DNA of 64,000 nt from Cryobacterium sp. PH29-G1 (GTDB lineage Bacteria > Actinomycetota > Actinomycetes > Actinomycetales > Microbacteriaceae): assembly GCF_030063365.1 (NCBI RefSeq), contig NZ_JASISY010000005.1, positions 124,001 to 188,000 of the forward strand, given 5' to 3'. Numbering within the stretch: the first letter of the stretch is position 1; each line of letters begins with the position of its first letter. Under the pieces are notes generated by a model. It did no database searches. It was not told the origin of the DNA and was given only the letters and a program-made list of their open reading frames with translations. The translations under genes were made by a program, and so were the position numbers. Shown in pieces: positions 1-64,000 of this stretch.

Positions 1-184
1 AGAACCAGGACCGTGCCTGAATCACGAAGACACAGATGATGAGTGCCAAGATGCTCACGGCGTAGCGAATGATGATGAAACTGTCGCTGTCTAGCAGCGC
101 AAGCCCAGCGAGGAGCACGATCGCGCCGAGCAGCCCCGGCGCGAGTGCCGAGCGGGTAAAGGTCGGTGCGGCCGGAGTGCCCAT
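1..184 (-). CDS. Small membrane protein, partial (cut by left edge)
   Basis: The first 61 codons of a minus-strand gene can be read from the ATG at 184-182. That ATG shares one base with the TGA of the upstream DUF2207 gene, so the two are probably translationally coupled. After about 13 polar residues there are two hydrophobic stretches (about residues 14-31 and 37-56), separated by a short Asp/Ser-containing turn, so it looks like a membrane protein. The frame runs off the window with no stop. No family is recognised. A role linked to the DUF2207 protein is inferred only from the overlap. Confidence 0.6.
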   Translation of the reverse strand, partial: MGTPAAPTFTRSALAPGLLGAIVLLAGLALLDSDSFIIIRYAVSILALIICVFVIQARSWF

Positions 185-2094
185 CAGACGCCCCCTCCGC
201 CGCCGCCGCCGCCGCCGCCCGAGAACCCTCCGCCGCCCGTACCGGAACTGGCGGAGCTGGTGGCGCTGCCGGACCACGATGCGGTGGTCGCCGTCGAGAA
301 GGAACTGATCGCACCGACGAAGTAGGCCGCCTGAAACATTCCGGCTCCGACATACCAGTCGGGCTGGGAGCCACTCTCCGCGTAATACTGGCTGAGTACA
401 CCGGACCAGTCCTTTTCCTGACCGAACAAGACGGCCAGCGGCAGAACGCGCTCGTACAGTTTCACCAACTGCACGGACGGTGCCTGCGCTGCTGACGCGC
501 CTACGGCGAGGTCGGGACGATCCGAGTCCGGTCGATACACGGAACGTTCGGCTCCCGCCGGACTCTGCAAGACCCGAAGCCGATCGGCTTCGGCGAGACC
601 AATATACAACTTGACGCCCTTCAGATAATCGCGCAGTTCGGCGCCGCTCTCGGTCAGTGGTCGCAAATTTCCGGCAAAGATGAACGTGCCCACCGCGGAG
701 ATGACCGCCACCACGATGAACAAGAGAGGCCAGGCTCCGCCCACCACGGTGACCAGGGCGCCCAGGCTCCCCACGAATGCAAGACCAACGCTCACCACTG
801 CCAGTACGAACAGCCCAACGCGCAGTCCATCGTTTTTCTTTTCCCGCAGCCCCAGCCGCAGCGATTCGGCCCTGGCCGCGACGCGTTCCTTCTGCAGCGC
901 CTTGCTCAGGGTGACGCTCTTCTTCTTCAGATCCCGCCGATCGCCCGGTTGCAGGCCGGGAAACAGCTTGCCCAGAATGCGGCTCTCGGCCTCATCCACA
1001 CCGTTGGCGTGCACAAATTCGAGGAGAAAGTGGTTCTTCTGGCCGCTCGAATCGAGAATGCGCACGTTACCCCGCACCGCGAAGCTGATGAACTGCGCCG
1101 CGATTGCCTTGCCGGAAGCACCAACGACATCGCCCGACGTCAGCAGGTTGATTCCCCTGGGCGGCAGATACTCGGCAATGATCGTGAAGCGGCCGGCCGC
1201 GCCACGCCACCGGGTGGCCCGCAGGAAGCCAGCGGCAAGCGCCGTCATCAGGGCCAGGATGGCGCCCAGCAGCCCGATGCTCGGCAGGGCATTGGCGGTG
1301 AAAGAATCATCGCGCGGCACGAAAGTGCCCGGCTCGAAGGCGACGACGACCGACAAATTCTCCCGCGCGCCCAGATCGGCGGCCTGCGCCGACACGGTCG
1401 GCTCGGTCGATGAACCGCTCATCCGGATGCTCTCGCAGGGTGTCGTGGAACGCTCCGCACCCCGATAGCACGAGATTTGCCCGTTCAGCCGGTCGACCAG
1501 CGCCGGATCGAATTGGACGGTCGCGGTGACCAGGCCGAACGTCTGGTCCCAGCCGGTTCCGTTCACGTCCCAATAGAACTGTTCGGTGTCCGCGTCGGAC
1601 GGGTACAGGGTCACGTTGGCCTGAGAATAGGTAATTACGTAGGTTTGCGCGCCATGTACAAAATTGTCGGCGGCAATCGTGACGTCGAGAAATTCCTGGT
1701 CCCGGTTCTCGCTCCCGCTCTCGGTGTCGAACGAGCGCGGTGTGCCGTTTTCGTCGGTGACGCTGTCGATCACGAGGCCGGTGGGGTGGCCGTCATATCC
1801 GGTGGGAATCGCGCGACGGATCCCGTGGTTCTGATCGCTTTCGGGAAAGCGAGCCACAATCGTCTCCACGGTGGTCAGCGTCGACCGGCCGTCAGCGTCG
1901 AGCCCGAGCTGGTACCGGGCGTCGAAGGATTCGAAGCTGAAGTCGCTGACGTCCTGGGCAACGGGCCCGCTGCTGCTGATACTGGCCGGCTGCAGAACCG
2001 CCGCCTGCGTGGGCACAGCCAGCGCAAGCACCGCTCCTCCTGCGATCAGCGCACCGAGCGTGAGGACAAGTGCGGGGCGAAGCGATCGGAGCAT
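184..2094 (-). CDS. DUF2207 domain membrane protein
   Basis: 636 aa. An N-terminal signal peptide (about residues 1-31, ending near TQAA) is followed by an extracellular beta-rich DUF2207-type region to about residue 270. One transmembrane helix lies near 275-297, and a cytoplasmic stretch precedes two close helices at about 425-475. The tail is almost pure glycine with a few serines. This layout (signal peptide, DUF2207, three helices, poly-Gly tail) matches a common actinobacterial and firmicute membrane family of unknown function. Its stop overlaps the start of the next gene, which also encodes a membrane protein. The family assignment is good; the function is unknown. Confidence 0.8.
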   Translation of the reverse strand: MLRSLRPALVLTLGALIAGGAVLALAVPTQAAVLQPASISSSGPVAQDVSDFSFESFDARYQLGLDADGRSTLTTVETIVARFPESDQNHGIRRAIPTGYDGHPTGLVIDSVTDENGTPRSFDTESGSENRDQEFLDVTIAADNFVHGAQTYVITYSQANVTLYPSDADTEQFYWDVNGTGWDQTFGLVTATVQFDPALVDRLNGQISCYRGAERSTTPCESIRMSGSSTEPTVSAQAADLGARENLSVVVAFEPGTFVPRDDSFTANALPSIGLLGAILALMTALAAGFLRATRWRGAAGRFTIIAEYLPPRGINLLTSGDVVGASGKAIAAQFISFAVRGNVRILDSSGQKNHFLLEFVHANGVDEAESRILGKLFPGLQPGDRRDLKKKSVTLSKALQKERVAARAESLRLGLREKKNDGLRVGLFVLAVVSVGLAFVGSLGALVTVVGGAWPLLFIVVAVISAVGTFIFAGNLRPLTESGAELRDYLKGVKLYIGLAEADRLRVLQSPAGAERSVYRPDSDRPDLAVGASAAQAPSVQLVKLYERVLPLAVLFGQEKDWSGVLSQYYAESGSQPDWYVGAGMFQAAYFVGAISSFSTATTASWSGSATSSASSGTGGGGFSGGGGGGGGGGV

Positions 2095-2139
2095 GAGTCC
2101 ACTCTACCGAGCGCGGCCCGCCGCCGAATGCCAGCCCGA

Positions 2140-2700
2140 TCAGGCGTGCTGGATGGGAATCGTGGTCGTCGACGGCGGCCGCTCGAACAGCATCTCGAGG
2201 CCGGATTTCAGTTCCGCCAGCCAGGCCGCGTACCCGGCCGGGTTCAGGTGCAGCCGGTCGATACCGAGAGCCGGATCCAGTTCACCGTCGGGTAGGGCCA
2301 GGGCCGGCCAGAGGTCAAGGTATTGAACGTGCTGGGTGGGGGCGTATTGCCAAACATGCCGATTAATCGAGCGAATGGTCTCGGCAAAGTCCCGGTCCCG
2401 AGGCAATACCGACTGCACCATGATTCGGGTCTCCGGCAGTGCGCGGCGCAACGTGTGCATGATCGTTTCCAGGTTTCGCACAACGTATTCGTCGGACTTG
2501 CGCCAACCCAGATCGTTGGTTCCAACCCCGATCACGATGGCGTCCGGCCGCAACTCGATCACCCGATCGAGCGCGGAAATCACCTCGTCGGTAGTGCTGC
2601 CACTGGCCGCGAGGTTGTGCACATCGTGCTCGGGGAACCATTCATCCCACTGGCCACCCGCAACGAGGCCGTCACCCAGAAAGGCGAGAGAAACTGTCAT
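2140..2700 (-). CDS. SGNH/GDSL-type hydrolase with Gly at the nucleophile position
   Basis: 186 aa, normal for a small single-domain SGNH hydrolase. Block II Gly (AASGST), block III Asn (GVGTNDLG) and block V Asp-x-x-His (DRLHLNPAG) are all present. Block I reads GDGL where the family has GDSL, so the catalytic serine is Gly11 (codon GGC, one transition from the Ser codon AGC). By family logic it should lack normal esterase activity unless another residue substitutes. It has no signal peptide and should be cytoplasmic. It could be a pseudoenzyme, a recent inactivating mutation or a base error; the otherwise intact frame argues against old decay. It is transcribed in the same direction as the SDR gene upstream, 87 bp away. 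Confidence 0.82.
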   Translation of the reverse strand: MTVSLAFLGDGLVAGGQWDEWFPEHDVHNLAASGSTTDEVISALDRVIELRPDAIVIGVGTNDLGWRKSDEYVVRNLETIMHTLRRALPETRIMVQSVLPRDRDFAETIRSINRHVWQYAPTQHVQYLDLWPALALPDGELDPALGIDRLHLNPAGYAAWLAELKSGLEMLFERPPSTTTIPIQHA

Positions 2701-2787
2701 GGTGGCCTCCTATTCGTAACCCATCATGCCCCGAACCGGGCCGAGTAGCCAGAATTCCCAGACGATACGGACGTTCTACCCTGGGCC

Positions 2788-4308
2788 TCAGTGCTCGTCC
2801 GAGCGAGATTTCGACGCGAGCGGATGCCCGGCCCGGCCCGTCCCCTCGGCGGCGGCGGTCGCCGTGATGCGGGTGGCCATTCCCTCGAAGATGATCCCGT
2901 GGAACGGCAAAATGGCAGCCCAGTACAACCGTCCGCCCAGGCCGCGAGGGAAGAACACCGCGCGCTGCCGGTAGGTCGAACCACCGGACTCCGTGGGCGT
3001 CACGCTCATTTCGAGCCAGGCTCGACCGGGAACGCGCATCTCGGCGCGCAGCCGCAGAAAGCTGCCATGATCGATCTGCTCGACCCGCCAGAAGTCGAGT
3101 ACCTCCCCGTGGTGCAGGTGGTCGGGATTTCGGCGGCCGCGGCGCAGTCCGACGCCCCCGACGGCCTTGTCCATCAGACCGCGAATGGCCCAGGCCAACG
3201 GGAAGGAGTACCACCCGTTTTCGCCGCCGATACTCTCGATGACCCGCCACAGTGCGGCGGGCTCTGCCGCGGTGGTCTTCTCGCGCAGGTCGGTGTACAC
3301 GGCGTGGCCGGCCCAGTCCGGGTCGCTCGGCAACGGGTTGCTCGACGCGCCCTCGATCGAGGAGTTGCGCCAGCTGGTCTCCACGTCGCCGTCGCGCATG
3401 CGCCCGAGCGCCAGTCGCACCGCACGTCGATAGCCGGTCAGGCCGCCCTCCGGACGCGGAATGAACTCGTCGATGTCGTTCTCGTGCACGATACAGTCGT
3501 ATTGCAGCGAGGCGATAATGGGAATGGCGAGGTTGCGCGGAATCGGCGTGACCAAGTTCACCCACTGCGAGGCAAGCCATGGAGTGAGCACCGGCAGTGC
3601 CGCGATAGCCCGCTGTTTCAGGCCGGCTTCGAGGGCGTACCCGTTCATCATTTGGCCGTAGCGCAAGACGTCGGGACCGCCGATGTCAAAGGTGCGGTTC
3701 ACCGCCGGCGGCAAGTCAGCCGCGGCCTGCAGATAGTAAAGCACGTCGCGCACGGCGATCGGCTGAATGCGATTGCGCACCCATCTGGGTGCGGGCATGT
3801 AGGGCAAGACATCGGTGAGATGGCGGATCATCTCGAACGAGGTCGAACCGGAACCGATCACCACGCCGGCCTGGAACGCGATCGTCGGCACACCGCTGTC
3901 GAGGAGAATACGCCCGACCTCCATGCGGGAGCGCAGGTGGGCCGAGAGCGTCTTCGTGTCCGGATGCAGACCGCCCAGATAGACGATGCGCGACACGTGC
4001 GCTTCGGCTGCCGCCCGCGCAACATTCTCGGCGGCCGTGTGCTCGGTTTTCTCGAAATCGCCGGCCGCGCCCATCGAGTGCACGAGGTAGTACAGCACCT
4101 CGATATTGGCGCAGGCGCGCTGCACGGAGGCCAGATCTCCCAGGTCTCCCTGCACGATCTCAACCTGGTCCGCCCAGGGCACATCGCGCAATTTCGATGG
4201 GGTACGCACCAGCACCCGCACCTCGAAGCCGGCCTCCAGAAGCTTGGGAACGAGGCGTCCGCCGATGTAGCCGGTAGCGCCGGTAACCAGTACACGTCGA
4301 GATATCAT
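2788..4308 (-). CDS. NAD(P)-binding SDR protein with C-terminal DUF2867 domain
   Basis: 506 aa with two parts. The N-terminal 300 residues are an atypical short-chain dehydrogenase with the dinucleotide motif TGATGYIGG at residues 9-17, a TGAT-type beta-alpha start and an NmrA-like course. The C-terminal part (about 330-490) is DUF2867, a lipocalin/START-like fold seen fused to SDR domains in Actinobacteria (compare E. coli YbjT plus YbjS-like fusions). The substrate is unknown; these proteins are annotated as NAD(P)H-binding oxidoreductases. No signal peptide is seen. The start is chosen at the ATG directly before the Rossmann strand. It is monocistronic or loosely linked to the SGNH gene. 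Confidence 0.82.
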   Translation of the reverse strand: MISRRVLVTGATGYIGGRLVPKLLEAGFEVRVLVRTPSKLRDVPWADQVEIVQGDLGDLASVQRACANIEVLYYLVHSMGAAGDFEKTEHTAAENVARAAAEAHVSRIVYLGGLHPDTKTLSAHLRSRMEVGRILLDSGVPTIAFQAGVVIGSGSTSFEMIRHLTDVLPYMPAPRWVRNRIQPIAVRDVLYYLQAAADLPPAVNRTFDIGGPDVLRYGQMMNGYALEAGLKQRAIAALPVLTPWLASQWVNLVTPIPRNLAIPIIASLQYDCIVHENDIDEFIPRPEGGLTGYRRAVRLALGRMRDGDVETSWRNSSIEGASSNPLPSDPDWAGHAVYTDLREKTTAAEPAALWRVIESIGGENGWYSFPLAWAIRGLMDKAVGGVGLRRGRRNPDHLHHGEVLDFWRVEQIDHGSFLRLRAEMRVPGRAWLEMSVTPTESGGSTYRQRAVFFPRGLGGRLYWAAILPFHGIIFEGMATRITATAAAEGTGRAGHPLASKSRSDEH

Positions 4309-4373
4309 GCCGGGCAGCCTAGCGGCTGTTCCTGACAGTGTGAACGGAGCGTCGTGGGTTGCGGTGGCGGGAG

Positions 4374-5237
4374 TTAGAGCAGCGCCTTCGTGTGCCAGAC
4401 CGTTTTCAGTTCGGTGAAGGCCAGGATGCGGGAAAGCGCCGGGGCAGCGGCATCTTCTCCCGACTCGGGCGGGAGTACCCGCTTGAGTGTGTCGGCGGCG
4501 CTGATCTGCAGCTCGACCCAGTCAAGCTCGCCCGCACCGACCAGGTCGAGAGCATTGACGTCGGCGTGGCTGGCCAGCCACGGGGCGATCTCGGCGGGGG
4601 AACCGGTCACGATGTTCACGACGCCGCCTGGCACGTCACTCGTGGCCAGTACCTCGCCGAGACTGATCGCCGACAACGGGGCGTTCTCGTTGGCGACGAC
4701 GACGACCGTGTTGCCGGCAACGAGGGCCGGCGCGATTGCGCTGACCAGGCCGAGCAACGATTCGTTGCCCTGCGGCGCGATGATCGCCACCACGCCGGTC
4801 GGTTCGGGCACCGATAGGTTGAAAAACGGGCCGGACACGGGGTTGGCGTTGCCGGCGACCTGCACGTATTTGTCGGCCCAGCCGGCGTACCAGACCCAGC
4901 GGTCGATGGCTTCGTCGACCTGGGCGTTGGCGACGGCAGCGTTCACGCCCTCACAGCCCATGATTTCGTCGACGAACTGCACCCGGCGACCCTCGAGCAG
5001 TTCGGCGATGCGGTACAGCACCTGTCCACGGTTGTACGCCGTTGCACCAGCCCAGCCGCCGAGGGCGCCGCGCGCGGCGACGACCGCATCGCGGGCGTCT
5101 TTGCGGCTGCCCTTCGCCGCGTTGGCCAGAAAGTCGCCCTGGTGCGAGCGCACCTCGTAGACGCGGCCGGATTCGCTGCGCGGAAATTTGCCGCCGATGT
5201 AGAGCTTGTAGGTCTTGGGAATGGCTAGGCGGTTCAC
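4374..5237 (-). CDS. Half-length aldehyde dehydrogenase family protein without catalytic Cys
   Basis: 287 aa, against about 480-500 aa for a full aldehyde dehydrogenase. It covers the N-terminal oligomerisation and NAD-binding half (IAPQGNESLLGLVSAIAPALVAGN matches the usual PWNFP...PALAAGN region) and stops soon after the GSPAE turn. The catalytic domain with the active-site Cys and general-base Glu is missing. Its ATG overlaps the stop of the full-length enzyme by 4 bp, so the pair is co-translated. The clean frame and the coupling argue for a maintained protein, perhaps a regulatory or structural partner of the complete enzyme. Similar short/long pairs occur beside deoC in other actinomycetes, to my knowledge; the function is unproven. 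Confidence 0.78.
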   Translation of the reverse strand: MNRLAIPKTYKLYIGGKFPRSESGRVYEVRSHQGDFLANAAKGSRKDARDAVVAARGALGGWAGATAYNRGQVLYRIAELLEGRRVQFVDEIMGCEGVNAAVANAQVDEAIDRWVWYAGWADKYVQVAGNANPVSGPFFNLSVPEPTGVVAIIAPQGNESLLGLVSAIAPALVAGNTVVVVANENAPLSAISLGEVLATSDVPGGVVNIVTGSPAEIAPWLASHADVNALDLVGAGELDWVELQISAADTLKRVLPPESGEDAAAPALSRILAFTELKTVWHTKALL

Positions 5238-6787
5238 TTGGCTGCCTTCTCTGCGGATGCGGACTTCTTGGAGGCGGATGCGGACTTCTTGGTAACAGGT
5301 GTCGCCTGCTGATCGGCGGCGTTGATTGACCGTGAGCCGCTGCGCACGGCGGGCTTCAAATACGCGGCGAGACCGTGACGGCCACCCTCGCGCCCGTATC
5401 CGCTCTCCTTGTAACCGCCGAACGGACTCGACGGATCGAACTGGTTGAAGGTGTTGGCCCAGATCACACCGGCGCGCAATTTATCGGCGACGGCGAGGAT
5501 ACGGCTGCCCTTGTCGCTCCAGATTCCCGCGGACAGGCCGTATGGCGTGTTGTTTGCCTTGGCAATGGCCTCGGCCGGGGTGCGGAAGGTGAGCACCGAG
5601 AGAACGGGACCGAAGATCTCGTCGCGGGCGATGCGGTGGCTCGTCGACACGTTCGTGAAGATGGTCGGTGCGAACCAGAACCCCTCCTGCGGGATGACGC
5701 AGTCCGAGCTCCAGCGTTGCGCCCCCTCCTGCTCACCGAGGTCGGACAGCTCACGAATACGAGCCAACTGCTCAGCGCTGTTAATGGCACCGATATCGGT
5801 GTTCTTGTCGAGCGGGTCACCCAGACGCAGCGTCTGCATCCGGCGTTTGAGTCGGTCGATGACCTCGTCGTGAATGCTCTCCTGCACGAGCAGACGACTG
5901 CCGGCGCAGCAGACGTGGCCCTGGTTGAAGAAGATGCCGCGTACGATGCCTTCCACAGCCTGGTCGATCGGCGCGTCGTCGAAGACGATGTTGGCACCCT
6001 TGCCGCCGAGTTCGAGGCTGAGCTTCTTGTCGGTTCCGGCGACCGAGCGGGCGATGGCCCGACCGACCGAGGTTGAGCCGGTGAAGGCAACCTTGTTGAT
6101 GCCGGGATGGTTGACCAGGGCCGCTCCGGTGCCGCCGTCACCCGTGATGATGTTGACGACGCCGTCGGGCAGGTCGGCCTGCTGCAAAATTTCGGCGAAC
6201 AGCAGTGCAGTGAGGGAGGTCGTTTCGGCGGGCTTGAGCACGACGGTGTTGCCGGCGGCGAGCGCCGGGGCGATCTTCCAGGCCAGCATCATGAGCGGGA
6301 AGTTCCAGGGAATCACCTGGGCCGCAACGCCGAGTGCGGCGGGGTTCGGTCCCACTCCGGCATGGTCGAGTTTGTCGGCCCAGCCGGCGTAGTAGAAGAA
6401 CCAGGCGGCCACGAGGGGAATGTCAACGTCGCGGGTTTCTTTGATCGGTTTGCCGTTGTCGAGGGTTTCGGCGACGGCGAGTTCACGGGCGCGTTCCTGC
6501 ACCAGACGGGCAATGCGAAAGAGGTACTTTCCCCGGTCGCTGCCGGTAAGGCGTGACCAGACTCCGTCGTAGGCAAGACGAGCGGCCGAAACGGCGTCGT
6601 CAACATCCGCTTCGTTGGCCGTGGCTATCATGGCAATCTGCTGTTCGGTGGCCGGGTTGATTGTCTGGAACGGCGTGCCGCGGCCGGCGGTGAACTCACC
6701 ATTGATGAACAGGCCATAATCACTCTTGAGGCTCAGCAGGGCTTTCGACTCGGGGGCCGGGGCGTAGTCGAGAAATTTCATGGTCAT
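5234..6787 (-). CDS. Aldehyde dehydrogenase (full length)
   Basis: 517 aa. It carries the complete set of ALDH motifs: the PWNFP nucleotide-binding segment, GSTSVG turn, LELGGKG with the general-base Glu, active-site Cys pair Cys293/Cys294 in GHVCCAGSR, and EIFGPV. The product oxidises an aldehyde to the acid with NAD(P)+. Only 3 bp separate it from deoC, whose product releases acetaldehyde from deoxyribose-5-phosphate, so acetaldehyde is the likely substrate (inference). The C-terminal 30 residues form a Lys/Ala/Ser-rich low-complexity tail (repeats of SASKKSAS type) not found in the core family. The last 4 bp overlap the half-length ALDH. Confidence 0.93.
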   Translation of the reverse strand: MTMKFLDYAPAPESKALLSLKSDYGLFINGEFTAGRGTPFQTINPATEQQIAMIATANEADVDDAVSAARLAYDGVWSRLTGSDRGKYLFRIARLVQERARELAVAETLDNGKPIKETRDVDIPLVAAWFFYYAGWADKLDHAGVGPNPAALGVAAQVIPWNFPLMMLAWKIAPALAAGNTVVLKPAETTSLTALLFAEILQQADLPDGVVNIITGDGGTGAALVNHPGINKVAFTGSTSVGRAIARSVAGTDKKLSLELGGKGANIVFDDAPIDQAVEGIVRGIFFNQGHVCCAGSRLLVQESIHDEVIDRLKRRMQTLRLGDPLDKNTDIGAINSAEQLARIRELSDLGEQEGAQRWSSDCVIPQEGFWFAPTIFTNVSTSHRIARDEIFGPVLSVLTFRTPAEAIAKANNTPYGLSAGIWSDKGSRILAVADKLRAGVIWANTFNQFDPSSPFGGYKESGYGREGGRHGLAAYLKPAVRSGSRSINAADQQATPVTKKSASASKKSASAEKAAK

Positions 6788-6790
6788 TCC

Positions 6791-7804
6791 CTAGTCAATC
6801 GTCACGTAGTCGGGGCCGGAGTAGTGCCCGGTGGTCATCTTTTGGCGTTGCAACAGCACATCGTTCAGCAGGCTGGAGGCGCCGAAGCGGAACAGGTGCG
6901 GCGTGAGCCATTCCTCCCCCACCGTTTCGCCGACCGTGACGAGATACTTGATCGCGTCCTTCGAAGTGCGGATGCCGCCGGCCGGCTTCACGCCGATTCG
7001 CACCCCGGTGAGGCGGTGCCAGTCACGTACGACTTCCAGCATCGACAATGTCACCGGAAGGGTCGCCGCCGGGGCGACCTTGCCGGTGGAGGTCTTGATG
7101 AAATCGCCGCCGGCCAGAATCGCCAGCCAGGAAGCACGACGCACGTTGTCGTAGGTGTTGAGTTCGCCGGTCTCAAGAATGACCTTGAGATGGGCGAGCG
7201 AACCGTCTACGCGGCGGCAGGCGTCTTTCACTGCAACGATTTCGTCATAGACCTGCCCGAACCGGCCGGCCAGGAACGCACCACGGTCGATGACCATGTC
7301 AATCTCGTCGGCGCCGGCCGCGACGGCGTCGCGTACGTCAGCGAGCTTGATCGCGAGTGCGGCGCGGCCACTCGGAAAGGCGGTGGCGACGGCGGCAACG
7401 TTGACCCCCTCGGTTCCGCCGGCGGCGTGGGCGGAGCCGAGTGCAGCAACAGCGTCGCCGACCATATCGCCATAAACGCAGACCGCGGCGACGCGAGGGC
7501 AGCCGGGGTCGTTCGGGTCGGGCACGAGGGCCTTGGCCACAAGAGAGCGCACCTTGCCCGGCGTATCGGAGCCCTCGAGGGTGGTGAGATCGATCAGGCC
7601 GATGATGGTGTCGATCGCCCAGCGCTTGGAGCTGGTCTTGATCGACCGGGTGCCGAGGTCGGCGGCGCGGGCTTCGAGGCCGACGGCGTCGATTCCGGGG
7701 ATACCGTGCAGGTACCGACGCAGGTTCGCGTCGGTGGCTTCCCCACCGATCAGCGCGAGGGCGCGCTGATCGGGCTGGTAGGTGGCCAAGGGGCTACTGG
7801 TCAT
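6791..7804 (-). CDS. deoC: Deoxyribose-phosphate aldolase
   Basis: 337 aa, the long DeoC form typical of Actinobacteria. It cleaves 2-deoxyribose-5-phosphate to glyceraldehyde-3-phosphate and acetaldehyde through a Schiff base. The lysine in GGDFIKTSTGK (Lys237) is the expected Schiff-base residue, and the second catalytic Lys lies in GVKPAGGIRT. An AAAGGA-like ribosome site lies about 9 bases before the ATG. It is the first structural gene after the SorC-type regulator and is followed at 3 bp by aldehyde dehydrogenase, giving a deoxynucleoside catabolic unit. An inverted repeat at 7861-7885 is a possible control site. Confidence 0.95.
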   Translation of the reverse strand: MTSSPLATYQPDQRALALIGGEATDANLRRYLHGIPGIDAVGLEARAADLGTRSIKTSSKRWAIDTIIGLIDLTTLEGSDTPGKVRSLVAKALVPDPNDPGCPRVAAVCVYGDMVGDAVAALGSAHAAGGTEGVNVAAVATAFPSGRAALAIKLADVRDAVAAGADEIDMVIDRGAFLAGRFGQVYDEIVAVKDACRRVDGSLAHLKVILETGELNTYDNVRRASWLAILAGGDFIKTSTGKVAPAATLPVTLSMLEVVRDWHRLTGVRIGVKPAGGIRTSKDAIKYLVTVGETVGEEWLTPHLFRFGASSLLNDVLLQRQKMTTGHYSGPDYVTID

Positions 7805-7860
7805 GAGGTGTCCTTTTGTGCGTGGGAGCTGTCAGCAACAGGGAATAGTGAGCGCTGGGT

Positions 7861-7885
7861 GGATTGATCTACACTCGGTCAATCC
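7861..7885. promoter_or_regulatory. Inverted repeat between regulator gene and deoC (possible operator)
   Basis: Perfect 7-bp arms (GGATTGA / TCAATCC) flank an 11-base spacer, at the very end of the SorC-type regulator gene and 57 bases before the deoC start. Its position suits autoregulation or control of deoC by the neighbouring regulator, but a weak terminator or processing hairpin is also possible. No direct evidence of binding. Confidence 0.35.
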
Positions 7886-8823
7886 TCGAGCAGGGCGTTT
7901 GCGGTGTCTTCATCGGTCACCAGTACGGTGCACAGACCATTGCGCACGACGGCGCGGGCAATGGCATGCTTGGAGTTTCCGGCGATGACCGCGATGGTGA
8001 GCGGAGCACGACGCAACTGGTCGATTTGGATGCCGACCGTGCGCTCATTGAGTTCCGGGTCGACGATGCGGCCGTTTCGGTCGATGTAGCGGCCGACGAC
8101 GTCGCCGACGGCGCCTCGCGCTACGAGGTCGTTGATCTGGTCGACGGTGAGGTAGCCGCTGTCGACCAGCGCGGAATCCGCATCCGCTTGGCCGGCGCTG
8201 AACAGGTAAGCCTGGGCGTTGCGGGCCAGGGCGAGCACCCCGGCGACGCTGCGATCGGCTTCCATCGCCTGCTTGGTTTCGAGGCGTTCGAAGATGGCCG
8301 GGCAGGGCAGCAGGGTGGCCGAACCGTCGGCTTTGTGGGCGATGGTCACGGCGGTGGATGCCGCGGTACCGGGACGCTGGTTCAGGCTGACGCCGCCGTT
8401 GATCTGCACCACGTTCACCCCGGGCGCCCAGCCCTGTTTGAGATGCAGGGAAACGTCGTGCAGGGTGCGACCCCAGCTGATGCCCAGAGTTCGCGGAATC
8501 GGACGGAGGCTCGTGAGGTAGTCGGCAGCGGCCTGCGCGGTGCGCGACTGCAGCTCGGCGTCGCTCGACACACCCGCGGAGGAAACCACGATAGCGTCGG
8601 TCAGACCCGTCGATTCGCGCAGTCGGCGTTCGATCGGCAGGCGCCGCGCCCGCGGATGCACGATCTCAATGCGAATAAAGCCGTTGGCCTTGGCGCTCGC
8701 CAGCAACCGTCCGACTTTCCAGCGAGTGAGACGCAGAATTACGCCGATCTCGTCCTGGGTCTGGTTTTCTTCGTAGTAGAGCTCGGCGGCCCGGATGGAC
8801 AGGAGTTCGTCGGTATCGCTCAT
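7879..8823 (-). CDS. SorC-family transcriptional regulator (DeoR-like, deoxyribose operon)
   Basis: 314 aa from the ATG at 8823; an in-frame upstream start would add 19 Arg-rich residues and is less likely. An N-terminal helix-turn-helix (about residues 10-55, with YEENQTQDEIGVILRLTRWKVGRLL) is followed by a sugar-phosphate-binding SorC domain with the GISWGRTLHDV segment. Family members such as Bacillus subtilis DeoR respond to deoxyribose-5-phosphate. The gene is immediately upstream of deoC in the same direction and divergent from a ROK kinase, so it most likely controls the deoC-ALDH operon and possibly the kinase. The effector is inferred from context. Confidence 0.88.
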   Translation of the reverse strand: MSDTDELLSIRAAELYYEENQTQDEIGVILRLTRWKVGRLLASAKANGFIRIEIVHPRARRLPIERRLRESTGLTDAIVVSSAGVSSDAELQSRTAQAAADYLTSLRPIPRTLGISWGRTLHDVSLHLKQGWAPGVNVVQINGGVSLNQRPGTAASTAVTIAHKADGSATLLPCPAIFERLETKQAMEADRSVAGVLALARNAQAYLFSAGQADADSALVDSGYLTVDQINDLVARGAVGDVVGRYIDRNGRIVDPELNERTVGIQIDQLRRAPLTIAVIAGNSKHAIARAVVRNGLCTVLVTDEDTANALLED

Positions 8824-8896
8824 GAAGGTCGCGGTCCTATCGTTTGAGCCCAGCCTACGACGACCCGGCCTGCGATTCAACAGCTGTAGCGATCAT

Positions 8897-8910
8897 TGCT
8901 CATCTGAGCA
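8897..8910. promoter_or_regulatory. Palindrome in the regulator/ROK divergent promoter region
   Basis: TGCTCA-TC-TGAGCA, 6-bp perfect arms, in the 160-bp region between the divergently read SorC-type regulator and ROK kinase genes. It is a candidate operator for either; no matching second copy was recognised near deoC. Confidence 0.25.
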
Positions 8911-8983
8911 GATGGCTCGCGTTACGGCGGGCGGGCACGTGCGATCCGGAATTTGCACTCACGGGCGCCGGTACGATCGTTTC

Positions 8984-9928
8984 ATGAGCAGCACTGGCGC
9001 GCCCCGTTTCGTTCTCGCCGTTGATGTCGGAGGCACCAAGGTTGAGAGCGCCCTCGTCGATGAGCACGGCGACGTGCTCGCCGCCAGCCGACACCGGGCG
9101 GCGACCGGGGCGGACGCTTCGAGTGAGCAACTGGCATCCGCTGTCAGCACCGTGGTCGGTGCAACGGGCGCGAGCCTACCCGCCGGCGCAACCCTGATCG
9201 GGGTCGGGATCGGCTGTGCCGGTCCGATTCACCTCCCGGAGGGGGCGGTGTCTCCGCTCAACCTGCCGGTCTGGCGCGAGTACCCCCTCAAAGACCTGGT
9301 TGCCACGCTCGTGCCCGGCGTGCCGGTGCGCCTCCGCATGGACGGATTGTGCATCACGCTCGCGGAGCACTGGGTGGGAGCGGGGCGGGGCTTCGACAAT
9401 CTCATGGGCATGATCGTGTCGACCGGCATCGGTGGCGGGCTCATTCTCGGCGGCGTGACCGCTTCGGGTCCGACCGGCAATGCCGGCCACATCGGCCACA
9501 TCGAGGTCGGCGGTTTCAGTGACCCGTGCGCCTGTGGCGGGGTGGGCTGCATTGAGGCGATCGCTTCTGGTCCCAAGACGGTCACCTGGGCGCGCACGCA
9601 GGGCTTCACCGGCGCGTCGGGTGAAGACCTGGCGGCCGCCTACCGGGCTGCGGATCCAATCGCGGTGGCTGCTGTTCAGCGCAGCGGCCGGGCGATCGGC
9701 CAAGCGATCGTTTCAGCTGCGACGCTGCTCGACTTGGAGCTGGTCGCCATTGGCGGTGGTTTCTCCAATGTCACCCCCGACCTGCTGGATTTTGCCCGCG
9801 CCAGCATCGCCCAACGCGTGCAATTCGCCTACGCCACACGGGTCCGCCTGGTGCCATCGGCGCTTTCGGGCGATGGCCCGCTGATCGGTGCGGCCGCACT
9901 GATTCACCGGGCCGAGCTCGTGCCCTGA
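8984..9928 (+). CDS. ROK family sugar kinase (glucokinase-like)
   Basis: 314 aa from the ATG at 8984 (MSSTGAPRF); longer in-frame starts would add a Cys/Arg-rich stretch without family similarity. ATP-binding DVGGTK lies near residue 11, the ROK zinc motif is CACGGVGCIE, and GIGGGLILGG and the adenosine-side AIGGGFSNV segments are present. ROK proteins lacking a DNA-binding domain, like this one, phosphorylate glucose, ManNAc or related hexoses; the sugar cannot be fixed from sequence. It is read divergently from the SorC regulator, so shared control is possible. Confidence 0.9.
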   Translation: MSSTGAPRFVLAVDVGGTKVESALVDEHGDVLAASRHRAATGADASSEQLASAVSTVVGATGASLPAGATLIGVGIGCAGPIHLPEGAVSPLNLPVWREYPLKDLVATLVPGVPVRLRMDGLCITLAEHWVGAGRGFDNLMGMIVSTGIGGGLILGGVTASGPTGNAGHIGHIEVGGFSDPCACGGVGCIEAIASGPKTVTWARTQGFTGASGEDLAAAYRAADPIAVAAVQRSGRAIGQAIVSAATLLDLELVAIGGGFSNVTPDLLDFARASIAQRVQFAYATRVRLVPSALSGDGPLIGAAALIHRAELVP

Positions 9929-9932
9929 GCCA

Positions 9933-11197
<1,265 letters not shown>

Positions 11198-11206
11198 TCG
11201 GTCAGT

Positions 11207-11860
11207 CTAGGGCCGGGCCGCGGCGCGTTCGCGCTGCACATCGGCGGCCAGATCCTTGAGGGCGGGCCAACGCTCGGGCGCGACGAGCCCGGGCAGAAGC
11301 AACGCCCACATTTCGGTCAGCCGCTGATCGATATCGTCGCGCCGAGTCAGCACGTCGGAGACCACCTGCACTCCCGTGAAGCCGGCCGTGAAAAAGCGGG
11401 CCGCTGCGGCCACGTCGACCGCCGGATTCACATCACCCTCGGCGATCCCCCGGCGCAAGAATTCTTCGCAGGCGATAATCCAGTCCAGATAGGGCGCGGA
11501 CACCGGCGTCCGAAAGTTCACCGCCTCGATTGTGAGCCGCACCCCGGCGCTCACGATGAGCTCATCGCGCAATTGCCGAGCCAGTTCGTAGGACATTGAA
11601 ACGAGGGCACGTAGGCCGGGCACGTGGTCGTCGAGCAGCTGACGTCCGGCACTGGCCGATTGCTCGTGCTGGGCATCGATGATGGCAACCGCGAGGGCTT
11701 CCTTGGAATCGAAGTGAAAATACAACGCACCCTTGGTGACACCGGCTGCGGCGCTCACCTGGGCCAGCGACGTGCTGCCGTAACCGCGTTGTTCAAAGGC
11801 CGCCGCAGCGCCGCGAATTATCGCCGCGCGCGTTTCAACGGCTCGTGCTTGTTGTGGCAT
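11207..11860 (-). CDS. TetR-family regulator, gamma-butyrolactone-receptor (ScbR) type
   Basis: 217 aa from the ATG at 11860, which has a strong GGGGGGAA site 3-10 bases upstream; an in-frame start 28 codons earlier lacks this. The N-terminal segment (RAVETRAAIIRGAAAAFEQR, then GVTKGALYFHFDSKEALA) is the helix-turn-helix of ScbR/ArpA-type receptors, which are normally released from DNA by gamma-butyrolactones. The ligand pocket half is less conserved, so the true ligand is open. It precedes the MFS gene by 9 bp and probably represses itself and the transporter. Two inverted repeats lie just upstream. Confidence 0.87.
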   Translation of the reverse strand: MPQQARAVETRAAIIRGAAAAFEQRGYGSTSLAQVSAAAGVTKGALYFHFDSKEALAVAIIDAQHEQSASAGRQLLDDHVPGLRALVSMSYELARQLRDELIVSAGVRLTIEAVNFRTPVSAPYLDWIIACEEFLRRGIAEGDVNPAVDVAAAARFFTAGFTGVQVVSDVLTRRDDIDQRLTEMWALLLPGLVAPERWPALKDLAADVQRERAAARP

Positions 11861-11877
11861 GGTTCCCCCCGAAAATG

Positions 11878-11892
11878 CTCTTGAATCAAGAG
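11878..11892. promoter_or_regulatory. Perfect palindrome before the TetR gene (probable operator)
   Basis: CTCTTGA-A-TCAAGAG: 7-bp perfect arms around one base, 18 bases upstream of the TetR start codon and between it and the promoter side. TetR proteins bind such dyads and commonly repress themselves, so it is a good operator candidate. Confidence 0.5.
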
Positions 11893-11960
11893 TACCGGGC
11901 GCTGGCTGTATGAAATATGAATCGAAGCCAGGACCGGCGCCCATTGTGGCTATACAACGA

Positions 11961-11980
11961 ACATACTCTTCGGTATGGTT
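11961..11980. promoter_or_regulatory. ARE-like dyad upstream of the TetR gene
   Basis: An ACATAC...GTATGG dyad (5-bp exact CATAC/GTATG arms, 6-base spacer) about 100 bases before the TetR start. Autoregulatory elements bound by gamma-butyrolactone receptors have a similar ACATAC-half-site look from memory. It is weaker evidence than the palindrome at 11878. Confidence 0.3.
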
Positions 11981-12003
11981 TGGCGTGTGGGCCGGCCGCA
12001 GCC

Positions 12004-12969
12004 CTAGACACTCAAAATCGAGCGAACCTGAACGACGTCATCGCGTATTTGCTCGATCAGCGGGTCGATGCCCGAATAGGCGACCATTCCGCGGATGCGT
12101 TTCACAAACGAAACGTCGACCACATGGTCGTAGAGATCCAAATCAACCTCGTCAAGCACATAAGCCTCCACCTGCTTCTGGGCCACGCCGTCGAAAGTGG
12201 GGTTGTTGCCCACCGAAATGGCCGCCGGGTAGCGGCGGCCGGCATCCGTCAGCCAACCGGCGTACACCCCATCGGCGGGAATCAGGCCTTCAGAATCGGC
12301 CGACAGGTTGGCGGTGGGAAACCCCAACTCGCGGCCGCGAGCCGCCCCGTGTACGACCAGCCCGCGTACCGTGGGCAAATGCACCAGTAACTCTCCCGCC
12401 GTGGTCACTTCGCCGGCACCGAGCAACTCCCGAATCCACGTTGACGACACCCTGCGTTCGCCGTCGGGCTTGACGTCGTCGGGCTTGACGTCGTCGGGCT
12501 TGACGTCGTCGATTATGCGCACCTCATAGCCGAATTCGGTGCCGAGGACACGGAGCAGAGCAACATCACCCGCGCCCCCGGCCCCAAACCGAAAATCGTG
12601 GCCGACCAGCACGAAGCGGGCATGCAGGGCGCTGACGAGGATGCGCTGGATGAATTCGCGCGGGGGCAGATTCGACAGGGCGTGGTTGAATTCGAGCAGC
12701 AGCGTTGCATCGACACCGGTCTCGGCGATCAGCCGGAGCTTCTGCTCCGCGCTGACCAGCGTGCTCGGACAGTGTGCCGGAGAGAGCAGGGCCAGCGGAT
12801 GCCGATCAAAGGTAACGACGACGGCCGCCAGCGCTTCCCGGGCGGCAATGGCCTTCAGCTCGGCGATGACCGCGCGGTGTCCGGCGTGCACGCCATCGAA
12901 TTTACCGATGCTCACGACTGACGGGGGCCAGTTGGTCGGTACCGCGTCGACACCGTACAGGGTCTTCAT
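12004..12969 (-). CDS. ribF: Bifunctional riboflavin kinase / FAD synthetase
   Basis: 321 aa from the ATG at 12969, which overlaps the preceding gene's TGA (ATGA); a 35-residue in-frame extension is rejected. The N-terminal FMN adenylyltransferase domain has GKFDGVHAGH (nucleotidyltransferase motif), TFDRHP and VGHDFRFGAGGAGD. The C-terminal riboflavin kinase domain has GRELGFPTANL and GVYAGW. It makes FMN and FAD from riboflavin. The interdomain region at about residues 154-170 holds three DVKPD repeats from a 15-bp DNA repeat, unusual for this enzyme. It normally follows truB; here two small membrane-protein genes intervene. Confidence 0.95.
   Translation of the reverse strand: MKTLYGVDAVPTNWPPSVVSIGKFDGVHAGHRAVIAELKAIAAREALAAVVVTFDRHPLALLSPAHCPSTLVSAEQKLRLIAETGVDATLLLEFNHALSNLPPREFIQRILVSALHARFVLVGHDFRFGAGGAGDVALLRVLGTEFGYEVRIIDDVKPDDVKPDDVKPDGERRVSSTWIRELLGAGEVTTAGELLVHLPTVRGLVVHGAARGRELGFPTANLSADSEGLIPADGVYAGWLTDAGRRYPAAISVGNNPTFDGVAQKQVEAYVLDEVDLDLYDHVVDVSFVKRIRGMVAYSGIDPLIEQIRDDVVQVRSILSV
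12462..12510. repeat. 15-bp in-frame tandem repeat in ribF (about 3.3 copies)
   Basis: The plus-strand unit GTCGTCGGGCTTGAC recurs with a 15-base period and encodes repeated DVKPD in the loop between the two RibF domains. Being a multiple of three, copy change keeps the frame. Confidence 0.9.
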
Positions 12970-13430
12970 GCGCGGCTCTGGGCCGGTGCCACCGGGTGAC
13001 GTAGGAGCCACCACATGCCCAGCAGCGGGAGCACGAGTGGTATGAAGACGTATCCACTGCCATATATCGACCACACCGTGGCGTGCTGAAACAGAGCAGG
13101 GTCGACCAAGCTCAGCGTTCCGACCACGAGCACACCGGCAAGTTCGAAACTGATCGTGATCCAGGCGATGCGATACCAGAGGGCGCTGCGTTGGATGAGG
13201 GCGACCGTGGCGACGATATAGACCACGGCGGCCAGGGCCGACAGCGCGTAGGCGAGCGGGGCGTCATCGAAGGCCCGCACGATCTGAACGAACGAGCGCC
13301 CGGTGGCCGCGAGAGCCAACACACCATAAATCGCAATGAGGAGTCGGCCGATGCCGCTCACCCTGCTGGAGGGGACAGGCACGTCGGTCTGGGATTTTAT
13401 CATCGCTCGGCATTCATCATTGCTCGGCAT
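12966..13430 (-). CDS. Small four-helix membrane protein, unknown function
   Basis: 154 aa (or 145 aa if translation begins at the internal ATG at 13403). Four hydrophobic helices (about residues 26-46, 58-80, 88-108 and 122-143) with a short charged N-terminus. No family recognised. The TGA stop overlaps the ribF start as ATGA, so ribF is probably translated by coupling from this gene. Similar small conserved membrane proteins lie beside ribF/truB in related genomes, to my knowledge. The N-terminal start is uncertain because the upstream DNA is itself repetitive. Confidence 0.65.
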   Translation of the reverse strand: MPSNDECRAMIKSQTDVPVPSSRVSGIGRLLIAIYGVLALAATGRSFVQIVRAFDDAPLAYALSALAAVVYIVATVALIQRSALWYRIAWITISFELAGVLVVGTLSLVDPALFQHATVWSIYGSGYVFIPLVLPLLGMWWLLRHPVAPAQSRA

Positions 13431-13467
13431 TCATTATTGCTGGTAGATATTGCTCGGTAATTATTGC
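13404..13467. repeat. Imperfect tandem repeat at the 5' end of the membrane protein gene
   Basis: Three to four AT-richer copies of a motif like ATTGCTCGGCATTCAT, spaced about 16-18 bases, span the region between this gene and its upstream neighbour. They blur which ATG/ATT-rich copy carries the true start. Confidence 0.6.
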
Positions 13468-13497
13468 AGCATCCGCAGCGGATGCCGTAAACGACCC

Positions 13498-13866
13498 TCA
13501 GCTGCCCTGTACGTTCCAGATCTGGCTCATGCGGTAGAGCATGACCGCCACCGACAGGCAGGTCACGCCCAGAATCACCGTGCTCCAGCGGCTGCGTTCG
13601 ACGAGGGCCCAGAATCCGGCCGCGACCGGCAGCAGAATCGCACTGATCAGGTAGGTGTAGAACTCGAGCAGGCTGCCGGTAGCGTCATTGCCCGCCAGTG
13701 GGGCCGCGATCGCGGCCGCGAGCTGCACGATCAGCATCAGTTCAACGAGCGCGGTCGCGCCCATCGTGAGGTCGGTGGGTTTGCGCCCGACCAGACCAAG
13801 AATGACGCAGAGCAGGCCGCCGGGCACAGCGATAGCCAGTTGCAGCCAGGTGAACCATTCGATCAT
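13498..13866 (-). CDS. Small membrane protein, unknown function
   Basis: 122 aa with four predicted helices (about residues 7-27, 36-58, 68-88 and 95-113). No recognised domain. Its ATG overlaps the truB stop by 4 bp (ATGA), so it is co-translated with truB. About 70 bp of repeat-like DNA separates it from the next small membrane gene. It is probably an integral inner-membrane protein; no function can be assigned. Confidence 0.65.
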   Translation of the reverse strand: MIEWFTWLQLAIAVPGGLLCVILGLVGRKPTDLTMGATALVELMLIVQLAAAIAAPLAGNDATGSLLEFYTYLISAILLPVAAGFWALVERSRWSTVILGVTCLSVAVMLYRMSQIWNVQGS

Positions 13867-14783
13867 GAGGGGGGTGTCGATTCGTTCGGTTCGGCTTCAT
13901 CTGGCGGAAAGTTCAGCAGCGACTTGGCCTGGTCACCGCGGTACTCGACCAGCCCGACCAAGCGGCCGTCGGGGGCGAGCGCCGCGACCGGGCCGGCGTG
14001 GGTGGTGTCGCCGGCAATGGTGATGCGTTTGCCATGACCGAGGTCGATGGCCTGCTCGGCGGACAGGTCGAGGCGTGGGAGCAGCAAAATGGCGGCATCC
14101 GCTGGTGAAATGAGCTGGGCGGCAACGTCGACTCGTTCGAGGGTGGCGGCATTTTCGATGCGGAACGGGCCGATGCGAGTGCGGCGCAGCTCGGTGAGGT
14201 GGCCGCCGACTCCCAGTGCGATACCGAGGTCGCGGGCAAGTGCTCGAATGTAGGTGCCGGAGGCGCACTCGACGCGCACTTCGAGATCGAGACAACCATC
14301 ACGGTGGGTGCTGGAGAGCAGTTCGAACTCGCTCACGGTCACTGGGCGGGACGGCAACTGCACGTCTTCGCCGGCGCGAACGCGAGCGTACGCCCTCTTG
14401 CCGTCGACCTTGATGGCGCTGACCGCGCTCGGCTGCTGGCTGATGTCACCGGTCAGGTCGGCGATCCCGGCGGTCACGGCTGCTGGGGTGATGGCATTGA
14501 CCTGATCGGGGGTGGCACGGGTGAGTTCGTCGCCCTCGGCATCATCCGTCGTGGTGGATCGGCCGAGGCGGATCGTAGCGAGGTACTCCTTGTCGAGGCC
14601 GACGACGTAGGTGAGCAGCCGGGTCGAGCTGTTGATGCCGAGCACGAGCAGCCCGGTCGCCATGGGATCCAGGGTGCCGGCGTGGCCCACTTTGCGGGTT
14701 CCGGCCAGGCGCCGGGTTCGGGCGACGGCGTCATGGCTGGTCCAGCCCTGCGCCTTGTCAATGAGTAGAAGGCCACTGGTCAC
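13863..14783 (-). CDS. truB: tRNA pseudouridine(55) synthase
   Basis: 306 aa. TruB isomerises U55 in the T-loop of tRNA. The start segment GLLLIDKAQGWTSHD and catalytic Asp39 in GHAGTLDPMATG are diagnostic, with KEYLATIRLGRST following. GTG start; the adjacent AGGA is very close to it, so initiation may be weak. It is divergent from panE with 74 bp between. In most actinomycetes truB directly follows rbfA; here rbfA lies about 4 kb away on the same strand with panE, a kinase-like gene and mutY-thyA-folA between. Confidence 0.96.
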   Translation of the reverse strand: MTSGLLLIDKAQGWTSHDAVARTRRLAGTRKVGHAGTLDPMATGLLVLGINSSTRLLTYVVGLDKEYLATIRLGRSTTTDDAEGDELTRATPDQVNAITPAAVTAGIADLTGDISQQPSAVSAIKVDGKRAYARVRAGEDVQLPSRPVTVSEFELLSSTHRDGCLDLEVRVECASGTYIRALARDLGIALGVGGHLTELRRTRIGPFRIENAATLERVDVAAQLISPADAAILLLPRLDLSAEQAIDLGHGKRITIAGDTTHAGPVAALAPDGRLVGLVEYRGDQAKSLLNFPPDEAEPNESTPPS

Positions 14784-14857
14784 TTCCTGAGGGTATCAGC
14801 GTGCAGCTGGGGCAAACGCGCAGATCCGTTCCCGACACGCGCCGTAGGATGTGACCC

Positions 14858-15868
14858 GTGAGAATCGCGGTGATCGGGGCGGGTGCCCTGGGCAGTACTT
14901 TCGCCTGCCTCCTCGCAGCGCAGGGGCACGATCTGGTCGTGACGATGCGCGCGGCCGCTCTGCCAGCGGTGCTGGCCGGCGGCATCCATTTGACCGGTGC
15001 CTATGGTGCTGTGCTCGCTCGGCCATTGGCCGTCGAACGGCTGGTCGAACCGTGCGACCTGGCACTGATCTGTACCAAGGCGCAGGATGCCGAGGCCGCG
15101 ATAGCCGAGAATGCCGCCGTGCTCGGCGATACGCCGGTGATCGTGGTGCAAAACGGACTCGACGGGGTGACAACCGCGCAGCGACTACTGCCCGGATCCG
15201 AATGTTTTGGGCTGATCACAATCATTGCGGCCCACTATGAGGGTCCCGGTCGAGTGCGAGTGACCACGGCAGCTCCCAGCTACCTCGGGCGCGGCAACGG
15301 CCCGGTCGATGCGGCCACGTTAGGCTGGCAGACGGTGTTGGGCGCCGCTTTCCCCACTCTGACCCTCGACAACTTTGTCGGTGCCCAATGGACCAAACTC
15401 GTCGTCAACATGCTCAACGCTCTGCCCGCCATCACCGGGCACAGCGTGCAGGACGTGATCGGGCAGGCGGGCCTGCGCCGATTGATAACCGCGAGCATGC
15501 GCGAAACAGTGCGGGTGGGGCTTGCAAACGGGGTGCGGTTTGGCACGTTACAGGGCCTCTCGCACCGACGACTGCGAGTGTTTGCGCTGGCACCGATCTG
15601 GGCCGGCCAGCTGCTGCCGCTGTCCATGCGCTCCCGCATGGGCACGGTGCCGAACCAGGGTTCAACCCTGCAGAGCCTGCAGCGCGGCCAGCGCACGGAG
15701 ATCGATTTTCTGAATGGAGCTGTGGTGCGTGCGGGAGCTGTGGTGCGTGCCGGAGCGATGGTCGGTCGGGGCGCGCCAGTCAACGCCCGGCTGACCGAGC
15801 TGGTGCACGAGGTCGAACACAGCGGCCGTTTTCTACCGCCGGCCGAGGTGCTCGCCCGGTTTCGGTAG
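14858..15868 (+). CDS. 2-dehydropantoate 2-reductase (ketopantoate reductase family)
   Basis: 336 aa, GTG start. The Rossmann motif VIGAGALGS (residues 5-13) and the family segments CTKAQD, VVQNGLDG and KLVVNMLNALPAITG are present. The ApbA/PanE family reduces ketopantoate to pantoate with NADPH for coenzyme A synthesis. Paralogues with other substrates are common, so panE is likely but not certain. Near residue 290, an 18-bp direct duplication inserts a second RAGAVV-type hexapeptide. It converges on the kinase-like gene with only 18 bp between stops. Confidence 0.85.
   Translation: MRIAVIGAGALGSTFACLLAAQGHDLVVTMRAAALPAVLAGGIHLTGAYGAVLARPLAVERLVEPCDLALICTKAQDAEAAIAENAAVLGDTPVIVVQNGLDGVTTAQRLLPGSECFGLITIIAAHYEGPGRVRVTTAAPSYLGRGNGPVDAATLGWQTVLGAAFPTLTLDNFVGAQWTKLVVNMLNALPAITGHSVQDVIGQAGLRRLITASMRETVRVGLANGVRFGTLQGLSHRRLRVFALAPIWAGQLLPLSMRSRMGTVPNQGSTLQSLQRGQRTEIDFLNGAVVRAGAVVRAGAMVGRGAPVNARLTELVHEVEHSGRFLPPAEVLARFR
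15716..15751. repeat. 18-bp direct duplication within the PanE-like gene
   Basis: GGAGCTGTGGTGCGTGC plus one base occurs twice head to tail (last base G then C), adding six residues in frame (GAVVRA) in the C-terminal domain. Confidence 0.85.
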
Positions 15869-15886
15869 CCGACGGACAGCCGGCGC

Positions 15887-16522
15887 TCAGCAGCGGTCGG
15901 TCAGTACCCGGCGCGGCAGTTGTTGGTCTGCCACGTCGACCACGGCCGAAACGATGTCGCGCGGGCGCACCTGAGCGCGGTAGCGATCGTGCAATTCGCT
16001 GCCGGGATCACTGGCAGGATCACTGCCGGGTTCCCCCTCCAGCAACACGCTGTACAGCCACAGTCCGTGCAATTCCGGCCGGTTGATGTAGTCGCCGTCG
16101 ACAATGAGAATGGCGTCGGCCGGGGCCGACTGCCAGGTCGGTTGAATCCAGGCATCTCGATCTGGATCGAATTCCTCCGTGACAAATCCGGTGCTGCCGC
16201 CCAGGCGAAAGGGTTCAACGAGCACCCGGCGCAGGGCGGAGTAGTCATAGCCGACCCGGTATCGACGTTCGGCCGAATCCGGCAGATCCGGTGCGAGCCG
16301 GTCTTGTTCGGCTCGGGAATGCTGAAAATAGCGCAGACTCGCCCGAAACACGTGCCGTTCGTCTTCCCGAAATACCGCGGCCAGGTCGTCGGCGAAGGCG
16401 GCGCGACCGGCGGCATCCGCACCGTCGATGGCAATGATCGTGCGGCCCAGACCGTAATTGTGTACAACCTCAGCGGCGAGGGTGCGCAGAAAATCGATGC
16501 GAGGGGTGGAGACCAGCTTCAT
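15887..16522 (-). CDS. Uridine-kinase-like P-loop protein with degenerate Walker A
   Basis: 211 aa, similar in layout to actinobacterial uridine kinase-like proteins: a beta strand then IAIDGADAAGRAAFADDLA, FRASLRYFQHSRAEQ, DYSALRRVLVEPF and an ILIVDGDYINRPEL segment replacing the usual Walker B region. The phosphate-binding loop reads G34-ADAA-G39-R40-A41, so the invariant Lys and Ser/Thr of GxxxxGK(S/T) are Arg and Ala. Catalysis is therefore doubtful; it may bind a nucleotide or serve another role. A GSDPASDPGSEL low-complexity patch lies near the C-terminus. It diverges from mutY with only 23 bp between start codons. Confidence 0.72.
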   Translation of the reverse strand: MKLVSTPRIDFLRTLAAEVVHNYGLGRTIIAIDGADAAGRAAFADDLAAVFREDERHVFRASLRYFQHSRAEQDRLAPDLPDSAERRYRVGYDYSALRRVLVEPFRLGGSTGFVTEEFDPDRDAWIQPTWQSAPADAILIVDGDYINRPELHGLWLYSVLLEGEPGSDPASDPGSELHDRYRAQVRPRDIVSAVVDVADQQLPRRVLTDRC

Positions 16523-16545
16523 GAATCGAGCCTAGGTTAGAACGG

Positions 16546-17499
16546 ATGAACGTCACACCCTCCGATCACACCGACCCCGAACAATCCGTCGCCGAGCAAT
16601 CCGTCAGCGTCAGCTCCACGCTCAACGCGTGGTTCGTGGCCAACGCGCGCGATCTGCCGTGGCGCCGCGACGGGTTCGGGGCCTGGGGCATTCTGGTGAG
16701 CGAATTCATGCTGCAGCAGACTCCGGTGAACCGGGTCATCCCCCGGCTCGAGGAATGGCTCGCCCGCTGGCCCACACCCGCCGACCTCGCCGCGGTGCCG
16801 GCCAGCGAAGCGGTGCGGGCGTGGTCCAGTCTCGGGTACCCGCGACGCGCGCTGTGGTTGCACGCCGCCGCGGTGCAGATCACCGATCTTCATGGTGGCG
16901 TCGTGCCCTCCGACATTGACGATCTGCTGGCCTTGACCGGGATCGGGGATTACACCGCGCGTGCGGTGGCCGCCTTCGCGTACGGCCATCGGCATCCGGT
17001 CGTCGATACGAACACACGCCGAGTGATCGCCCGCGCTATCGCGGGAGCCGGCGAACCGTCTCCGCCCAGTCGTGGCCGGGACCTCGACGCCATGGGCCGC
17101 CTGCTGCCGGAGAGCGCCCACGAGGCTGCCCTGTTCAACGCGGCCATCATGGAACTCGGTGCGGTCGTGTGCACCAGCCGCAGCCCGCACTGCGGCGTAT
17201 GCCCGATTCGGAATGCCTGTGCCTGGCGGGCCGCCGACTACCCCGAATTCACCGGAAAACGAAAAACGGTGCAGAAAAAATTCGCCGGCAGCGACCGGCA
17301 GGTGCGGGGGCTGATCATGGCCGAGCTCCGCTCGACGCACCGCTCCGTGACGGCTGCCGAGATCGGCACGCTCTGGCCGGATCCGGCTCAGCTGCACCGC
17401 GCGCTGGCCAGCCTCGTGGCCGACGGCCTGGCGGTTGCCGGGGCGCACGGATACAACTTGCCCGACGAGGCGATATCGCCGCGTACGATTGAGCGGTGA
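16546..17499 (+). CDS. mutY: A/G-specific adenine glycosylase
   Basis: 317 aa. MutY removes adenine mispaired with 8-oxoguanine. Catalytic Glu53 lies in SEFMLQQT, the helix-hairpin-helix in LTGIGDYTA, Asp154 in VVDTNTRR, and the 4Fe-4S ligands in [17 protein letters not shown] (C-x6-C-x2-C-x5-C). The C-terminal Nudix-like 8-oxoG-recognition domain of E. coli MutY is largely missing or very divergent, as is common in Actinobacteria. The stop overlaps the thyA GTG start (GTGA), giving a mutY-thyA-folA operon. Confidence 0.93.
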
Positions 17500-18338
17500 C
17501 ACCAACTATTTCAAGCCCCGCCGTGCCCGCTTTTCCCGACGCCGATGCCCAGTACGCGGCTCTGCTGCGCGACACCCTGGCGAGCGGCGCCACGAAGGCC
17601 GACCGCACGGGAACGGGCACCCGAAGTGTGTTCGGCCGTCAACTGCGTTTCGATCTGGCCACCGGTTTTCCGCTGCTGACCACTAAACGCGTGCACTTTG
17701 CCTCCATCGCCTACGAACTGCTTTGGTTTCTGCGGGGCGAGTCCAACGTGACCTGGCTGCAGGATAAGGGCGTGCGAATCTGGAATGAGTGGGCCGATGA
17801 GAACGGCGACCTCGGCCCGGTCTACGGGGTGCAGTGGCGATCCTGGCCCACCCCCGGCGGCGACACCGTTGACCAGATCAGTCAGGTGCTCGATACGCTG
17901 CGCACCGATCCGGACTCCCGTCGCATGATCGTCTCGGCCTGGAACGTGGCCGATCTGCCCAACATGGCGTTGGCACCGTGCCATGCTCTGTTTCAGTTCT
18001 ACGTGGCCGACGGCAAGCTCTCCTGCCAGTTGTATCAGCGCAGCGCCGATCTCTTTCTCGGCGTACCGTTCAATATCGCCAGTTACGCCCTGCTCACCCA
18101 GTTGGTCGCCGAGCAGGCCGGTCTCGAGTTGGGTGAGTTCGTCTGGACGGGTGGCGACTGCCATATCTATGACAACCACGTCGAGCAGGTCACCGAGCAG
18201 CTCTCACGCACCTCGTTTCCCTCCCCCACCCTGCGCATCAAGCCGGGACGCACCAGCCTGTTCGACTACGAGTATGACGATCTCGTGCTGGAAAACTACC
18301 AGCACCATCCCGCCATCCGCGCACGGGTTGCGGTCTGA
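17496..18338 (+). CDS. thyA: Thymidylate synthase
   Basis: 280 aa. It methylates dUMP to dTMP using methylene-tetrahydrofolate. The nucleophile Cys162 lies in [12 protein letters not shown], with the substrate-contact [28 protein letters not shown] and DCHIYDNH segments intact. GTG start within the mutY stop (4-bp overlap), and the stop overlaps folA's ATG (1 bp). ThyA consumes the folate that FolA regenerates, so the neighbours form a functional pair. About 20 residues precede the conserved core. Confidence 0.98.
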
Positions 18339-18835
18339 TGCTCGGCTTGATCTGGGCGCAGACCCTCGATGGCGTTATCGGTGCCGATGGGGTCATGCCG
18401 TGGCATCTGCCGGAGGATCTCGCCCATTTTCGTGCGGTCACCCGCGGCAAGACGGTCATCATGGGGCGCCGCACCTGGGATTCGCTCCCGGAGCGTTTTC
18501 GTCCGCTGCCGGATCGCCAGAACATTGTGATCACCCGGCAGCTGGACTGGGCTGGGGAGGGGGCATCCGTTGCCCACGGTGTCGACGACGCGCTCGCGTT
18601 GGCCGATGGACCGGTCTGGGTGATCGGTGGTGCCGAAATCTATCGATTGGCGCTGCCCTACGCCGACGCGCTGGAGGTGACCGAGATTGACGCCGATATT
18701 GCCGGTGACACCTTAGCTCCCGCAATCACCGCCGAGTGGACCGTGAATGAAACCGGTTCGACCGCCGACTGGCTGCGCTCCAGCACCGGGCTCCCCTACC
18801 GTTTCGTGCGCTACCAGCCGTCCCGTACCCCCTAG
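18338..18835 (+). CDS. folA: Dihydrofolate reductase
   Basis: 165 aa, typical size. It reduces dihydrofolate to tetrahydrofolate with NADPH. The segments GVIGADGVMPWHLPEDLAHF, GRRTWDSLP and VIGGAEIYRLALPYAD match the family; the Asp/Glu active-site acid is the Glu of LPEDLAHF. It is the last gene of the mutY-thyA-folA operon and is followed by a long GC hairpin. A short Pro-rich end gives no added domain. Confidence 0.97.
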   Translation: MLGLIWAQTLDGVIGADGVMPWHLPEDLAHFRAVTRGKTVIMGRRTWDSLPERFRPLPDRQNIVITRQLDWAGEGASVAHGVDDALALADGPVWVIGGAEIYRLALPYADALEVTEIDADIAGDTLAPAITAEWTVNETGSTADWLRSSTGLPYRFVRYQPSRTP

Positions 18836-18852
18836 CCCGCTCCACACAGCGA

Positions 18853-18918
18853 CCGGGCCCGGGCCCGGAAACCAGGCCCAGGCTATATCATGGGCCCACT
18901 TTCCGGGCCCGGGCCCGG
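18853..18918. terminator. 19-bp perfect GC hairpin between folA and rbfA
   Basis: Arms at 18853-18871 and 18900-18918 are perfect reverse complements built of repeated CCGGGC units with AAA/TTT ends toward a 28-base loop. It sits between converging folA and rbfA, which fits a bidirectional terminator. There is no U-run, as usual for actinobacterial terminators. A 13-bp direct repeat follows at 18922-18947. Confidence 0.75.
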
Positions 18919-18921
18919 GTA

Positions 18922-18947
18922 GTACTGCTGCGTGGTACTGCTGCGTG
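18922..18947. repeat. 13-bp direct repeat downstream of the hairpin
   Basis: GTACTGCTGCGTG occurs twice in tandem just downstream of the convergent hairpin, before the end of rbfA. Confidence 0.8.
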
Positions 18948-18955
18948 GTGCTGGT

Positions 18956-19441
18956 TTAGTGTTTGGGGGTGCTGGCCTCGTCGGAGTCATCAGCGTCAGC
19001 TGAATCGTCGTCGAGGTCGTAGTCGCGCGGCTTCTTGTAGGGGTCGGCGTCGCCGGCGTAGGTGGCTGTGCCCTTGCCGTCTTCGGTCGCACTGTCGCGA
19101 TCGTGCGCCTCGCGCAGCAGATCGTCAATGAGCGCGGCGTTCTCGGGAATTCCGTCGGCGATGAACTCGATCGACGGGGTGAGCCGTGCCGTGATGTTCT
19201 TACCGACCTCGCTGCGCATCAAACCGGTTGCGGCCTTGAGCGCGGCGGCGCTGTCGGTGCGTTCCTCGATCGAGCCGTACACCGTGTAAAAAACGGATGC
19301 GTGCTGCAGATCGCCCGTAACCTTCACATCCGTGATGGTGACGAACCCGAGCCGCGGGTCACGCAGACCGCGTTCCAGCCGTTTGGCGATGATGACCTTA
19401 ATGCGGTCCGCCATCTTTCTGGCGCGTTCCGGATCTGCCAT
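18956..19441 (-). CDS. rbfA: Ribosome-binding factor A
   Basis: 161 aa. RbfA matures the 30S subunit and helps at cold temperature. The N-terminal ADPERARKMADRIKVIIA and the KH-like core with DPRLGFVTITDVKVTGDLQHA match the family. The C-terminal 40 residues are acidic and low in complexity (Asp/Ala/Ser-rich), beyond the conserved domain. The GGGAGTAAG site before the ATG supports the start. It lies downstream of infB in the same direction but behind a hairpin at 19511-19547, so infB read-through may be limited. Confidence 0.95.
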   Translation of the reverse strand: MADPERARKMADRIKVIIAKRLERGLRDPRLGFVTITDVKVTGDLQHASVFYTVYGSIEERTDSAAALKAATGLMRSEVGKNITARLTPSIEFIADGIPENAALIDDLLREAHDRDSATEDGKGTATYAGDADPYKKPRDYDLDDDSADADDSDEASTPKH

Positions 19442-19510
19442 GACTTACTCCCTTTTCGAGAACGCTCTCGCGTTCGAGTTTCTCCTACCCGCCGATGCGG
19501 CGGGGCAATC

Positions 19511-19547
19511 AGGTAGTGGGCCCTCGCTTCGCGAAGACCCACTACCT
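19511..19547 (-). terminator. Hairpin between infB and rbfA
   Basis: 10-bp perfect arms AGGTAGTGGG / CCCACTACCT at 19511-19520 and 19538-19547, with an inner palindrome CTTCGCGAAG at 19527-19536. It lies between the stop of infB (19564) and the start of rbfA; attenuation or an RNA-processing site are the likely roles. Confidence 0.6.
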
Positions 19548-19563
19548 CACAACCAACGAGTCG

Positions 19564-22422
19564 TTAGACGCGCGGCTTTTCCTTCATTTCGATGGTCTCG
19601 ATCTCATCGCCAATTCGGATGTCGTTGAACTTGCCCAGTCCGATACCACACTCGAAGTCCGTACGGACCTCGGTGACGTCGTCCTTGAAGCGGCGCAGCG
19701 ATTCGATGCCCAGGTTGTCCCCCACCACGATGCCCTCGCGAATGACGCGAGCCTTGGCGTTTCGGGTGATGGTACCGCTGCGCACGATGACACCGGCGAC
19801 GTTTCCGAACTTCGACGAGCTGAAGACCTCGCGAATTTCGGCGACACCACTCTGGATCTCTTCGTACTCGGGCTTGAGCATTCCGGTGAGGGAATTCTCG
19901 ATGTCTTCGAGGGCGGAGTAGATGACGGAGTAGAACCGCACGTCGACGCCTTCGCGGGCAGCACGCTCGCGGGCCTTCGTGTCGGGGCGAACGTTGAACC
20001 CGATGATGATGGCGTTGTCGACAGTGGCGAGGTTGACGTCGCTCTCCGTGACCGCACCGACACCACGGTGGATGATGCGCAGCTGAACCGAATCGTCGAC
20101 CTCGATCTTGAGCAACGACTCCTCCAGGGCCTCCACGGCACCGGAAACGTCACCCTTGATGATGAGGTTGAGCGACTCGACCTTGCCCTCTTCGAGGGCA
20201 CGGGTGAAGTCTTCGAGGCTGATGCGCTTGCGGGCCTTAGCCAGCAGTGCGTTGCGCTCAGCGGCTTCACGCTTCTCAGCGATCTGACGGGCGGTGCGGT
20301 CTTCCTGAATAACGAGGAAGGTGTCGCCGGCGCGGGGAACGCTCGACAGACCCTGCACCTGAACCGCGCGGGACGGCGTTGCGGCGAGAACGGCGACACC
20401 GTTTTCGTCGGCCATCGCACGAACACGGCCGTAGGCCGTTCCGGCGACGATCGAGTCTCCGACGTGCAGCGTTCCAGACTGGATGAGCACGGTCGCCACC
20501 GCGCCGCGGCCCTTGTCGAGGCGAGCCTCAATGGCAACACCACGGGCGTCCTTGTTCGGGTTGGCACGCATGTCCAGCCCAGCGTCAGCGACCAGCAGCA
20601 CGGCGTCAAGGATTTCCTTGATACCGGTCTTGTTCTTGGCCGATACGTCGACGAACATGACGTCTCCGCCGTACTCTTCGGCGACGAGGCCGAATTCGGT
20701 CAGCTGCTGACGCACCTTCTGCGGGTTGGCACCGGGCTTATCGATCTTGTTCACCGCGACCACGATCGGCACATTGGCGGCCTGGGCGTGGTTGAGCGCC
20801 TCAATCGTCTGCGGCATGATGCCGTCATCGGCAGCGACCACGAGGATGGCGATGTCGGTGACCTGCGCACCACGAGCACGCATGGCGGTGAACGCCTCGT
20901 GACCCGGGGTGTCAATGAAGGTCACCGCGCGGTCGATACCTTCGTGCTCGGTGATGATCTGGTACGCACCAATGTGCTGCGTGATTCCACCGGCTTCGCC
21001 CTCGGCGACCTTGGCGTTACGGATCGCGTCAAGAAGCGCGGTCTTACCGTGGTCAACGTGACCCATGACGGTGACGACGGGAGGACGAATCTCCAGGACG
21101 TCATCGGTTTCTTCTTCGAGTTCCTGATCGATGTCGATGTCGAACGCGAGCAGTAGCTCACGGTCTTCGTCATCGGGCGACACCATCTGAATCTTGTAGC
21201 CGAGCTCGCTGCCGAGTACGTCGAACGTGGCCTCGTCGAGCGACTCCGTTGCCGTGGCCATTTCACCGAGGTGGAACAACACGGTAACGAGGTTTCCGGG
21301 GCTCGCGTCAATCTTGTCGGCGAAGTCGGTAATGGATGCTCCACGGCGGAGACGAACAACGGTTCCACCGTCGCCGCGGGGTACGGATACTCCACCCAGC
21401 GACGGGGCCTCGCGCAGCTCGAACTCTGCTCTTTTCGTACGCTTCGACTTGCGCGCCTTGTTCTTGCCGCCACCGCGACCGAAGGCACCGGCGGTGCCAC
21501 CGCCCGGGCCGCGACCGCGACCGGCTCCACCGCCACCACCGGCAGGGCGGGGCGGGCCAAAGCCGGGGGCTCCGGCAGGAGCTCCTGGACGAGAAAATCC
21601 GGGGCGTGCGCCACCGGCTCCGCCCGGGGCGCCGCCGGGACGCTGGAAAGCGCCGGGACGCTGACCGAATCCGGTCGGACGTGCTGCCTGGCCGGGTCCG
21701 CCGGGGCGAGGCGCGCCGGGACGAGGTGCTGCGGGCCGAGGAATGTTGCTCGGGGTGGGTGTGGCGGGGCGCTGCCCCATGCCCTGCGCGCTCGCGAACG
21801 GGTTGTTACCCGGACGCGGCGGCTGGGTGGGACGTTGTCCCATGCCCTGGTTGCTCGCGAACGGGTTGTTACCCGGTCGGGCTGCTCCGGGGCGAGGCAT
21901 GCCCGGCTTGACCGGCGTAGCCGATCCTTCCGTTGGCTTCGCTTCGGGAGCGTCGGTGCTGGGCTTGTCGGCCGACTGCGCTACGGCAGCCTGGTCGGCA
22001 GCAGCAGCCTTCTGTGCGGCGGCAGCCTTCTCGGTCGCCTGAGCCTGGCGCTCAGCAACGGTGAGCGGCGCAGCCGGCAGCGGCGCAGCATCCACTGCGG
22101 GAGTCGGTGCAGCTTCGGCTACCACGGGGGTGACCGGTTCGGCCGACGGCTTCGGGCCCGGACGAGCACCCGGCTTGGCGCCGTGGCTCGGGCGGGCGGG
22201 CGTTGCCTTGACGGCAGCACCAGCGGCGGGCGCGGGCGTTGCGGCCTTGGCTGCCGCGCTTTCCGCTTCAAGCGCGGCGCGAAGGCGACGGGCTACGGGC
22301 GGTTCAACGCTACTGGACGGTCCCTTTACGAACTCGCCCATTTCTTTCAATTTAGCAAGGGCTACCTTGCTGTCTACTCCGAGCTCGGTAGCGATCTCGT
22401 GTACGCGTGGTTTCGCAGCCAC
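19564..22422 (-). CDS. infB: Translation initiation factor IF-2
   Basis: 952 aa from the GTG at 22422, preceded by AGGAGAATT; an ATG nine codons upstream lacks a comparable site. The start [15 protein letters not shown] is the IF2N module. Residues about 60-340 are a disordered Ala/Pro, then Gly/Pro/Arg-rich linker with NPFASxQGMGQRP repeats and a [13 protein letters not shown] patch. The GTPase domain has [16 protein letters not shown] and NKID, followed by the EF-Tu-like and IF2 C-terminal fMet-tRNA-binding domains. It delivers initiator tRNA to the 30S. Such long actinobacterial linkers are usual. Confidence 0.97.
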
Positions 22423-22498
22423 AATTCTCCTGTTCCGGGTCTGCACCCGGAAAGGGGCAGACCGTTAGTAACGGACGGGTCTCATTTCGAGCCGCTCA

Positions 22499-22756
22499 TT
22501 AGTTATCCATAAGCCAGTTCAGCCTGTTCTCTAGTTGTTTCGCGTCCAGTGACCTGGTCACACGAAAGGCACGCCCAAAAGCGTGTCGCCTTACGGCATC
22601 CTGAAAGCACGAGTCGCGGGCGTGCAGCCACGCACCTCTGCCGGGGATTGTGGCGGTTTCATCCACCACAATTTCTGATTTCCCGGCAACGATCCGCAAA
22701 AGTGAGGATCGAGGGGCGCGCGAACGGCAGCCAATACACGTTCTTACGGATTCCAT
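22499..22756 (-). CDS. ylxR: YlxR family RNA-binding protein (RNase P modulator type)
   Basis: 85 aa. The N-terminal VRTCIGCRSRAPRSSLLRIV is the YlxR (DUF448) signature, followed by the PGRGAWLH segment. Bacillus YlxR/RnpM binds RNase P RNA and slows it. It is 8 bp downstream of nusA and 76 bp upstream of infB, the usual nusA-ylxR-infB order. No truncation is seen. Confidence 0.93.
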   Translation of the reverse strand: MESVRTCIGCRSRAPRSSLLRIVAGKSEIVVDETATIPGRGAWLHARDSCFQDAVRRHAFGRAFRVTRSLDAKQLENRLNWLMDN

Positions 22757-22764
22757 CGTACCCC

Positions 22765-23802
22765 CTATTCGGCATCCTCCAGAATGCTGTCGGGCTGAAT
22801 GTCAATTTTCGCACCGGTCAGCTTGGCCGCGAGGCGGGCATTCTGGCCCTCTTTGCCGATCGCGAGCGAGAGCTGATAGTCCGGAACGAGGGCACGCACA
22901 GCCTTGATCGACTCGTCGATCACGTAGGCACTGGTCACCTTGGCCGGCGACAGTGCGCTGGCCACGAAGGTCGCCAGGTCGGGAGAGAAATCGACGATGT
23001 CGATCTTCTCGTTGTTGAGCTCGACAGTCACCGCGCGCACGCGCTGACCGAGCTCCCCGATGCAGGCACCCTTGGCGTTCACGCCGGGCTCGGTTGCGCG
23101 CACGGCGATCTTGGTGCGATGGCCCGCTTCGCGGGCGAGCGACACGATCTCGACGACTCCGCTGGCGATCTCGGGCACCTCAAGGGCGAACAGTTTGCGC
23201 ACGAGCGACGGGTGCGTGCGCGACACGGTGATCTGCGGACCCTTGAGCCCGCGCCCGACGGCCGTGACAAACACGCGAATACGCGCGCCGTGCACGTAGT
23301 TTTCGGTGGGAACCTGCTCCTCGGGCGGCATGATCGCTTCGATCGTGCCGAGGTCAACGTGAATCATGCGGGGGTTCGGACCCTGCTGGATGATTCCGGC
23401 GACGATGTCACCCTCACGGCCCTTGAATTCGCCGAGCACCGCGTCGTCGGCCAGGTCGCGCAGACGCTGGTTGATGACCTGCTTGGCAGCAAAGGCGGCG
23501 ATCCGGCCGAAGTCGGAAGGGTTGTCGACGGCTTCGCCAATGACGTTGCCCTCGTCGTCATGCTCGGGAATGTAAATGTCGACGTGCCCGGACTTGCGGT
23601 CGAGAACGACGCGCGCTTCGGGCACTTCCTGGATGTCATGCTTGGCTTCAGCAATCTTCGAAGCTTCAAGCTTCGTGACGTCCTGCTGGATGTGCTTGAC
23701 ATAGGCGGTCAGAATCGCCTGTTCGATGATTTCCACGAGTTCCTCGAAGGGAATCTCTTTTTCGCGCTCCAGTAGCCGCAAAACACTGAGGTCGATGTCC
23801 AT
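22765..23802 (-). CDS. nusA: Transcription termination/antitermination factor NusA
   Basis: 345 aa, the short actinobacterial form without the C-terminal acidic repeats. An N-terminal RNAP-binding domain (MDIDLSVLRLLEREKEIPF), an S1 domain with GDIVAGIIQQGP, and two KH domains (KGACIGELGQRVRAVTVEL and SLAIGKEGQNARLAAKLTG) are present. It modulates pausing and termination. It is the first gene of nusA-ylxR-infB. In most actinomycetes rimP lies directly upstream; here it is absent and proS is next after 194 bp. Confidence 0.96.
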   Translation of the reverse strand: MDIDLSVLRLLEREKEIPFEELVEIIEQAILTAYVKHIQQDVTKLEASKIAEAKHDIQEVPEARVVLDRKSGHVDIYIPEHDDEGNVIGEAVDNPSDFGRIAAFAAKQVINQRLRDLADDAVLGEFKGREGDIVAGIIQQGPNPRMIHVDLGTIEAIMPPEEQVPTENYVHGARIRVFVTAVGRGLKGPQITVSRTHPSLVRKLFALEVPEIASGVVEIVSLAREAGHRTKIAVRATEPGVNAKGACIGELGQRVRAVTVELNNEKIDIVDFSPDLATFVASALSPAKVTSAYVIDESIKAVRALVPDYQLSLAIGKEGQNARLAAKLTGAKIDIQPDSILEDAE

Positions 23803-23941
23803 GGCCGGCCTCCTCTATTCAGATCTTGCCGCCGCGAAACCGCGCAGCGGGCTGGGTACTACGGTACCCGAATCTGCGGCGCCCCGTCACCCACTCCCCC
23901 TCGCTGGCCGGGTCTCGCGGCAGACCTGAAGGGTTCGCCAC

Positions 23942-23984
23942 AGAACGGATGCTGCCGGCTCAGCCAGCCGGCAGCATCCGTTCT
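23942..23984 (-). terminator. 19-bp perfect hairpin downstream of proS
   Basis: Arms 23942-23960 and 23966-23984 are exact reverse complements around a 5-base loop, 12 bases past the proS stop and 140 bases upstream of nusA. It is a strong intrinsic-terminator-type stem without a U-tract. It separates proS from the nusA promoter region. Confidence 0.8.
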
Positions 23985-23996
23985 CAACATGTCGGC

Positions 23997-25760
23997 TTAG
24001 ACGAAGTGCTTAGCGACGTCGGCGACTTCAACCTGTTCGCGGTCGCCGGTGCGACGGTTCCAGAGTTCGACGATACCGTCGGCGGCGCCGCGACCCACGA
24101 TGACAATCCACGGCACGCCGATCAGTTCGGCGTCGCCGAACTTCACGCCGGGCGAGACCTTGCGACGGTCGTCGTAAAGCACGTCGCGGCCGGTGGCCTC
24201 CAGTGCGGCAACAACGGCTTCTGAGGTATCGAAGACGATCTCATCCCGGCCGGTGGCGATCACGTGCACGTCAAACGGAGTGACCGATTCGGGCCAGATT
24301 AGGCCCTTTGCATCGTTGTTAAGTTCGGCGATAACCGCAAGAATGCGGGTAACACCGATACCGTATGAGCCCATCGTGACGGTGACCAGTTTGCCGTTCT
24401 CGTCGAGAACCTTGAGGCCGAGCACCTCGGCGTACTTGCGGCCAAGCTGAAAAACGTGCCCGATTTCCATGCCACGAATAAGCTCGACCGGGCCAGAGCC
24501 ATCGGGGGCCGGGTCGCCGGCGCGCACGTCGGAAGCCTCGACCACGTCGTCAATGGAAAAGTCGCGGCCGGCGACGAGGCCGAACACGTGGCGGCCCGCT
24601 TCGTTGGCGCCGGTGATCCACTCGGTGCCGGCGACCACGCGCGGGTCGACCAGAAAGCGGATGCCGGTGGTCGATTTCTCGCCGAGAACCGCGCCGTCGG
24701 CGCCCCACGGACCGATATATCCCTTAACCAGGCCGGGGTACCTGGCGAAATCGGCTTCGTTGGCCGCTTCAACCTCGGCCGGACCGAACGCCACTTCGAC
24801 GCGCTTGAGATCAACGTCGCGGTCGCCGGGAACACCGATCGCGATCAGTTCACGCGTGCCGTCAAGGCTCGTGAGCGCGAGTACGACGTTCTTAAGTGTG
24901 TCGGCGGCCGTCCACTCGCGGCCATCGGGCCGGGGGTGTTCGGAGTTCGCTTTGTCGACCAGAGTCTGAATGGTCGGGGTGTCGGGAGTGTCGAAGACCT
25001 GCGCGGCCGGCAGCGCACTGAAGTCATGGTCGGCCGGAACGAGGGTGCGGAACGCCTCGATGTTGGCCGCATAGCCACCGGCGCTGCGCACGAAGGTGTC
25101 TTCACCGACGGGGGTCGGGTGCAAGAATTCTTCGCTCTTGGAGCCACCCATCGCGCCGGCATCCGCTTGCACGATCTCGTACTCGAGGCCGAAGCGGGTG
25201 AAGATGCGCTCGTAGGCGTCGCGCTGCAGCTGGTAGCTCACGTCGAGGCCCGCGTCGGTGTAGTCGAAGGAGTAGGCATCCTTCATGGTGAACTCGCGGC
25301 CGCGCAGCAATCCGCCACGCGAGCGGGCTTCATCGCGGTACTTGTCCTGAATCTGATAGATCGACAGCGGCAGGTCTTTGTAGCTGCTGTAGAGATCCTT
25401 CACGAGCAGCGCGAAGACCTCTTCGTGCGTGGGCGCGAGCAACATGTCGGAGCCCTTGCGGTCTTTCAGGCGAAACAATCCCTCGCCGTACTCGTCCCAG
25501 CGCCCGGTCACCTCGTAGGGTTCGCGCGGCAGGAGCGCCGGGAAATGCACCTCAAACGCACCCGCAGCGTGCATTTCTTCACGGATGATCCGCTCCACTT
25601 TGGCCTTCACCCGCAGGCCGAGCGGCAGCCAGGCGAAGATACCCGGGGCCTGACGACGGATGTAGCCGGCCCGCACGAGCAGGCGGTGGCTGGTCACCTC
25701 GGCATCGGAGGGGTCTTCGCGGAGTGTACGGAGGAAGTAGTTGGAGAGACGTGTAGGCAC
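23997..25760 (-). CDS. proS: Prolyl-tRNA synthetase
   Basis: 587 aa, bacterial long type with an editing insertion. Motif 2 ([24 protein letters not shown]), the editing (INS) domain near residues 225-400, motif 3 ([16 protein letters not shown]) and the C-terminal anticodon-binding domain are all complete. The start [22 protein letters not shown] is the usual N-terminus. It charges tRNA-Pro. It belongs to the conserved ispG-proS-nusA series but is separated here from ispG by the exopolysaccharide operon. Confidence 0.98.
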
Positions 25761-25805
25761 TCGTCTACCTTACGCGCGCGCCGCCGAACGCTCCCCCACG
25801 GCCGT

Positions 25806-26297
25806 TTACGGCGTCGGGCGAGTGAATATCGGGCGGCAGGTGGTGCAGACTTCGCCGTCGGCGGTGCCGCTCGCGGCCTCGCGCATGGCCTTGTTTTCGC
25901 TGCCCAGTCGTTCGTGCAGGGCCCAGACGAGCAGGGCAACGGCGGCGGCGGCCAGGGCGGGACGTGCCAGTCCGCTGAAGACCGGCTCCAGCGAGTGAGC
26001 TTCAGTGGTCAGATACAGTGCGATCAGACCCAGAATAGGCCAGCGAGTGTCGCACATGGTGGCGTCGGCGCCGATGGGGGTGCCCAGGTAGCTCGACACG
26101 ATGAGACCGATGAGGCCGGAGCCCACCGCCGTGACCGGAACGGTCCACCACACGGCGGGGCCAGCCACCGACACCAGGCCGGCGGTCAGCACGAGGCCCA
26201 CGAACACCGCGACGGCGACTCCGAGCGCGATCAGCCAGCGTCGAACGGGCCAGGTGAGCAGGTCAGCGAACACGGCGGGCTCGTGCTGGGGCACCAA
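25806..26297 (-). CDS. Small membrane protein with C-terminal CTTC motif
   Basis: 163 aa, apparently from a TTG at 26297 (GTG at 26294 is an alternative); no clear ribosome site, so the start is uncertain. Four hydrophobic helices (about residues 20-42, 46-68, 84-102 and 108-126) are followed by a charged cytoplasmic tail ending in a CxxC pair (CTTC). No family recognised. It lies between proS and the exopolysaccharide operon and is divergent from the latter. It may be a local hypothetical gene. Confidence 0.5.
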   Translation of the reverse strand: MVPQHEPAVFADLLTWPVRRWLIALGVAVAVFVGLVLTAGLVSVAGPAVWWTVPVTAVGSGLIGLIVSSYLGTPIGADATMCDTRWPILGLIALYLTTEAHSLEPVFSGLARPALAAAAVALLVWALHERLGSENKAMREAASGTADGEVCTTCRPIFTRPTP

Positions 26298-26605
26298 GAA
26301 TGGCGATCGTCGGTGGCATGCAACCTCTATTTCGTCTGGATGCTGTCGGCACGGAATCCACTATACCCGATGGGGTATTCAGTACCGAACTCACGATCCC
26401 TGACGGCGGAGCGGAGACGCGAATAATACCACCCAAATTGGGGGGTCCGCCAGCCTCGAGGTCCACATGGACGCGACAGGGAAAACACCACTATGGTCGC
26501 AATGTCGAAGCTGAGTCTTATTCAGTAATCAGCAGCGTGCGACCCGCGCAACGAACCCGACAGTCAAGCCGTTCGCGTGCCGCACTACCCGAGGAGAGCA
26601 CACCG
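26298..26605. other. Intergenic region upstream of the exopolysaccharide operon
   Basis: 308 bp without a supportable gene. It should hold the promoters of the divergent membrane-protein gene and the exopolysaccharide operon. One dyad (26363-26378) is visible. No convincing sigma70 -35/-10 pair was found by eye. Confidence 0.6.
26363..26378. promoter_or_regulatory. Dyad ATACCC-GATG-GGGTAT (possible operator)
   Basis: Six-base perfect arms with a 4-base spacer in the divergent promoter region, about 230 bases before the exopolysaccharide leader ORF. The shape resembles operators of CsoR-like and other small repressors, but no such repressor gene is nearby. Confidence 0.3.
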
Positions 26606-26683
26606 ATGCATAATTTTTCACGCGTTCAGCGTGGCCGCGCCGCCCCGGCCCGCCCGTCTGCAGCAGCCGGGAAAGTCCATTGA
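26606..26683 (+). CDS. 25-residue leader ORF of the exopolysaccharide operon
   Basis: The ATG at 26606 has an excellent GAGGAGAG site 6-14 bases upstream, the best ribosome site in this part of the window. The peptide is basic (Arg/Lys/His with Ala/Pro) and shows no membrane segment. Its TGA overlaps the TTG start of the next gene (TTGA), so ribosomes reaching its stop could reinitiate there. It could be a translational leader that couples the operon, an attenuator-type leader or a real small protein. It has no known homologue that I recognise. Confidence 0.55.
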   Translation: MHNFSRVQRGRAAPARPSAAAGKVH

Positions 26684-27144
26684 CGTTCGTCGACGAAAGC
26701 GTCGCCTTGGCTGCACAAGCGACCTTCGGCCGAGACGGTGCGATGTTCGAGAGCCTGCTCGGCTTCGTGGCCCAGCTGAGCCTGGTGCTGTGGAGCTTGG
26801 TGATCGTGACGGCGGTCTTCCGTTTCGTCGGCATGCGGATCTATCGAAAGGGAGCCAACCAAGCGGCCACCGTCGAAACAGCGGTCTCGCCGGCCACGGT
26901 CCCGGCCCTGGTGGTCACGGTCCCGCTTACCTCGTCCGCAGTCCCGTCGGCTCCGGTCCCGTCGGCTGTGGTTCCTTCGACTGTGGTTGCTTCGACTGTG
27001 GTTCCTTCGACTGTGGTTCCGATTAGTGTCGCTACATCCGTGGTGGTGGTGCCCAGAACGCCGCGAAATCCGCGCAGCCCACGCGCCCAACCCCGATCCA
27101 GCGCGCAGGTGCCCGCCCACGCCGCCAACTCTATGGAGTTGTGA
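26680..27144 (+). CDS. Small membrane protein with PSTVV repeats, exopolysaccharide operon
   Basis: 154 aa from a TTG that overlaps the leader ORF's stop. One hydrophobic helix (about residues 27-50), a basic patch (RIYRKG), then a long Val/Pro/Ser/Thr low-complexity stretch with about four PSTVV repeats from a 15-bp DNA repeat, and a basic Pro/Arg/Ser end. The GTGA overlap with the GT2 gene makes it the immediate partner of the synthase. By position it recalls the small accessory membrane proteins (PgaD/IcaD type) that partner synthase GT2 enzymes, but there is no sequence match. The function is inferred only. Confidence 0.6.
   Translation: MTFVDESVALAAQATFGRDGAMFESLLGFVAQLSLVLWSLVIVTAVFRFVGMRIYRKGANQAATVETAVSPATVPALVVTVPLTSSAVPSAPVPSAVVPSTVVASTVVPSTVVPISVATSVVVVPRTPRNPRSPRAQPRSSAQVPAHAANSMEL
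26938..27020. repeat. 15-bp coding tandem repeat (PSTVV)
   Basis: TCGACTGTGGTTCCT-type units repeat every 15 bases with small changes (one GCT for CCT, an earlier TCGGCTGTGGTTCCT), encoding PS(T/A)VV in the small membrane protein. Confidence 0.85.
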
Positions 27145-28487
27145 GCGTGGACATTGCGATACTGATCTTCTGGCTGTTCGCCGGCGTGAGCATCCTTTAC
27201 GTCGTGCATTTTGGCGTCTACCTGGTGGGCGCCAACTTCTACGACGTCTGGCAGCAGCGCCGGAAGGGGATGCGGGGCGAGCGGCGTTCCGGCGAATTTG
27301 AAGAGGAATGCGCGGCAACGGCGACTTGGAACCGCCGAGCCAGAGCCGAGGTGCCGGGGCTGGTCTCCGTGGTCATCGCGGCCCACAACGAGGAAGCGGC
27401 AATCGTTCGCACGCTCGATTCCGTGCGGCGCAGCACCTACCGATCCTTCGAGGTAATCGTCGCGGACGACGCGTCCACCGACCTCACCGGTCGGTTGGTG
27501 CGCGACTACCAGGTGCGTCACCCCGAGATGCCCCTGCGAATCGTGCGGATGCACGAGAACGTCGGCAAGGGCGTGGCCCTCAACTCGGCTCTGCGCCGGC
27601 ACTGCCACGGTCAGTTCGTTATGACGCTCGACGCAGACTCGATCCTTGAGGCCAACTCCATCAGAAACGCGCTGTCCTACTTCGACGACCCCAATGTTGC
27701 CGGTGTCGCCGCTAACGTGCAGATCATGGAGGAGACGACCGTACTCGGCCTTCTCCAGCGGTTCGAGCATATGATCGGCTATCGCTCAAAGAAGCTCTAC
27801 TCGATATTGAACTGTGAATTCGTGGTGGGTGGGGTGGCCTCCACTTATCGGATGCGCGTGCTCCGCAAAGTCGGCTTCTATGACACCGACACCCTGACCG
27901 AAGACATCGGCCTGAGCATGAAGATCACCAGGCTGGGCAACCGGCGCTTTCGCATGGTCTACGGCGCTGACGTTGTGGCGAAGACCGAGGGCGTGCTCAC
28001 CCTGCCCGCATTGGCGAAGCAGCGTTTGCGTTGGAAATATGGAAGCATCCAGAATCTCATCAAGTACCGCGCGTTGCTGTTCAACCCCAGCCGCCGGTAC
28101 GCCCGCACGTTGACGTATTACCGGATGCCGATGGCGGTGCTCAGCGAGTTCACGCTGCTGCTGTCACCCCTCGCTTGGACGTACGCGGTGTACTGGTCGC
28201 TGGTCACTCAGACGCCCGCCCTGATTCTCGGCGCCTACGCCACCATTACTGCGTACACGCTCCTGACGATCTGGATGGACGAGAACCTGACTACACGCGA
28301 GCGCGCTCGACTGTCCGTCTACGCCCCGACGGCGTACCTCCTGTTCTACATCATGGACCTGGTGCAACTGACAGCGGCGCTTCGCTGCATCGCACGCTCA
28401 CGCGGCCTGGTCCGCCGCTCTGAGATCAACGTCTGGACGTCACCACAGCGGGCCGGCACCGTGCTGGAGGTCGCTCATGCCGCGTAA
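27141..28487 (+). CDS. Processive family 2 glycosyltransferase (beta-polysaccharide synthase)
   Basis: 448 aa. An N-terminal helix (about 5-27) is followed by the GT2 domain, with UDP-sugar binding DDAS (in VADDASTD), DXD-type DADS, TEDIGLSM (catalytic TED) and QRLRWKYG (the QxxRW motif of processive enzymes). Further C-terminal helices (about 320-345, 355-370, 385-405) give the usual synthase channel. The set matches PgaC/IcaA/NodC-like synthases of beta-linked GlcNAc polymers better than mannosyl or glucosyl transferases, because two polysaccharide deacetylases follow; the exact sugar is inferred. GTG start in the upstream stop (4-bp overlap). The next gene starts 11 bp before its end. Confidence 0.9.
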   Translation: MSVDIAILIFWLFAGVSILYVVHFGVYLVGANFYDVWQQRRKGMRGERRSGEFEEECAATATWNRRARAEVPGLVSVVIAAHNEEAAIVRTLDSVRRSTYRSFEVIVADDASTDLTGRLVRDYQVRHPEMPLRIVRMHENVGKGVALNSALRRHCHGQFVMTLDADSILEANSIRNALSYFDDPNVAGVAANVQIMEETTVLGLLQRFEHMIGYRSKKLYSILNCEFVVGGVASTYRMRVLRKVGFYDTDTLTEDIGLSMKITRLGNRRFRMVYGADVVAKTEGVLTLPALAKQRLRWKYGSIQNLIKYRALLFNPSRRYARTLTYYRMPMAVLSEFTLLLSPLAWTYAVYWSLVTQTPALILGAYATITAYTLLTIWMDENLTTRERARLSVYAPTAYLLFYIMDLVQLTAALRCIARSRGLVRRSEINVWTSPQRAGTVLEVAHAA

Positions 28488-30246
28488 GCGCCGGCGGATC
28501 GTCCGGGTGTTGTTGAATCCGCTCGTCGTCTCCTTGGTTGTGGTCGTCGTGTTCACCACCGGATGGTTGCTATACACCGGCGGGAGCACGAGCATCGCTG
28601 CGGCGCGGCCCGGCGCCAACCTGCTCCCCTCGCTCGATTCGAGCGCGTCGACCGAACCTGCCGGCGGTTGGACCGTCGGCCACAGCGGGGATGCCCAAGC
28701 CGCACTGTCGCTGGTCGACGGGCGGCTGAACGACCAGGCACTGAAGCTCGACATCACCCGGTACGTTTCGGGTGATGTCACGCTGACGAGCCCACGCGTG
28801 GACGTCGAGCCGGGTGCGACTTATCTGTTCAAGGCGTTCACCACCACCGACGCAGATTTCACTCTGCTGGCCCGTAAACATCATGCCGACGGCAGCACGA
28901 CCCTGGATCAGCTGCCGAACCAGCTTGAGCGGCCGGGCAATGCCCCGTTCACCGTGAGCGATGCCTTCGACAGCGTAGAAACGACGACCGCAGTGGAGTA
29001 CGTCTTCCGGTTCGCATCGGAGGGTACCGTGCGGATCGAGGGCGCGTACCTCGAGGCGGCAGACGACGTCCAGCCGCCACCCACAGTGGCGACAGCCCCC
29101 AACCTTGTCCCCAACCCCGGCCTCGCCGCACCCGAATCGGGCATTCCCGACTCATGGTCTCCGTACACCGCCGGGGTGTCGACCGTGGAGTCCGGACGCA
29201 CCGAGGACGAGCGCGGCGGTTATCTCTGGACCCGCATCGCGAATTACCAGAGCGGTGAGGCGAAGTGGCAATATCGGCCGGTGCCGGTGACCGCCGACGG
29301 ATACTTCGCGTTCGACGCGACATATCAGTCGGAGCGCGAGGTGGACGTGGTGGCGGAGTTTGAGCTCGCGAACGGCGAGCGCGCGTTCAACAACCTGGCG
29401 ACGGTTCCCCCGGCGGGAGAATGGACAACCATTCATTCCGCCTTCCAAGTCCCCGACGGTGCGAAAACGGCGATGGTCACCCTGGTGTCACACGGGGACG
29501 GTACCACCGGCATCCGCGACTTGTCGGTTACCGACGTCACCAAGCCGGGACCCCTCCGCTGGGACCAGCCGATGGTCTCGATCACCTTCGATGACGGCTG
29601 GCAGTCGGTGTACGACCACGCTCTGCCTCTGCTGGCACAGCACGGATTCCTCTCCACCCAGTACGTCAATGCCAGCTCCATCGAAACGCCGAACTTCATG
29701 AATGCTGCCGAGGTGCAGCAACTACACGAGGCCGGACATGAGATCGCGTCACACAGCTACGACCACGTTGATCTCACGTCGATCGGCACCGACCGGCTGG
29801 ACGATGAGATGCGCAAGGGTGAGGCGGCGCTGGCGGCTGCCGACCTCGGCACCGACAGCTTCGCCCCGCCGTTCGGACGATCTGACCCTCAGGTCGACTG
29901 GTACGCGCGCAAGTACTTCGACACGGTGCGTGGAACACGCGGCGGCATCAACACCCGGCAGAGCCTCGACCCCGGTGACCTGTTGGTCTTCTACGTGACC
30001 GACGAGACCACGCCGGACAGCCTGGCCGCAGCGCTGGCCGAAACGTCCCGGATGCATGGCTGGCTCATCCTCGTGTACCACCAGATTGCGACCGCCCCGG
30101 CGACCGGCACCCAAGAGGACACCATCGCGGGCGACCGGAGCACGATCACCGAGGATGCCCTCGCCGCCCAGTTGCAGCTGATCGAGGACAGCGGCATCGA
30201 AGTCCAGCCGGTCACGCAGGCGTTCGCGCGGCTGCGACTCCCTTAG
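28477..30246 (+). CDS. Membrane-anchored polysaccharide deacetylase (CE4)
   Basis: 589 aa. A basic N-terminus precedes one helix (about 13-33) that anchors it. An about 320-residue N-terminal portion consists of beta-sandwich, CBM/lectin-like regions. The C-terminal NodB-type CE4 domain has SITFDDGW, the metal ligands in HEIASHSYDHV (HxxxH), FAPPFGRSD and LVYHQ. CE4 enzymes remove N-acetyl groups from GlcNAc polymers such as chitin or PNAG. It overlaps the GT2 gene by 11 bp, so it is tightly coupled to the synthase. Its topology (extracytoplasmic, anchored) suits acting on the polymer as it leaves. Confidence 0.86.
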   Translation: MPRKRRRIVRVLLNPLVVSLVVVVVFTTGWLLYTGGSTSIAAARPGANLLPSLDSSASTEPAGGWTVGHSGDAQAALSLVDGRLNDQALKLDITRYVSGDVTLTSPRVDVEPGATYLFKAFTTTDADFTLLARKHHADGSTTLDQLPNQLERPGNAPFTVSDAFDSVETTTAVEYVFRFASEGTVRIEGAYLEAADDVQPPPTVATAPNLVPNPGLAAPESGIPDSWSPYTAGVSTVESGRTEDERGGYLWTRIANYQSGEAKWQYRPVPVTADGYFAFDATYQSEREVDVVAEFELANGERAFNNLATVPPAGEWTTIHSAFQVPDGAKTAMVTLVSHGDGTTGIRDLSVTDVTKPGPLRWDQPMVSITFDDGWQSVYDHALPLLAQHGFLSTQYVNASSIETPNFMNAAEVQQLHEAGHEIASHSYDHVDLTSIGTDRLDDEMRKGEAALAAADLGTDSFAPPFGRSDPQVDWYARKYFDTVRGTRGGINTRQSLDPGDLLVFYVTDETTPDSLAAALAETSRMHGWLILVYHQIATAPATGTQEDTIAGDRSTITEDALAAQLQLIEDSGIEVQPVTQAFARLRLP

Positions 30247-30303
30247 GCGCCCTTCGGCGGTGCAGCTCGTGCCGTCGGCCACCCGAAGCGAATGGAAGAA
30301 CTG

Positions 30304-32091
30304 ATGATCAGAAGCAGAACCGGTGTACGGGGAGCACGTGTCAGGCTCGCCTCCGTCGTCGTGGCGGGGACGGCCATGGCGACCGCGCTGCTGGCGCCCG
30401 GGTTGGCGAACGCCGCCGTGAACAACCCCGCGCCCGCGGCGCTGGTGTCGTTCACCTTCGACGACGGCCTGGCCAGTTCCATCACGCAGGCCGCACCGAC
30501 ACTGCAGAAGTACGGACTCACCGGTACCGACTATGTCCCGACCAACTGCATCGGCATGACCACCGTGCCCAACACCTGCCGCGCCAATACCGACAGGCCA
30601 TACATGTCGTGGGATCAGGTCGTACAGCTGCGGGACACCTACGGGTGGGAGATCGGGGCGCACACTCTCGACCATGTTTGCCTGGTCAGCGCGGGCGGTG
30701 ACTGCCAGACGAAGAAGTTGACGGCGGCTCAGCTCGATGCCCAGCTTTCCGACAGTAAGTCGGCCCTCGCCGCGCACGGTATCGACGCGACCGCGTTCGC
30801 TCCGCCGTACGGCGATTACGATATGACTGCTGTCGCCCAGGTGGCCAAGTACTACACGTCGATGCGCGGATTCGCTGAGCTCGGCAATAACATTTGGCCG
30901 CTCGGCGACTACTTGCTGCGCAATGTCCCCGTTCAGGAGGTGACCACGCCGGTGGCCAACCTGAAGGCGCAGGTTGACGCGGCGATCGCCAGCCAGACAT
31001 GGCTGGTATTCAGCTTCCACGACATCGTGCCGAGCCCCAGCCAGAACCCGGACGACTACCAATACGGCACGGCCGAGCTCGATCAGCTGGCCGCGTACGT
31101 GAAGACCAAGGTGGCGGCGGGCCAAATCACGAACGTCAACGTCAGTCAGGGCCTGGTCAACGGCACCCCGAACAAGATGCCGAACCCCACGTTCAACAAC
31201 GGACTCGGTGACGGCTGGCGCACCGACGCCCCGACGACGATCACGGCGGACGCCGCGAACAACGGAAGCTACCCCGACTTCGCCAAGTCGGTGAAGCTGG
31301 TCTCTGGCGCATCGACCGGCCACCTCTTCTCGCCGCAGGTCGCCGTAACCCCCGGGACTAACTATCTGTACAAGACCTACCTCAACGTCGCAGCGATCAA
31401 GAGCGGCGAGGTGGCGTTCTACGTCGACGAGTACAACGCGGCCGGCAACTGGGTCTCCGGGCAGTATCGAAAGCGGGAGAACTCCCACTGGGTGGAAAAG
31501 CTGAATTTCACCTACATGCCGAGCTCAACGAACGTTGCCAAGGCCAGCCTGCAGGTCATCGTCGCGGGGACCGGCATTACGGCCTACCTGGACAATGTGG
31601 AGCTGCTGGCGCTCGGCGCGGAGATTCCGCCGACGCCGGCCACCAACCTGGTCGCCAACGGCACCTTCGACGCCGGTATCAGTAGCGGCTGGCGAACCGA
31701 CGCGCCGGCCGTCATCCTCGCCGACACCGCCAACAACGGCGCCCCGGACAATCCGGCGAACTCGGTGAAAATGCAGGGTCAAACGGCCAATGCCCACTTG
31801 TTCTCGCCGCAGGTCGCCGTGACGCCGGGCAACTACAGCATCTCGGCCTACCTCAACATCAAGAACCGTACGGCCGGTGAGGTCGGCTGGTACATCGACG
31901 AGTACGACGCCAACGGCAATTGGATCTCCGGCCAGTGGAAGCTCGCCAGCACGACGCTCGGCGTCACCAACGTCGACCTGAGCTACTCGCCCAGCACGAC
32001 CAACGTGGCCAAGGCCAGCTTGCAGGTGTATGTCACCGGTAACTCCGGAGTGCTGGCTTACCTGGACGATGTCCGGTGGTGGCGCCTGTGA
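30304..32091 (+). CDS. Secreted polysaccharide deacetylase with two C-terminal binding modules
   Basis: 595 aa from the ATG at 30304, which has a GGAAGAA site; an ATG four codons upstream fits less well. A Sec signal peptide (about 1-35, ending near NAA) is followed by a CE4 domain (about 40-285) with SFTFDDGL, the HTLDH metal motif, FAPPYGDYD and FSFHD. Two tandem beta-sandwich modules (about 292-441 and 446-595) share GWRTDAP, HLFSPQVAVTPG, the GEVxxYxDEY segment, STNVAKASLQV and AYLD(N/D)V, so they arose by duplication and probably bind the polymer. Its end overlaps the GH10-like gene by 4 bp. Confidence 0.86.
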   Translation: MIRSRTGVRGARVRLASVVVAGTAMATALLAPGLANAAVNNPAPAALVSFTFDDGLASSITQAAPTLQKYGLTGTDYVPTNCIGMTTVPNTCRANTDRPYMSWDQVVQLRDTYGWEIGAHTLDHVCLVSAGGDCQTKKLTAAQLDAQLSDSKSALAAHGIDATAFAPPYGDYDMTAVAQVAKYYTSMRGFAELGNNIWPLGDYLLRNVPVQEVTTPVANLKAQVDAAIASQTWLVFSFHDIVPSPSQNPDDYQYGTAELDQLAAYVKTKVAAGQITNVNVSQGLVNGTPNKMPNPTFNNGLGDGWRTDAPTTITADAANNGSYPDFAKSVKLVSGASTGHLFSPQVAVTPGTNYLYKTYLNVAAIKSGEVAFYVDEYNAAGNWVSGQYRKRENSHWVEKLNFTYMPSSTNVAKASLQVIVAGTGITAYLDNVELLALGAEIPPTPATNLVANGTFDAGISSGWRTDAPAVILADTANNGAPDNPANSVKMQGQTANAHLFSPQVAVTPGNYSISAYLNIKNRTAGEVGWYIDEYDANGNWISGQWKLASTTLGVTNVDLSYSPSTTNVAKASLQVYVTGNSGVLAYLDDVRWWRL

Positions 32092-33779
32092 CGGTCGGTC
32101 GCCACGTGTTGAGATTTCTCACGTCGGGCATTCTGGTCGCCCTCGCTGGCTGCTCCGCGATCGCCCCGGGACAGGCACCCGGCGTGGTCATCGATCTGCT
32201 CCAGGAGGACTGGCGGTATATGCCGGGGGTGACGACCGACCCGGGCGGGTTGCAGGTCGCGGCCACCGCACGGAGCATCGTCGCGCAGGACGGCGCGGGC
32301 GGCCAGTCGAACCCGCCGCTCAACCTAGCCGGCATGCACCTCGTGGCCGCGGGGGATTTCGAGCTGAGCGCCTCGTTCACCGACGTGACCGCCGACGCGT
32401 CCTTGGCCCTGTACTACACCCCTCCGGTGATCGCCGACGAGTTCCGGATCGAGCCGGCCAGCCTGCGACTCACCCTCCGCGGTGCCGACCTCGAAATCGC
32501 GGTCTTCGACGGTTCACCCCAGCAGGATGTGACCGACCCCCGACCAGCCCGCGACGAACACGTGACGGTTGCGGATCCGAAGGCCGCGCTTTCCGTTCGT
32601 CGAACCGGGAATACGCTCGCGGTCGCCAGCGGCGATGACACCGTGTCGTCATTGCCCCTGGGCGGTGTGTTCGGATCGGGGGAAATCTGGCTGGGGCTGT
32701 CGAGCAGCGCCGGCTCCTTCCGGGTCAGCTCCTTCACCGCCACCGCGCCGCCGGGTGCCACCCTGAACACCGCGGGTCCCCAGGTCGCCCCGGCCGAACC
32801 GTCGGTGGGCGGGCTGCAGGCTCTCGCCTCCAGCACCCGCCCGGGCTTCACGATCGGTGCGGCTGTAGCATTGGGGCCGCTGGCCTCCGACGCGGACTAC
32901 GCGCGGAACCTCGTCGGCAATTTCGGTGCCGTCACGCCGGAGAACGCGATGAAACCGCAGTCGCTCTCCCCCAGGCAGTCCGTGTACACCTTCGAGGAGG
33001 CGGACGCCATCATCGCGATCGCCGAGAGCAAGGGTCTGGCCGTGCACGGCCACACCATTGCGTTCACCGAGTCGATGCCCCTCTGGATGCAGGAACTGTC
33101 CACCGGCAACGAGCTGGAACGCCGTGCCAGCGCCGAAGCGCTCCTGGACTACGTCACCGCCGTGGTGACGCACTTCAAGGGACGGCTCAAGTCGCTCGAC
33201 GTCGTCAATGAGCCATTCGACGCCGCCCAGGGGACCAGCATGCAGCAGAATATCTGGTACCGCGTTTTCGGGCCAGGGTATCCTGCCGTCGTTTCTCAGG
33301 CAGTCTACGACGCCGATCCGACGGTTCTGCAGTTCATCAACGAGAACGGGGCCGACGTACCAGGTCCCCGCCAGGATGCCGTGCTCAAGCTCGCGCTCGA
33401 CACCAACTCACGGGGCGGGCACATCTATGGTGTCGGGCTCCAGGCCCACGTCTATGACCTTGAGACCGACGCCATCTCCGCCGCCGACCTCGCCGATACG
33501 TTCACAATCTTCGAGGACGCCGGACTGTTCGTACGGATCTCAGAGAACGACGTCACGGACGACCTCGGCACTGACGCCCAGGCGAAGCAGTACACCACGG
33601 TATTGGCCGCCTGTCTACGCTCCCCGGCCTGCGTCTCCTACACGACGTGGGGTGTCGACGACCGCTACGACTGGTGGATCGACGACGACGACAATCTGCA
33701 GCAGGGCCACGATTTTCTGTTCAATGACGGGCAGCCGACGCCCGCCTACGACGCGATGAGGCAAGCTCTGGGCGGCTGA
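32088..33779 (+). CDS. GH10-family glycoside hydrolase lipoprotein (endo-beta-xylanase-like)
   Basis: 563 aa from a GTG overlapping the upstream stop (GTGA). A lipobox LAGC gives a lipid-anchored Cys22. Residues about 40-240 form an N-terminal beta-sandwich with no clear family. The C-terminal domain is GH10-like: ENAMK, HGHTIAFTESMPLW, the general acid/base Glu375 in DVVNEPF and the nucleophile Glu486 in ISENDV, then GVDDRYDWW. The normal HGHTLVWHSQ motif has lost its Trp-His, replaced by Phe-Thr, which alters the -1/-2 subsite seen in xylanases. It is therefore a GH10-fold hydrolase whose substrate is likely the polymer of this operon rather than xylan (inference). Confidence 0.82.
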   Translation: MTVGRHVLRFLTSGILVALAGCSAIAPGQAPGVVIDLLQEDWRYMPGVTTDPGGLQVAATARSIVAQDGAGGQSNPPLNLAGMHLVAAGDFELSASFTDVTADASLALYYTPPVIADEFRIEPASLRLTLRGADLEIAVFDGSPQQDVTDPRPARDEHVTVADPKAALSVRRTGNTLAVASGDDTVSSLPLGGVFGSGEIWLGLSSSAGSFRVSSFTATAPPGATLNTAGPQVAPAEPSVGGLQALASSTRPGFTIGAAVALGPLASDADYARNLVGNFGAVTPENAMKPQSLSPRQSVYTFEEADAIIAIAESKGLAVHGHTIAFTESMPLWMQELSTGNELERRASAEALLDYVTAVVTHFKGRLKSLDVVNEPFDAAQGTSMQQNIWYRVFGPGYPAVVSQAVYDADPTVLQFINENGADVPGPRQDAVLKLALDTNSRGGHIYGVGLQAHVYDLETDAISAADLADTFTIFEDAGLFVRISENDVTDDLGTDAQAKQYTTVLAACLRSPACVSYTTWGVDDRYDWWIDDDDNLQQGHDFLFNDGQPTPAYDAMRQALGG

Positions 33780-33790
33780 CGGTTCCTTAC

Positions 33791-33814
33791 CTCGAGGGCC
33801 TCGAGGCCCTCGAG
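33791..33814. terminator. 24-bp perfect palindrome between the GH10 gene and ispG
   Basis: A CTCGAG-type perfect dyad followed at 33814-33825 by GACCGGCCGGTC lies between converging genes. The symmetry on both strands and its position fit a bidirectional terminator at the end of the exopolysaccharide operon. There is no U-run. Confidence 0.7.
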
Positions 33815-33826
33815 ACCGGCCGGTCC

Positions 33827-34981
33827 CTACTTCGTTCCGACAGACACCGTGGGGCTACCCAGCTCAGCGGCCGGCATCTCGGCGGCGAGGCGGTTGGCCT
33901 CTTCGATCAGGGTCGCCACGATTTCGGACTCGGGAACGGTCTTAATGACCTCCCCACGCACGAAAATCTGGCCCTTGCCGTTGCCGCTGGCGACACCGAG
34001 GTCGGCATCGCGAGCCTCGCCTGGGCCGTTGACGACGCAACCCATAACGGCCACGCGCAACGGCACGGTCATACCCTCGAGCCCGTCGGTGACATCGTTG
34101 GCGAGCTTGTAGACATCAACCTGGGCCCGGCCACAGCTGGGGCAGGAGACGATCTCAAGCTTGCGCTCGCGCAGGTTGAGCGACTGCAGAATCTGCAGGC
34201 CCACCTTGATCTCCTCGGCCGGCGGGGCGCTGAGCGAGACACGGATGGTATCGCCGATGCCCTCACCGAGCAGAATACCGAACGCCGTGGCGCTCTTGAT
34301 AGTGCCCTGAAAGCTCGGTCCGGCTTCGGTGACGCCGAGGTGCAGTGGCCAGTCGCCGCGCTCGGCGAGCAGGCGGTAGGCCTTGACCATGACGACCGGG
34401 TCGTTGTGCTTGACCGAGATCTTGAAGTCGTGAAAGTCGTGTTCCTCGAACAGGCTGGCTTCCCAAACAGCGCTCTCGACGAGCGCCTCAGCGGTGGCCT
34501 TGCCGTACTTTTGCATGAGGCTGGGTTCGAGGGAGCCCGCGTTCACGCCGATGCGCAGACTCACGCCCGCTGCCTTGGCGGCGGCGGCGATTTTGCCCAC
34601 CTGATCGTCGAACTTGCGAATGTTGCCTGGGTTGACGCGCACGGCAGCGCAGCCGGCGTCGATGGCGGCGTAGACGTAGTTCGGCTGAAAGTGGATGTCG
34701 GCGATAACCGGAATTTGGCTCTTCTTCGCAATGATCGACAGCACCTCGGCGTCATCGCGGGTGGGCACAGCCACGCGTACGATGTCGCAGCCGCTCGCCG
34801 TGAGCTCGGCGATCTGCTGCAGGGTGCCGTTGATGTTGGTCGTCTGCGTCGTCGTCATCGATTGAACGCTCACGCGAGCGTCACCACCAACGAGCACCTT
34901 GCCCACCTTGATCTGGCGGGACTTGCGTCTCGGAGCGAGTACCTCGGGTATTTTGGGCATTCCCAAATTGATTGCAGCCAC
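33827..34981 (-). CDS. ispG: 4-hydroxy-3-methylbut-2-enyl diphosphate synthase (flavodoxin type)
   Basis: 384 aa, the non-mevalonate step that converts MEcPP to HMBPP using a 4Fe-4S cluster. The cluster ligands lie in [10 protein letters not shown] and [13 protein letters not shown], and the NPGNIRKFD segment is present. GTG start at 34981. In related actinomycetes ispG follows rseP and dxr closely; here about 13.6 kb of other genes separate them. Confidence 0.96.
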
Positions 34982-35029
34982 GTGCCTAGCTTAGTTGTCG
35001 GTGCCGTCGGCAAGCTGAATGCGCTTTAT

Positions 35030-36091
35030 TCAGGCATCCACTCGCTCGAGTTGAGCCAGCAGCGCCTCCAGGAACGCGGCCGGGTGTTCGAGGTGCGGCG
35101 AGTGCCCGCAGTCGGCCAGTTCCAGCTCGGTCAGCGCGCCGCCGGCAGCCTGATAGGCACCGAGCACCGTGCGGGTCTGCTGGATCATCGGCTGCGGCGG
35201 GGCCACATCGACGCCTGGCCAGCCGGGAATCACGCCGAGTTGCCCGAGATAGTTGAGGTCGAAAAACGACGTGTCGGACACGATGACGTCGTCGCTGCCG
35301 TGGATCCAGAGGATGGCCGGTTTCACTGCCAGGTCGACGATGCCGCTCGTGTTGAAGTGACCGGGCGACATAGTGTTGAGCACACCGCTGCCGCCGGGCG
35401 CGAAACCCGGCCAGTTCTCCGACGGTGTCGAGTCGCCGGGATAGTTGCCGACACCGGTAGCGGTGGTGAGCATCGATTCAATCCACACGTCATCGTGCTC
35501 CGAGCTGAACGGCGGCTTCACGTAGGTGGTCTGGTACACGGTGCGCGGGCTGGCCTGTTCGTCGGCACTACGGTCGCCGCCCTGCAGCCGGGAAACGAAG
35601 TCCGCATTGGCCCCGCCGGCCCCCGTGCCGGCATCGTCGTTGCTGAGCCGATGGCCATCCGCTCCCCCGGTGCCGCCGAAGCCGTATGGGGACACCGGGG
35701 CCACCAGGGTCAGGGTCTGCACGAGATCGGGGTGGTCGAGCAACAATTGCATGGTCACGCCACCGCCCATGCTCCAGCCCACCAGGTGTGCCCGATCGAC
35801 GCCGAGCTCGGACAACACCGCAGCGACATCGTCCGAGTAGTCGGACAAGCCCCTGGTCGCATCGACCGGCAACGTGGCGCTGCTGCCGAAACCGCGAAGG
35901 TCAATGGCCAGCGCCCGCACCGAGGCGGGCAGGGCCAGCATGAGCGGCTGCCAGAACAACGAGGACGACACGTTTCCGTGCACAAAAACGACGGTCGCTG
36001 CCGTCGACTCTGTGGCCGGCCGTTCGAGTACACCGGCGCGCAAGCGCGGGGTGAGCACGCTCAGTTCGGTAATTCCGTCAAAAATATTCAT
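35030..36091 (-). CDS. Alpha/beta hydrolase
   Basis: 353 aa. HGNVSSS gives the oxyanion region, the nucleophile elbow is GWSMGG, the catalytic acid is the Asp pair in HGSDDVIV, and the His lies in CGHSPHLEHP. The substrate is unknown. Its ATG overlaps the upstream hydrolase's stop (ATGA), with a GAGAGGAC site just before it. It is the last gene of the liv-CoA ligase-TetR-hydrolase operon. It may cleave an ester or lactone before activation. Confidence 0.85.
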   Translation of the reverse strand: MNIFDGITELSVLTPRLRAGVLERPATESTAATVVFVHGNVSSSLFWQPLMLALPASVRALAIDLRGFGSSATLPVDATRGLSDYSDDVAAVLSELGVDRAHLVGWSMGGGVTMQLLLDHPDLVQTLTLVAPVSPYGFGGTGGADGHRLSNDDAGTGAGGANADFVSRLQGGDRSADEQASPRTVYQTTYVKPPFSSEHDDVWIESMLTTATGVGNYPGDSTPSENWPGFAPGGSGVLNTMSPGHFNTSGIVDLAVKPAILWIHGSDDVIVSDTSFFDLNYLGQLGVIPGWPGVDVAPPQPMIQQTRTVLGAYQAAGGALTELELADCGHSPHLEHPAAFLEALLAQLERVDA

Positions 36092-36978
36092 GTCGGGGTC
36101 CTCTCTGATTTCTGGATTTGCACGTGCACGGATTGGGCCACCCGATCGGCGCCACTCTCACTCATCACGATCGTGTAGTGGTTGACGTCGTCGACTCCCT
36201 GCACCGTCATCGGCAGCGCGGCCGCCCAGGCGGCGACAGCCGCGTCATCATAGAGCGCGGCGGGTTCGTTGAGCAGCCCCCGGGGGGCGCGCAAGAAATT
36301 GATCGGCACCGCCAGAGCGGCCAAAGCCTCGGTATAGCCATCGGATCCGTCGAGTTCCATCACATTCTCGGCGACGGCCGCCAGCAGCGCCGAGGGGTGC
36401 AGGCTCGGCGCAACACCGTCGAGGTCGTAGCGGGCGAAGTCGGCCACCCGGGAAGACCAGTCCGCCTGAAATGCGGGGTGCCCGCGCCAAAAATCGAGGT
36501 AGGCCCCCTCCGACTCGAAGGTCTGGGACAGGCGTTCGGCGGCCGGGCCGAGGATAAGGAGCGGATCGATACCGGCGTCACGGGGAATCGGCAGGCCTCC
36601 GTCGACGAGAACCAGTGAGTCGACCCGGTCGGGGTAGAGATGGGCAAGCCAGACGGCGACGAATGCCCCCATCGAGTGTCCGACCACGACAGCGCGCTCG
36701 ACGTTCAAAAAATCCAGCACGGCCACCAGGTCCGCGGCGTGCTGGCGCAACCCGAACGGTGCGGGCAGCGCGTTGCTGCGAGCGCGGCCGCGCAGGTCGG
36801 GCGCGATCACCCGAACATGGGGAAGGCGATCGGCCAGCCACGACCAGGTGAGGTGCGACGCGGTAATGCCGTGGATGGCGAGGACCGGCGCACCCCCCTG
36901 CTGCCCGGCGCGCCACTGCCCGCCAAACAGGCCTCCCCCCGCCACCGGCGCCCGGAACGGTTGGTAATCCTCACTCAT
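36088..36978 (-). CDS. Alpha/beta hydrolase
   Basis: 296 aa from the ATG at 36978, inside the last codons of the TetR gene (8-bp overlap); a TTG five codons earlier is less likely. HGITASH gives the oxyanion loop, the nucleophile elbow is GHSMG (serine), and the histidine lies in the DVNHYTI segment near the end. The acid is probably an Asp in the LVDGG region or a later one, not resolved by eye. It lies between the TetR and the second hydrolase in one transcriptional unit. The substrate is unknown. Confidence 0.83.
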   Translation of the reverse strand: MSEDYQPFRAPVAGGGLFGGQWRAGQQGGAPVLAIHGITASHLTWSWLADRLPHVRVIAPDLRGRARSNALPAPFGLRQHAADLVAVLDFLNVERAVVVGHSMGAFVAVWLAHLYPDRVDSLVLVDGGLPIPRDAGIDPLLILGPAAERLSQTFESEGAYLDFWRGHPAFQADWSSRVADFARYDLDGVAPSLHPSALLAAVAENVMELDGSDGYTEALAALAVPINFLRAPRGLLNEPAALYDDAAVAAWAAALPMTVQGVDDVNHYTIVMSESGADRVAQSVHVQIQKSERTPT

Positions 36979-37648
36979 GAGTTCCCATTTCAACCGGACT
37001 CACGACGGTTCTCTTCGCGCCCAGCGCACCCTCGATGAAGCGCATCATCTGCTCGAAGACATACTCGGGCACAGCACGGGTTCCGCTCGCGAACGGGTCC
37101 GCTTCCGCCCCCGGCGCCTCATCGACCTCGCCCCACAACACCCAGCGCATGCCGATCATCTCGCCGATCCCCATCAACGCCCACGCAGCGACGGTCGGAT
37201 CGATGTCGCTGATCTCCCCCGCCGCGCCGGCCGCGCGCAGCCCGGCGATATAGCCCTCGACAATGCGGGTGTAGTGCAGGCGCAGGGCTCCGGGCGAGAC
37301 GAACTCCGCTTCGCGAATCACCCGATACAAGGCGGGATGATCGGCGGTGAATTGAAAAAACGCCCGAAATCCGGCGCGCTCCGAATCGATGCGATTTTCC
37401 GTAGCAGCGGATGCCGCGCTCATCGCCAATCGCACCCGATGGTTCAGGTCCTCGACCAGTTCGTTGAAAATCTGCAGTTTCGAGTCGAAGTACAGGTAGA
37501 AGGTGCCCTGGCCAATGCCGGCAGCATCCGTTATGCGCGCGATCGACGCGTCGGCGTAACCGACCCGGGAGAACACCTGTTCGGCGGCCTCGATGAGTTT
37601 GCGCTTGGTCTCTTCGCCTCGGGCGGTGCGCGGCATTCCAGCGCTCAT
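36971..37648 (-). CDS. TetR-family transcriptional regulator
   Basis: 225 aa. The N-terminal helix-turn-helix is TKRKLIEAAEQVFSRVGY...ARITDAAGIGQGTFYLYFDSK, typical of regulators of fatty-acid or aromatic-acid catabolism (PaaR/FadR-like style, not proven). Its ATG overlaps the stop of the acyl-CoA ligase by 4 bp and its end overlaps the first hydrolase, so it is made with the pathway it probably represses. An acyl-CoA product is a plausible ligand (inference). Confidence 0.88.
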   Translation of the reverse strand: MSAGMPRTARGEETKRKLIEAAEQVFSRVGYADASIARITDAAGIGQGTFYLYFDSKLQIFNELVEDLNHRVRLAMSAASAATENRIDSERAGFRAFFQFTADHPALYRVIREAEFVSPGALRLHYTRIVEGYIAGLRAAGAAGEISDIDPTVAAWALMGIGEMIGMRWVLWGEVDEAPGAEADPFASGTRAVPEYVFEQMMRFIEGALGAKRTVVSPVEMGTHE

Positions 37649-39246
37649 TGTTCGCTCCCTTTCTGCTGACGGCTGTGTTCAGGATCGTGCTGCAGGCCGT
37701 GTTGCCAGCGCTCGAGCAGCTGGCGCCGCAGTACCTTGTTGCCCATCGATCGGGGAATGTCGCTGACAAAACGCACGAAGGCCGGCAGCTTGAATGCGGC
37801 CAGCTGTGTGCGGGCATAAGCCAGAATTCCGGCCTCCTCCGCCGAGAAACCCGGTGCCAACACGATGAACGCAACGCCGACCTCTCCCCACCGTTCGTGC
37901 GGAACCCCGATAACGGCCACCTCGGCCACTGCGGGGTGCTCGACCAACACGGTTTCAACCTCGGCCGGCGCAACACTCTCACCGCCGGAGATGAAAATGT
38001 CGCTGAGCCGATCGATCACGGCGAAGTAGCCGTGCTCATCGCGGCGCACGAGGTCGCCGGTGTGCAGCCAGCCACCCCGCAGGGTGCGAGCGGTCTCCTC
38101 CGTGGCCCGAAAGTATCCCGAGAACACACCGGGCCCACGCACGAGCAGTTCGCCCGTCGCTGCTCCCTCGAGCAGCTCTTCCGTGACCGGATCGGCCACG
38201 GCCACCTCCACGTGCGGATACGGTTTACCGGCGTAGCCGACCATGCTGCGTGCCTCGTCGTCGGGCAGGCAGAGCACGTTCGGCGAGGCCTCGGTGAGGC
38301 CGTATCCCTGCGTGAGTGCTACACCGCGGGCATGCCAGGTGCGCAGCAGTGGCGCTGGCATCGGCGCTCCGCCGACCACGGCGTGCTTCAGGCTCGACAG
38401 GTCGGTTGCGGCAAAGTCGGGGTGCTGGGCGAGGAAGAGATAGTTCGCGGGCACACCCATCATGGTCGTGATGCGGCGGTCGGCGATCAAATGCAGCACC
38501 CGTCCCGGATCGAAGGTGCGCTCCAATACGACGGTCGCCCCCATCCACCAGGCCAGCAGTGGCTGGATGTTCCAGCCACCCACGTGATATTGCGGCATGA
38601 CCGAGAGCACGACGTCTCTGCTGGTGATCTCCGTGATTCGGGACAGCGACAGATTGGTCCAGAAGCAGTTCGCGTGGGTCAATACGACGCCCTTCGCCGG
38701 ACCGAGCGTGCCCGAGGTGAACACGATCAAAAGTGCGTCGTCATCGCGAACGGCCCGGTGCACCCGTTCCATCGAGCTGGGCTCGTCCCGCCCACGCCGG
38801 GGTGCCGGCACGACCAGCTCGACTCCGCGCATTCCCAGCAGTGTCGACGGGAGAGGCTCGGTCAGGCGACTCTGGGCATCCGTTGCCAGAGTCTGAAACT
38901 CGTCTTCGACCAGCAGCAGCGCCGGATCGGCCAGTTGCAGCTGCGCGGCGAGTTCCCGAGGTGCCAGCCGCCAGGACAGCGGTACGAGAACAAGGCCGGC
39001 CTGCGCGCAGGCGAAGAACAGCACGACCTGGTCTGAGCTGTTGCCGGTGATGGTCGCGATCCGATCGCCGACGCCGTAGCCTGCGGCTCGAAACGCGCTC
39101 GCGAGGTCGCCGGCCCGGTCGTCGAGGTCGCGGTAGCGCAGCGTGACGCCGCGGTCATCGACCGCAACCCGCTCCGGTGTGGTGCGCGCGCGATCCCTGG
39201 TCCATCGGCCCAGTGTGTGCAGGCCGTCGGCCGGCAGATCGCTCAT
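37645..39246 (-). CDS. Acyl-CoA ligase (AMP-forming)
   Basis: 533 aa from the ATG at 39246, which overlaps the LivM stop (ATGA); a 20-residue upstream extension is rejected. The phosphate loop is FTSGTLGPAKGV, followed by GYGLTEASP, TGDLVRRDEHGYF, the adenylate hinge Asp region and the catalytic Lys of the terminal MGNKVLR. It activates a carboxylic acid with CoA through an acyl-adenylate. The length suits a fatty or aromatic acid ligase. It lies between the importer genes and the TetR, so it should act on the imported substrate. Confidence 0.9.
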   Translation of the reverse strand: MSDLPADGLHTLGRWTRDRARTTPERVAVDDRGVTLRYRDLDDRAGDLASAFRAAGYGVGDRIATITGNSSDQVVLFFACAQAGLVLVPLSWRLAPRELAAQLQLADPALLLVEDEFQTLATDAQSRLTEPLPSTLLGMRGVELVVPAPRRGRDEPSSMERVHRAVRDDDALLIVFTSGTLGPAKGVVLTHANCFWTNLSLSRITEITSRDVVLSVMPQYHVGGWNIQPLLAWWMGATVVLERTFDPGRVLHLIADRRITTMMGVPANYLFLAQHPDFAATDLSSLKHAVVGGAPMPAPLLRTWHARGVALTQGYGLTEASPNVLCLPDDEARSMVGYAGKPYPHVEVAVADPVTEELLEGAATGELLVRGPGVFSGYFRATEETARTLRGGWLHTGDLVRRDEHGYFAVIDRLSDIFISGGESVAPAEVETVLVEHPAVAEVAVIGVPHERWGEVGVAFIVLAPGFSAEEAGILAYARTQLAAFKLPAFVRFVSDIPRSMGNKVLRRQLLERWQHGLQHDPEHSRQQKGSEQ

Positions 39247-40352
39247 ATCGTTTCCTCCGTTTCCAGCATGCGCTCCCCGGAGCCACGTTTCGGCCGATGC
39301 GGCCACGCGCTGCGCCGGGTCAGTCCGGCGAGACCGCCCGGAAGGAACAACACCACGAGAATAAACAGGGTGCCCAAAATGAACAACGGTTGGGACAGGG
39401 GAATCCGCAGCACGTCGGGCAGGCCCGCAATGAACTCAGACCCGGCCAGGGCGGTCAGCCGCTGGTCGAGCAGCGTGTAAACGATCGCTCCGAGCACCGC
39501 GCCCCAGCGCAATCCGACACCGCCGAGCACAACAATCACCAGCAGGGTCAGCGTGAAGTCGGGCGTGGCAACCCGCGGCGACACCCCGCTTTGCAGCAGC
39601 AAAAAGGCGGCACCGGCCAGGGCGGCGAGCGCACCGGCGATGCTGAAGATGAGCAGCCGCACAAAGTAAGGGCGGATGCCGATGACCCGAACCCGAAGTT
39701 CGTTCTCCCGCGTAGCGGCCACCACGTGCCCGGCCCGGCTCTTTTCCACCCAGAGCACCACGAGGTAGACCGTCACGAGCACGGCGAGCGCCAGCCAGTA
39801 CAGATTGCGAGTGTTGAGCACCCCGACCAGCGAGTCGGGCACCTGCGAGACGTCGAGGGTGAGTCCCTCCTCGCCACCGGTCTGCCCACCGGGGTTGCGC
39901 CGCACTACGACCGAGCCCGCCTGGGCGAAGGCGAGTGTCACCATGGCGAAGGAGATGCCGGTGACCCTCAGGCTGACCGAGCCGACCAGTGCCGCGAGCA
40001 CGAAGCCGATCAGCACGGTGATCAGAATCGCCACGATAAAGGTGACGTCGGCCGGCATCCAAGTCGGCGAGAAGTTGCGCAGCACAATGCCGAGGCCATA
40101 CGCACCGGCGGCAAAGAACAGCGCATGTCCAAAGGAAAGCATTCCGGCCAGGCCGAACAGGAGGTGGTAGCTGAGCGCGAGCGCCGCTATGAGCATGGCG
40201 TAGGCGAGCAGCTGCAGGGTGCCCGGCGTGTAGGTGGCGCCCGGAAAAATACCGGGAATCGTAATGTTCAGCAGCGGCAGCAGCGCCATGAACAGCACCA
40301 GTGCGGCGCCGGCCGTGATTTTGGCAACCGGGCGGCTCCAGAGTGATCTCAT
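39243..40352 (-). CDS. livM: Branched-chain amino acid-type ABC transporter permease (LivM)
   Basis: 369 aa with about 9-10 hydrophobic helices. The LivM/BPD_transp_2 segments SYHLLFGLAGMLSFGHALFFA and the cytoplasmic EAA-like loop near KSRAGHVVAATREN are present. It overlaps LivH's stop by 4 bp. It belongs to a full HAAT importer. Such systems also import aromatic acids, urea or short-chain acyl compounds, so branched-chain amino acids are not implied. Confidence 0.9.
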   Translation of the reverse strand: MRSLWSRPVAKITAGAALVLFMALLPLLNITIPGIFPGATYTPGTLQLLAYAMLIAALALSYHLLFGLAGMLSFGHALFFAAGAYGLGIVLRNFSPTWMPADVTFIVAILITVLIGFVLAALVGSVSLRVTGISFAMVTLAFAQAGSVVVRRNPGGQTGGEEGLTLDVSQVPDSLVGVLNTRNLYWLALAVLVTVYLVVLWVEKSRAGHVVAATRENELRVRVIGIRPYFVRLLIFSIAGALAALAGAAFLLLQSGVSPRVATPDFTLTLLVIVVLGGVGLRWGAVLGAIVYTLLDQRLTALAGSEFIAGLPDVLRIPLSQPLFILGTLFILVVLFLPGGLAGLTRRSAWPHRPKRGSGERMLETEETI

Positions 40353-41224
40353 GCTTTGGCTCCCAACAATCCGCGCGGGCGCAGCAGCAGCACCGCTGCG
40401 AGGGCGAGCACGACGGCGAGGTCGCCGGTTCCACCGAGGTAGAAATTGGCGAACTGTTGCAGCACCGCCACCAGAACGGATGCGATGGCCGCCCCGGCGA
40501 GAGATCCCAGGCCTCCGATGACGGTCACGATAAAGGCGAAGATCAGCAACGAGCCACCGATATGCGCCGAGACGTAGCCGTAGTAGATCGAGGCCAGCAC
40601 CCCGCCGAGTCCGGCGGCGGCGCCGCCGATCGCGAAGACCAGGGTGAAGGCGCGGCGCACATCGATTCCCAGCGCGGTGACCATGAGCCGGTTCTCAACG
40701 CCGGCTCGAATGATCAGGCCGTATCGGGTGAACTTGAGGAACAGCACGATGGCCACGAGCACGAGAACCGCCACCACAATGAGCATAAAGCGGTTGTTGG
40801 GAATGCGAGCGCCGAGAATCTCGGTGGTCTGCCCGAGCCAGGACGGGCTCGTCACATAGGTGGGGTCGGTACCCCAGATCCCTTCAAACAGGGCAACGGA
40901 GGCCAGCGCGAGACCGACCGTCACGAGCACCTGTTCGATGTGGCGGTTGTACAGCCGCCTGATCAGAAAGAATTCGGTCGCGGCTGCCACGAGCGCACCG
41001 ACCAGGGCTCCGGTGATCATCGCGGCGGCGAGGGCCCACCAGGATCCGTCACTGAGCCTTCGGGCGACCTCCCAGCCGATGAAGGCGCCGATGGTGAGAA
41101 AGGATCCGTGGGCGAAGTTGAGCACGCCCATCAGACCGTAGATAAGGGAGAGTCCGGATGCGACGAGAAAGTACAGGGCACCGAGGCCAAGACCGGTGAT
41201 CAGCAGCAGTACGACGGTGCTCAT
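40349..41224 (-). CDS. livH: Branched-chain amino acid-type ABC transporter permease (LivH)
   Basis: 291 aa with about 8 helices. GLSLIYGLMGVLNFAHGSFLTIGAF is the LivH signature near the N-terminus, and the GVENRLMVTALGIDVRRAF loop is present. Its ATG overlaps the LivF stop (4 bp), and it pairs with LivM to form the channel. Confidence 0.91.
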   Translation of the reverse strand: MSTVVLLLITGLGLGALYFLVASGLSLIYGLMGVLNFAHGSFLTIGAFIGWEVARRLSDGSWWALAAAMITGALVGALVAAATEFFLIRRLYNRHIEQVLVTVGLALASVALFEGIWGTDPTYVTSPSWLGQTTEILGARIPNNRFMLIVVAVLVLVAIVLFLKFTRYGLIIRAGVENRLMVTALGIDVRRAFTLVFAIGGAAAGLGGVLASIYYGYVSAHIGGSLLIFAFIVTVIGGLGSLAGAAIASVLVAVLQQFANFYLGGTGDLAVVLALAAVLLLRPRGLLGAKA

Positions 41225-41976
41225 GCCGGCACCGCCGCATCCGCTTGGCCACTACCGCTGTGTACGCCGAGGAAGCGTTGGATACGTTCTGGGTGATCGA
41301 GCAGTTCGCTGGCCTCACCGGTGAAGACGACGCGTCCGCCGGAGAGCACGACCACACGGTCCGCAAGCTGCCGGATCACTTGCAGGTTCTGTTCCACCAG
41401 CAGAATCGGCACGGTCCTGGCGGCGATGAGCAGCGCCTGAGCGACCTCGCCGACGATTTTCGGCGAGAGGCCTTTAGTGGGTTCATCGACCAAAAGCAGG
41501 CGGTTCTGGTTGAGCAGGGCCCGAGCCAGCGACACCATCTGCTGCTGGCCCCCGGAGAGTGTGCCGGCCAGTTGTGCCTGGCGCTGCACGAGGTCGGGAA
41601 AAAGTTTCTCGACCAGAGCACGGTTGGGCTTGGCCGAACGTTCGGCCAGTTTCAGGTTTTCGGCAACGGTGAGTTTGCCGAAAACCTCGCGGTCTTCCGG
41701 CACGTAGCCAACGCCGAGCTGCACGACCTTGTGGGTCGGCAGCCGGTCGACGCGGCGTCCGCCGAGAGTGACTTCGCCGGTGCGGTCGATCAGGCCCAGG
41801 ATGGATTTGATCGTGCTGGTCTTGCCGACACCGTTGCGACCGAGCAGCGCGGTGACGCCGGTATCCGGCACGTCGAACGAGACGTCTTCGACGACCTGTT
41901 GCCCCTCGATGCGTCCGTACAGGTTACGCACGGTGAGGATATTGCTGCTCAGGTTGGTGCTCGAGTTGGTACTCAT
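41221..41976 (-). CDS. livF: ABC transporter ATP-binding protein (LivF)
   Basis: 251 aa. Walker A GRNGVGKTS, signature LSGGQQQ, Walker B LLLVDEPTKGLSP and the switch His replaced in a VEQN segment (typical LivF Q-N pattern) are present. N- and C-terminal polar tails (SSTNLSS; SGSGQAD) flank the core. It overlaps LivG by 4 bp. Confidence 0.92.
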   Translation of the reverse strand: MSTNSSTNLSSNILTVRNLYGRIEGQQVVEDVSFDVPDTGVTALLGRNGVGKTSTIKSILGLIDRTGEVTLGGRRVDRLPTHKVVQLGVGYVPEDREVFGKLTVAENLKLAERSAKPNRALVEKLFPDLVQRQAQLAGTLSGGQQQMVSLARALLNQNRLLLVDEPTKGLSPKIVGEVAQALLIAARTVPILLVEQNLQVIRQLADRVVVLSGGRVVFTGEASELLDHPERIQRFLGVHSGSGQADAAVPA

Positions 41977-42728
41977 ACCGGGTCTCCGAGGTAGGCGGAT
42001 TGCACCGTGGGATTGTTCATCACGGCGGCGGGAGTGTCGCAGGCGAGCAGCTCGCCGTGGTGCATGACCGCGACGCGGTCGACGAGGCCGAGAACAACCT
42101 CCATATGGTGTTCGACCATGAGCACGGTGCGGCCACCGTGGTGCAGGGTGCGAATGACTTCCATCAGGCCGGGCACATCGCCCGAGCCCACTCCGGCCAT
42201 CGGTTCATCGAGCAGGATGACGCTCGGATCCATGGCCAGGAGCATCGCGATCTCCAACTTGCGTTTGTCACCGTGGGAGAGGCCGCCGGCCAGGCTCTGG
42301 GCATGATCGGCGAGGCCGACCTCGTCGAGACGGTCGGCGGCCAGCCGGGTGGCGGCATCCGTTGCCCGAGGAAATCGGGTGACGAGGCTGCCGCCCCCGG
42401 CCGCGGCCTGCGCGGCCAGGCGCACGTTCTCGATCGCGCTGAGCCCGTTGAACAGACTGGAGGTTTGAAACGTGCGGCCGAGGCCGGCCCGTGCCCTGAC
42501 ATGGATCGGTTCCCGGGTCATCGTGCGACCGTTCAGCCGCACCACGCCTTCCGTGGCGAACAACACACCGGAAATGAGGTTGAACAGGGTTGTCTTGCCG
42601 GCCCCGTTGGGGCCGATCACACCGAGCATCTCACCCCGCGGGATCGACAGCGTCACGTCCTGAAGGATGCGTGCGCCGCCGATCTGCAGGCCGACATGTT
42701 CGATGCTGAGCACGGGTGCCGCTGGCAT
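41973..42728 (-). CDS. livG: ABC transporter ATP-binding protein (LivG)
   Basis: 251 aa. Walker A GPNGAGKTT, the signature LSHGDKRKLEIAM and Walker B VILLDEPMAGVG are complete; this GDKRKLEIA form is the LivG hallmark. Its stop overlaps LivF's start. It and LivF drive the LivHM permease. Confidence 0.93.
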   Translation of the reverse strand: MPAAPVLSIEHVGLQIGGARILQDVTLSIPRGEMLGVIGPNGAGKTTLFNLISGVLFATEGVVRLNGRTMTREPIHVRARAGLGRTFQTSSLFNGLSAIENVRLAAQAAAGGGSLVTRFPRATDAATRLAADRLDEVGLADHAQSLAGGLSHGDKRKLEIAMLLAMDPSVILLDEPMAGVGSGDVPGLMEVIRTLHHGGRTVLMVEHHMEVVLGLVDRVAVMHHGELLACDTPAAVMNNPTVQSAYLGDPV

Positions 42729-42742
42729 CTGCTTACCCTGCG

Positions 42743-43960
42743 CTACTGTGCAGCAACGGCGACCGGCGGGGCGACGGTCTCGGCATCGACGGTCTCGATC
42801 AGTTCCGGTGCCCAGGTGCCATCGGCATCTTCCTGAAGCGAGGCTTGGAACATCGGCTGCAGCACGGCGTGGTCCTCGGCACGAATGGTGATCGAACCCT
42901 TGACCGAGTCGAAGGTGTAGCCCTCGAGCGCGGCGATCATGTCGTCGACGTTGTCGCCGCCACCCTCGCGCACGGCCTGCACGAGCATCTGTGCTGCCAC
43001 AAAGCCGTCGGGCGAGAACAGGTCGGCCTGCGCGTCGTGGGCTTCAAGGTAGCTAATCATGGCCTTGCTCTGTTCGTTGTCGGTGGCCGACTCGAAGTAG
43101 TGCGAGAGAAAGCTGATTTTGTCGCTCGCGGCACCGTAGGCGCCGTAGGTCGAGACATCACCGAGGCCGGTGACGACGGGAACGGCGTCGAAGACACCCT
43201 GCTGCTGAAGCGCCGTCCACATGGCACCGGTACTGGCTCCGGCCCAGGCGACGAAGATCAGGTCGGGCGACGCATCGAGCAGTTGCTGGGCGAACGGGGT
43301 GAACTCGGTCGCATCTTCGGCAACGAGCACACCATCAACGGTCGCACCCTTGCCGCCAAGTACGGCGGTGACGCCGGCCAGATTGCCCTGGCCGAAGGCA
43401 TTGTCCTGAGCGAAGACGACGATCTTCTTGCCGCTCGGATCGCCGATGAAAGTTCCGGCGGTCGCAACGTCTTCGTAGGTCTGGCGGCCGGAACGGAAGG
43501 TGTAGGCGTTGATACCGGTGATGGCATCGGCCGCAGCCGGACCGGAGATGTAGAGGACCTTGTTCTGGTCGGCCTGCTCAGCCAAGCTGACAGCGATACC
43601 CGAGGAAACGGTGCCGGCCAGAATCTGGTACCCCTGACCGATCAAGTCTTTGGCGACCGAGACTGCGGTGTCGGGGTTGCCCTGGTCGTCTTTCCAAGTG
43701 ATGTCGAGCTCCCGGCCGTCAACGGTGCCGGTGCCGTCGGTGGCGTAGTCGAGACCGGCTTCGAACCCAGACGTGTACGCGGCGCCGTAGGCGGCGAGTG
43801 GACCGGTTGTTGACGTGATCATGCCCACCTGCACGGCGGGCTTCGAGGTTGAGTCATCGGTGGCTGCGCCTCCGGTGGTGGCCGTGGGTGCGCATCCAAC
43901 CAGGGTCAGGGCGGCGACGGCGAGGAATGCCGGGGCCAGGAACATCTTTGTTACCCGCAT
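42743..43960 (-). CDS. livK: Periplasmic-binding lipoprotein of the Liv-type importer
   Basis: 405 aa from the ATG at 43960, with an AAAGG site; in-frame ATGs in the leader RNA would give a 30-69-residue extension without a ribosome site. Lipobox LVGC (about residue 21) anchors it. The Peripla_BP_6 fold is seen in VGMITSTTGPLAAYG, SGIAVSLAEQADQ and FAQDNAFGQGN. Its ligand cannot be read from sequence. It is the first gene of the importer operon, about 105 nt downstream of a promoter. Confidence 0.9.
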   Translation of the reverse strand: MRVTKMFLAPAFLAVAALTLVGCAPTATTGGAATDDSTSKPAVQVGMITSTTGPLAAYGAAYTSGFEAGLDYATDGTGTVDGRELDITWKDDQGNPDTAVSVAKDLIGQGYQILAGTVSSGIAVSLAEQADQNKVLYISGPAAADAITGINAYTFRSGRQTYEDVATAGTFIGDPSGKKIVVFAQDNAFGQGNLAGVTAVLGGKGATVDGVLVAEDATEFTPFAQQLLDASPDLIFVAWAGASTGAMWTALQQQGVFDAVPVVTGLGDVSTYGAYGAASDKISFLSHYFESATDNEQSKAMISYLEAHDAQADLFSPDGFVAAQMLVQAVREGGGDNVDDMIAALEGYTFDSVKGSITIRAEDHAVLQPMFQASLQEDADGTWAPELIETVDAETVAPPVAVAAQ

Positions 43961-44072
43961 GAAATTTGCCTTTCGTGCTGTTGAAGTGGGTTGCTGACAG
44001 GAGGTGCTGTGCGAGGGACCGTCGATCATGGCAGTGATAAACCCGAACATGACGGGTGGTTCAGGTATCAGG

Positions 44073-44101
44073 AATCTAGGGGGGATCGGCGCTACTGTCA
44101 A
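44073..44101 (-). promoter_or_regulatory. Sigma70-type promoter of the liv operon
   Basis: On the minus strand TTGACA (44101-44096), a 17-base spacer and TAGATT (44078-44073) give a near-consensus pair. The expected start of the transcript is near 44066, leaving a leader of about 105 nt before livK. The divergent thiolase start is about 115 bases away on the other strand. No operator was identified with confidence. Confidence 0.75.
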
Positions 44102-44213
44102 GAGGACGGCGTGAAACGATACCCAGAAGTGGCCAATATGCTGGGGTAGGCGGCAGAGCCGCACCATTCATCAATTCGTAGACAAACCAGCATTCATTGA
44201 CAAAGGAGTCCCG

Positions 44214-45398
44214 ATGACAGAAAACGACGTTGTAATTTTGGCCGGCTCACGCACCCCGCAGGGTCGCGTGAACGGACAGCTCTCGTCCCTCACCGCTGTT
44301 GACCTTGGTGCCGCCGCCATCACCGGCGCCCTCGCCCGCGCCAAGGTGGCACCGGACCAGGTCGACTTCGTGCTCATGGGGCAGGTATTGCAGGCCGGCT
44401 GCGGACAGAATCCGGCCCGGCAGTCCAGCGTGGCGGCGGGCATCCCATGGAACGTGCCGGCGATGACACTCAACAAGGTGTGCCTCTCCGGCCTCGCCGC
44501 GGTCATCGATGCCGCCCGCCTGGTACGGCTCGGTGAAGCGGATGTCGTCGTTGCCGGTGGTCAGGAATCCATGTCGCGCGCTCCCCACCTGCTGCAGGGC
44601 TCCCGCCAGGGCTGGGCCTACGGAACCGTCTCGGCCCTCGACCACGCTGCCCACGACGGGCTCACCGACGCGTTCGATGGCCTCTCGATGGGACTCTCCA
44701 CCGAGCGCGCCAATGTGCAGCTCGGCCAGACCCGACTTGAGCAGGATGAAATCGCCGCCGCATCGCACCAGCGCGCCGCCGCTGCCGCCGCGGATGACGT
44801 GTTCAGCGACGAGATCACCCCGATCAGCGTGCCGCAACGCAAGGGCGAACCGCTGATCATCAGCACCGACGAAGGCGTGCGTGCCGAGAGCACCACCGAA
44901 ACGCTCGGCCGGTTGCGCCCCGCGTTCGACCCCGAGGGAAGCATCACCGCCGGCAACGCCGCCCCACTCAGCGACGGTGCCAGCGCGGTCGTCGTGACCA
45001 GCCGCGCCTGGGCCGAAAAGCACGGCCTGCCCTGGCTCGCCGTGATCGAAGCAAGCGGCCAGGTCGCCGGCCCCGACAACTCCCTGCACTCCCAGCCGGC
45101 CAACGCCATCGCCCACGCTCTAACCCGCCAGGGGTGGACCGCGGCAGACCTCGACCTGATCGAGATCAACGAGGCGTTCGCCTCGGTCGTCGCCCAGTCG
45201 TCGAAGGTGCTCGGAGTGGGCCCCGATGTGGTGAACATCCACGGTGGTGGCATCGCGATCGGTCACCCGATCGGTTCGAGCGGCGGGCGCATCGCGCTGC
45301 ACGCCGCGCTCGAGCTCGCACGGCGCGGCAGCGGCAAGGCAGCTGTCGCTCTGTGCGGCGGCGGCGGCCAGGGTGAGGCGCTGCTGCTCTCGCGCTAG
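44214..45398 (+). CDS. Acetyl-CoA C-acetyltransferase (thiolase)
   Basis: 394 aa. Nucleophile Cys lies in LNKVCLSGLAAV, followed by the HGGGIAIGHPIGSSGGR segment and the second Cys in CGGGGQGEALLL. Thiolase cleaves or condenses acyl-CoA chains. An AAAGGAG site lies 7 bases before the ATG. It is read divergently from the Liv/CoA ligase operon, so it may complete that pathway by thiolysis (inference). It is a normal full-length thiolase. Confidence 0.94.
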   Translation: MTENDVVILAGSRTPQGRVNGQLSSLTAVDLGAAAITGALARAKVAPDQVDFVLMGQVLQAGCGQNPARQSSVAAGIPWNVPAMTLNKVCLSGLAAVIDAARLVRLGEADVVVAGGQESMSRAPHLLQGSRQGWAYGTVSALDHAAHDGLTDAFDGLSMGLSTERANVQLGQTRLEQDEIAAASHQRAAAAAADDVFSDEITPISVPQRKGEPLIISTDEGVRAESTTETLGRLRPAFDPEGSITAGNAAPLSDGASAVVVTSRAWAEKHGLPWLAVIEASGQVAGPDNSLHSQPANAIAHALTRQGWTAADLDLIEINEAFASVVAQSSKVLGVGPDVVNIHGGGIAIGHPIGSSGGRIALHAALELARRGSGKAAVALCGGGGQGEALLLSR

Positions 45399-45545
45399 CT
45401 ACTGCCAGTTGTTGAGCTTCGGTGTTCGGCGGGGATTGCGTCAGGGGCTCCGTCGAGGGCTGCGTCGAGGGCTGGCGAGGCAGCGATGGCCGGCCGTGTC
45501 GAGTGGGCGGTGGGCCAGTTGTTGGCTGCGAGCCTACTCGGCGCG

Positions 45546-45614
45546 GTCGGGCATCACACGGTCGAGCGACGCAGTCGGGCATCACACGGTCGAGCGACGC
45601 AGTCGAGCGACGCA
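45546..45614. repeat. 28-bp tandem repeat, 2.5 copies
   Basis: Two perfect 28-bp units (45546-45573 and 45574-45601, GTCGGGCATCACACGG then GTCGAGCGACGCA) plus a 13-base partial unit. Confidence 0.85.
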
Positions 45615-45637
45615 GCGCCGTAGCGTCGCGCCATGAA

Positions 45638-45770
45638 GTCAGGTCGCAGGGTCAGGTCGCAGGGTCAGGTCGCAGGGTCAGGTCGTAGGGTCAGGTCGTA
45701 GGGTCAGGTCGTAGCGGCGGGTCGTAGCGGCGGGTCGTGACGCCGGTTCATAGCGTCGGTTCATAGCGTC
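45638..45770. repeat. 13-bp minisatellite array upstream of the HNH gene
   Basis: Six units of a 13-bp motif (GTCAGGTCGCAGG, the last three with T for C) from 45638 to 45715, followed by two 13-bp copies of GTAGCGGCGGGTC (45711-45736) and two of GGTTCATAGCGTC (45745-45770). Looser 13- and 26-bp periodic copies continue to about 45890, where short GGCTCCGGTCAT units appear. Confidence 0.85.
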
Positions 45771-46135
45771 GTAGCGTCGTGTCCAGACGTCGGGTCATAG
45801 CGTCGCACCCAGACGTCGGGTCGTGGGGTCGGGTTGTGAAGTCGTGTCAGAGCGTCGGTCGTCGCTCCGGTCATGGCTCCGGTCATGGCTCCGGTCGTGG
45901 GCAAGCGTGAAAAATAGGCACATTTGTGACGAATAATCGCACACCGCTTCGATATTCCGCGGCTGGCGCCAAGACGCGATATGAGTGATGATCCGTGCAG
46001 AACCTGATGGCAATGACAGGATTCATTACGAAAGTGGACCAGCCCGCCAAATTCCCCGTCAAGAATACTCTTGAGCTTCTCTCGCTTTTATGTTCGATTT
46101 GCGGTAGAATTGGGGTGAAGGAGGCACTGACGCCC

Positions 46136-48136
46136 ATGTTCATGGAAAGCCCCGGCGAGACCAGCGTGAACCCCGTTATTGTGGCGGTGGAGCAGGCGCG
46201 GGGAATTCTCCTTGAAGCGTTGGGTGGGGTGTCGTTTGGGTTGCTCGGCGACGACGAGTCGCTGAGTGTGCTCCTCGCACTGGAGAGCGTGGGTCGGGTC
46301 ATCGATGGAGCACGGGTGCTCTCCACGACGGATGTGTTGCGTCGGTCCGAATATTTCGATGCTGCTGCTGCCCAGGTTGGCGCTTCTACCGCTGTTTCTG
46401 CCGCTGCTGCGGGCAGTGCTGGTGCGGGCAGTACTGGTGCGGGCAGTACTGGTGCGGCGTCCGTGACGCCGGACAGCGCGCCGGCGGCCACGGGCACGGC
46501 GATCGCGTCGGGGCTGAGCGCGGCGGGGCTGGGGGCACCGACGCTGGGGGCGCCGACGCTGGCTCGTCGGCTGGGCTGTCGCAGCGGGGTCGATTTGGTC
46601 TGCACCCTCGCCCGGCTGTCCCGCAGCGAGGTGCGCCAGCGCGCCGCGCTCGGCCAGAAAGCGGGCCAGCGGATGCTCCTCGGCCGTCCCCTCACACCCA
46701 CCTACCCCGTCCTCAGCGAAGCACTCCAGAGCGGAACGCTCGGCGTAGAGCAGGCCCGAGTGATCGTGCAGGTGCTCGACGGCCTCCGCTCTGAAGTCGT
46801 GGTCGAGGACCTCGACCGGGTCGAACGCTCCCTCGTCGCAAGCGGTTCCGGCGCGATCACGCCCGAAACCGAGGGCCTCCCCGGCGCCGGCATCGCCTTC
46901 GCCCCCGAGTTGCTGCGGCAGCAGGGCATCCAGTGGAAGGCACGACTCGCGCCCGACGGCACCGCGCCCGGTGACACCCCGCCGGAACGGCGCAGCTGGC
47001 TCACCTTCGGCGCCCTGAGCAACGGCGGCTACAGCCTCAACGGCTGGTTCACCACCCTGGACCGCGCCATCATCGGCAACGTCTTCGACGCGTACCTCTC
47101 CGCCGCCGCAGCCCACCCCGTCCCCGGCACCACCCCTCGCGCCACCCCACGCGCCACCCCAGGCGCCACCCCCCGCGCCACGGTCGCATTCCGTGAAACG
47201 GAACCCACCGACAACGAGCGGGTCGAGCCGATCGAGCGGGTCGAGCCGATCGAGCAAGGCGAGCAGGGCGAACAGGGCGAACGGGCCGAGCAGGCCGAAC
47301 AAGCCGAACAGGGCGAACCGACCGAGCAGGACCAAAGCGAACAGGCCGAGGAGAGCAGGCAGGCCGAGCAGGGCGAGCAGGGCGAGCAGGGCGAGCAGGG
47401 CGAGCAGGGCGAGCAGGGCGAGCAGGGCGAGCAGGGCAAACAGAGCGAGCAGGGCGAACAGGGCGAACCCACCGAGCAAGCCGAACCGGGCGGGCAGTCC
47501 GGGCGGGCCGGGCCATGCCCGCAGGAACCGGGCGATTCCCGCTCGATCAGCGAGAAACGAGCCGGCATCCTCTGCGCGGTGTTCGAAGCCGCAGCCCGAC
47601 AACCCGACACCCCCACCATGGGCGGCGCCGCCCCGACCGTGCTCGTGCACATCAACATCAACGACCTCCTCACCGGCCGCGGCGCCGGCTGGATCGACGG
47701 TATCGACGGCCCCCTCACCACCACACAAGTCGACGAACTCCTCTGCGCCGGCGGCTACCAACCCGTCCTCTTCGGCCAGCAGGGTCAGATCCTCCACCTC
47801 GGCACCACCAACCGGTTCTTCACCGCCCAACAACGCCGAGCCCTCGCCGCCCGCGACGGCGGCTGCATCATCCCCGGCTGCACCGTGCCACCCCACCAAA
47901 CCCAGGCCCACCACGTCATCCCGTGGCGCGACGGCGGCCCGACCAACATCGACAACGCAGTCCTTTTGTGCAACGCCGCCCACAGCAGCATCGACACCTC
48001 CGGCTGGGACATCGACATGCGAGACGGCCGTCCCTGGATCCGCGGCCCGCTCCTGTTCGACCCCACCCAAACCTGGCGCCCCGCCGGCCAAAACCGCGCC
48101 GCCACCCCCACCGAAAAACCCCCCTGGAACAAATAG
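46136..48136 (+). CDS. DUF222/13E12-type HNH nuclease with a long Gln/Glu/Gly repeat insert
   Basis: 666 aa from the ATG at 46136, preceded by AAGGAGG at 46118 (11-base spacing); an in-frame GTG at 45995 would add 47 residues with different composition. The N-terminal DUF222 region (about residues 5-340) includes a Gly/Ala/Ser-rich stretch with [12 protein letters not shown] repeats. Residues about 365-460 are an EQGEQG-type low-complexity insert. The C-terminal HNH domain has [28 protein letters not shown] and [13 protein letters not shown], with Cys pairs and the central His. This is an actinobacterial repeat family (13E12) often in many copies per genome; its function is unknown though HNH suggests DNA cleavage. 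Confidence 0.83.
47366..47437. repeat. 9-bp coding repeat, eight perfect copies
   Basis: GAGCAGGGC repeats eight times without change and continues in degenerate copies on both sides (about 47250-47500). It encodes EQG triplets in the linker of the HNH protein, keeping the frame at any copy number. Confidence 0.92.
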
Positions 48137-48186
48137 CACCCACGTCGCAGTGCGCCCACATCGCAACGCACCAGGCCAACGCACCT

Positions 48187-48270
48187 AGGTCAACGCAGGC
48201 AGGTCAACGCAGGCAGGTCAACGCAGGCAGGTCAACGCAGGCAGGTCAACGCAGGCAGGTCAACGCAGGC
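48187..48270. repeat. 14-bp tandem array downstream of the HNH gene
   Basis: Six perfect copies of AGGTCAACGCAGGC (48187-48270), with a degraded copy just before (48173-48186). They lie between the converging HNH and SHOCT genes. Confidence 0.93.
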
Positions 48271-48288
48271 ACATTCGAAACTCACCCA

Positions 48289-48555
48289 CTAGGCGGGCGG
48301 GGTCTGACCGTCTGCCCGGTTGGCGCGCAGCACTTCGAGGCGTGCGCGATACTCGACCTCGTCAAGGTCGCCCTGGGCGAAGCGCTCAGCGAGGGTCTTC
48401 TCGGCGCTGCGGGCATCCGCTTGGCCGGCCCGGTCCCCTTCGCGCATGCCTCGACGCCAGCGGAGACCGAAGATGGTGAACAGCACGGCAAAGACGATGA
48501 TCCCGAACAGGGGAATCAGCAGCAGGAACCACCAGCCAAAACCACCGCCCATCAT
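48289..48555 (-). CDS. SHOCT-domain membrane protein
   Basis: 88 aa. An MMGGGFGWW start precedes one helix (about 9-30); the C-terminal part has the SHOCT pattern AEKTLAERFAQGDLDEVEYRARLEVLR. SHOCT proteins are short oligomerising or membrane-associated modules of unclear role. A YGYGG-coding stretch directly upstream of the ATG is in frame, so an earlier start is not excluded. It follows rseP by 57 bp in the same direction. Confidence 0.78.
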   Translation of the reverse strand: MMGGGFGWWFLLLIPLFGIIVFAVLFTIFGLRWRRGMREGDRAGQADARSAEKTLAERFAQGDLDEVEYRARLEVLRANRADGQTPPA

Positions 48556-48612
48556 TCCGCCATAGCCATAGCCGTCGGGACCCGGGCGCCCGAGGGAGTA
48601 ATGCCGCCGGAA

Positions 48613-49992
48613 TTACCCGAAGAAATTGACCGGTTTGACGATGTCGGCGTAGATGAGCAGCAGGCTCATTCCGCCCAGTAGCACCACGACCGCCAGGGTG
48701 AGCGGCATGAGCTTGGCCATGTCGACCGGCCCCGGGTCGGGCCGCTTGAACAGCTTCGCGAAGAATCGACGGATGCCTTCCCAGAGCGCTCCGGCGACGT
48801 GGCCGCCGTCGAGCGGCAGTAACGGCACCAGGTTGAACACGAACAGGGCGATATTGAGCGATCCAAGCAGGCCGAGCATGCTCGCCACCTTGGAGGCCAC
48901 TGGAATCGTATCTATGCTGGCCAGCTCGCCAGCGACCCGGCCGACCCCGACCACGCTGATTGGACCGTTCAGGTCACGCTCCCCCGGCCCGAAGGCGGCG
49001 TTGGCCACGGCCACCAGCCGGTCCGGCAGGTTGAGAATCATGTGCGCGACATTGGCGATATTGTCGCCGACCATCGGTAACACGGCGGTTGCGGGCTGCG
49101 GCACGAGTTCGCTCGCCGCACCGATACCGACGAAGCCGACCTCCTCGGTGACCGCAGCCCCGGAAGCATCCGTTTTGATCTTGTTGTCGGCGGTATACAC
49201 GTAGCGTTCGGTGAGTTTGGGGGTGAGCGAGAGATCCACGTCGGCGCCGTCACGCTCGACCACTACGGCCAGGGTGCGCCCGGGCGCCGAACGGATGATG
49301 TCGGTGGACTGCGCCCAGCTCGAAATGGCTGTTCCGCCGATACTGACCAGGCGGTCACCGGGCTGCAGACCCGCCGCGGCACCGGGCGAAGCCTCATCGG
49401 TGGCGGCGCAGGTCTGCCGTTCACTCGAAGCGGGCAGCACACACTCGTTCACGCTGCCGATCGTGGTGCTGATTTGCGCGTTGCCGAAACCCATGAGCAA
49501 AATGGCGAACATCACGATCGCGATGAGCAGGTTCATGGTCGGACCGCCGAGCATGATGATCACGCGCTTCAAAACCGGAAGTTGGTAAAACGCGCGGTGG
49601 TTTTCGCCCTCGCCGATGGTCTCCGCGCTGGCCTGGCGGGCGTCGTCGACCATGGTCGACAGGGCGCTCGTTTTCTTCTCCGGTGCGCCCTCCTGCACCA
49701 TCTGATCGAAGAATCCGGTGGTGGTACTGCGGGCAGCGCCACCCTTCTTGGAGGGAGGAAACATGCCGATCATGGCGATATACCCACCCATGGGGATGGC
49801 CTTGACGCCGTATTCGGTCTCGCCTTTCGTGCGGGACCAGAGGGTCGGGCCGAAGCCGATCATGTACTGGGTGACCTTGACGCCGAAAAGCTTCGCCGGC
49901 ACCAGGTGGCCGATTTCGTGCAGGCCGATGGACACGGCAAGACCCACGACGACAATCGCGACGCCCAGTATGAACAGCAGTACGTTTTCCAC
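48613..49992 (-). CDS. rseP: RseP/Rip1 family site-2 protease
   Basis: 459 aa with a GTG start. It cuts membrane-spanning anti-sigma factors. The zinc site HEIGH is His25-Glu26-x2-His29, a PDZ domain (with LVSIGGTAISSW) lies in the middle, and the third ligand segment is the PLLPLDGGH region near the C-terminus. Four helices are predicted. In actinomycetes it normally follows dxr directly; here a divergent kinase/lipoprotein pair lies between. It should act with extracytoplasmic sigma factors. Confidence 0.93.
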   Translation of the reverse strand: MENVLLFILGVAIVVVGLAVSIGLHEIGHLVPAKLFGVKVTQYMIGFGPTLWSRTKGETEYGVKAIPMGGYIAMIGMFPPSKKGGAARSTTTGFFDQMVQEGAPEKKTSALSTMVDDARQASAETIGEGENHRAFYQLPVLKRVIIMLGGPTMNLLIAIVMFAILLMGFGNAQISTTIGSVNECVLPASSERQTCAATDEASPGAAAGLQPGDRLVSIGGTAISSWAQSTDIIRSAPGRTLAVVVERDGADVDLSLTPKLTERYVYTADNKIKTDASGAAVTEEVGFVGIGAASELVPQPATAVLPMVGDNIANVAHMILNLPDRLVAVANAAFGPGERDLNGPISVVGVGRVAGELASIDTIPVASKVASMLGLLGSLNIALFVFNLVPLLPLDGGHVAGALWEGIRRFFAKLFKRPDPGPVDMAKLMPLTLAVVVLLGGMSLLLIYADIVKPVNFFG

Positions 49993-50083
49993 TGTCGTAG
50001 AGTAACCGCATCAAGCTGCAAAGCGGCTGGTCGTGCGGCTAGAACTCCCGATAAGGGGGTGCGTGTGCTTTGCTAGAGGGCTG

Positions 50084-51433
50084 ATGCACCTGGAGGTCCC
50101 CCTGTCTCACGAACCTGTTCCGACGCAGCAACTGCCCGCGACGCCACCACCTGGCCCTGTGGGCAGCCTGTTGGCCGACCGTTTCTTGATTGTGAGCTTG
50201 ATCGGAACCGGGGGAATGGCATCCGTTTACTCGGCAACGGATACCGTGCTCGGTCGTCCCGTGGCGGTCAAACTGTTTCGCGCCGCTGAGGGCGCATCCG
50301 ACCCCGCGCGGCAAAGCGGCGAAATCGCCCTGCTCGCGAGCCTGAATCATTTCGCCCTGGTCACCCTGTTCGACGCCGGCACCACCGACGTCGCCGGCGC
50401 CCCGCGCACCTTCATCGTGATGGAACTCGTGGACGGTCCCGACCTGCGCACCCGCATCACCGACGGACCGCTGCCGAGCCTCGACGTGGCAACGATGGGC
50501 GCCGATCTGGCCGAAGCGCTGCATTACGTGCACGAGCAGGGCATCATTCACCGTGACGTCAAACCAGCCAACGTTTTACTGGCGCCCTCCGGCTTTCCCG
50601 GCCGCGGCATGCACGCCAAACTCGCCGATTTCGGCATTGCACGGTTGCTCGATGAAACCCGGCTCACCGCGACCGGCTCCCTGCTCGGCACGGCGAGCTA
50701 TCTCAGCCCGGAACAGGCGCTCGGTGGCGTGATTGGCGCGCCTACGGATGTCTATTCGCTCGGCCTGGTTCTGCTCGAGTGCCTGACCGGTGTGCGCGCC
50801 TACCCCGGAACGGCGGTGGAATCGGCCATGGCCCGATTGCAACGCCAGCCCGAGATTCCGAGCGAAGTCAATCAGGAGTGGACGGAAGTTCTTACGGCAA
50901 TGACCGCTCGCGACGGTGCCAAACGGCCGACCGCGTTCGAGGCCGCTGTTTTGCTGCGTGCGCTCAGCGTTAGTACCGAAAGCACCGCAACCACCGCAAC
51001 CACCGCAACCACCGAGGATCAGGCCGTGGCGACGCTGGTATTGCCGGCCGCGAGTCTGGCTGATGCTGCACCGGCCGACGCTACACAGGCCGGCTCAGCA
51101 CCGGCCGACTCAGCACGGGCCGACTCAGCAGCGACCGAGGTGATGGCGGCGGACCCGGTACCGCGCCCCAAACCCGCAACCGCGGCCATCTCGTGGAAGC
51201 AGACCGGAACCACCCCGCTACCGGCCGAACGCGCCCGCCCCTCCCGCACCACAGCGCTCTGGATCGTCGCGGCAGCAGTCGTCGCAATAACACTCGTCGT
51301 AGCAGCGATCATCGTCGGTTCGTTATTTCTGCGCGGGGCCGATGAATCAGCAGCAGTGCCGCCGAGCTATCCGGCAGTGGACGGCACCCTCGGCAGCCAC
51401 CTCGAACAGCTACAGAAAAGCGTGAACCCGTGA
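50084..51433 (+). CDS. Serine/threonine protein kinase with C-terminal transmembrane helix
   Basis: 449 aa from the ATG at 50084; an in-frame start 17 codons earlier would give a Cys-containing tail without similarity. The kinase domain (about residues 35-300) has GTGGMASVY, VAVKLF, HRDVKPAN (catalytic Asp), DFGIARL and SPEQALGG. A 100-residue Ala/Thr/Asp-rich juxtamembrane region has TATTATTATT (a 9-bp DNA repeat) and SAPADSARADSA. A helix (about 387-410) is followed by only about 39 outer residues, so there are no PASTA domains. The GTGA overlap with the next lipoprotein gene implies a joint role. Confidence 0.9.
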   Translation: MHLEVPLSHEPVPTQQLPATPPPGPVGSLLADRFLIVSLIGTGGMASVYSATDTVLGRPVAVKLFRAAEGASDPARQSGEIALLASLNHFALVTLFDAGTTDVAGAPRTFIVMELVDGPDLRTRITDGPLPSLDVATMGADLAEALHYVHEQGIIHRDVKPANVLLAPSGFPGRGMHAKLADFGIARLLDETRLTATGSLLGTASYLSPEQALGGVIGAPTDVYSLGLVLLECLTGVRAYPGTAVESAMARLQRQPEIPSEVNQEWTEVLTAMTARDGAKRPTAFEAAVLLRALSVSTESTATTATTATTEDQAVATLVLPAASLADAAPADATQAGSAPADSARADSAATEVMAADPVPRPKPATAAISWKQTGTTPLPAERARPSRTTALWIVAAAVVAITLVVAAIIVGSLFLRGADESAAVPPSYPAVDGTLGSHLEQLQKSVNP

Positions 51434-51954
51434 ATCGACGTTTCCGAAATCGTCTGACTGTTGCCGCCGTCGCCGGCCTCCTGGTGCTACTGCCGCTGTC
51501 CGGTTGCGCGTCCGCGCCGGTGCCGTTGCAGGCGGCAACGGCCGAGAGCCTGCAGACCGCGATGCTGGATATCACCGAAGCCGCAGCGGCCGGCGACTTC
51601 GTCGAGGCCCAGTCGCTCCTCACCACGATGCAGGACGATCTGCGCACCGCGGCCGCCGCGGGCCAAGTGAGCGCCGAACGTTCGGCATCCATTCAAAACG
51701 CGATCAACCTGGTCAGTGCCGATCTGACGGTGGAGATCGAGTCCGCCGCGGCCGCCGCCGCCGCCGCGCAGGAGGCAGCGCAGGAGGCCGCCGATGCGGC
51801 AGACCTCGCCGACGAGAACGCCCAAGACGACACCGCCAAGGAAGACGCTAAAGACGCGGCCAAGAAGGCGGCCGAGGAAGCGGCCGATGCGCGCGACGCG
51901 CAAAAGGAATGTCGCAAGGATAAGGAGAGGGACAAAGCCGGCGAGTGCGACTAG
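51430..51954 (+). CDS. Coiled-coil, Ala-rich lipoprotein, partner of the kinase
   Basis: 174 aa, GTG start overlapping the kinase stop. A signal peptide with lipobox LSGC (Cys at about residue 26) precedes a helical region. Residues about 95-160 are Ala/Glu/Asp/Lys-rich, strongly predicted coiled coil, and the end is Lys/Asp/Cys-rich. No family recognised. Translational coupling to the kinase suggests it is sensed or modified by it, or is the extracytoplasmic part of the same unit. It is inserted between the usual dxr-rseP pair. Confidence 0.72.
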   Translation: MNRRFRNRLTVAAVAGLLVLLPLSGCASAPVPLQAATAESLQTAMLDITEAAAAGDFVEAQSLLTTMQDDLRTAAAAGQVSAERSASIQNAINLVSADLTVEIESAAAAAAAAQEAAQEAADAADLADENAQDDTAKEDAKDAAKKAAEEAADARDAQKECRKDKERDKAGECD

Positions 51955-51974
51955 CGCGTTTGCGACTTTGCGCG

Positions 51975-53057
51975 CTAGTGTGCGCCGATCAACTGATCCG
52001 CGGCGGTGCGTGCCCAACGCTCGGCATCGGCGAGCGACTCCCGCGTCAGCTCACCGTCCTGCTCGTGTGATTCAACCACGCGCAGCACCGTGTCAACGAT
52101 GTCGAGAAAACCGATGCGCCCGGCGTGAAAAGCCGTCACAGCCTGCTCGTTCGCCGCGTTGAACACCGCCGGATAGGTGCCACCCTTACGGCCCACTTTC
52201 TTCGCCAACTCGACCGCCGGAAACGCCACGTCATCGAGCGGTTCAAAGGTCCAGCTGTGCGGCACGGTCCAGTCGATCGGGGTGCCAACTGCCGCTACCC
52301 GGTGCGGCCAGTCCAGCCCGAGCGAAATCGGCAGTCGCATATCGGGCGGACTTGCCTGCGCGATGGTCGACCCGTCCACGAATTCCACCATCGAGTGCAC
52401 CACCGACTGCGGGTGCACCACGGCATCGATGCGGTCGTATTCCACGTCAAACAAGAGATGCGCCTCGATAATTTCGAGCCCCTTGTTCACGAGCGTCGCC
52501 GAGTTGGTGGTCACAACCAACCCCATATTCCAGGTCGGGTGAGCCAGTGCCTGCGCCGGAGTGACCGCCGCGAGTTGTTCGCGGGAATAGCCGCGAAACG
52601 GCCCACCGGATGCCGTCAGCACGAGTCGACGCACCTCGTGCGAGGTTCCCGCCAGCAACGCCTGCGCGATAGCGGAGTGTTCGGAATCGACGGGCACGAT
52701 CTGCCCGGGCGCCGCGAGGGATTTCACGAGATCACCACCGACGATGAGCGACTCCTTATTCGCGAGGGCGAGGGTCCGGCCGGCCTTCAGCGCCGCGAGT
52801 GTCGGCCCGAGCCCCACCGACCCGGTGATGCCGTTGAGCACGACATCGGCGTCGACGTCCCGCACGAGCTGCTCGGCAGCATCCGCTCCCAGCGCGGTAT
52901 CGTCAACCTGAAAATTGCGCGCCTGCTCATCGAGCAGTTCGCGGTTACTGCCGGCCGCGAGACCGACCACCTCGAACCGCTCGGGGTTGGCACGAATAAC
53001 GTCGAGGGCCTGGGTACCGATCGAGCCCGTAGACCCGAGGATGATTACTCTCTGCAC
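51975..53057 (-). CDS. dxr: 1-deoxy-D-xylulose-5-phosphate reductoisomerase
   Basis: 360 aa, GTG start. It is the second step of the non-mevalonate pathway. The NADPH motif [14 protein letters not shown] and the substrate segments [15 protein letters not shown] and [13 protein letters not shown] are present. It is the first gene in the broken dxr-rseP-ispG series on the minus strand and faces the kinase/lipoprotein pair tail to tail. Confidence 0.96.
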
Positions 53058-53101
53058 CCCTCCATGCTAGGTGCACGCCGCGAGTGGCGTAGTGTCAACG
53101 G

Positions 53102-54064
53102 GTGACTGGTGCCAGAGCAGAACCCGACGACAAAGACGCGAACGTTACCAGCGATCGCGGTTCCGTAGCCGCCGCCTCCCCCAAAGCATCCGCAGCCGGC
53201 GCCGCCAAAGCGGCCACATCAGCCGCCGCAAAGTCCGCCGCCGCTTCCATTGCCCCCGCCGGCGATGGCACCGCCGACGCCTCCCCCGATTCCGTAGATT
53301 CTGACGATACTGTCGATTCGGCCGACGGACCGGATCGGGTGAAGCGTCCGGGCTTCGTCTACTTTCTCGGTTACGGCATCATGGCGCCCGTCGCCCGAAT
53401 CGTGTTTCGTCCACGCATCCTCGGCCGCGAGAATATCCCGGCCACCGGCCGTGTCATCCTGGCGAGCAATCACCTGTCTTTCATCGACAGCATCGTCATT
53501 CCGCTCGTCGCCACCCGGCGGGTGCAGTTTCTGGCCAAGTCGACCTACTTCACCGGAACCGGCGTCAAGGGCTGGGTGTCGCGTACCTTTTTTACCGCGA
53601 TCGGCGCGATCGGCGTGGAACGAGGCGCCGGTCAGGCCGCGCAAGCCGCCCTCGACGAGGGTCGTGCGGTGCTCGATGCCGAGGGCGCGTTCGCCATCTA
53701 TCCGGAGGGCACCCGTTCCTTGGACGGCCGCCTCTACAAGGGCCGAACCGGCGTCGCCTGGCTCGCGCTCACCACGGGCGCTGTCGTCGTTCCGGTTGGA
53801 CTCATCGGCACGCAGGAAATTCAGCCGGTGGGCACCAAGGTGCCGCGCATTCGCAAGGTCACCGTGAGTTTTGGCGAACCCCTCGACCTCAGTCACCACG
53901 GCCACGCCACATCGGGCAAGGCCCGCCGACAGGCAACGGATGAGATCATGGCGGCCATTCACGCGCTGTCCGGCCAGGAATTGGCCAATGCCTACAACGA
54001 GTCGCCGCCGGTGGGCACGCTGAATCGCCTCGCCCACCGGGTCTTTCCGCGCGAACGCCTGTAG
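53102..54064 (+). CDS. plsC: 1-acyl-sn-glycerol-3-phosphate acyltransferase family
   Basis: 320 aa, GTG start. The acyltransferase motif is NHLSFID (HX4D) and the second is EGTRSLDG, followed by the membrane-associated helix near PVGLIGT. It makes phosphatidic acid from lysophosphatidic acid and acyl-CoA. The first 75 residues are Ala/Asp/Ser-rich and disordered, unusual for the family; a later start would remove them but no site with a ribosome signal is clear. It is read divergently from dxr. Confidence 0.87.
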   Translation: MTGARAEPDDKDANVTSDRGSVAAASPKASAAGAAKAATSAAAKSAAASIAPAGDGTADASPDSVDSDDTVDSADGPDRVKRPGFVYFLGYGIMAPVARIVFRPRILGRENIPATGRVILASNHLSFIDSIVIPLVATRRVQFLAKSTYFTGTGVKGWVSRTFFTAIGAIGVERGAGQAAQAALDEGRAVLDAEGAFAIYPEGTRSLDGRLYKGRTGVAWLALTTGAVVVPVGLIGTQEIQPVGTKVPRIRKVTVSFGEPLDLSHHGHATSGKARRQATDEIMAAIHALSGQELANAYNESPPVGTLNRLAHRVFPRERL

Positions 54065-54138
54065 CCGGCTCGACCGGCACTCCACAGTGCGGTCGGCCCG
54101 CGTTCTACGTTCCCAGCGGACAGTCATAGGCTGGAACA

Positions 54139-55485
54139 ATGACTGCAACCTATTCCGTGCCCCAAGAACGCAAGCTCGTGACAGCCCTTCCCGGCCCCAA
54201 GTCGGTTGAACTGCAGGCCCGGCGTGAGAAGACGGTTGCCCGTGGCGCCGGAACTCTCGCCAACATTTACATGGACCACGCCGCGGGAGCGATCCTGGTC
54301 GACGTCGACGGCAACCAGATCATCGACCTCGGTTGCGGCATCGGGGTGACCACGATCGGTCACGCTCACCCGGATGTCGCTGCGGCAGCATCCGCTCAGG
54401 CCGCGAAGCTGACCCACACCCTGTTCACCGTCACTCCCTACGAGAACTACGTGGCGGTCGCCGAGAAACTCGCCGAGATCACTCCCGGTGATTTTGAGAA
54501 ACGTTCGGTACTGGTCAATACCGGCGCGGAGGCCGTGGAGAACGCGGTGAAGATCGCCCGCAAGTTCACCGGTCGCCGGGCGATCGTGGCCCTCGACCAC
54601 GCTTTTCACGGCCGCACCAACCTGACCATGACCATGACGTACCGCCCCTGGCCCGAACGCGCCGGAATGGGCCCGTTCCCGGGCGAGATTTACAGCGTGC
54701 CCACCAGCTACCCGTTCCGCGATGGCTTGAGCGGTCTCGAAGCGGCCGAAAAGACCATCGACTACATCACGACCCACATCGGAGCGACCGAGATCGCGGC
54801 GTTCTTCGTGGAGCCGATTCAGGGCGACGGCGGCATCGTCATTCCCGCGCCCGGCTACTTCAAGCGCATTCGCGAATTCTGCACCGAGAACGGCATCGTT
54901 CTGGTCGCCGATGAGATCCAGGCCGGAATTGCCCGCACCGGCGTCTGGTATTCGATCGAGCACCACGACGTTGTTCCCGACCTGGTGACCACGGCCAAGG
55001 GCATCGCCGGCGGCTTTCCACTGGCCGCCGTCACCGGCCGCGCCGACATCATGGATTCGGTGCAGCCCGGCGGCATCGGTGGAACCTTCGGTGGCAACCC
55101 GGTGTCAACCGCCGCAGCCCTCGCGGTGTTCAATCTGATCGAGCGCGATGATCTGTTGGGAGAAGCGAAACGCGTCGAAGCTGCACTCTGGGCACGCATC
55201 GGCGACTGGGCCGAGAAGTTCTCCATCGTCGGCGATGTGCGCGGCAAGGGCGCCATGTTCGGCGTCGAGCTGGTGCACCCCGGCACCAAGAAGCCCTACC
55301 CAGAGGCACTCACCGCGCTGATCAAGCACGCGACGACCAATGGCGTCATCGCACTCGATGCCGGCAGCTGGGATTCGGTCCTGCGCATCATGCCGTCCGT
55401 CGTGATCTCCAACGAGCTCATCGACGATGCGGCGACCGTGCTCGAAGAGGCCCTCACCGCACTGGTAGCCGCCTACCCCGCGTAG
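54139..55485 (+). CDS. gabT: 4-aminobutyrate aminotransferase, copy 1
   Basis: 448 aa. PLP enzyme; Lys287 in TTAKGIAGG is the expected cofactor lysine, with NTGAEAVENAVKIAR and GTFGGNPVS segments. It transfers the amino group of GABA to 2-oxoglutarate. A second paralogue follows after an OsmC gene. Its 3' end is followed by a multi-copy inverted repeat. No succinate semialdehyde dehydrogenase is nearby, so the final step is elsewhere. Confidence 0.92.
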   Translation: MTATYSVPQERKLVTALPGPKSVELQARREKTVARGAGTLANIYMDHAAGAILVDVDGNQIIDLGCGIGVTTIGHAHPDVAAAASAQAAKLTHTLFTVTPYENYVAVAEKLAEITPGDFEKRSVLVNTGAEAVENAVKIARKFTGRRAIVALDHAFHGRTNLTMTMTYRPWPERAGMGPFPGEIYSVPTSYPFRDGLSGLEAAEKTIDYITTHIGATEIAAFFVEPIQGDGGIVIPAPGYFKRIREFCTENGIVLVADEIQAGIARTGVWYSIEHHDVVPDLVTTAKGIAGGFPLAAVTGRADIMDSVQPGGIGGTFGGNPVSTAAALAVFNLIERDDLLGEAKRVEAALWARIGDWAEKFSIVGDVRGKGAMFGVELVHPGTKKPYPEALTALIKHATTNGVIALDAGSWDSVLRIMPSVVISNELIDDAATVLEEALTALVAAYPA

Positions 55486-55494
55486 GTGTCCTGT

Positions 55495-55604
55495 CCGAGC
55501 CGTGAGTTTGAGTCGCCGAGCCGTGAATTTGAGCCCGTTTCAGCCCCGAAATCGCCGCAGACTCACGGCTCGGCGGCACGACATGGCTTAAACTCACGGC
55601 TCGG
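55495..55604. repeat. Four-copy inverted repeat element between gabT copy 1 and osmC
   Basis: Two forward copies of CCGAGCCGTGAGTTTGAG (55495-55512; 55516-55533 with AATTTG) and two reverse copies (55561-55573, 55587-55604) make an intergenic element able to fold as nested hairpins between converging genes. It may serve as a bidirectional terminator or be a REP-like element. Confidence 0.85.
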
Positions 55605-55618
55605 CGGGGCTTTATGTC

Positions 55619-56101
55619 TTAGGCGACGGTGAGCGGCTCGTGCTCGACCGGAAAGTTCATCGAGGCTCCGATGAAGCACTCTCGGGCCGCTTCAGCGTGC
55701 AGCGACTGCGCAAACTCAACCTGGGCCGGGTCGGTGATCGTCACCCGCGGGCGCAGGGTAGCTAAGACGAAGCTGCCGCCGCCGGCCGGCCGCTGCCGCA
55801 TCATTCCGACCGCCGAATCGGTGTACGCGACGACCGTGACTCCGTGGCGCACGGCCACGTGCAGGTACGACAGCATGTGGCACTGGCTGAGCGCCGCCAG
55901 CAGCAGCTCCTCCGGGTTCCAGCGTTCGGCATTGCCGTGAAAGGTCGGATCGCTCGACCCCTTAATGATGGCTTTTTCCTCGGCGCCCTTGCCGAGCGGT
56001 GTGATCGTGTGCTGCCGGCCGTAAGCCCGATAGTTACTCGTGCCGGTGCCCTCATTTCCGGTCCAGTCGACCCGTACCGCGTAATTGTGCTCGCCGATCA
56101 T
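55619..56101 (-). CDS. OsmC family peroxiredoxin-like protein
   Basis: 160 aa. The conserved thiol residues are in ALSQCHMLSYL and ARECFIGAS. OsmC/Ohr proteins reduce organic hydroperoxides using two cysteines. The RWNPEELLLAALSQCHM segment is the family hallmark. It is transcribed opposite to both flanking aminotransferase genes. Whether it is an Ohr or OsmC is not clear. Confidence 0.9.
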   Translation of the reverse strand: MIGEHNYAVRVDWTGNEGTGTSNYRAYGRQHTITPLGKGAEEKAIIKGSSDPTFHGNAERWNPEELLLAALSQCHMLSYLHVAVRHGVTVVAYTDSAVGMMRQRPAGGGSFVLATLRPRVTITDPAQVEFAQSLHAEAARECFIGASMNFPVEHEPLTVA

Positions 56102-56210
56102 GTTTTCCCCTCAAAGAATGCTGTGTTTGCCGAAACCGACCACCGTCCTAGGGCAATTCTGACAGCACAGCCAGCGTCGCGGGGAAGTAGATCGGTAAAG
56201 TGGATGCATC

Positions 56211-57611
56211 ATGACTGACACCCTCACAAACTCTGCCACCGTCGCCGCCACTCACTACTCAGTGGCACAAGAACGAAAGATCGTCACCGCGATCCCCGGT
56301 CCGATCTCCGCCGCGTTGCAGGAGCGACGCCGCGCCGTCGTCTCCGACGGCGTCAGTTCGATGCTCCCCGTCTACATTGCCAAGGCCAACGGCGCAATCC
56401 TCGTCGACGTTGACGGCAACCAGTTCATCGACCTCGGTGCCGGAATCGGCGTGACCACCATCGGTCACACCGAAACCAGCGTCGTCGCCGCCGCTGTCGA
56501 ACAGTCCCAGGACTTCGTCCACACGCTGTTCACCGTTACCCCGTACGAGGAATACGTGCGCGTTGCCGAATTGCTCGCCGAGCACACCCCGGGCGATTTC
56601 CCGAAAAAGAGCGTACTGATCAACTCCGGTGCCGAAGCCGTCGAGAATGGCGTGAAGATCGCCCGCAAGTACACCGGCCGTCGCGCCGTCGCCGTGCTCG
56701 ACCACGCCTACCACGGTCGCACCGTGCTCACCATGGCCATGAACTACAAGGCCATGCCGTATGCCACCGGCTACGGCCCCCTCGCCAGTGACGTGTACCA
56801 CGCACCGAGCTCCTACCCGTATCACGACGGCCTGACCGGTGCCGCGGCAGCCGCCCGCACCATCTCCTACCTCGACAAGGTTGTCGGCGCGAGCGACTTG
56901 GCCTGCCTGGTCGTCGAACCCATCCAGGGCGAGGGCGGTTTCATGGTGCCAGCGGATGGCTACCTGCCGGCCCTGCAGGAATGGTGCACCGCGAACGGTG
57001 TGGTCATGATCGCTGATGAGATCCAGAGCGGCATGGCGCGTTCGGGCAAGTACTACGCGAGCGAGCATTTTGGTTGGATCCCCGACCTCGTGCTCACCGC
57101 CAAGGGCATCGCCGGCGGATTCCCCCTCGCCGCGGTGACCGGCCGCGCCGAAATTATGGATGCATCCCAGCCCGGCGGGCTCGGCGGTACCTTCGGCGGC
57201 AACCCCGTCTCCTGCGCGGCAGCGATCGCCGTGTTCGACGCGATTGAAGCCAACAACCTGCTCGGCGAGGCGGTCCGCATCGAGAAGACCCTCACCGCAG
57301 GCCTGACGGTGCTGAAGAACAAGTACGACATCATCGGTGAGATTCGCGGCCACGGTGCCATGATCGCCATCGAACTCGTGCAGCCGGGCACCGGCGACAC
57401 CACCAAGGCGCCCAACGCCGCCGCGGTGAGCGCCATCTCCACCTACGCCGGCCAGCACGGCGTTCTTCTGCTGACCGCCGGCACCTACGGCAACGTGCTG
57501 CGCTTCCTGCCGAGTCTCGCGCTGTCCGATGCTCTCATCGCCGACGCCCTCTCGGTGATCGACGAGGCCATCGCCGCGCACGCTGCCGCGCTCACTGCGC
57601 CGTCACACTGA
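56211..57611 (+). CDS. gabT: 4-aminobutyrate aminotransferase, copy 2
   Basis: 466 aa. The same PLP core as copy 1 (Lys298 in TAKGIAGGFPLAAVTGRAEIM; SGAEAVENGVKIARKYTGRRA); similar N-terminus (YSVAQERKIVTAIPGP against YSVPQERKLVTALPGP). The two differ in about half their residues by eye, so they are old paralogues and probably differ in substrate (GABA, putrescine or beta-alanine). It is 4 bp upstream of the asparaginase, so the two are co-transcribed. Confidence 0.91.
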   Translation: MTDTLTNSATVAATHYSVAQERKIVTAIPGPISAALQERRRAVVSDGVSSMLPVYIAKANGAILVDVDGNQFIDLGAGIGVTTIGHTETSVVAAAVEQSQDFVHTLFTVTPYEEYVRVAELLAEHTPGDFPKKSVLINSGAEAVENGVKIARKYTGRRAVAVLDHAYHGRTVLTMAMNYKAMPYATGYGPLASDVYHAPSSYPYHDGLTGAAAAARTISYLDKVVGASDLACLVVEPIQGEGGFMVPADGYLPALQEWCTANGVVMIADEIQSGMARSGKYYASEHFGWIPDLVLTAKGIAGGFPLAAVTGRAEIMDASQPGGLGGTFGGNPVSCAAAIAVFDAIEANNLLGEAVRIEKTLTAGLTVLKNKYDIIGEIRGHGAMIAIELVQPGTGDTTKAPNAAAVSAISTYAGQHGVLLLTAGTYGNVLRFLPSLALSDALIADALSVIDEAIAAHAAALTAPSH

Positions 57612-57615
57612 CGCC

Positions 57616-58608
57616 GTGACTGAAACTTTCACGGTCGAGGACTCGGTAGAACTCGCGGTCGTCGAACGCAGCGGCTTCGTCGAGTCCCGGCACGCCGGTT
57701 CGGCGATTGTGCTCGGCACCAGCGGCGAGGTGTTGCGCACTCTGGGCGACGTGACCAGCCCGATCTTTCCGCGTTCGGCCATGAAACCGTTTCAGGCCGT
57801 CGCGGTTATGGCGAGCGGTGTCGCTCTGCGGGGAGCGGATGCTGCCATCGCCACCGCGAGTCACACTGCAACACCCGCCCATATCAACCTGGTGCGCGGA
57901 CTCCTCACTCGTGCCGGAATACCCGAATCGGCACTCGCCTGCCCGGCGGCCTGGCCGATCGATTCCGCCGCCCGGGATACCCTCGTGCGCCTCGGTTCCG
58001 GCAAGGCCCCCGTGTACATGGAATGCTCCGGAAAGCATGCGGCGATGCTCGTGGCCTGCCAGCAGAACGGCTGGGCCCTGGAAGGCTATTTGGAGCCGGC
58101 GCATCCGTTACAGAAACGCGTTCTCGACGTGCTCGAACGCTTCACCGGTGAACGTCCACTGGCTTCGGGCGTCGACGGCTGTGGCGCACCGGTGCACGCG
58201 ATCTCACTCACCGGGCTGGCACGCGGCATCGCGCGCATCGCCACGAGTAAGTCGAACTCACCGTTTGCGATTTACCGCGAGGCCGGATTCCTGGCCGAAG
58301 CAGTACGCGCCAACGGCTGGGTCGTCGCCGGTCCCGGCCACTCCGACAGCATCGTGATCGACCGGCTCGGCCTGTTCATGAAGGGCGGCGCCGAGGGCAT
58401 CATGGTCGCCGCCGCCGAAAACGGTACAACGGTAGCGCTGAAGATTCTCGACGGAAACCTGCGCGCCGCCGCGGCCGTCGCGCTGAGCCTGCTGGCCGAC
58501 GCGGAAGCAATTCAGCGAACGGATGTCGCTGAGGTGCTTCCCGAACTCGGCCTCACCATAACCGGTGGCGGCCTCCCCGTTGGGGAGATCCGCGCCAGCT
58601 ACGTCTAG
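57616..58608 (+). CDS. L-asparaginase, class 3 (AnsA/ReAV type)
   Basis: 330 aa, GTG start. It belongs to the Asparaginase II (pfam06089) family related to Rhizobium etli ReAV. The Ser-Lys tandem is in FPRSAMKPF, the zinc Cys/Asp segments are ECSGKHAAML and GVDGCGAPVHA, and the second Lys lies near the C-terminal region. It hydrolyses Asn to Asp and ammonia. It is coupled at 4 bp to gabT copy 2, suggesting shared nitrogen catabolism. Confidence 0.87.
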   Translation: MTETFTVEDSVELAVVERSGFVESRHAGSAIVLGTSGEVLRTLGDVTSPIFPRSAMKPFQAVAVMASGVALRGADAAIATASHTATPAHINLVRGLLTRAGIPESALACPAAWPIDSAARDTLVRLGSGKAPVYMECSGKHAAMLVACQQNGWALEGYLEPAHPLQKRVLDVLERFTGERPLASGVDGCGAPVHAISLTGLARGIARIATSKSNSPFAIYREAGFLAEAVRANGWVVAGPGHSDSIVIDRLGLFMKGGAEGIMVAAAENGTTVALKILDGNLRAAAAVALSLLADAEAIQRTDVAEVLPELGLTITGGGLPVGEIRASYV

Positions 58609-58627
58609 ATCATCGGGCCTGAATCAG

Positions 58628-58669
58628 CGGGTTCGGATCAGCTTGTCCTTACCGGCTGATCCGAACCCG
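58628..58669. terminator. 15-bp perfect hairpin between asparaginase and potC
   Basis: Arms CGGGTTCGGATCAGC (58628-58642) and its reverse complement (58655-58669), 12-base loop, between converging genes; fits a bidirectional terminator. Confidence 0.8.
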
Positions 58670-58682
58670 TCTCGACTGGCTG

Positions 58683-59489
58683 TCAGCTCACCTTGGCCTG
58701 CCGCCGAGCCTTGGCAGCCCCCGATACCTGGACCGTCACGACCACGACCAGCGCGAGAATGAACACTGCAGAGGCGAGTACGTTGGCCTCGGCGGGGATA
58801 CCGCGAGCCGCCGAGATGTAGATGTACTTCGGAAAGGTCGTGACCGGACCGGAGTTGAAGTTCGTGATGATGAAGTCGTCAAACGACAGCGCGAACGACA
58901 AGAGCGCGGCCGCCAGAATGCCCGGTAGCAGCAGCGGAAAAGTGATGCGCGCGAATACCTGCCAGGCGGAGCCGTACAGGTCCCGACCGGCCTCTTCCAG
59001 GGCCGGGTCGAGGCTCGCGACGCGCGCCTTGACCGTCACCACGACAAAGCTGATGCAGAACATGGTGTGCGCGAGAATGATCGTCAGCATGTCCTTCGGC
59101 ACACCGAGCGACAAGAACTGTGCTGCCAGGCCGGCACCGAGTACGACCTCGGGCGTGGCCATCGGAAGGAACAGGAGCAGGCTGGTCTGCGACCGAAACT
59201 TGAACCGATAGCGCACGATGGCGATCGCGATCATGGTGCCCAGGGTCGTCGCCGCGACGGTAGCGATCGCCCCGATGATCAGGCTGTTGCCGAAGGCCTG
59301 ACAGACGGCGCCGTTTTGCACGTTGCACACGTTGAGCCATTTGTCGAAGGTGAACCCGCGCCAGAGGATATTCGATTTGAGAGAGTCGTTGAAGGAGTAG
59401 ACGAAGGTGTAACCGATGGGAATCATCAGAAACAGCAGTGCGAGAGCGCTGTACACGGGCAGCAGCCACTTGCCGAGGGAAAGTTTCAC
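58683..59489 (-). CDS. potC: Spermidine/putrescine-type ABC transporter permease (PotC-like)
   Basis: 268 aa with six helices and the permease loop near EEAGRDLYGSAWQVFARITFPLLLPG (EAA motif). The last gene of the potD-A-B-C operon; its ATG overlaps potB's stop by 4 bp. The outer transport channel is formed with PotB. The substrate is probably a polyamine or related cation from the binding-protein style, not proven. Confidence 0.88.
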   Translation of the reverse strand: MKLSLGKWLLPVYSALALLFLMIPIGYTFVYSFNDSLKSNILWRGFTFDKWLNVCNVQNGAVCQAFGNSLIIGAIATVAATTLGTMIAIAIVRYRFKFRSQTSLLLFLPMATPEVVLGAGLAAQFLSLGVPKDMLTIILAHTMFCISFVVVTVKARVASLDPALEEAGRDLYGSAWQVFARITFPLLLPGILAAALLSFALSFDDFIITNFNSGPVTTFPKYIYISAARGIPAEANVLASAVFILALVVVVTVQVSGAAKARRQAKVS

Positions 59490-60403
59490 AGCAGTTCCTC
59501 CGTTCCGGATCGTTTGACGTAGACGCTGACGATCACGAGGATGACCGTCATCAGAATGATGGAGAGGGCAGCGGCCGAGGGGTAGTTCTGCAGCACGAGA
59601 AAGTTCGCCTCGATCACGTTACCCATCATTTGCGTACCGGTACCGCCGAGAAAGTCCCGGCTGGCGTTGATATAGTCACCGGCCGCTGGAATAAAGGTGA
59701 GCAGCGTTCCCGCCACGATGCCGGGCATCGAGAGGGGAATCGTCACCTTGCGAAACACCTGGAACGGGCTCGCGTAGAGGTCGTTGCCGGCTTCGAGGTA
59801 ACGCACGTCGAGCCGTTCGAGGGTCGTGTACAGCGGCAGGGTCATGAACGGAATGAAGTTGTAGGTCAGGCCGAAGATCACTGAGAATGCGGTGCCGGTC
59901 ACATGGGCTTCCGGTCCGAGCAGCGACAGGGCCTTCAGCGATTGCACGACGAAGGACTCGTCGGAGAACAGCTGCTTCCAGGCGAGGGTGCGCAGCAGAA
60001 AGCTGATGAAGAACGGCGCGATCACGGACACGAGCATGAGACTCTGCAACAGCGGCCATTTGCGGGCCTTCACGCCGATGAAATACGCCAGCGGATAGCT
60101 GATCAGCAACGCGAAAAACGTCGCGGCCAGAGCATAGCTGAACGAACGCACAATGTGCGGCCAATAGGTCGTGACCACCTCAACGTAGTTCTGCCAGCGA
60201 AAGGCGTAGTCGTACTGCCCGATATCGCCGAACTCCCGCGGCGCCTGAAACGACGTCAGCAGCAGCGATACCAATGGGGTCAGAAAGAACAGCACCAGAT
60301 ACAGGATGCCCGGCAACAGCAGAAACAGCGCGACCGGGCTGCGCCGCCGAGCGACCGGATCGGTCGACGGGGCCGCCGTCGATGAAAATGCGGCAAAGGC
60401 CAT
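59486..60403 (-). CDS. potB: Spermidine/putrescine-type ABC transporter permease (PotB-like)
   Basis: 305 aa. A polar N-terminal extension (about 25 residues) precedes six helices; the EAA loop is EAGNDLYASPFQVFRKVTIPLSMPG. It overlaps potC by 4 bp and is 2 bp from potA. Confidence 0.88.
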   Translation of the reverse strand: MAFAAFSSTAAPSTDPVARRRSPVALFLLLPGILYLVLFFLTPLVSLLLTSFQAPREFGDIGQYDYAFRWQNYVEVVTTYWPHIVRSFSYALAATFFALLISYPLAYFIGVKARKWPLLQSLMLVSVIAPFFISFLLRTLAWKQLFSDESFVVQSLKALSLLGPEAHVTGTAFSVIFGLTYNFIPFMTLPLYTTLERLDVRYLEAGNDLYASPFQVFRKVTIPLSMPGIVAGTLLTFIPAAGDYINASRDFLGGTGTQMMGNVIEANFLVLQNYPSAAALSIILMTVILVIVSVYVKRSGTEELL

Positions 60404-60405
60404 CG

Positions 60406-61605
60406 CTACGCCTCCTTCAGCTCCGCGCGCAGCGACGAGCGTCGCTGCTGGGCGATGGTCTTGGTATCGAGGTCGGCCTCGAACCGCGGCGCATCGGCCG
60501 GATCGTCATCGAGGCCGAAGCCGTGGTCGATATTCCAGCTGAGCCAGACCTCGGCGCCGACGTGCGCGGCCGGGCCGAAAGCCGTGTTCTGGGCGAACAC
60601 AACCAGAGTGTCGACGCCGGGCACCGACACGAGGTACTGCGTGCTGACCCCACTGAACGAGACGTCGATGACCTTGCCGGGGCCCATGACGTTGCGGTCG
60701 GCGTCGTGACTGGGTGATTCCGCGTGCAGGGTGAGCTTCTCGGGGCGGACGCCGATGGTGACCTCACCGCTGGTGCGATGCGCCCGCGAGACGGGTACAA
60801 CAATCTTCTGCCCGGAAACATCCACCGCGATGGCGGTACTGGTGGTGGAGACGACCGGGCCGGTGAACAGGTTGGACTGGCCAAGAAAGTTCGCGACGAA
60901 GGCGGTCTTGGGCAGTTCGTAGAGCTGCTGCGGTTCGCCCATTTGTTCGATGCGGCCCTTGTTCATAACCGCGATGGTGTCGGCCATGGTCATGGCCTCT
61001 TCCTGGTCGTGGGTCACGTGCAAAAAGGTGAGTCCGACCTCTTCCTGGATGGTTTTCAACTCCAGCTGCATCTGACGTCGCAGCTTGAGGTCGAGGGCAC
61101 CGAGCGGCTCATCCAACAGCAGCAGCGCGGGCCGGTTGACGATGGCGCGGGCCAGAGCCACCCGCTGCTGCTGTCCGCCGGAGAGTTGCTGCGGCTTGCG
61201 GTGCGCGAGGTGATCCAGCTCGACCAGGAGCAAAGCCTCGTGCGCTTTGGCCACGGGATCGCCGATCTTGCGACGGCGCAGACCGAAGGCAACGTTCTCC
61301 AGCACGGTCATGTGCGGAAAGAGCGCGTAGCTCTGGAATACGGTGTTGACCGGGCGCTGGAAGGACTTCTGATTGGTCACATCCTCTCCCCCAATGAGAA
61401 TGCGGCCGTTGGTGGGGTCTTCCAAGCCGGCGACGAGCCGGAGCGTTGTTGTTTTACCGCAGCCCGAGGGGCCGAGCAGCGCGAAAAATGATCCGGCCGG
61501 AATGGTGAGATTGAGATTTTCAATCGCGGTGAAACCGGGAAACCGTTTCTCGATGCCGACGAGCTCGAGGTCGGCGCCACGATCGGCGAACGCGCCAACA
61601 GCCAT
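60406..61605 (-). CDS. potA: ABC transporter ATP-binding protein (PotA-like)
   Basis: 399 aa. Walker A GPSGCGKTT, signature LSGGQQQRVALARA, Walker B LLLLDEPLGALD, and switch His in VTHDQEEAM. The C-terminal TOBE-like regulatory domain is long (about residues 260-385). Its ATG shares one base with the potD stop (TGA). It powers the PotBC channel. Confidence 0.91.
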   Translation of the reverse strand: MAVGAFADRGADLELVGIEKRFPGFTAIENLNLTIPAGSFFALLGPSGCGKTTTLRLVAGLEDPTNGRILIGGEDVTNQKSFQRPVNTVFQSYALFPHMTVLENVAFGLRRRKIGDPVAKAHEALLLVELDHLAHRKPQQLSGGQQQRVALARAIVNRPALLLLDEPLGALDLKLRRQMQLELKTIQEEVGLTFLHVTHDQEEAMTMADTIAVMNKGRIEQMGEPQQLYELPKTAFVANFLGQSNLFTGPVVSTTSTAIAVDVSGQKIVVPVSRAHRTSGEVTIGVRPEKLTLHAESPSHDADRNVMGPGKVIDVSFSGVSTQYLVSVPGVDTLVVFAQNTAFGPAAHVGAEVWLSWNIDHGFGLDDDPADAPRFEADLDTKTIAQQRRSSLRAELKEA

Positions 61606-62819
61606 CAGGCTGCACCCAGCAGAATCGCCTGGAACTGGGCGTTGAAGGTCTGTTCCTCGGTACCGTCGAGACCGCGGAAGACGTAGGCGTTGGCCAGGGT
61701 CGCGTCGTCGGGAAAAATCAGCGGATCCGCAGCCAGGGCCGGGTCGATGGCCATCATGGCTTCCTTGGCGCCGACGACCGGGGTGATGTAGTTGACGTAC
61801 GCGGCGACCTCGGCGGCGACGGCCGGTTCGTAATAGTAGTTGATGAGCGTTTCGACGTTCGTCTTGCCGGGCGAGCCGATTGGTACCACAAAGTTGTCAT
61901 TCCAGAGCGTGCCGCCCTTCTCGGGAACGACGAACGCCCACTTGTCGCCACTTTCGGCGTTGAGCTGCACGATGTCACCGGACCAGACGATTGCCGCCAA
62001 GGTGTCTTCATTGGCCAAGTCCTCCTTGTAGGAGTTGCCCTTGATGTTGCGGATCTGGCCGTCGGAGACCTGTTTTTTGAACTCGTCGATGGCGGCGGTG
62101 AATTCTTCCTCGCCCCACTTGCCGGAAATATCGACGCCCTGATCGAGCATGATGAGCCCCATGGTGTCGCGCATTTCGGAGAGCACCCCGACGCGCCCCT
62201 TCAGCTCCGGCGCCCAGAGGTCCTGAACCGAGGTGAGTCCCTGCGGATACTTCTCCTTGTTCCACGCCAGACCAGCGAAACCGCCCTGCCATGGCACGCT
62301 CATGGCGCGCCCCGGGTCAAAATCGACGTCTTGCAGCGACGGGATCAAATTGGAGAGGTTGGGGATGTTGTCGTGGTTGAGTTCTTGGGTGTAGCCGAAC
62401 CGGATCATACGACTGACCATCCAGTCGGTCAGGCAGGCCACATCAGCTCCGATGTCCTGGCCGAGGGCAAGTTGGTCTTTCACCTTGCCGTAGTAAGAAT
62501 TGTTGTCGTCCACGGCCTCCCGGTATTTGACCGACAGGCCGGTCTGGGCTTTGAAAGCGTCGAGGGTCGGATAGTTGCCGGCGTCATCGACGTCGATGTA
62601 CAGCGCCCAGTTATCCCAGCGAATGGTTTTGTCGGTAGCCGAGGTATCGGCCGCTGCGGTGGGCTTGGGGGCCGGTCCGCTGGAACAGGCGGCGAGCGCC
62701 AGCGCGGTAGCACCGGCTCCAGCGCCGGCCAGCAGAGTGCGGCGTCCCATCTGCGCGTTCTGGGCCTGGCGAATGAGCTGGCGGATCATGGGGTCGGCGG
62801 GCAGCGGCTTGGACTTCAT
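61605..62819 (-). CDS. potD: Spermidine/putrescine-type substrate-binding protein (PotD-like), Tat/lipoprotein signal
   Basis: 404 aa from the ATG at 62819, with AGGAGAA 8 bases upstream; an in-frame start 37 codons earlier is rejected. The signal has a twin-arginine MGRRTLLAGAGAGATALALAAC, ending in a lipobox Cys, so it is both Tat-directed and lipidated. The mature part starts with the RWDNWALYIDVDD region of PotD-like proteins. It heads the potDABC operon. The ligand pocket residues were not checked, so polyamine specificity is not established. Confidence 0.86.
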   Translation of the reverse strand: MKSKPLPADPMIRQLIRQAQNAQMGRRTLLAGAGAGATALALAACSSGPAPKPTAAADTSATDKTIRWDNWALYIDVDDAGNYPTLDAFKAQTGLSVKYREAVDDNNSYYGKVKDQLALGQDIGADVACLTDWMVSRMIRFGYTQELNHDNIPNLSNLIPSLQDVDFDPGRAMSVPWQGGFAGLAWNKEKYPQGLTSVQDLWAPELKGRVGVLSEMRDTMGLIMLDQGVDISGKWGEEEFTAAIDEFKKQVSDGQIRNIKGNSYKEDLANEDTLAAIVWSGDIVQLNAESGDKWAFVVPEKGGTLWNDNFVVPIGSPGKTNVETLINYYYEPAVAAEVAAYVNYITPVVGAKEAMMAIDPALAADPLIFPDDATLANAYVFRGLDGTEEQTFNAQFQAILLGAA

Positions 62820-62857
62820 TATGGTTCTCCTAGCATTCGGGGCACACACACGGTCAG

Positions 62858-62877
62858 AACTCGCTGCGTTGCGAGTT
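62858..62877. promoter_or_regulatory. Hairpin in the potD leader region
   Basis: AACTCGC-TGCGTT-GCGAGTT: 7-bp perfect arms, 6-base loop, about 40 bases upstream of potD. It may be an operator or RNA hairpin. Confidence 0.35.
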
Positions 62878-63052
62878 GGTCGATAATTGCACATATCCCC
62901 GGTAGAAACACCTAAAAGAGACCAAAACATTGATCTTGCAACCGATTTGTCACGAAATCAGCACAAGCTGGCAACATTGACCCTCGAATTCGTCGGTTCA
63001 CCTCGACTAGGGTAAGCGCACAAGCGGCACCGAATTTCAACAGAGGAGCGAA

Positions 63053-64000
63053 ATGAGAATCGCTATTCCCACCGAGATCAAGAACAACGAATTTCGGGTC
63101 GCGATCACTCCGGCGGGGGTGCACGACCTCGTGCTGAACGGACACGAGGTCGTGGTTCAGACCGGTGCCGGCATTGGTTCCTCGATCAGTGATGAACAGT
63201 ATGTCGCCGCCGGTGCGACGATCCTGCCGGACGCCGCAAGTGTCTGGGCGAGCGCCGAGCTGCTGCTGAAGGTCAAGGAACCCGTAGCCAGCGAGTATGA
63301 CTATTTTCGCGCCGACCTCGTGCTGTTCACCTATCTGCATCTCGCTGCCGAACCCGAGCTGACCCGAGCCCTGCTCGCGAGCCGGGTCACGGCGATCGCC
63401 TACGAAACCGTTCAGTTGCCCTCGCGGGCCCTGCCGCTGTTGGCGCCAATGAGTGAGGTCGCTGGCCGCCTGGCCCCGATTGTCGGGGCCAACGCCATGC
63501 TCAAGCCGAACGGCGGTCCCGGCCTGTTGGTGCCCGGGGTTCCCGGCACCCATCCAGCCAAAATCGTCGTGCTCGGCGGTGGCGTTGCCGGAACTGCCGC
63601 GATGCAGGTGTCGCTCGGTCTCGGTGCCGAGGTGACAGTGCTCGACACCAACCTGTTTCGACTGCGAGAGATTGATGCCTTGCACTTCGGACGAGTCAAA
63701 ACCATCGCTTCCAACAGCTTCGAGATCGATAAAGCGGTGATGGAGGCCGACATGGTTATCGGCTCGGTGCTTATTCCGGGTGCCAAGGCGCCCAAGCTGG
63801 TCAGCAACGGCCTCGTGGCGCGCATGAAATCTGGCAGCGTACTCGTGGATATCGCCGTCGACCAGGGGGGTTGTTTTGCCGATAGCCACCCGACCACGCA
63901 CGCCGACCCCACGTTCACCGTGCACCGGTCATTGTTCTATTGCGTGGCCAACATGCCCGGTGCCGTACCGCACACGTCGACCTATGCGCTGACGAATGCC
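63053..64000 (+). CDS. ald: Alanine dehydrogenase, partial (cut by right edge)
   Basis: 316 codons read without a stop to the window end; full Ald is about 370 aa. It converts alanine to pyruvate and ammonia with NAD. The catalytic Lys lies in KVKEP, the His in YLHLA, and the Asp in DIAVDQGG, with the Rossmann VLGGGVAGTAA. The AGAGGAG site precedes the ATG. It is read divergently from potD. It may be linked to nitrogen use like its neighbours. Confidence 0.93.
   Translation, partial: MRIAIPTEIKNNEFRVAITPAGVHDLVLNGHEVVVQTGAGIGSSISDEQYVAAGATILPDAASVWASAELLLKVKEPVASEYDYFRADLVLFTYLHLAAEPELTRALLASRVTAIAYETVQLPSRALPLLAPMSEVAGRLAPIVGANAMLKPNGGPGLLVPGVPGTHPAKIVVLGGGVAGTAAMQVSLGLGAEVTVLDTNLFRLREIDALHFGRVKTIASNSFEIDKAVMEADMVIGSVLIPGAKAPKLVSNGLVARMKSGSVLVDIAVDQGGCFADSHPTTHADPTFTVHRSLFYCVANMPGAVPHTSTYALTNA

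Follow-up and report, generated by a model that had tools for sequence, protein, structure and literature searches.

Among Gram-positive bacteria, only a small number of synthase-dependent exopolysaccharides have, to our knowledge, been elucidated. The icaADBC and pgaABCD operons combine a processive GT2, a small membrane partner and an outer-face CE4, and in PgaB the deacetylase is coupled with a hydrolase. The Caulobacter holdfast, the system of the HfsH deacetylase, is made by a Wzy-type pathway rather than by a synthase, and the known activities of GH10 enzymes are on xylan-like or cellulose-like β-1,4 chains. In Streptomyces, MatAB likewise joins an actinobacterial GT2 to a CE4 and has an accessory protein without known domain; PNAG has been reported for MatB, a single CE4–GT2 fusion with an IcaC orthologue downstream, and GH10 is unmentioned in the accessible part of the source (PMC5972031). 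The locus described here resembles these systems in its synthase, small membrane protein and CE4, but differs from icaADBC/pgaABCD in carrying two CE4s with binding modules, in replacing the PgaB hydrolase domain with a GH10 and in having no IcaC-like or PgaA-like gene. As judged by its protein families, it is probably a synthase-dependent, deacetylated exopolysaccharide system that the GH10 distinguishes from the described systems compared. Among the literature matches listed, with subscription papers mostly outside their scope, no description of a GT2–CE4–GH10 cassette was found, and in the accessible part of an operon survey neither GH10 nor Arthrobacter occurs in the main text (PMC7112194).

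The cassette lies at positions 26606–33779 of the window (the whole 64,000-nucleotide stretch of Cryobacterium sp. PH29-G1 DNA that was analysed) and comprises six ORFs on the + strand, each located where the sequence-only reading had placed it. A 25-aa open frame, the leader ORF (26606–26683), precedes a small membrane protein of 154 aa with a TTG start and a hydrophobic segment (TM, 26680–27144), and a processive GT2 polysaccharide synthase of 448 aa (27141–28487), recognized by its motifs and by Pfam GT2 (1.6e-28). These are followed by a membrane-anchored polysaccharide deacetylase with N-terminal modules (CE4a, 28477–30246; CE4 motifs and Pfam Polysacc_deac_1, 4.4e-22), a secreted deacetylase with two CBM_4_9-like modules (CE4b, 30304–32091, with a possible longer start at 30292; Pfam CE4, 8.1e-16) and a GH10 lipoprotein (32076 or 32088 to 33779; lipobox and PF00331, 8e-57). 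The junction overlaps noted earlier (TTGA, GTGA, 11 bp and GTGA) are all present in the DNA, the last of them depending on the choice of start: TTGA at 26680–26683 between the leader ORF and TM, GTGA at 27141–27144 between TM and GT2, 11 bp at 28477–28487 between GT2 and CE4a and, provided that GH10 begins at GTG 32088, GTGA at 32088–32091 between CE4b and GH10. The gap between CE4a and CE4b measures 57 bp from the second ATG of CE4b (30304) and 45 bp from the first. The GT2/CE4a overlap is again 11 bp in 17 of the 21 loci with both genes and 8 bp in three, and is absent from the frame-broken locus L048; the recurrence of the exact 11-bp overlap is more than chance. proS and ispG, each scoring higher than its NCBIfam cutoff, flank the cassette on the opposite strand, and a small minus-strand ORF that matched no family (25806–26297) adjoins proS. 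No tRNA was detected in the window, and promoter and terminator scans gave hits at about the level of shuffled sequence (1 versus 0.6, and 3 versus 4.1, respectively). An RNA regulator was considered and dropped, as both Rfam matches within 25700–34200 were weak and fell below their gathering scores.

A GT2-based scan of named genomes returned 23 loci, of which 22 are cassettes and one (L055) is not; L004, letter-identical to L044 across its 4338 bases, was excluded from all counts, and frame breaks were left unmended in L048, where both CE4 genes are affected, and in L050, where the break is close to the end of CE4b. TM, GT2, at least one CE4 and GH10 occur in identical order in 22/22 cassettes, spread over about eight genomic contexts, with GT2 identities of 71–85%. 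CE4a and CE4b are each present in 21 of the 22, and GH10 in all of them, one copy being truncated by a contig end (L049). Pairwise distances of the five cassette proteins co-vary (r 0.50–0.93), most strongly for TM–GT2–CE4a, and none of 999 permutations reached such values in the 18 of 23 rows used (L048, L049, L050, L052 and L053 were left out). The cassette is a real, co-inherited unit, and the earlier proposal of one operon is upheld by the gene order shared among all related cassettes and by these co-varying distances. Gene content, gene order, conservation, catalytic motifs, sequence-based localization signals, co-inheritance and an extra glmS in one lineage (see below) are observations.

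A search for the same gene order in other Microbacteriaceae, suggested from the sequence, shows that the cassette does recur, but not chiefly in that family: 17 of the 22 named loci belong to Micrococcaceae (including Arthrobacter, Pseudarthrobacter and Kocuria), the remainder being two from Cryobacterium and one each from Arachnia, Geodermatophilus and Blastococcus. The cassette is rare: of 57 Cryobacterium genomes three carry it, and it is found in at least 1 of 299 genomes of a family sample and in at least 2 of 396 of an order sample; searches at the family, class and order levels scored 4 or 5 candidates per genome, so that the counts from them are lower bounds. It is also apparently mobile. 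Its flanking DNA sorts into eight groups, namely 13 loci of Arthrobacter/Pseudarthrobacter, three of Cryobacterium (including the window), two others and five singletons, a rough count of contexts because the groups are based on DNA similarity. The ispG–proS interval was read in six genomes of the genus that do not carry the cassette, and in five of these proS lies ∼0.8 kb or less from ispG; in the sixth (G141), a serine-recombinase-like ORF occupies this place (XisF is its best NCBIfam model, at 116 bits and under the cutoff), and the 3.3 kb read contains no proS. None of 41 pattern stretches in viral contigs encodes a relative. An anti-phage system was rejected, with no PADLOC match for the five proteins at 1e-5. 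Compact, apparently mobile and present in cultured Arthrobacter-type bacteria, among them Arthrobacter oryzae DSM 25586 and Pseudarthrobacter chlorophenolicus Mor30.16, the cassette is open to direct tests.

All 23 GT2 rows retain DADS, TED and QRxRW, with ADDAS in 22 and ADDSS in one, and the DD, DxD, TED and Q(Q/R)xRW motifs identify the GT2 at the sequence level as a processive synthase. Motifs and Pfam thereby agree with the pairing of a processive GT2 with CE4 deacetylases that had been proposed. The best NCBIfam model is PgaC_IcaA (TIGR03937), matched over nearly its full length, as would be expected if the locus were a Gram-positive PNAG (β-1,6-GlcNAc) operon with exchanged accessory enzymes. 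The score, however, is 151 bits (147 for L053 and 140 for L052), whereas E. coli PgaC attains 648; missing the curated 422-bit cutoff by 271 bits places the GT2, on sequence criteria, outside the PgaC/IcaA PNAG synthase family. As TM matches neither PgaD nor any NCBIfam model, and the CE4s (see below) provide points on both sides, we regard PNAG as a doubtful assignment for the product. In BLASTP, the GT2 is closest to those of the lactic acid bacteria plasmids pLP5401 and pJM1E (187 and 177 bits, 28–29% identity), ahead of PgaC (99 bits) and BcsA (41 bits); on both plasmids the GT2 is likewise preceded by a small protein (54–57 aa) with one hydrophobic stretch, although no CE4 or GH10 is annotated in the stretches shown, and no product of either plasmid locus was found. 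A cellulose operon was rejected on the BcsA score together with 24.6 bits against the cellulose synthase (CelA) model TIGR03030, whose cutoff is 699, and a plain icaADBC/pgaABCD member on the GT2 cutoff and the CE4 motif spacing; the claim that the locus differs from both pga/ica and cellulose operons is borne out by the same figures. In a GT2 tree the 23 family rows form one clade (100/99), the only use made of this tree, in which the bootstrap was unsettled and the outgroup branches were very long. Matches in a profile search of solved structures were limited to unspecific GT-A hits and weak hits to cellulose synthases. The next-nearest actinobacterial GT2 type is a CE4–GT2 fusion in all three cases scanned, with 27 of 28 ORFs measuring 649–878 aa; MatB, for which PNAG has been reported, has this architecture (PMC5972031), a point in favour of an amino-sugar product.

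TM, found in 22/22 cassette loci, has no significant Pfam family and is probably the partner of the synthase. Hydrophobic segments in the window copy span residues 29–47 and 106–124, the latter inside a Val-rich repeat tail, whereas conservation among relatives covers the N-terminal ∼60 residues, with one hydrophobic segment, and the tail is strongly variable. The repeats noted earlier are thus present in the window protein but are not a common trait of its relatives. A single pass is deduced from the relatives because the second segment of the window copy falls in its own repeat tail.

The best evidence that the polymer contains an amino sugar comes from Blastococcus, at one of the 22 loci, where TM is preceded, at a distance of 65 bp and on the same strand, by a full-length glmS. 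The encoded GlmS scores 565 bits against a cutoff of 418 and shares only 41% identity with the genome's second GlmS, which is itself 87% identical to the lone GlmS found in Geodermatophilus; a search of the other cassette loci with the Blastococcus GlmS gave no match. The amino-sugar polymer put forward in the sequence-only reading is accordingly a probable product, as judged from this extra gene. A comparable case is nodM in rhizobial nod operons. A Pfam scan limited to the five cassette proteins detected no O-acetyltransferase family, and hence acetyl groups would most simply arrive with the sugar. Both observations run counter to the product being a plain β-glucan or xylan-like chain on which the CE4s would act as O-acetyl esterases, as does the marginal similarity of the GT2 to BcsA.

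The CE4s retain their catalytic motifs. The MT1 Asp pair, MT2 His pair and MT5 His are kept in 22/22 CE4a rows, save for the second MT2 His (21/22, with one Asp), and in 22/22 CE4b rows, save for MT1 (21/22, one row being cut short). CE4a has an N-terminal hydrophobic segment at residues 8–26, and CE4b a signal-like segment at 17–35. Two stretches of CE4b match CBM_4_9 in Pfam (1e-6); in CE4a the same module is detected at E≤0.01 in 12 of the 16 members scanned, the window copy not among them. In PNAG deacetylases four residues separate the MT2 His pair, and the MT3 Arg is displaced to just before MT4, according to the accessible part of PMC5855634. The spacing is likewise 4 in E. coli PgaB but 3 in all 44 CE4a and CE4b rows (counted between alignment columns), which argues against PNAG. 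In contrast, the place of the MT3 Arg is taken by Ala in 44/44 rows, the canonical RxPY being absent, and a sequence alignment of CE4a and CE4b reveals an invariant Arg downstream that may be the counterpart of the displaced Arg (PMC5855634), a point that could favour PNAG. Set against the description in that part of PMC5855634, the two CE4s are therefore mixed, unlike PNAG deacetylases in spacing and possibly like them at MT3. A spacing of 3 also occurs in 24 of the 28 ORFs of the next-nearest actinobacterial GT2 type and, as MatAB makes PNAG, spacing is not decisive in Actinobacteria.

Profile scores point away from PNAG as well, as the best NCBIfam model of both CE4s is HfsH (69 and 55 bits, far under its 400-bit cutoff) and the PgaB and IcaB models reach 17–23 bits. 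This better fit to HfsH speaks for a β-1,4 chitosan-like polymer, and so do the closest solved relatives of CE4a, whose substrates, judged by their names, are β-1,4-linked. They comprise a CE4 chain filed as an endo-xylanase (the top match), ArCE4A, peptidoglycan and chitin deacetylases, and an acetylxylan esterase within the first five matches. GH10 enzymes, moreover, cleave β-1,4 links. The GT2, however, is a poor match to the NodC model (45 bits) and its sequence does not reveal the linkage, and a chitosan-like product is put forward tentatively. The top CE4a match and the acetylxylan esterase would equally suit the plain β-glucan or xylan-like chain, and GH10s and CE4 acetylxylan esterases often cooperate; set against the glmS, O-acetyltransferase and BcsA results and a GH10 subsite that differs from the four catalytic-domain-only loci compared (see below), we consider such a chain very improbable. 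The Arachnia locus has CE4b alone, the sole CE4a match of that assembly (completeness not given) being weak and at the CE4b position, and the Geodermatophilus locus has CE4a alone, with no CE4b in an assembly of likewise unstated completeness that was searched without a positive-control genome. A single CE4 therefore appears sufficient; of the two deacetylation steps envisaged earlier, both enzymes are present in the window, but a need for both is unsupported.

The GH10 protein consists of a lipobox, an N-terminal domain without assigned family (∼aa 30–235) and a catalytic domain (aa 257–563). The lipobox Cys26 is invariant in 22 rows (L049 falls outside the alignment), and the catalytic Glu379 and Glu490 in 22/22. 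Matches to E43, N44, K47, H80, N126, Q203, H205, W265 and W273, in what we take to be Cex numbering, are also invariant (22/22), and W84 and Q87 are presumably the xylose-subsite residues of that enzyme. Here, position 84 is F in 22/22, 85 (H in Cex) is T in 13, S in eight and G in one, 86 is E in 22/22 and 87 is A in 21 and S in one. The family match (8e-57) and Glu pair thus identify a GH10, as in xylanases such as PDB 1xyz, whereas the xylanase residues W84 and Q87 are missing: the subsite W-H-N/S-Q is changed to F-T/S-E-A, and an extra N-terminal domain is present. In 11 other GH10 loci that were compared, the residues at 86 and 87 go with the presence of the extra domain. E86 and A87 are found in all seven loci with a shared N-terminal domain, whereas in the four loci that lack this domain position 87 is Q and position 86 is N or Q. 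F at 84 is seen in four of the seven (three 68–71% identical relatives and one cassette copy), and W is kept by three relatives of 34–35% identity. The altered subsite suggests that the enzyme is perhaps not a plain xylanase, and the protein is probably a member of a branch with a different substrate, as these residue patterns indicate. It is conceivable, though rather unlikely in our estimate, that the GH10 has been retooled from xylan to an amino-sugar polymer, in which case the invariant Glu332 and Ala/Ser333 would bind glucosamine and the locus would be a chitosan-like, self-trimming synthase cassette. If it does act on glucosamine polymers, a much-studied enzyme family would be broader in activity than known so far, and the enzyme may serve as a new tool against biofilms of the PNAG or chitosan type.

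Relatives of the GH10 also occur apart from the cassette. Two genomes carry 70–72% identical proteins without cassette neighbours; in searches run without a positive-control genome, G376 gave no GT2 match at 1e-10 and no CE4a or CE4b, and G411 gave two weak GT2 matches (best 1.1e-11) and no CE4a or CE4b. Relatives of 34–36% identity are found in three more genomes with no other cassette gene within the 11–18 kb fetched, and two of these genomes bear CE4–GT2-type synthases elsewhere. GH10 relatives are present on seven Streptomyces plasmid records as well. Stand-alone and plasmid-borne relatives would suit a passenger enzyme that serves scavenging or defence and takes no part in polymer maturation; yet GH10 is the last gene in 22/22 cassettes, whereas either CE4 may be missing, and we think a passenger role unlikely. 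Family and lipobox of the GH10-like lipoprotein described earlier are thus confirmed, whereas its action on the polymer is unsupported, with a close relative occurring in two genomes that have no close GT2.

Taken together, we consider it reasonably probable that the locus is a self-contained actinobacterial exopolysaccharide cassette combining GlcNAc-type synthesis, CE4 deacetylation and GH10 cutting, a model in which substrate, linkage, division of labour and role are deduced from sequence. GT2, probably with TM, would build the chain from UDP-GlcNAc (or a closely related N-acetyl-hexosamine) at the inner membrane face and export it through a channel of its own, steps that we propose with moderate confidence. 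CE4a, tethered at the outer face, would strip some acetyl groups from the emerging chain, and secreted CE4b, bound to the polymer through its carbohydrate-binding modules, would deacetylate farther from the cell; our confidence in this division is again moderate. With low confidence, the membrane-anchored GH10 lipoprotein is suggested to cut the polymer and so set its length or free the cells. Such a pathway would yield a cationic poly-glucosamine with part of its acetyl groups removed, serving as an adhesive or biofilm matrix, for which β-1,4 linkage is favoured over β-1,6, also with low confidence. Against the amino-sugar model stand the extra glmS adjoining only one of 22 cassettes, a GT2 that misses the PNAG synthase cutoff by a wide margin and is nearer to the plasmid enzymes of lactic acid bacteria than to PgaC, the mixed xylan, peptidoglycan and chitin types among the solved relatives of CE4a, the xylan-like or cellulose-like substrates known for GH10 enzymes, and the close GH10 relative in two genomes without a close synthase.

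The leader ORF proved to be the weakest part of the sequence-only reading: the frame is present, but the ORF lists of the other cassette loci contain no leader protein in common outside Cryobacterium. It is possibly a translated leader coupled to the TM gene. In an alignment of the three Cryobacterium loci, its Shine–Dalgarno sequence and ATG are kept in all three.

On lactic acid bacteria plasmids, a small protein of 54–57 aa with one hydrophobic stretch is encoded immediately 5′ of a GT2 (small protein plus GT2, L075:1633–3054 and L076:3432–4831), and the GT2s of both loci are closer than PgaC to the cassette synthase. Such a small protein paired with a GT2 may represent a two-gene synthase module of wider occurrence. 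At the 5′ end of the cassette, the Shine-Dalgarno sequence and ATG of the leader ORF (window 26606–26683) are kept in three Cryobacterium loci. CE4b of the Kocuria cassette (L050) is disrupted close to its end, and both CE4 genes of the Pseudarthrobacter Fe7 cassette (L048) contain frame breaks; these interruptions may be sequencing errors. A GH10 relative that lacks the cassette neighbours (L069, 10297–11991) may, judging from its sequence, be secreted rather than anchored, as the lipobox Cys is apparently replaced by Gly.

In a cassette-free relative (L091, genome G141), a serine-recombinase-like ORF (1388–2800), which scores 116 bits against the NCBIfam XisF model, below the cutoff, is found in the ispG–proS interval, making this interval a possible hot spot for insertions. 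Upstream of the extra Blastococcus glmS lies a sugar-aminotransferase-like ORF (L054, 5231–6577), for which the top NCBIfam model is PseC at 222 bits, below the 423.5 cutoff.
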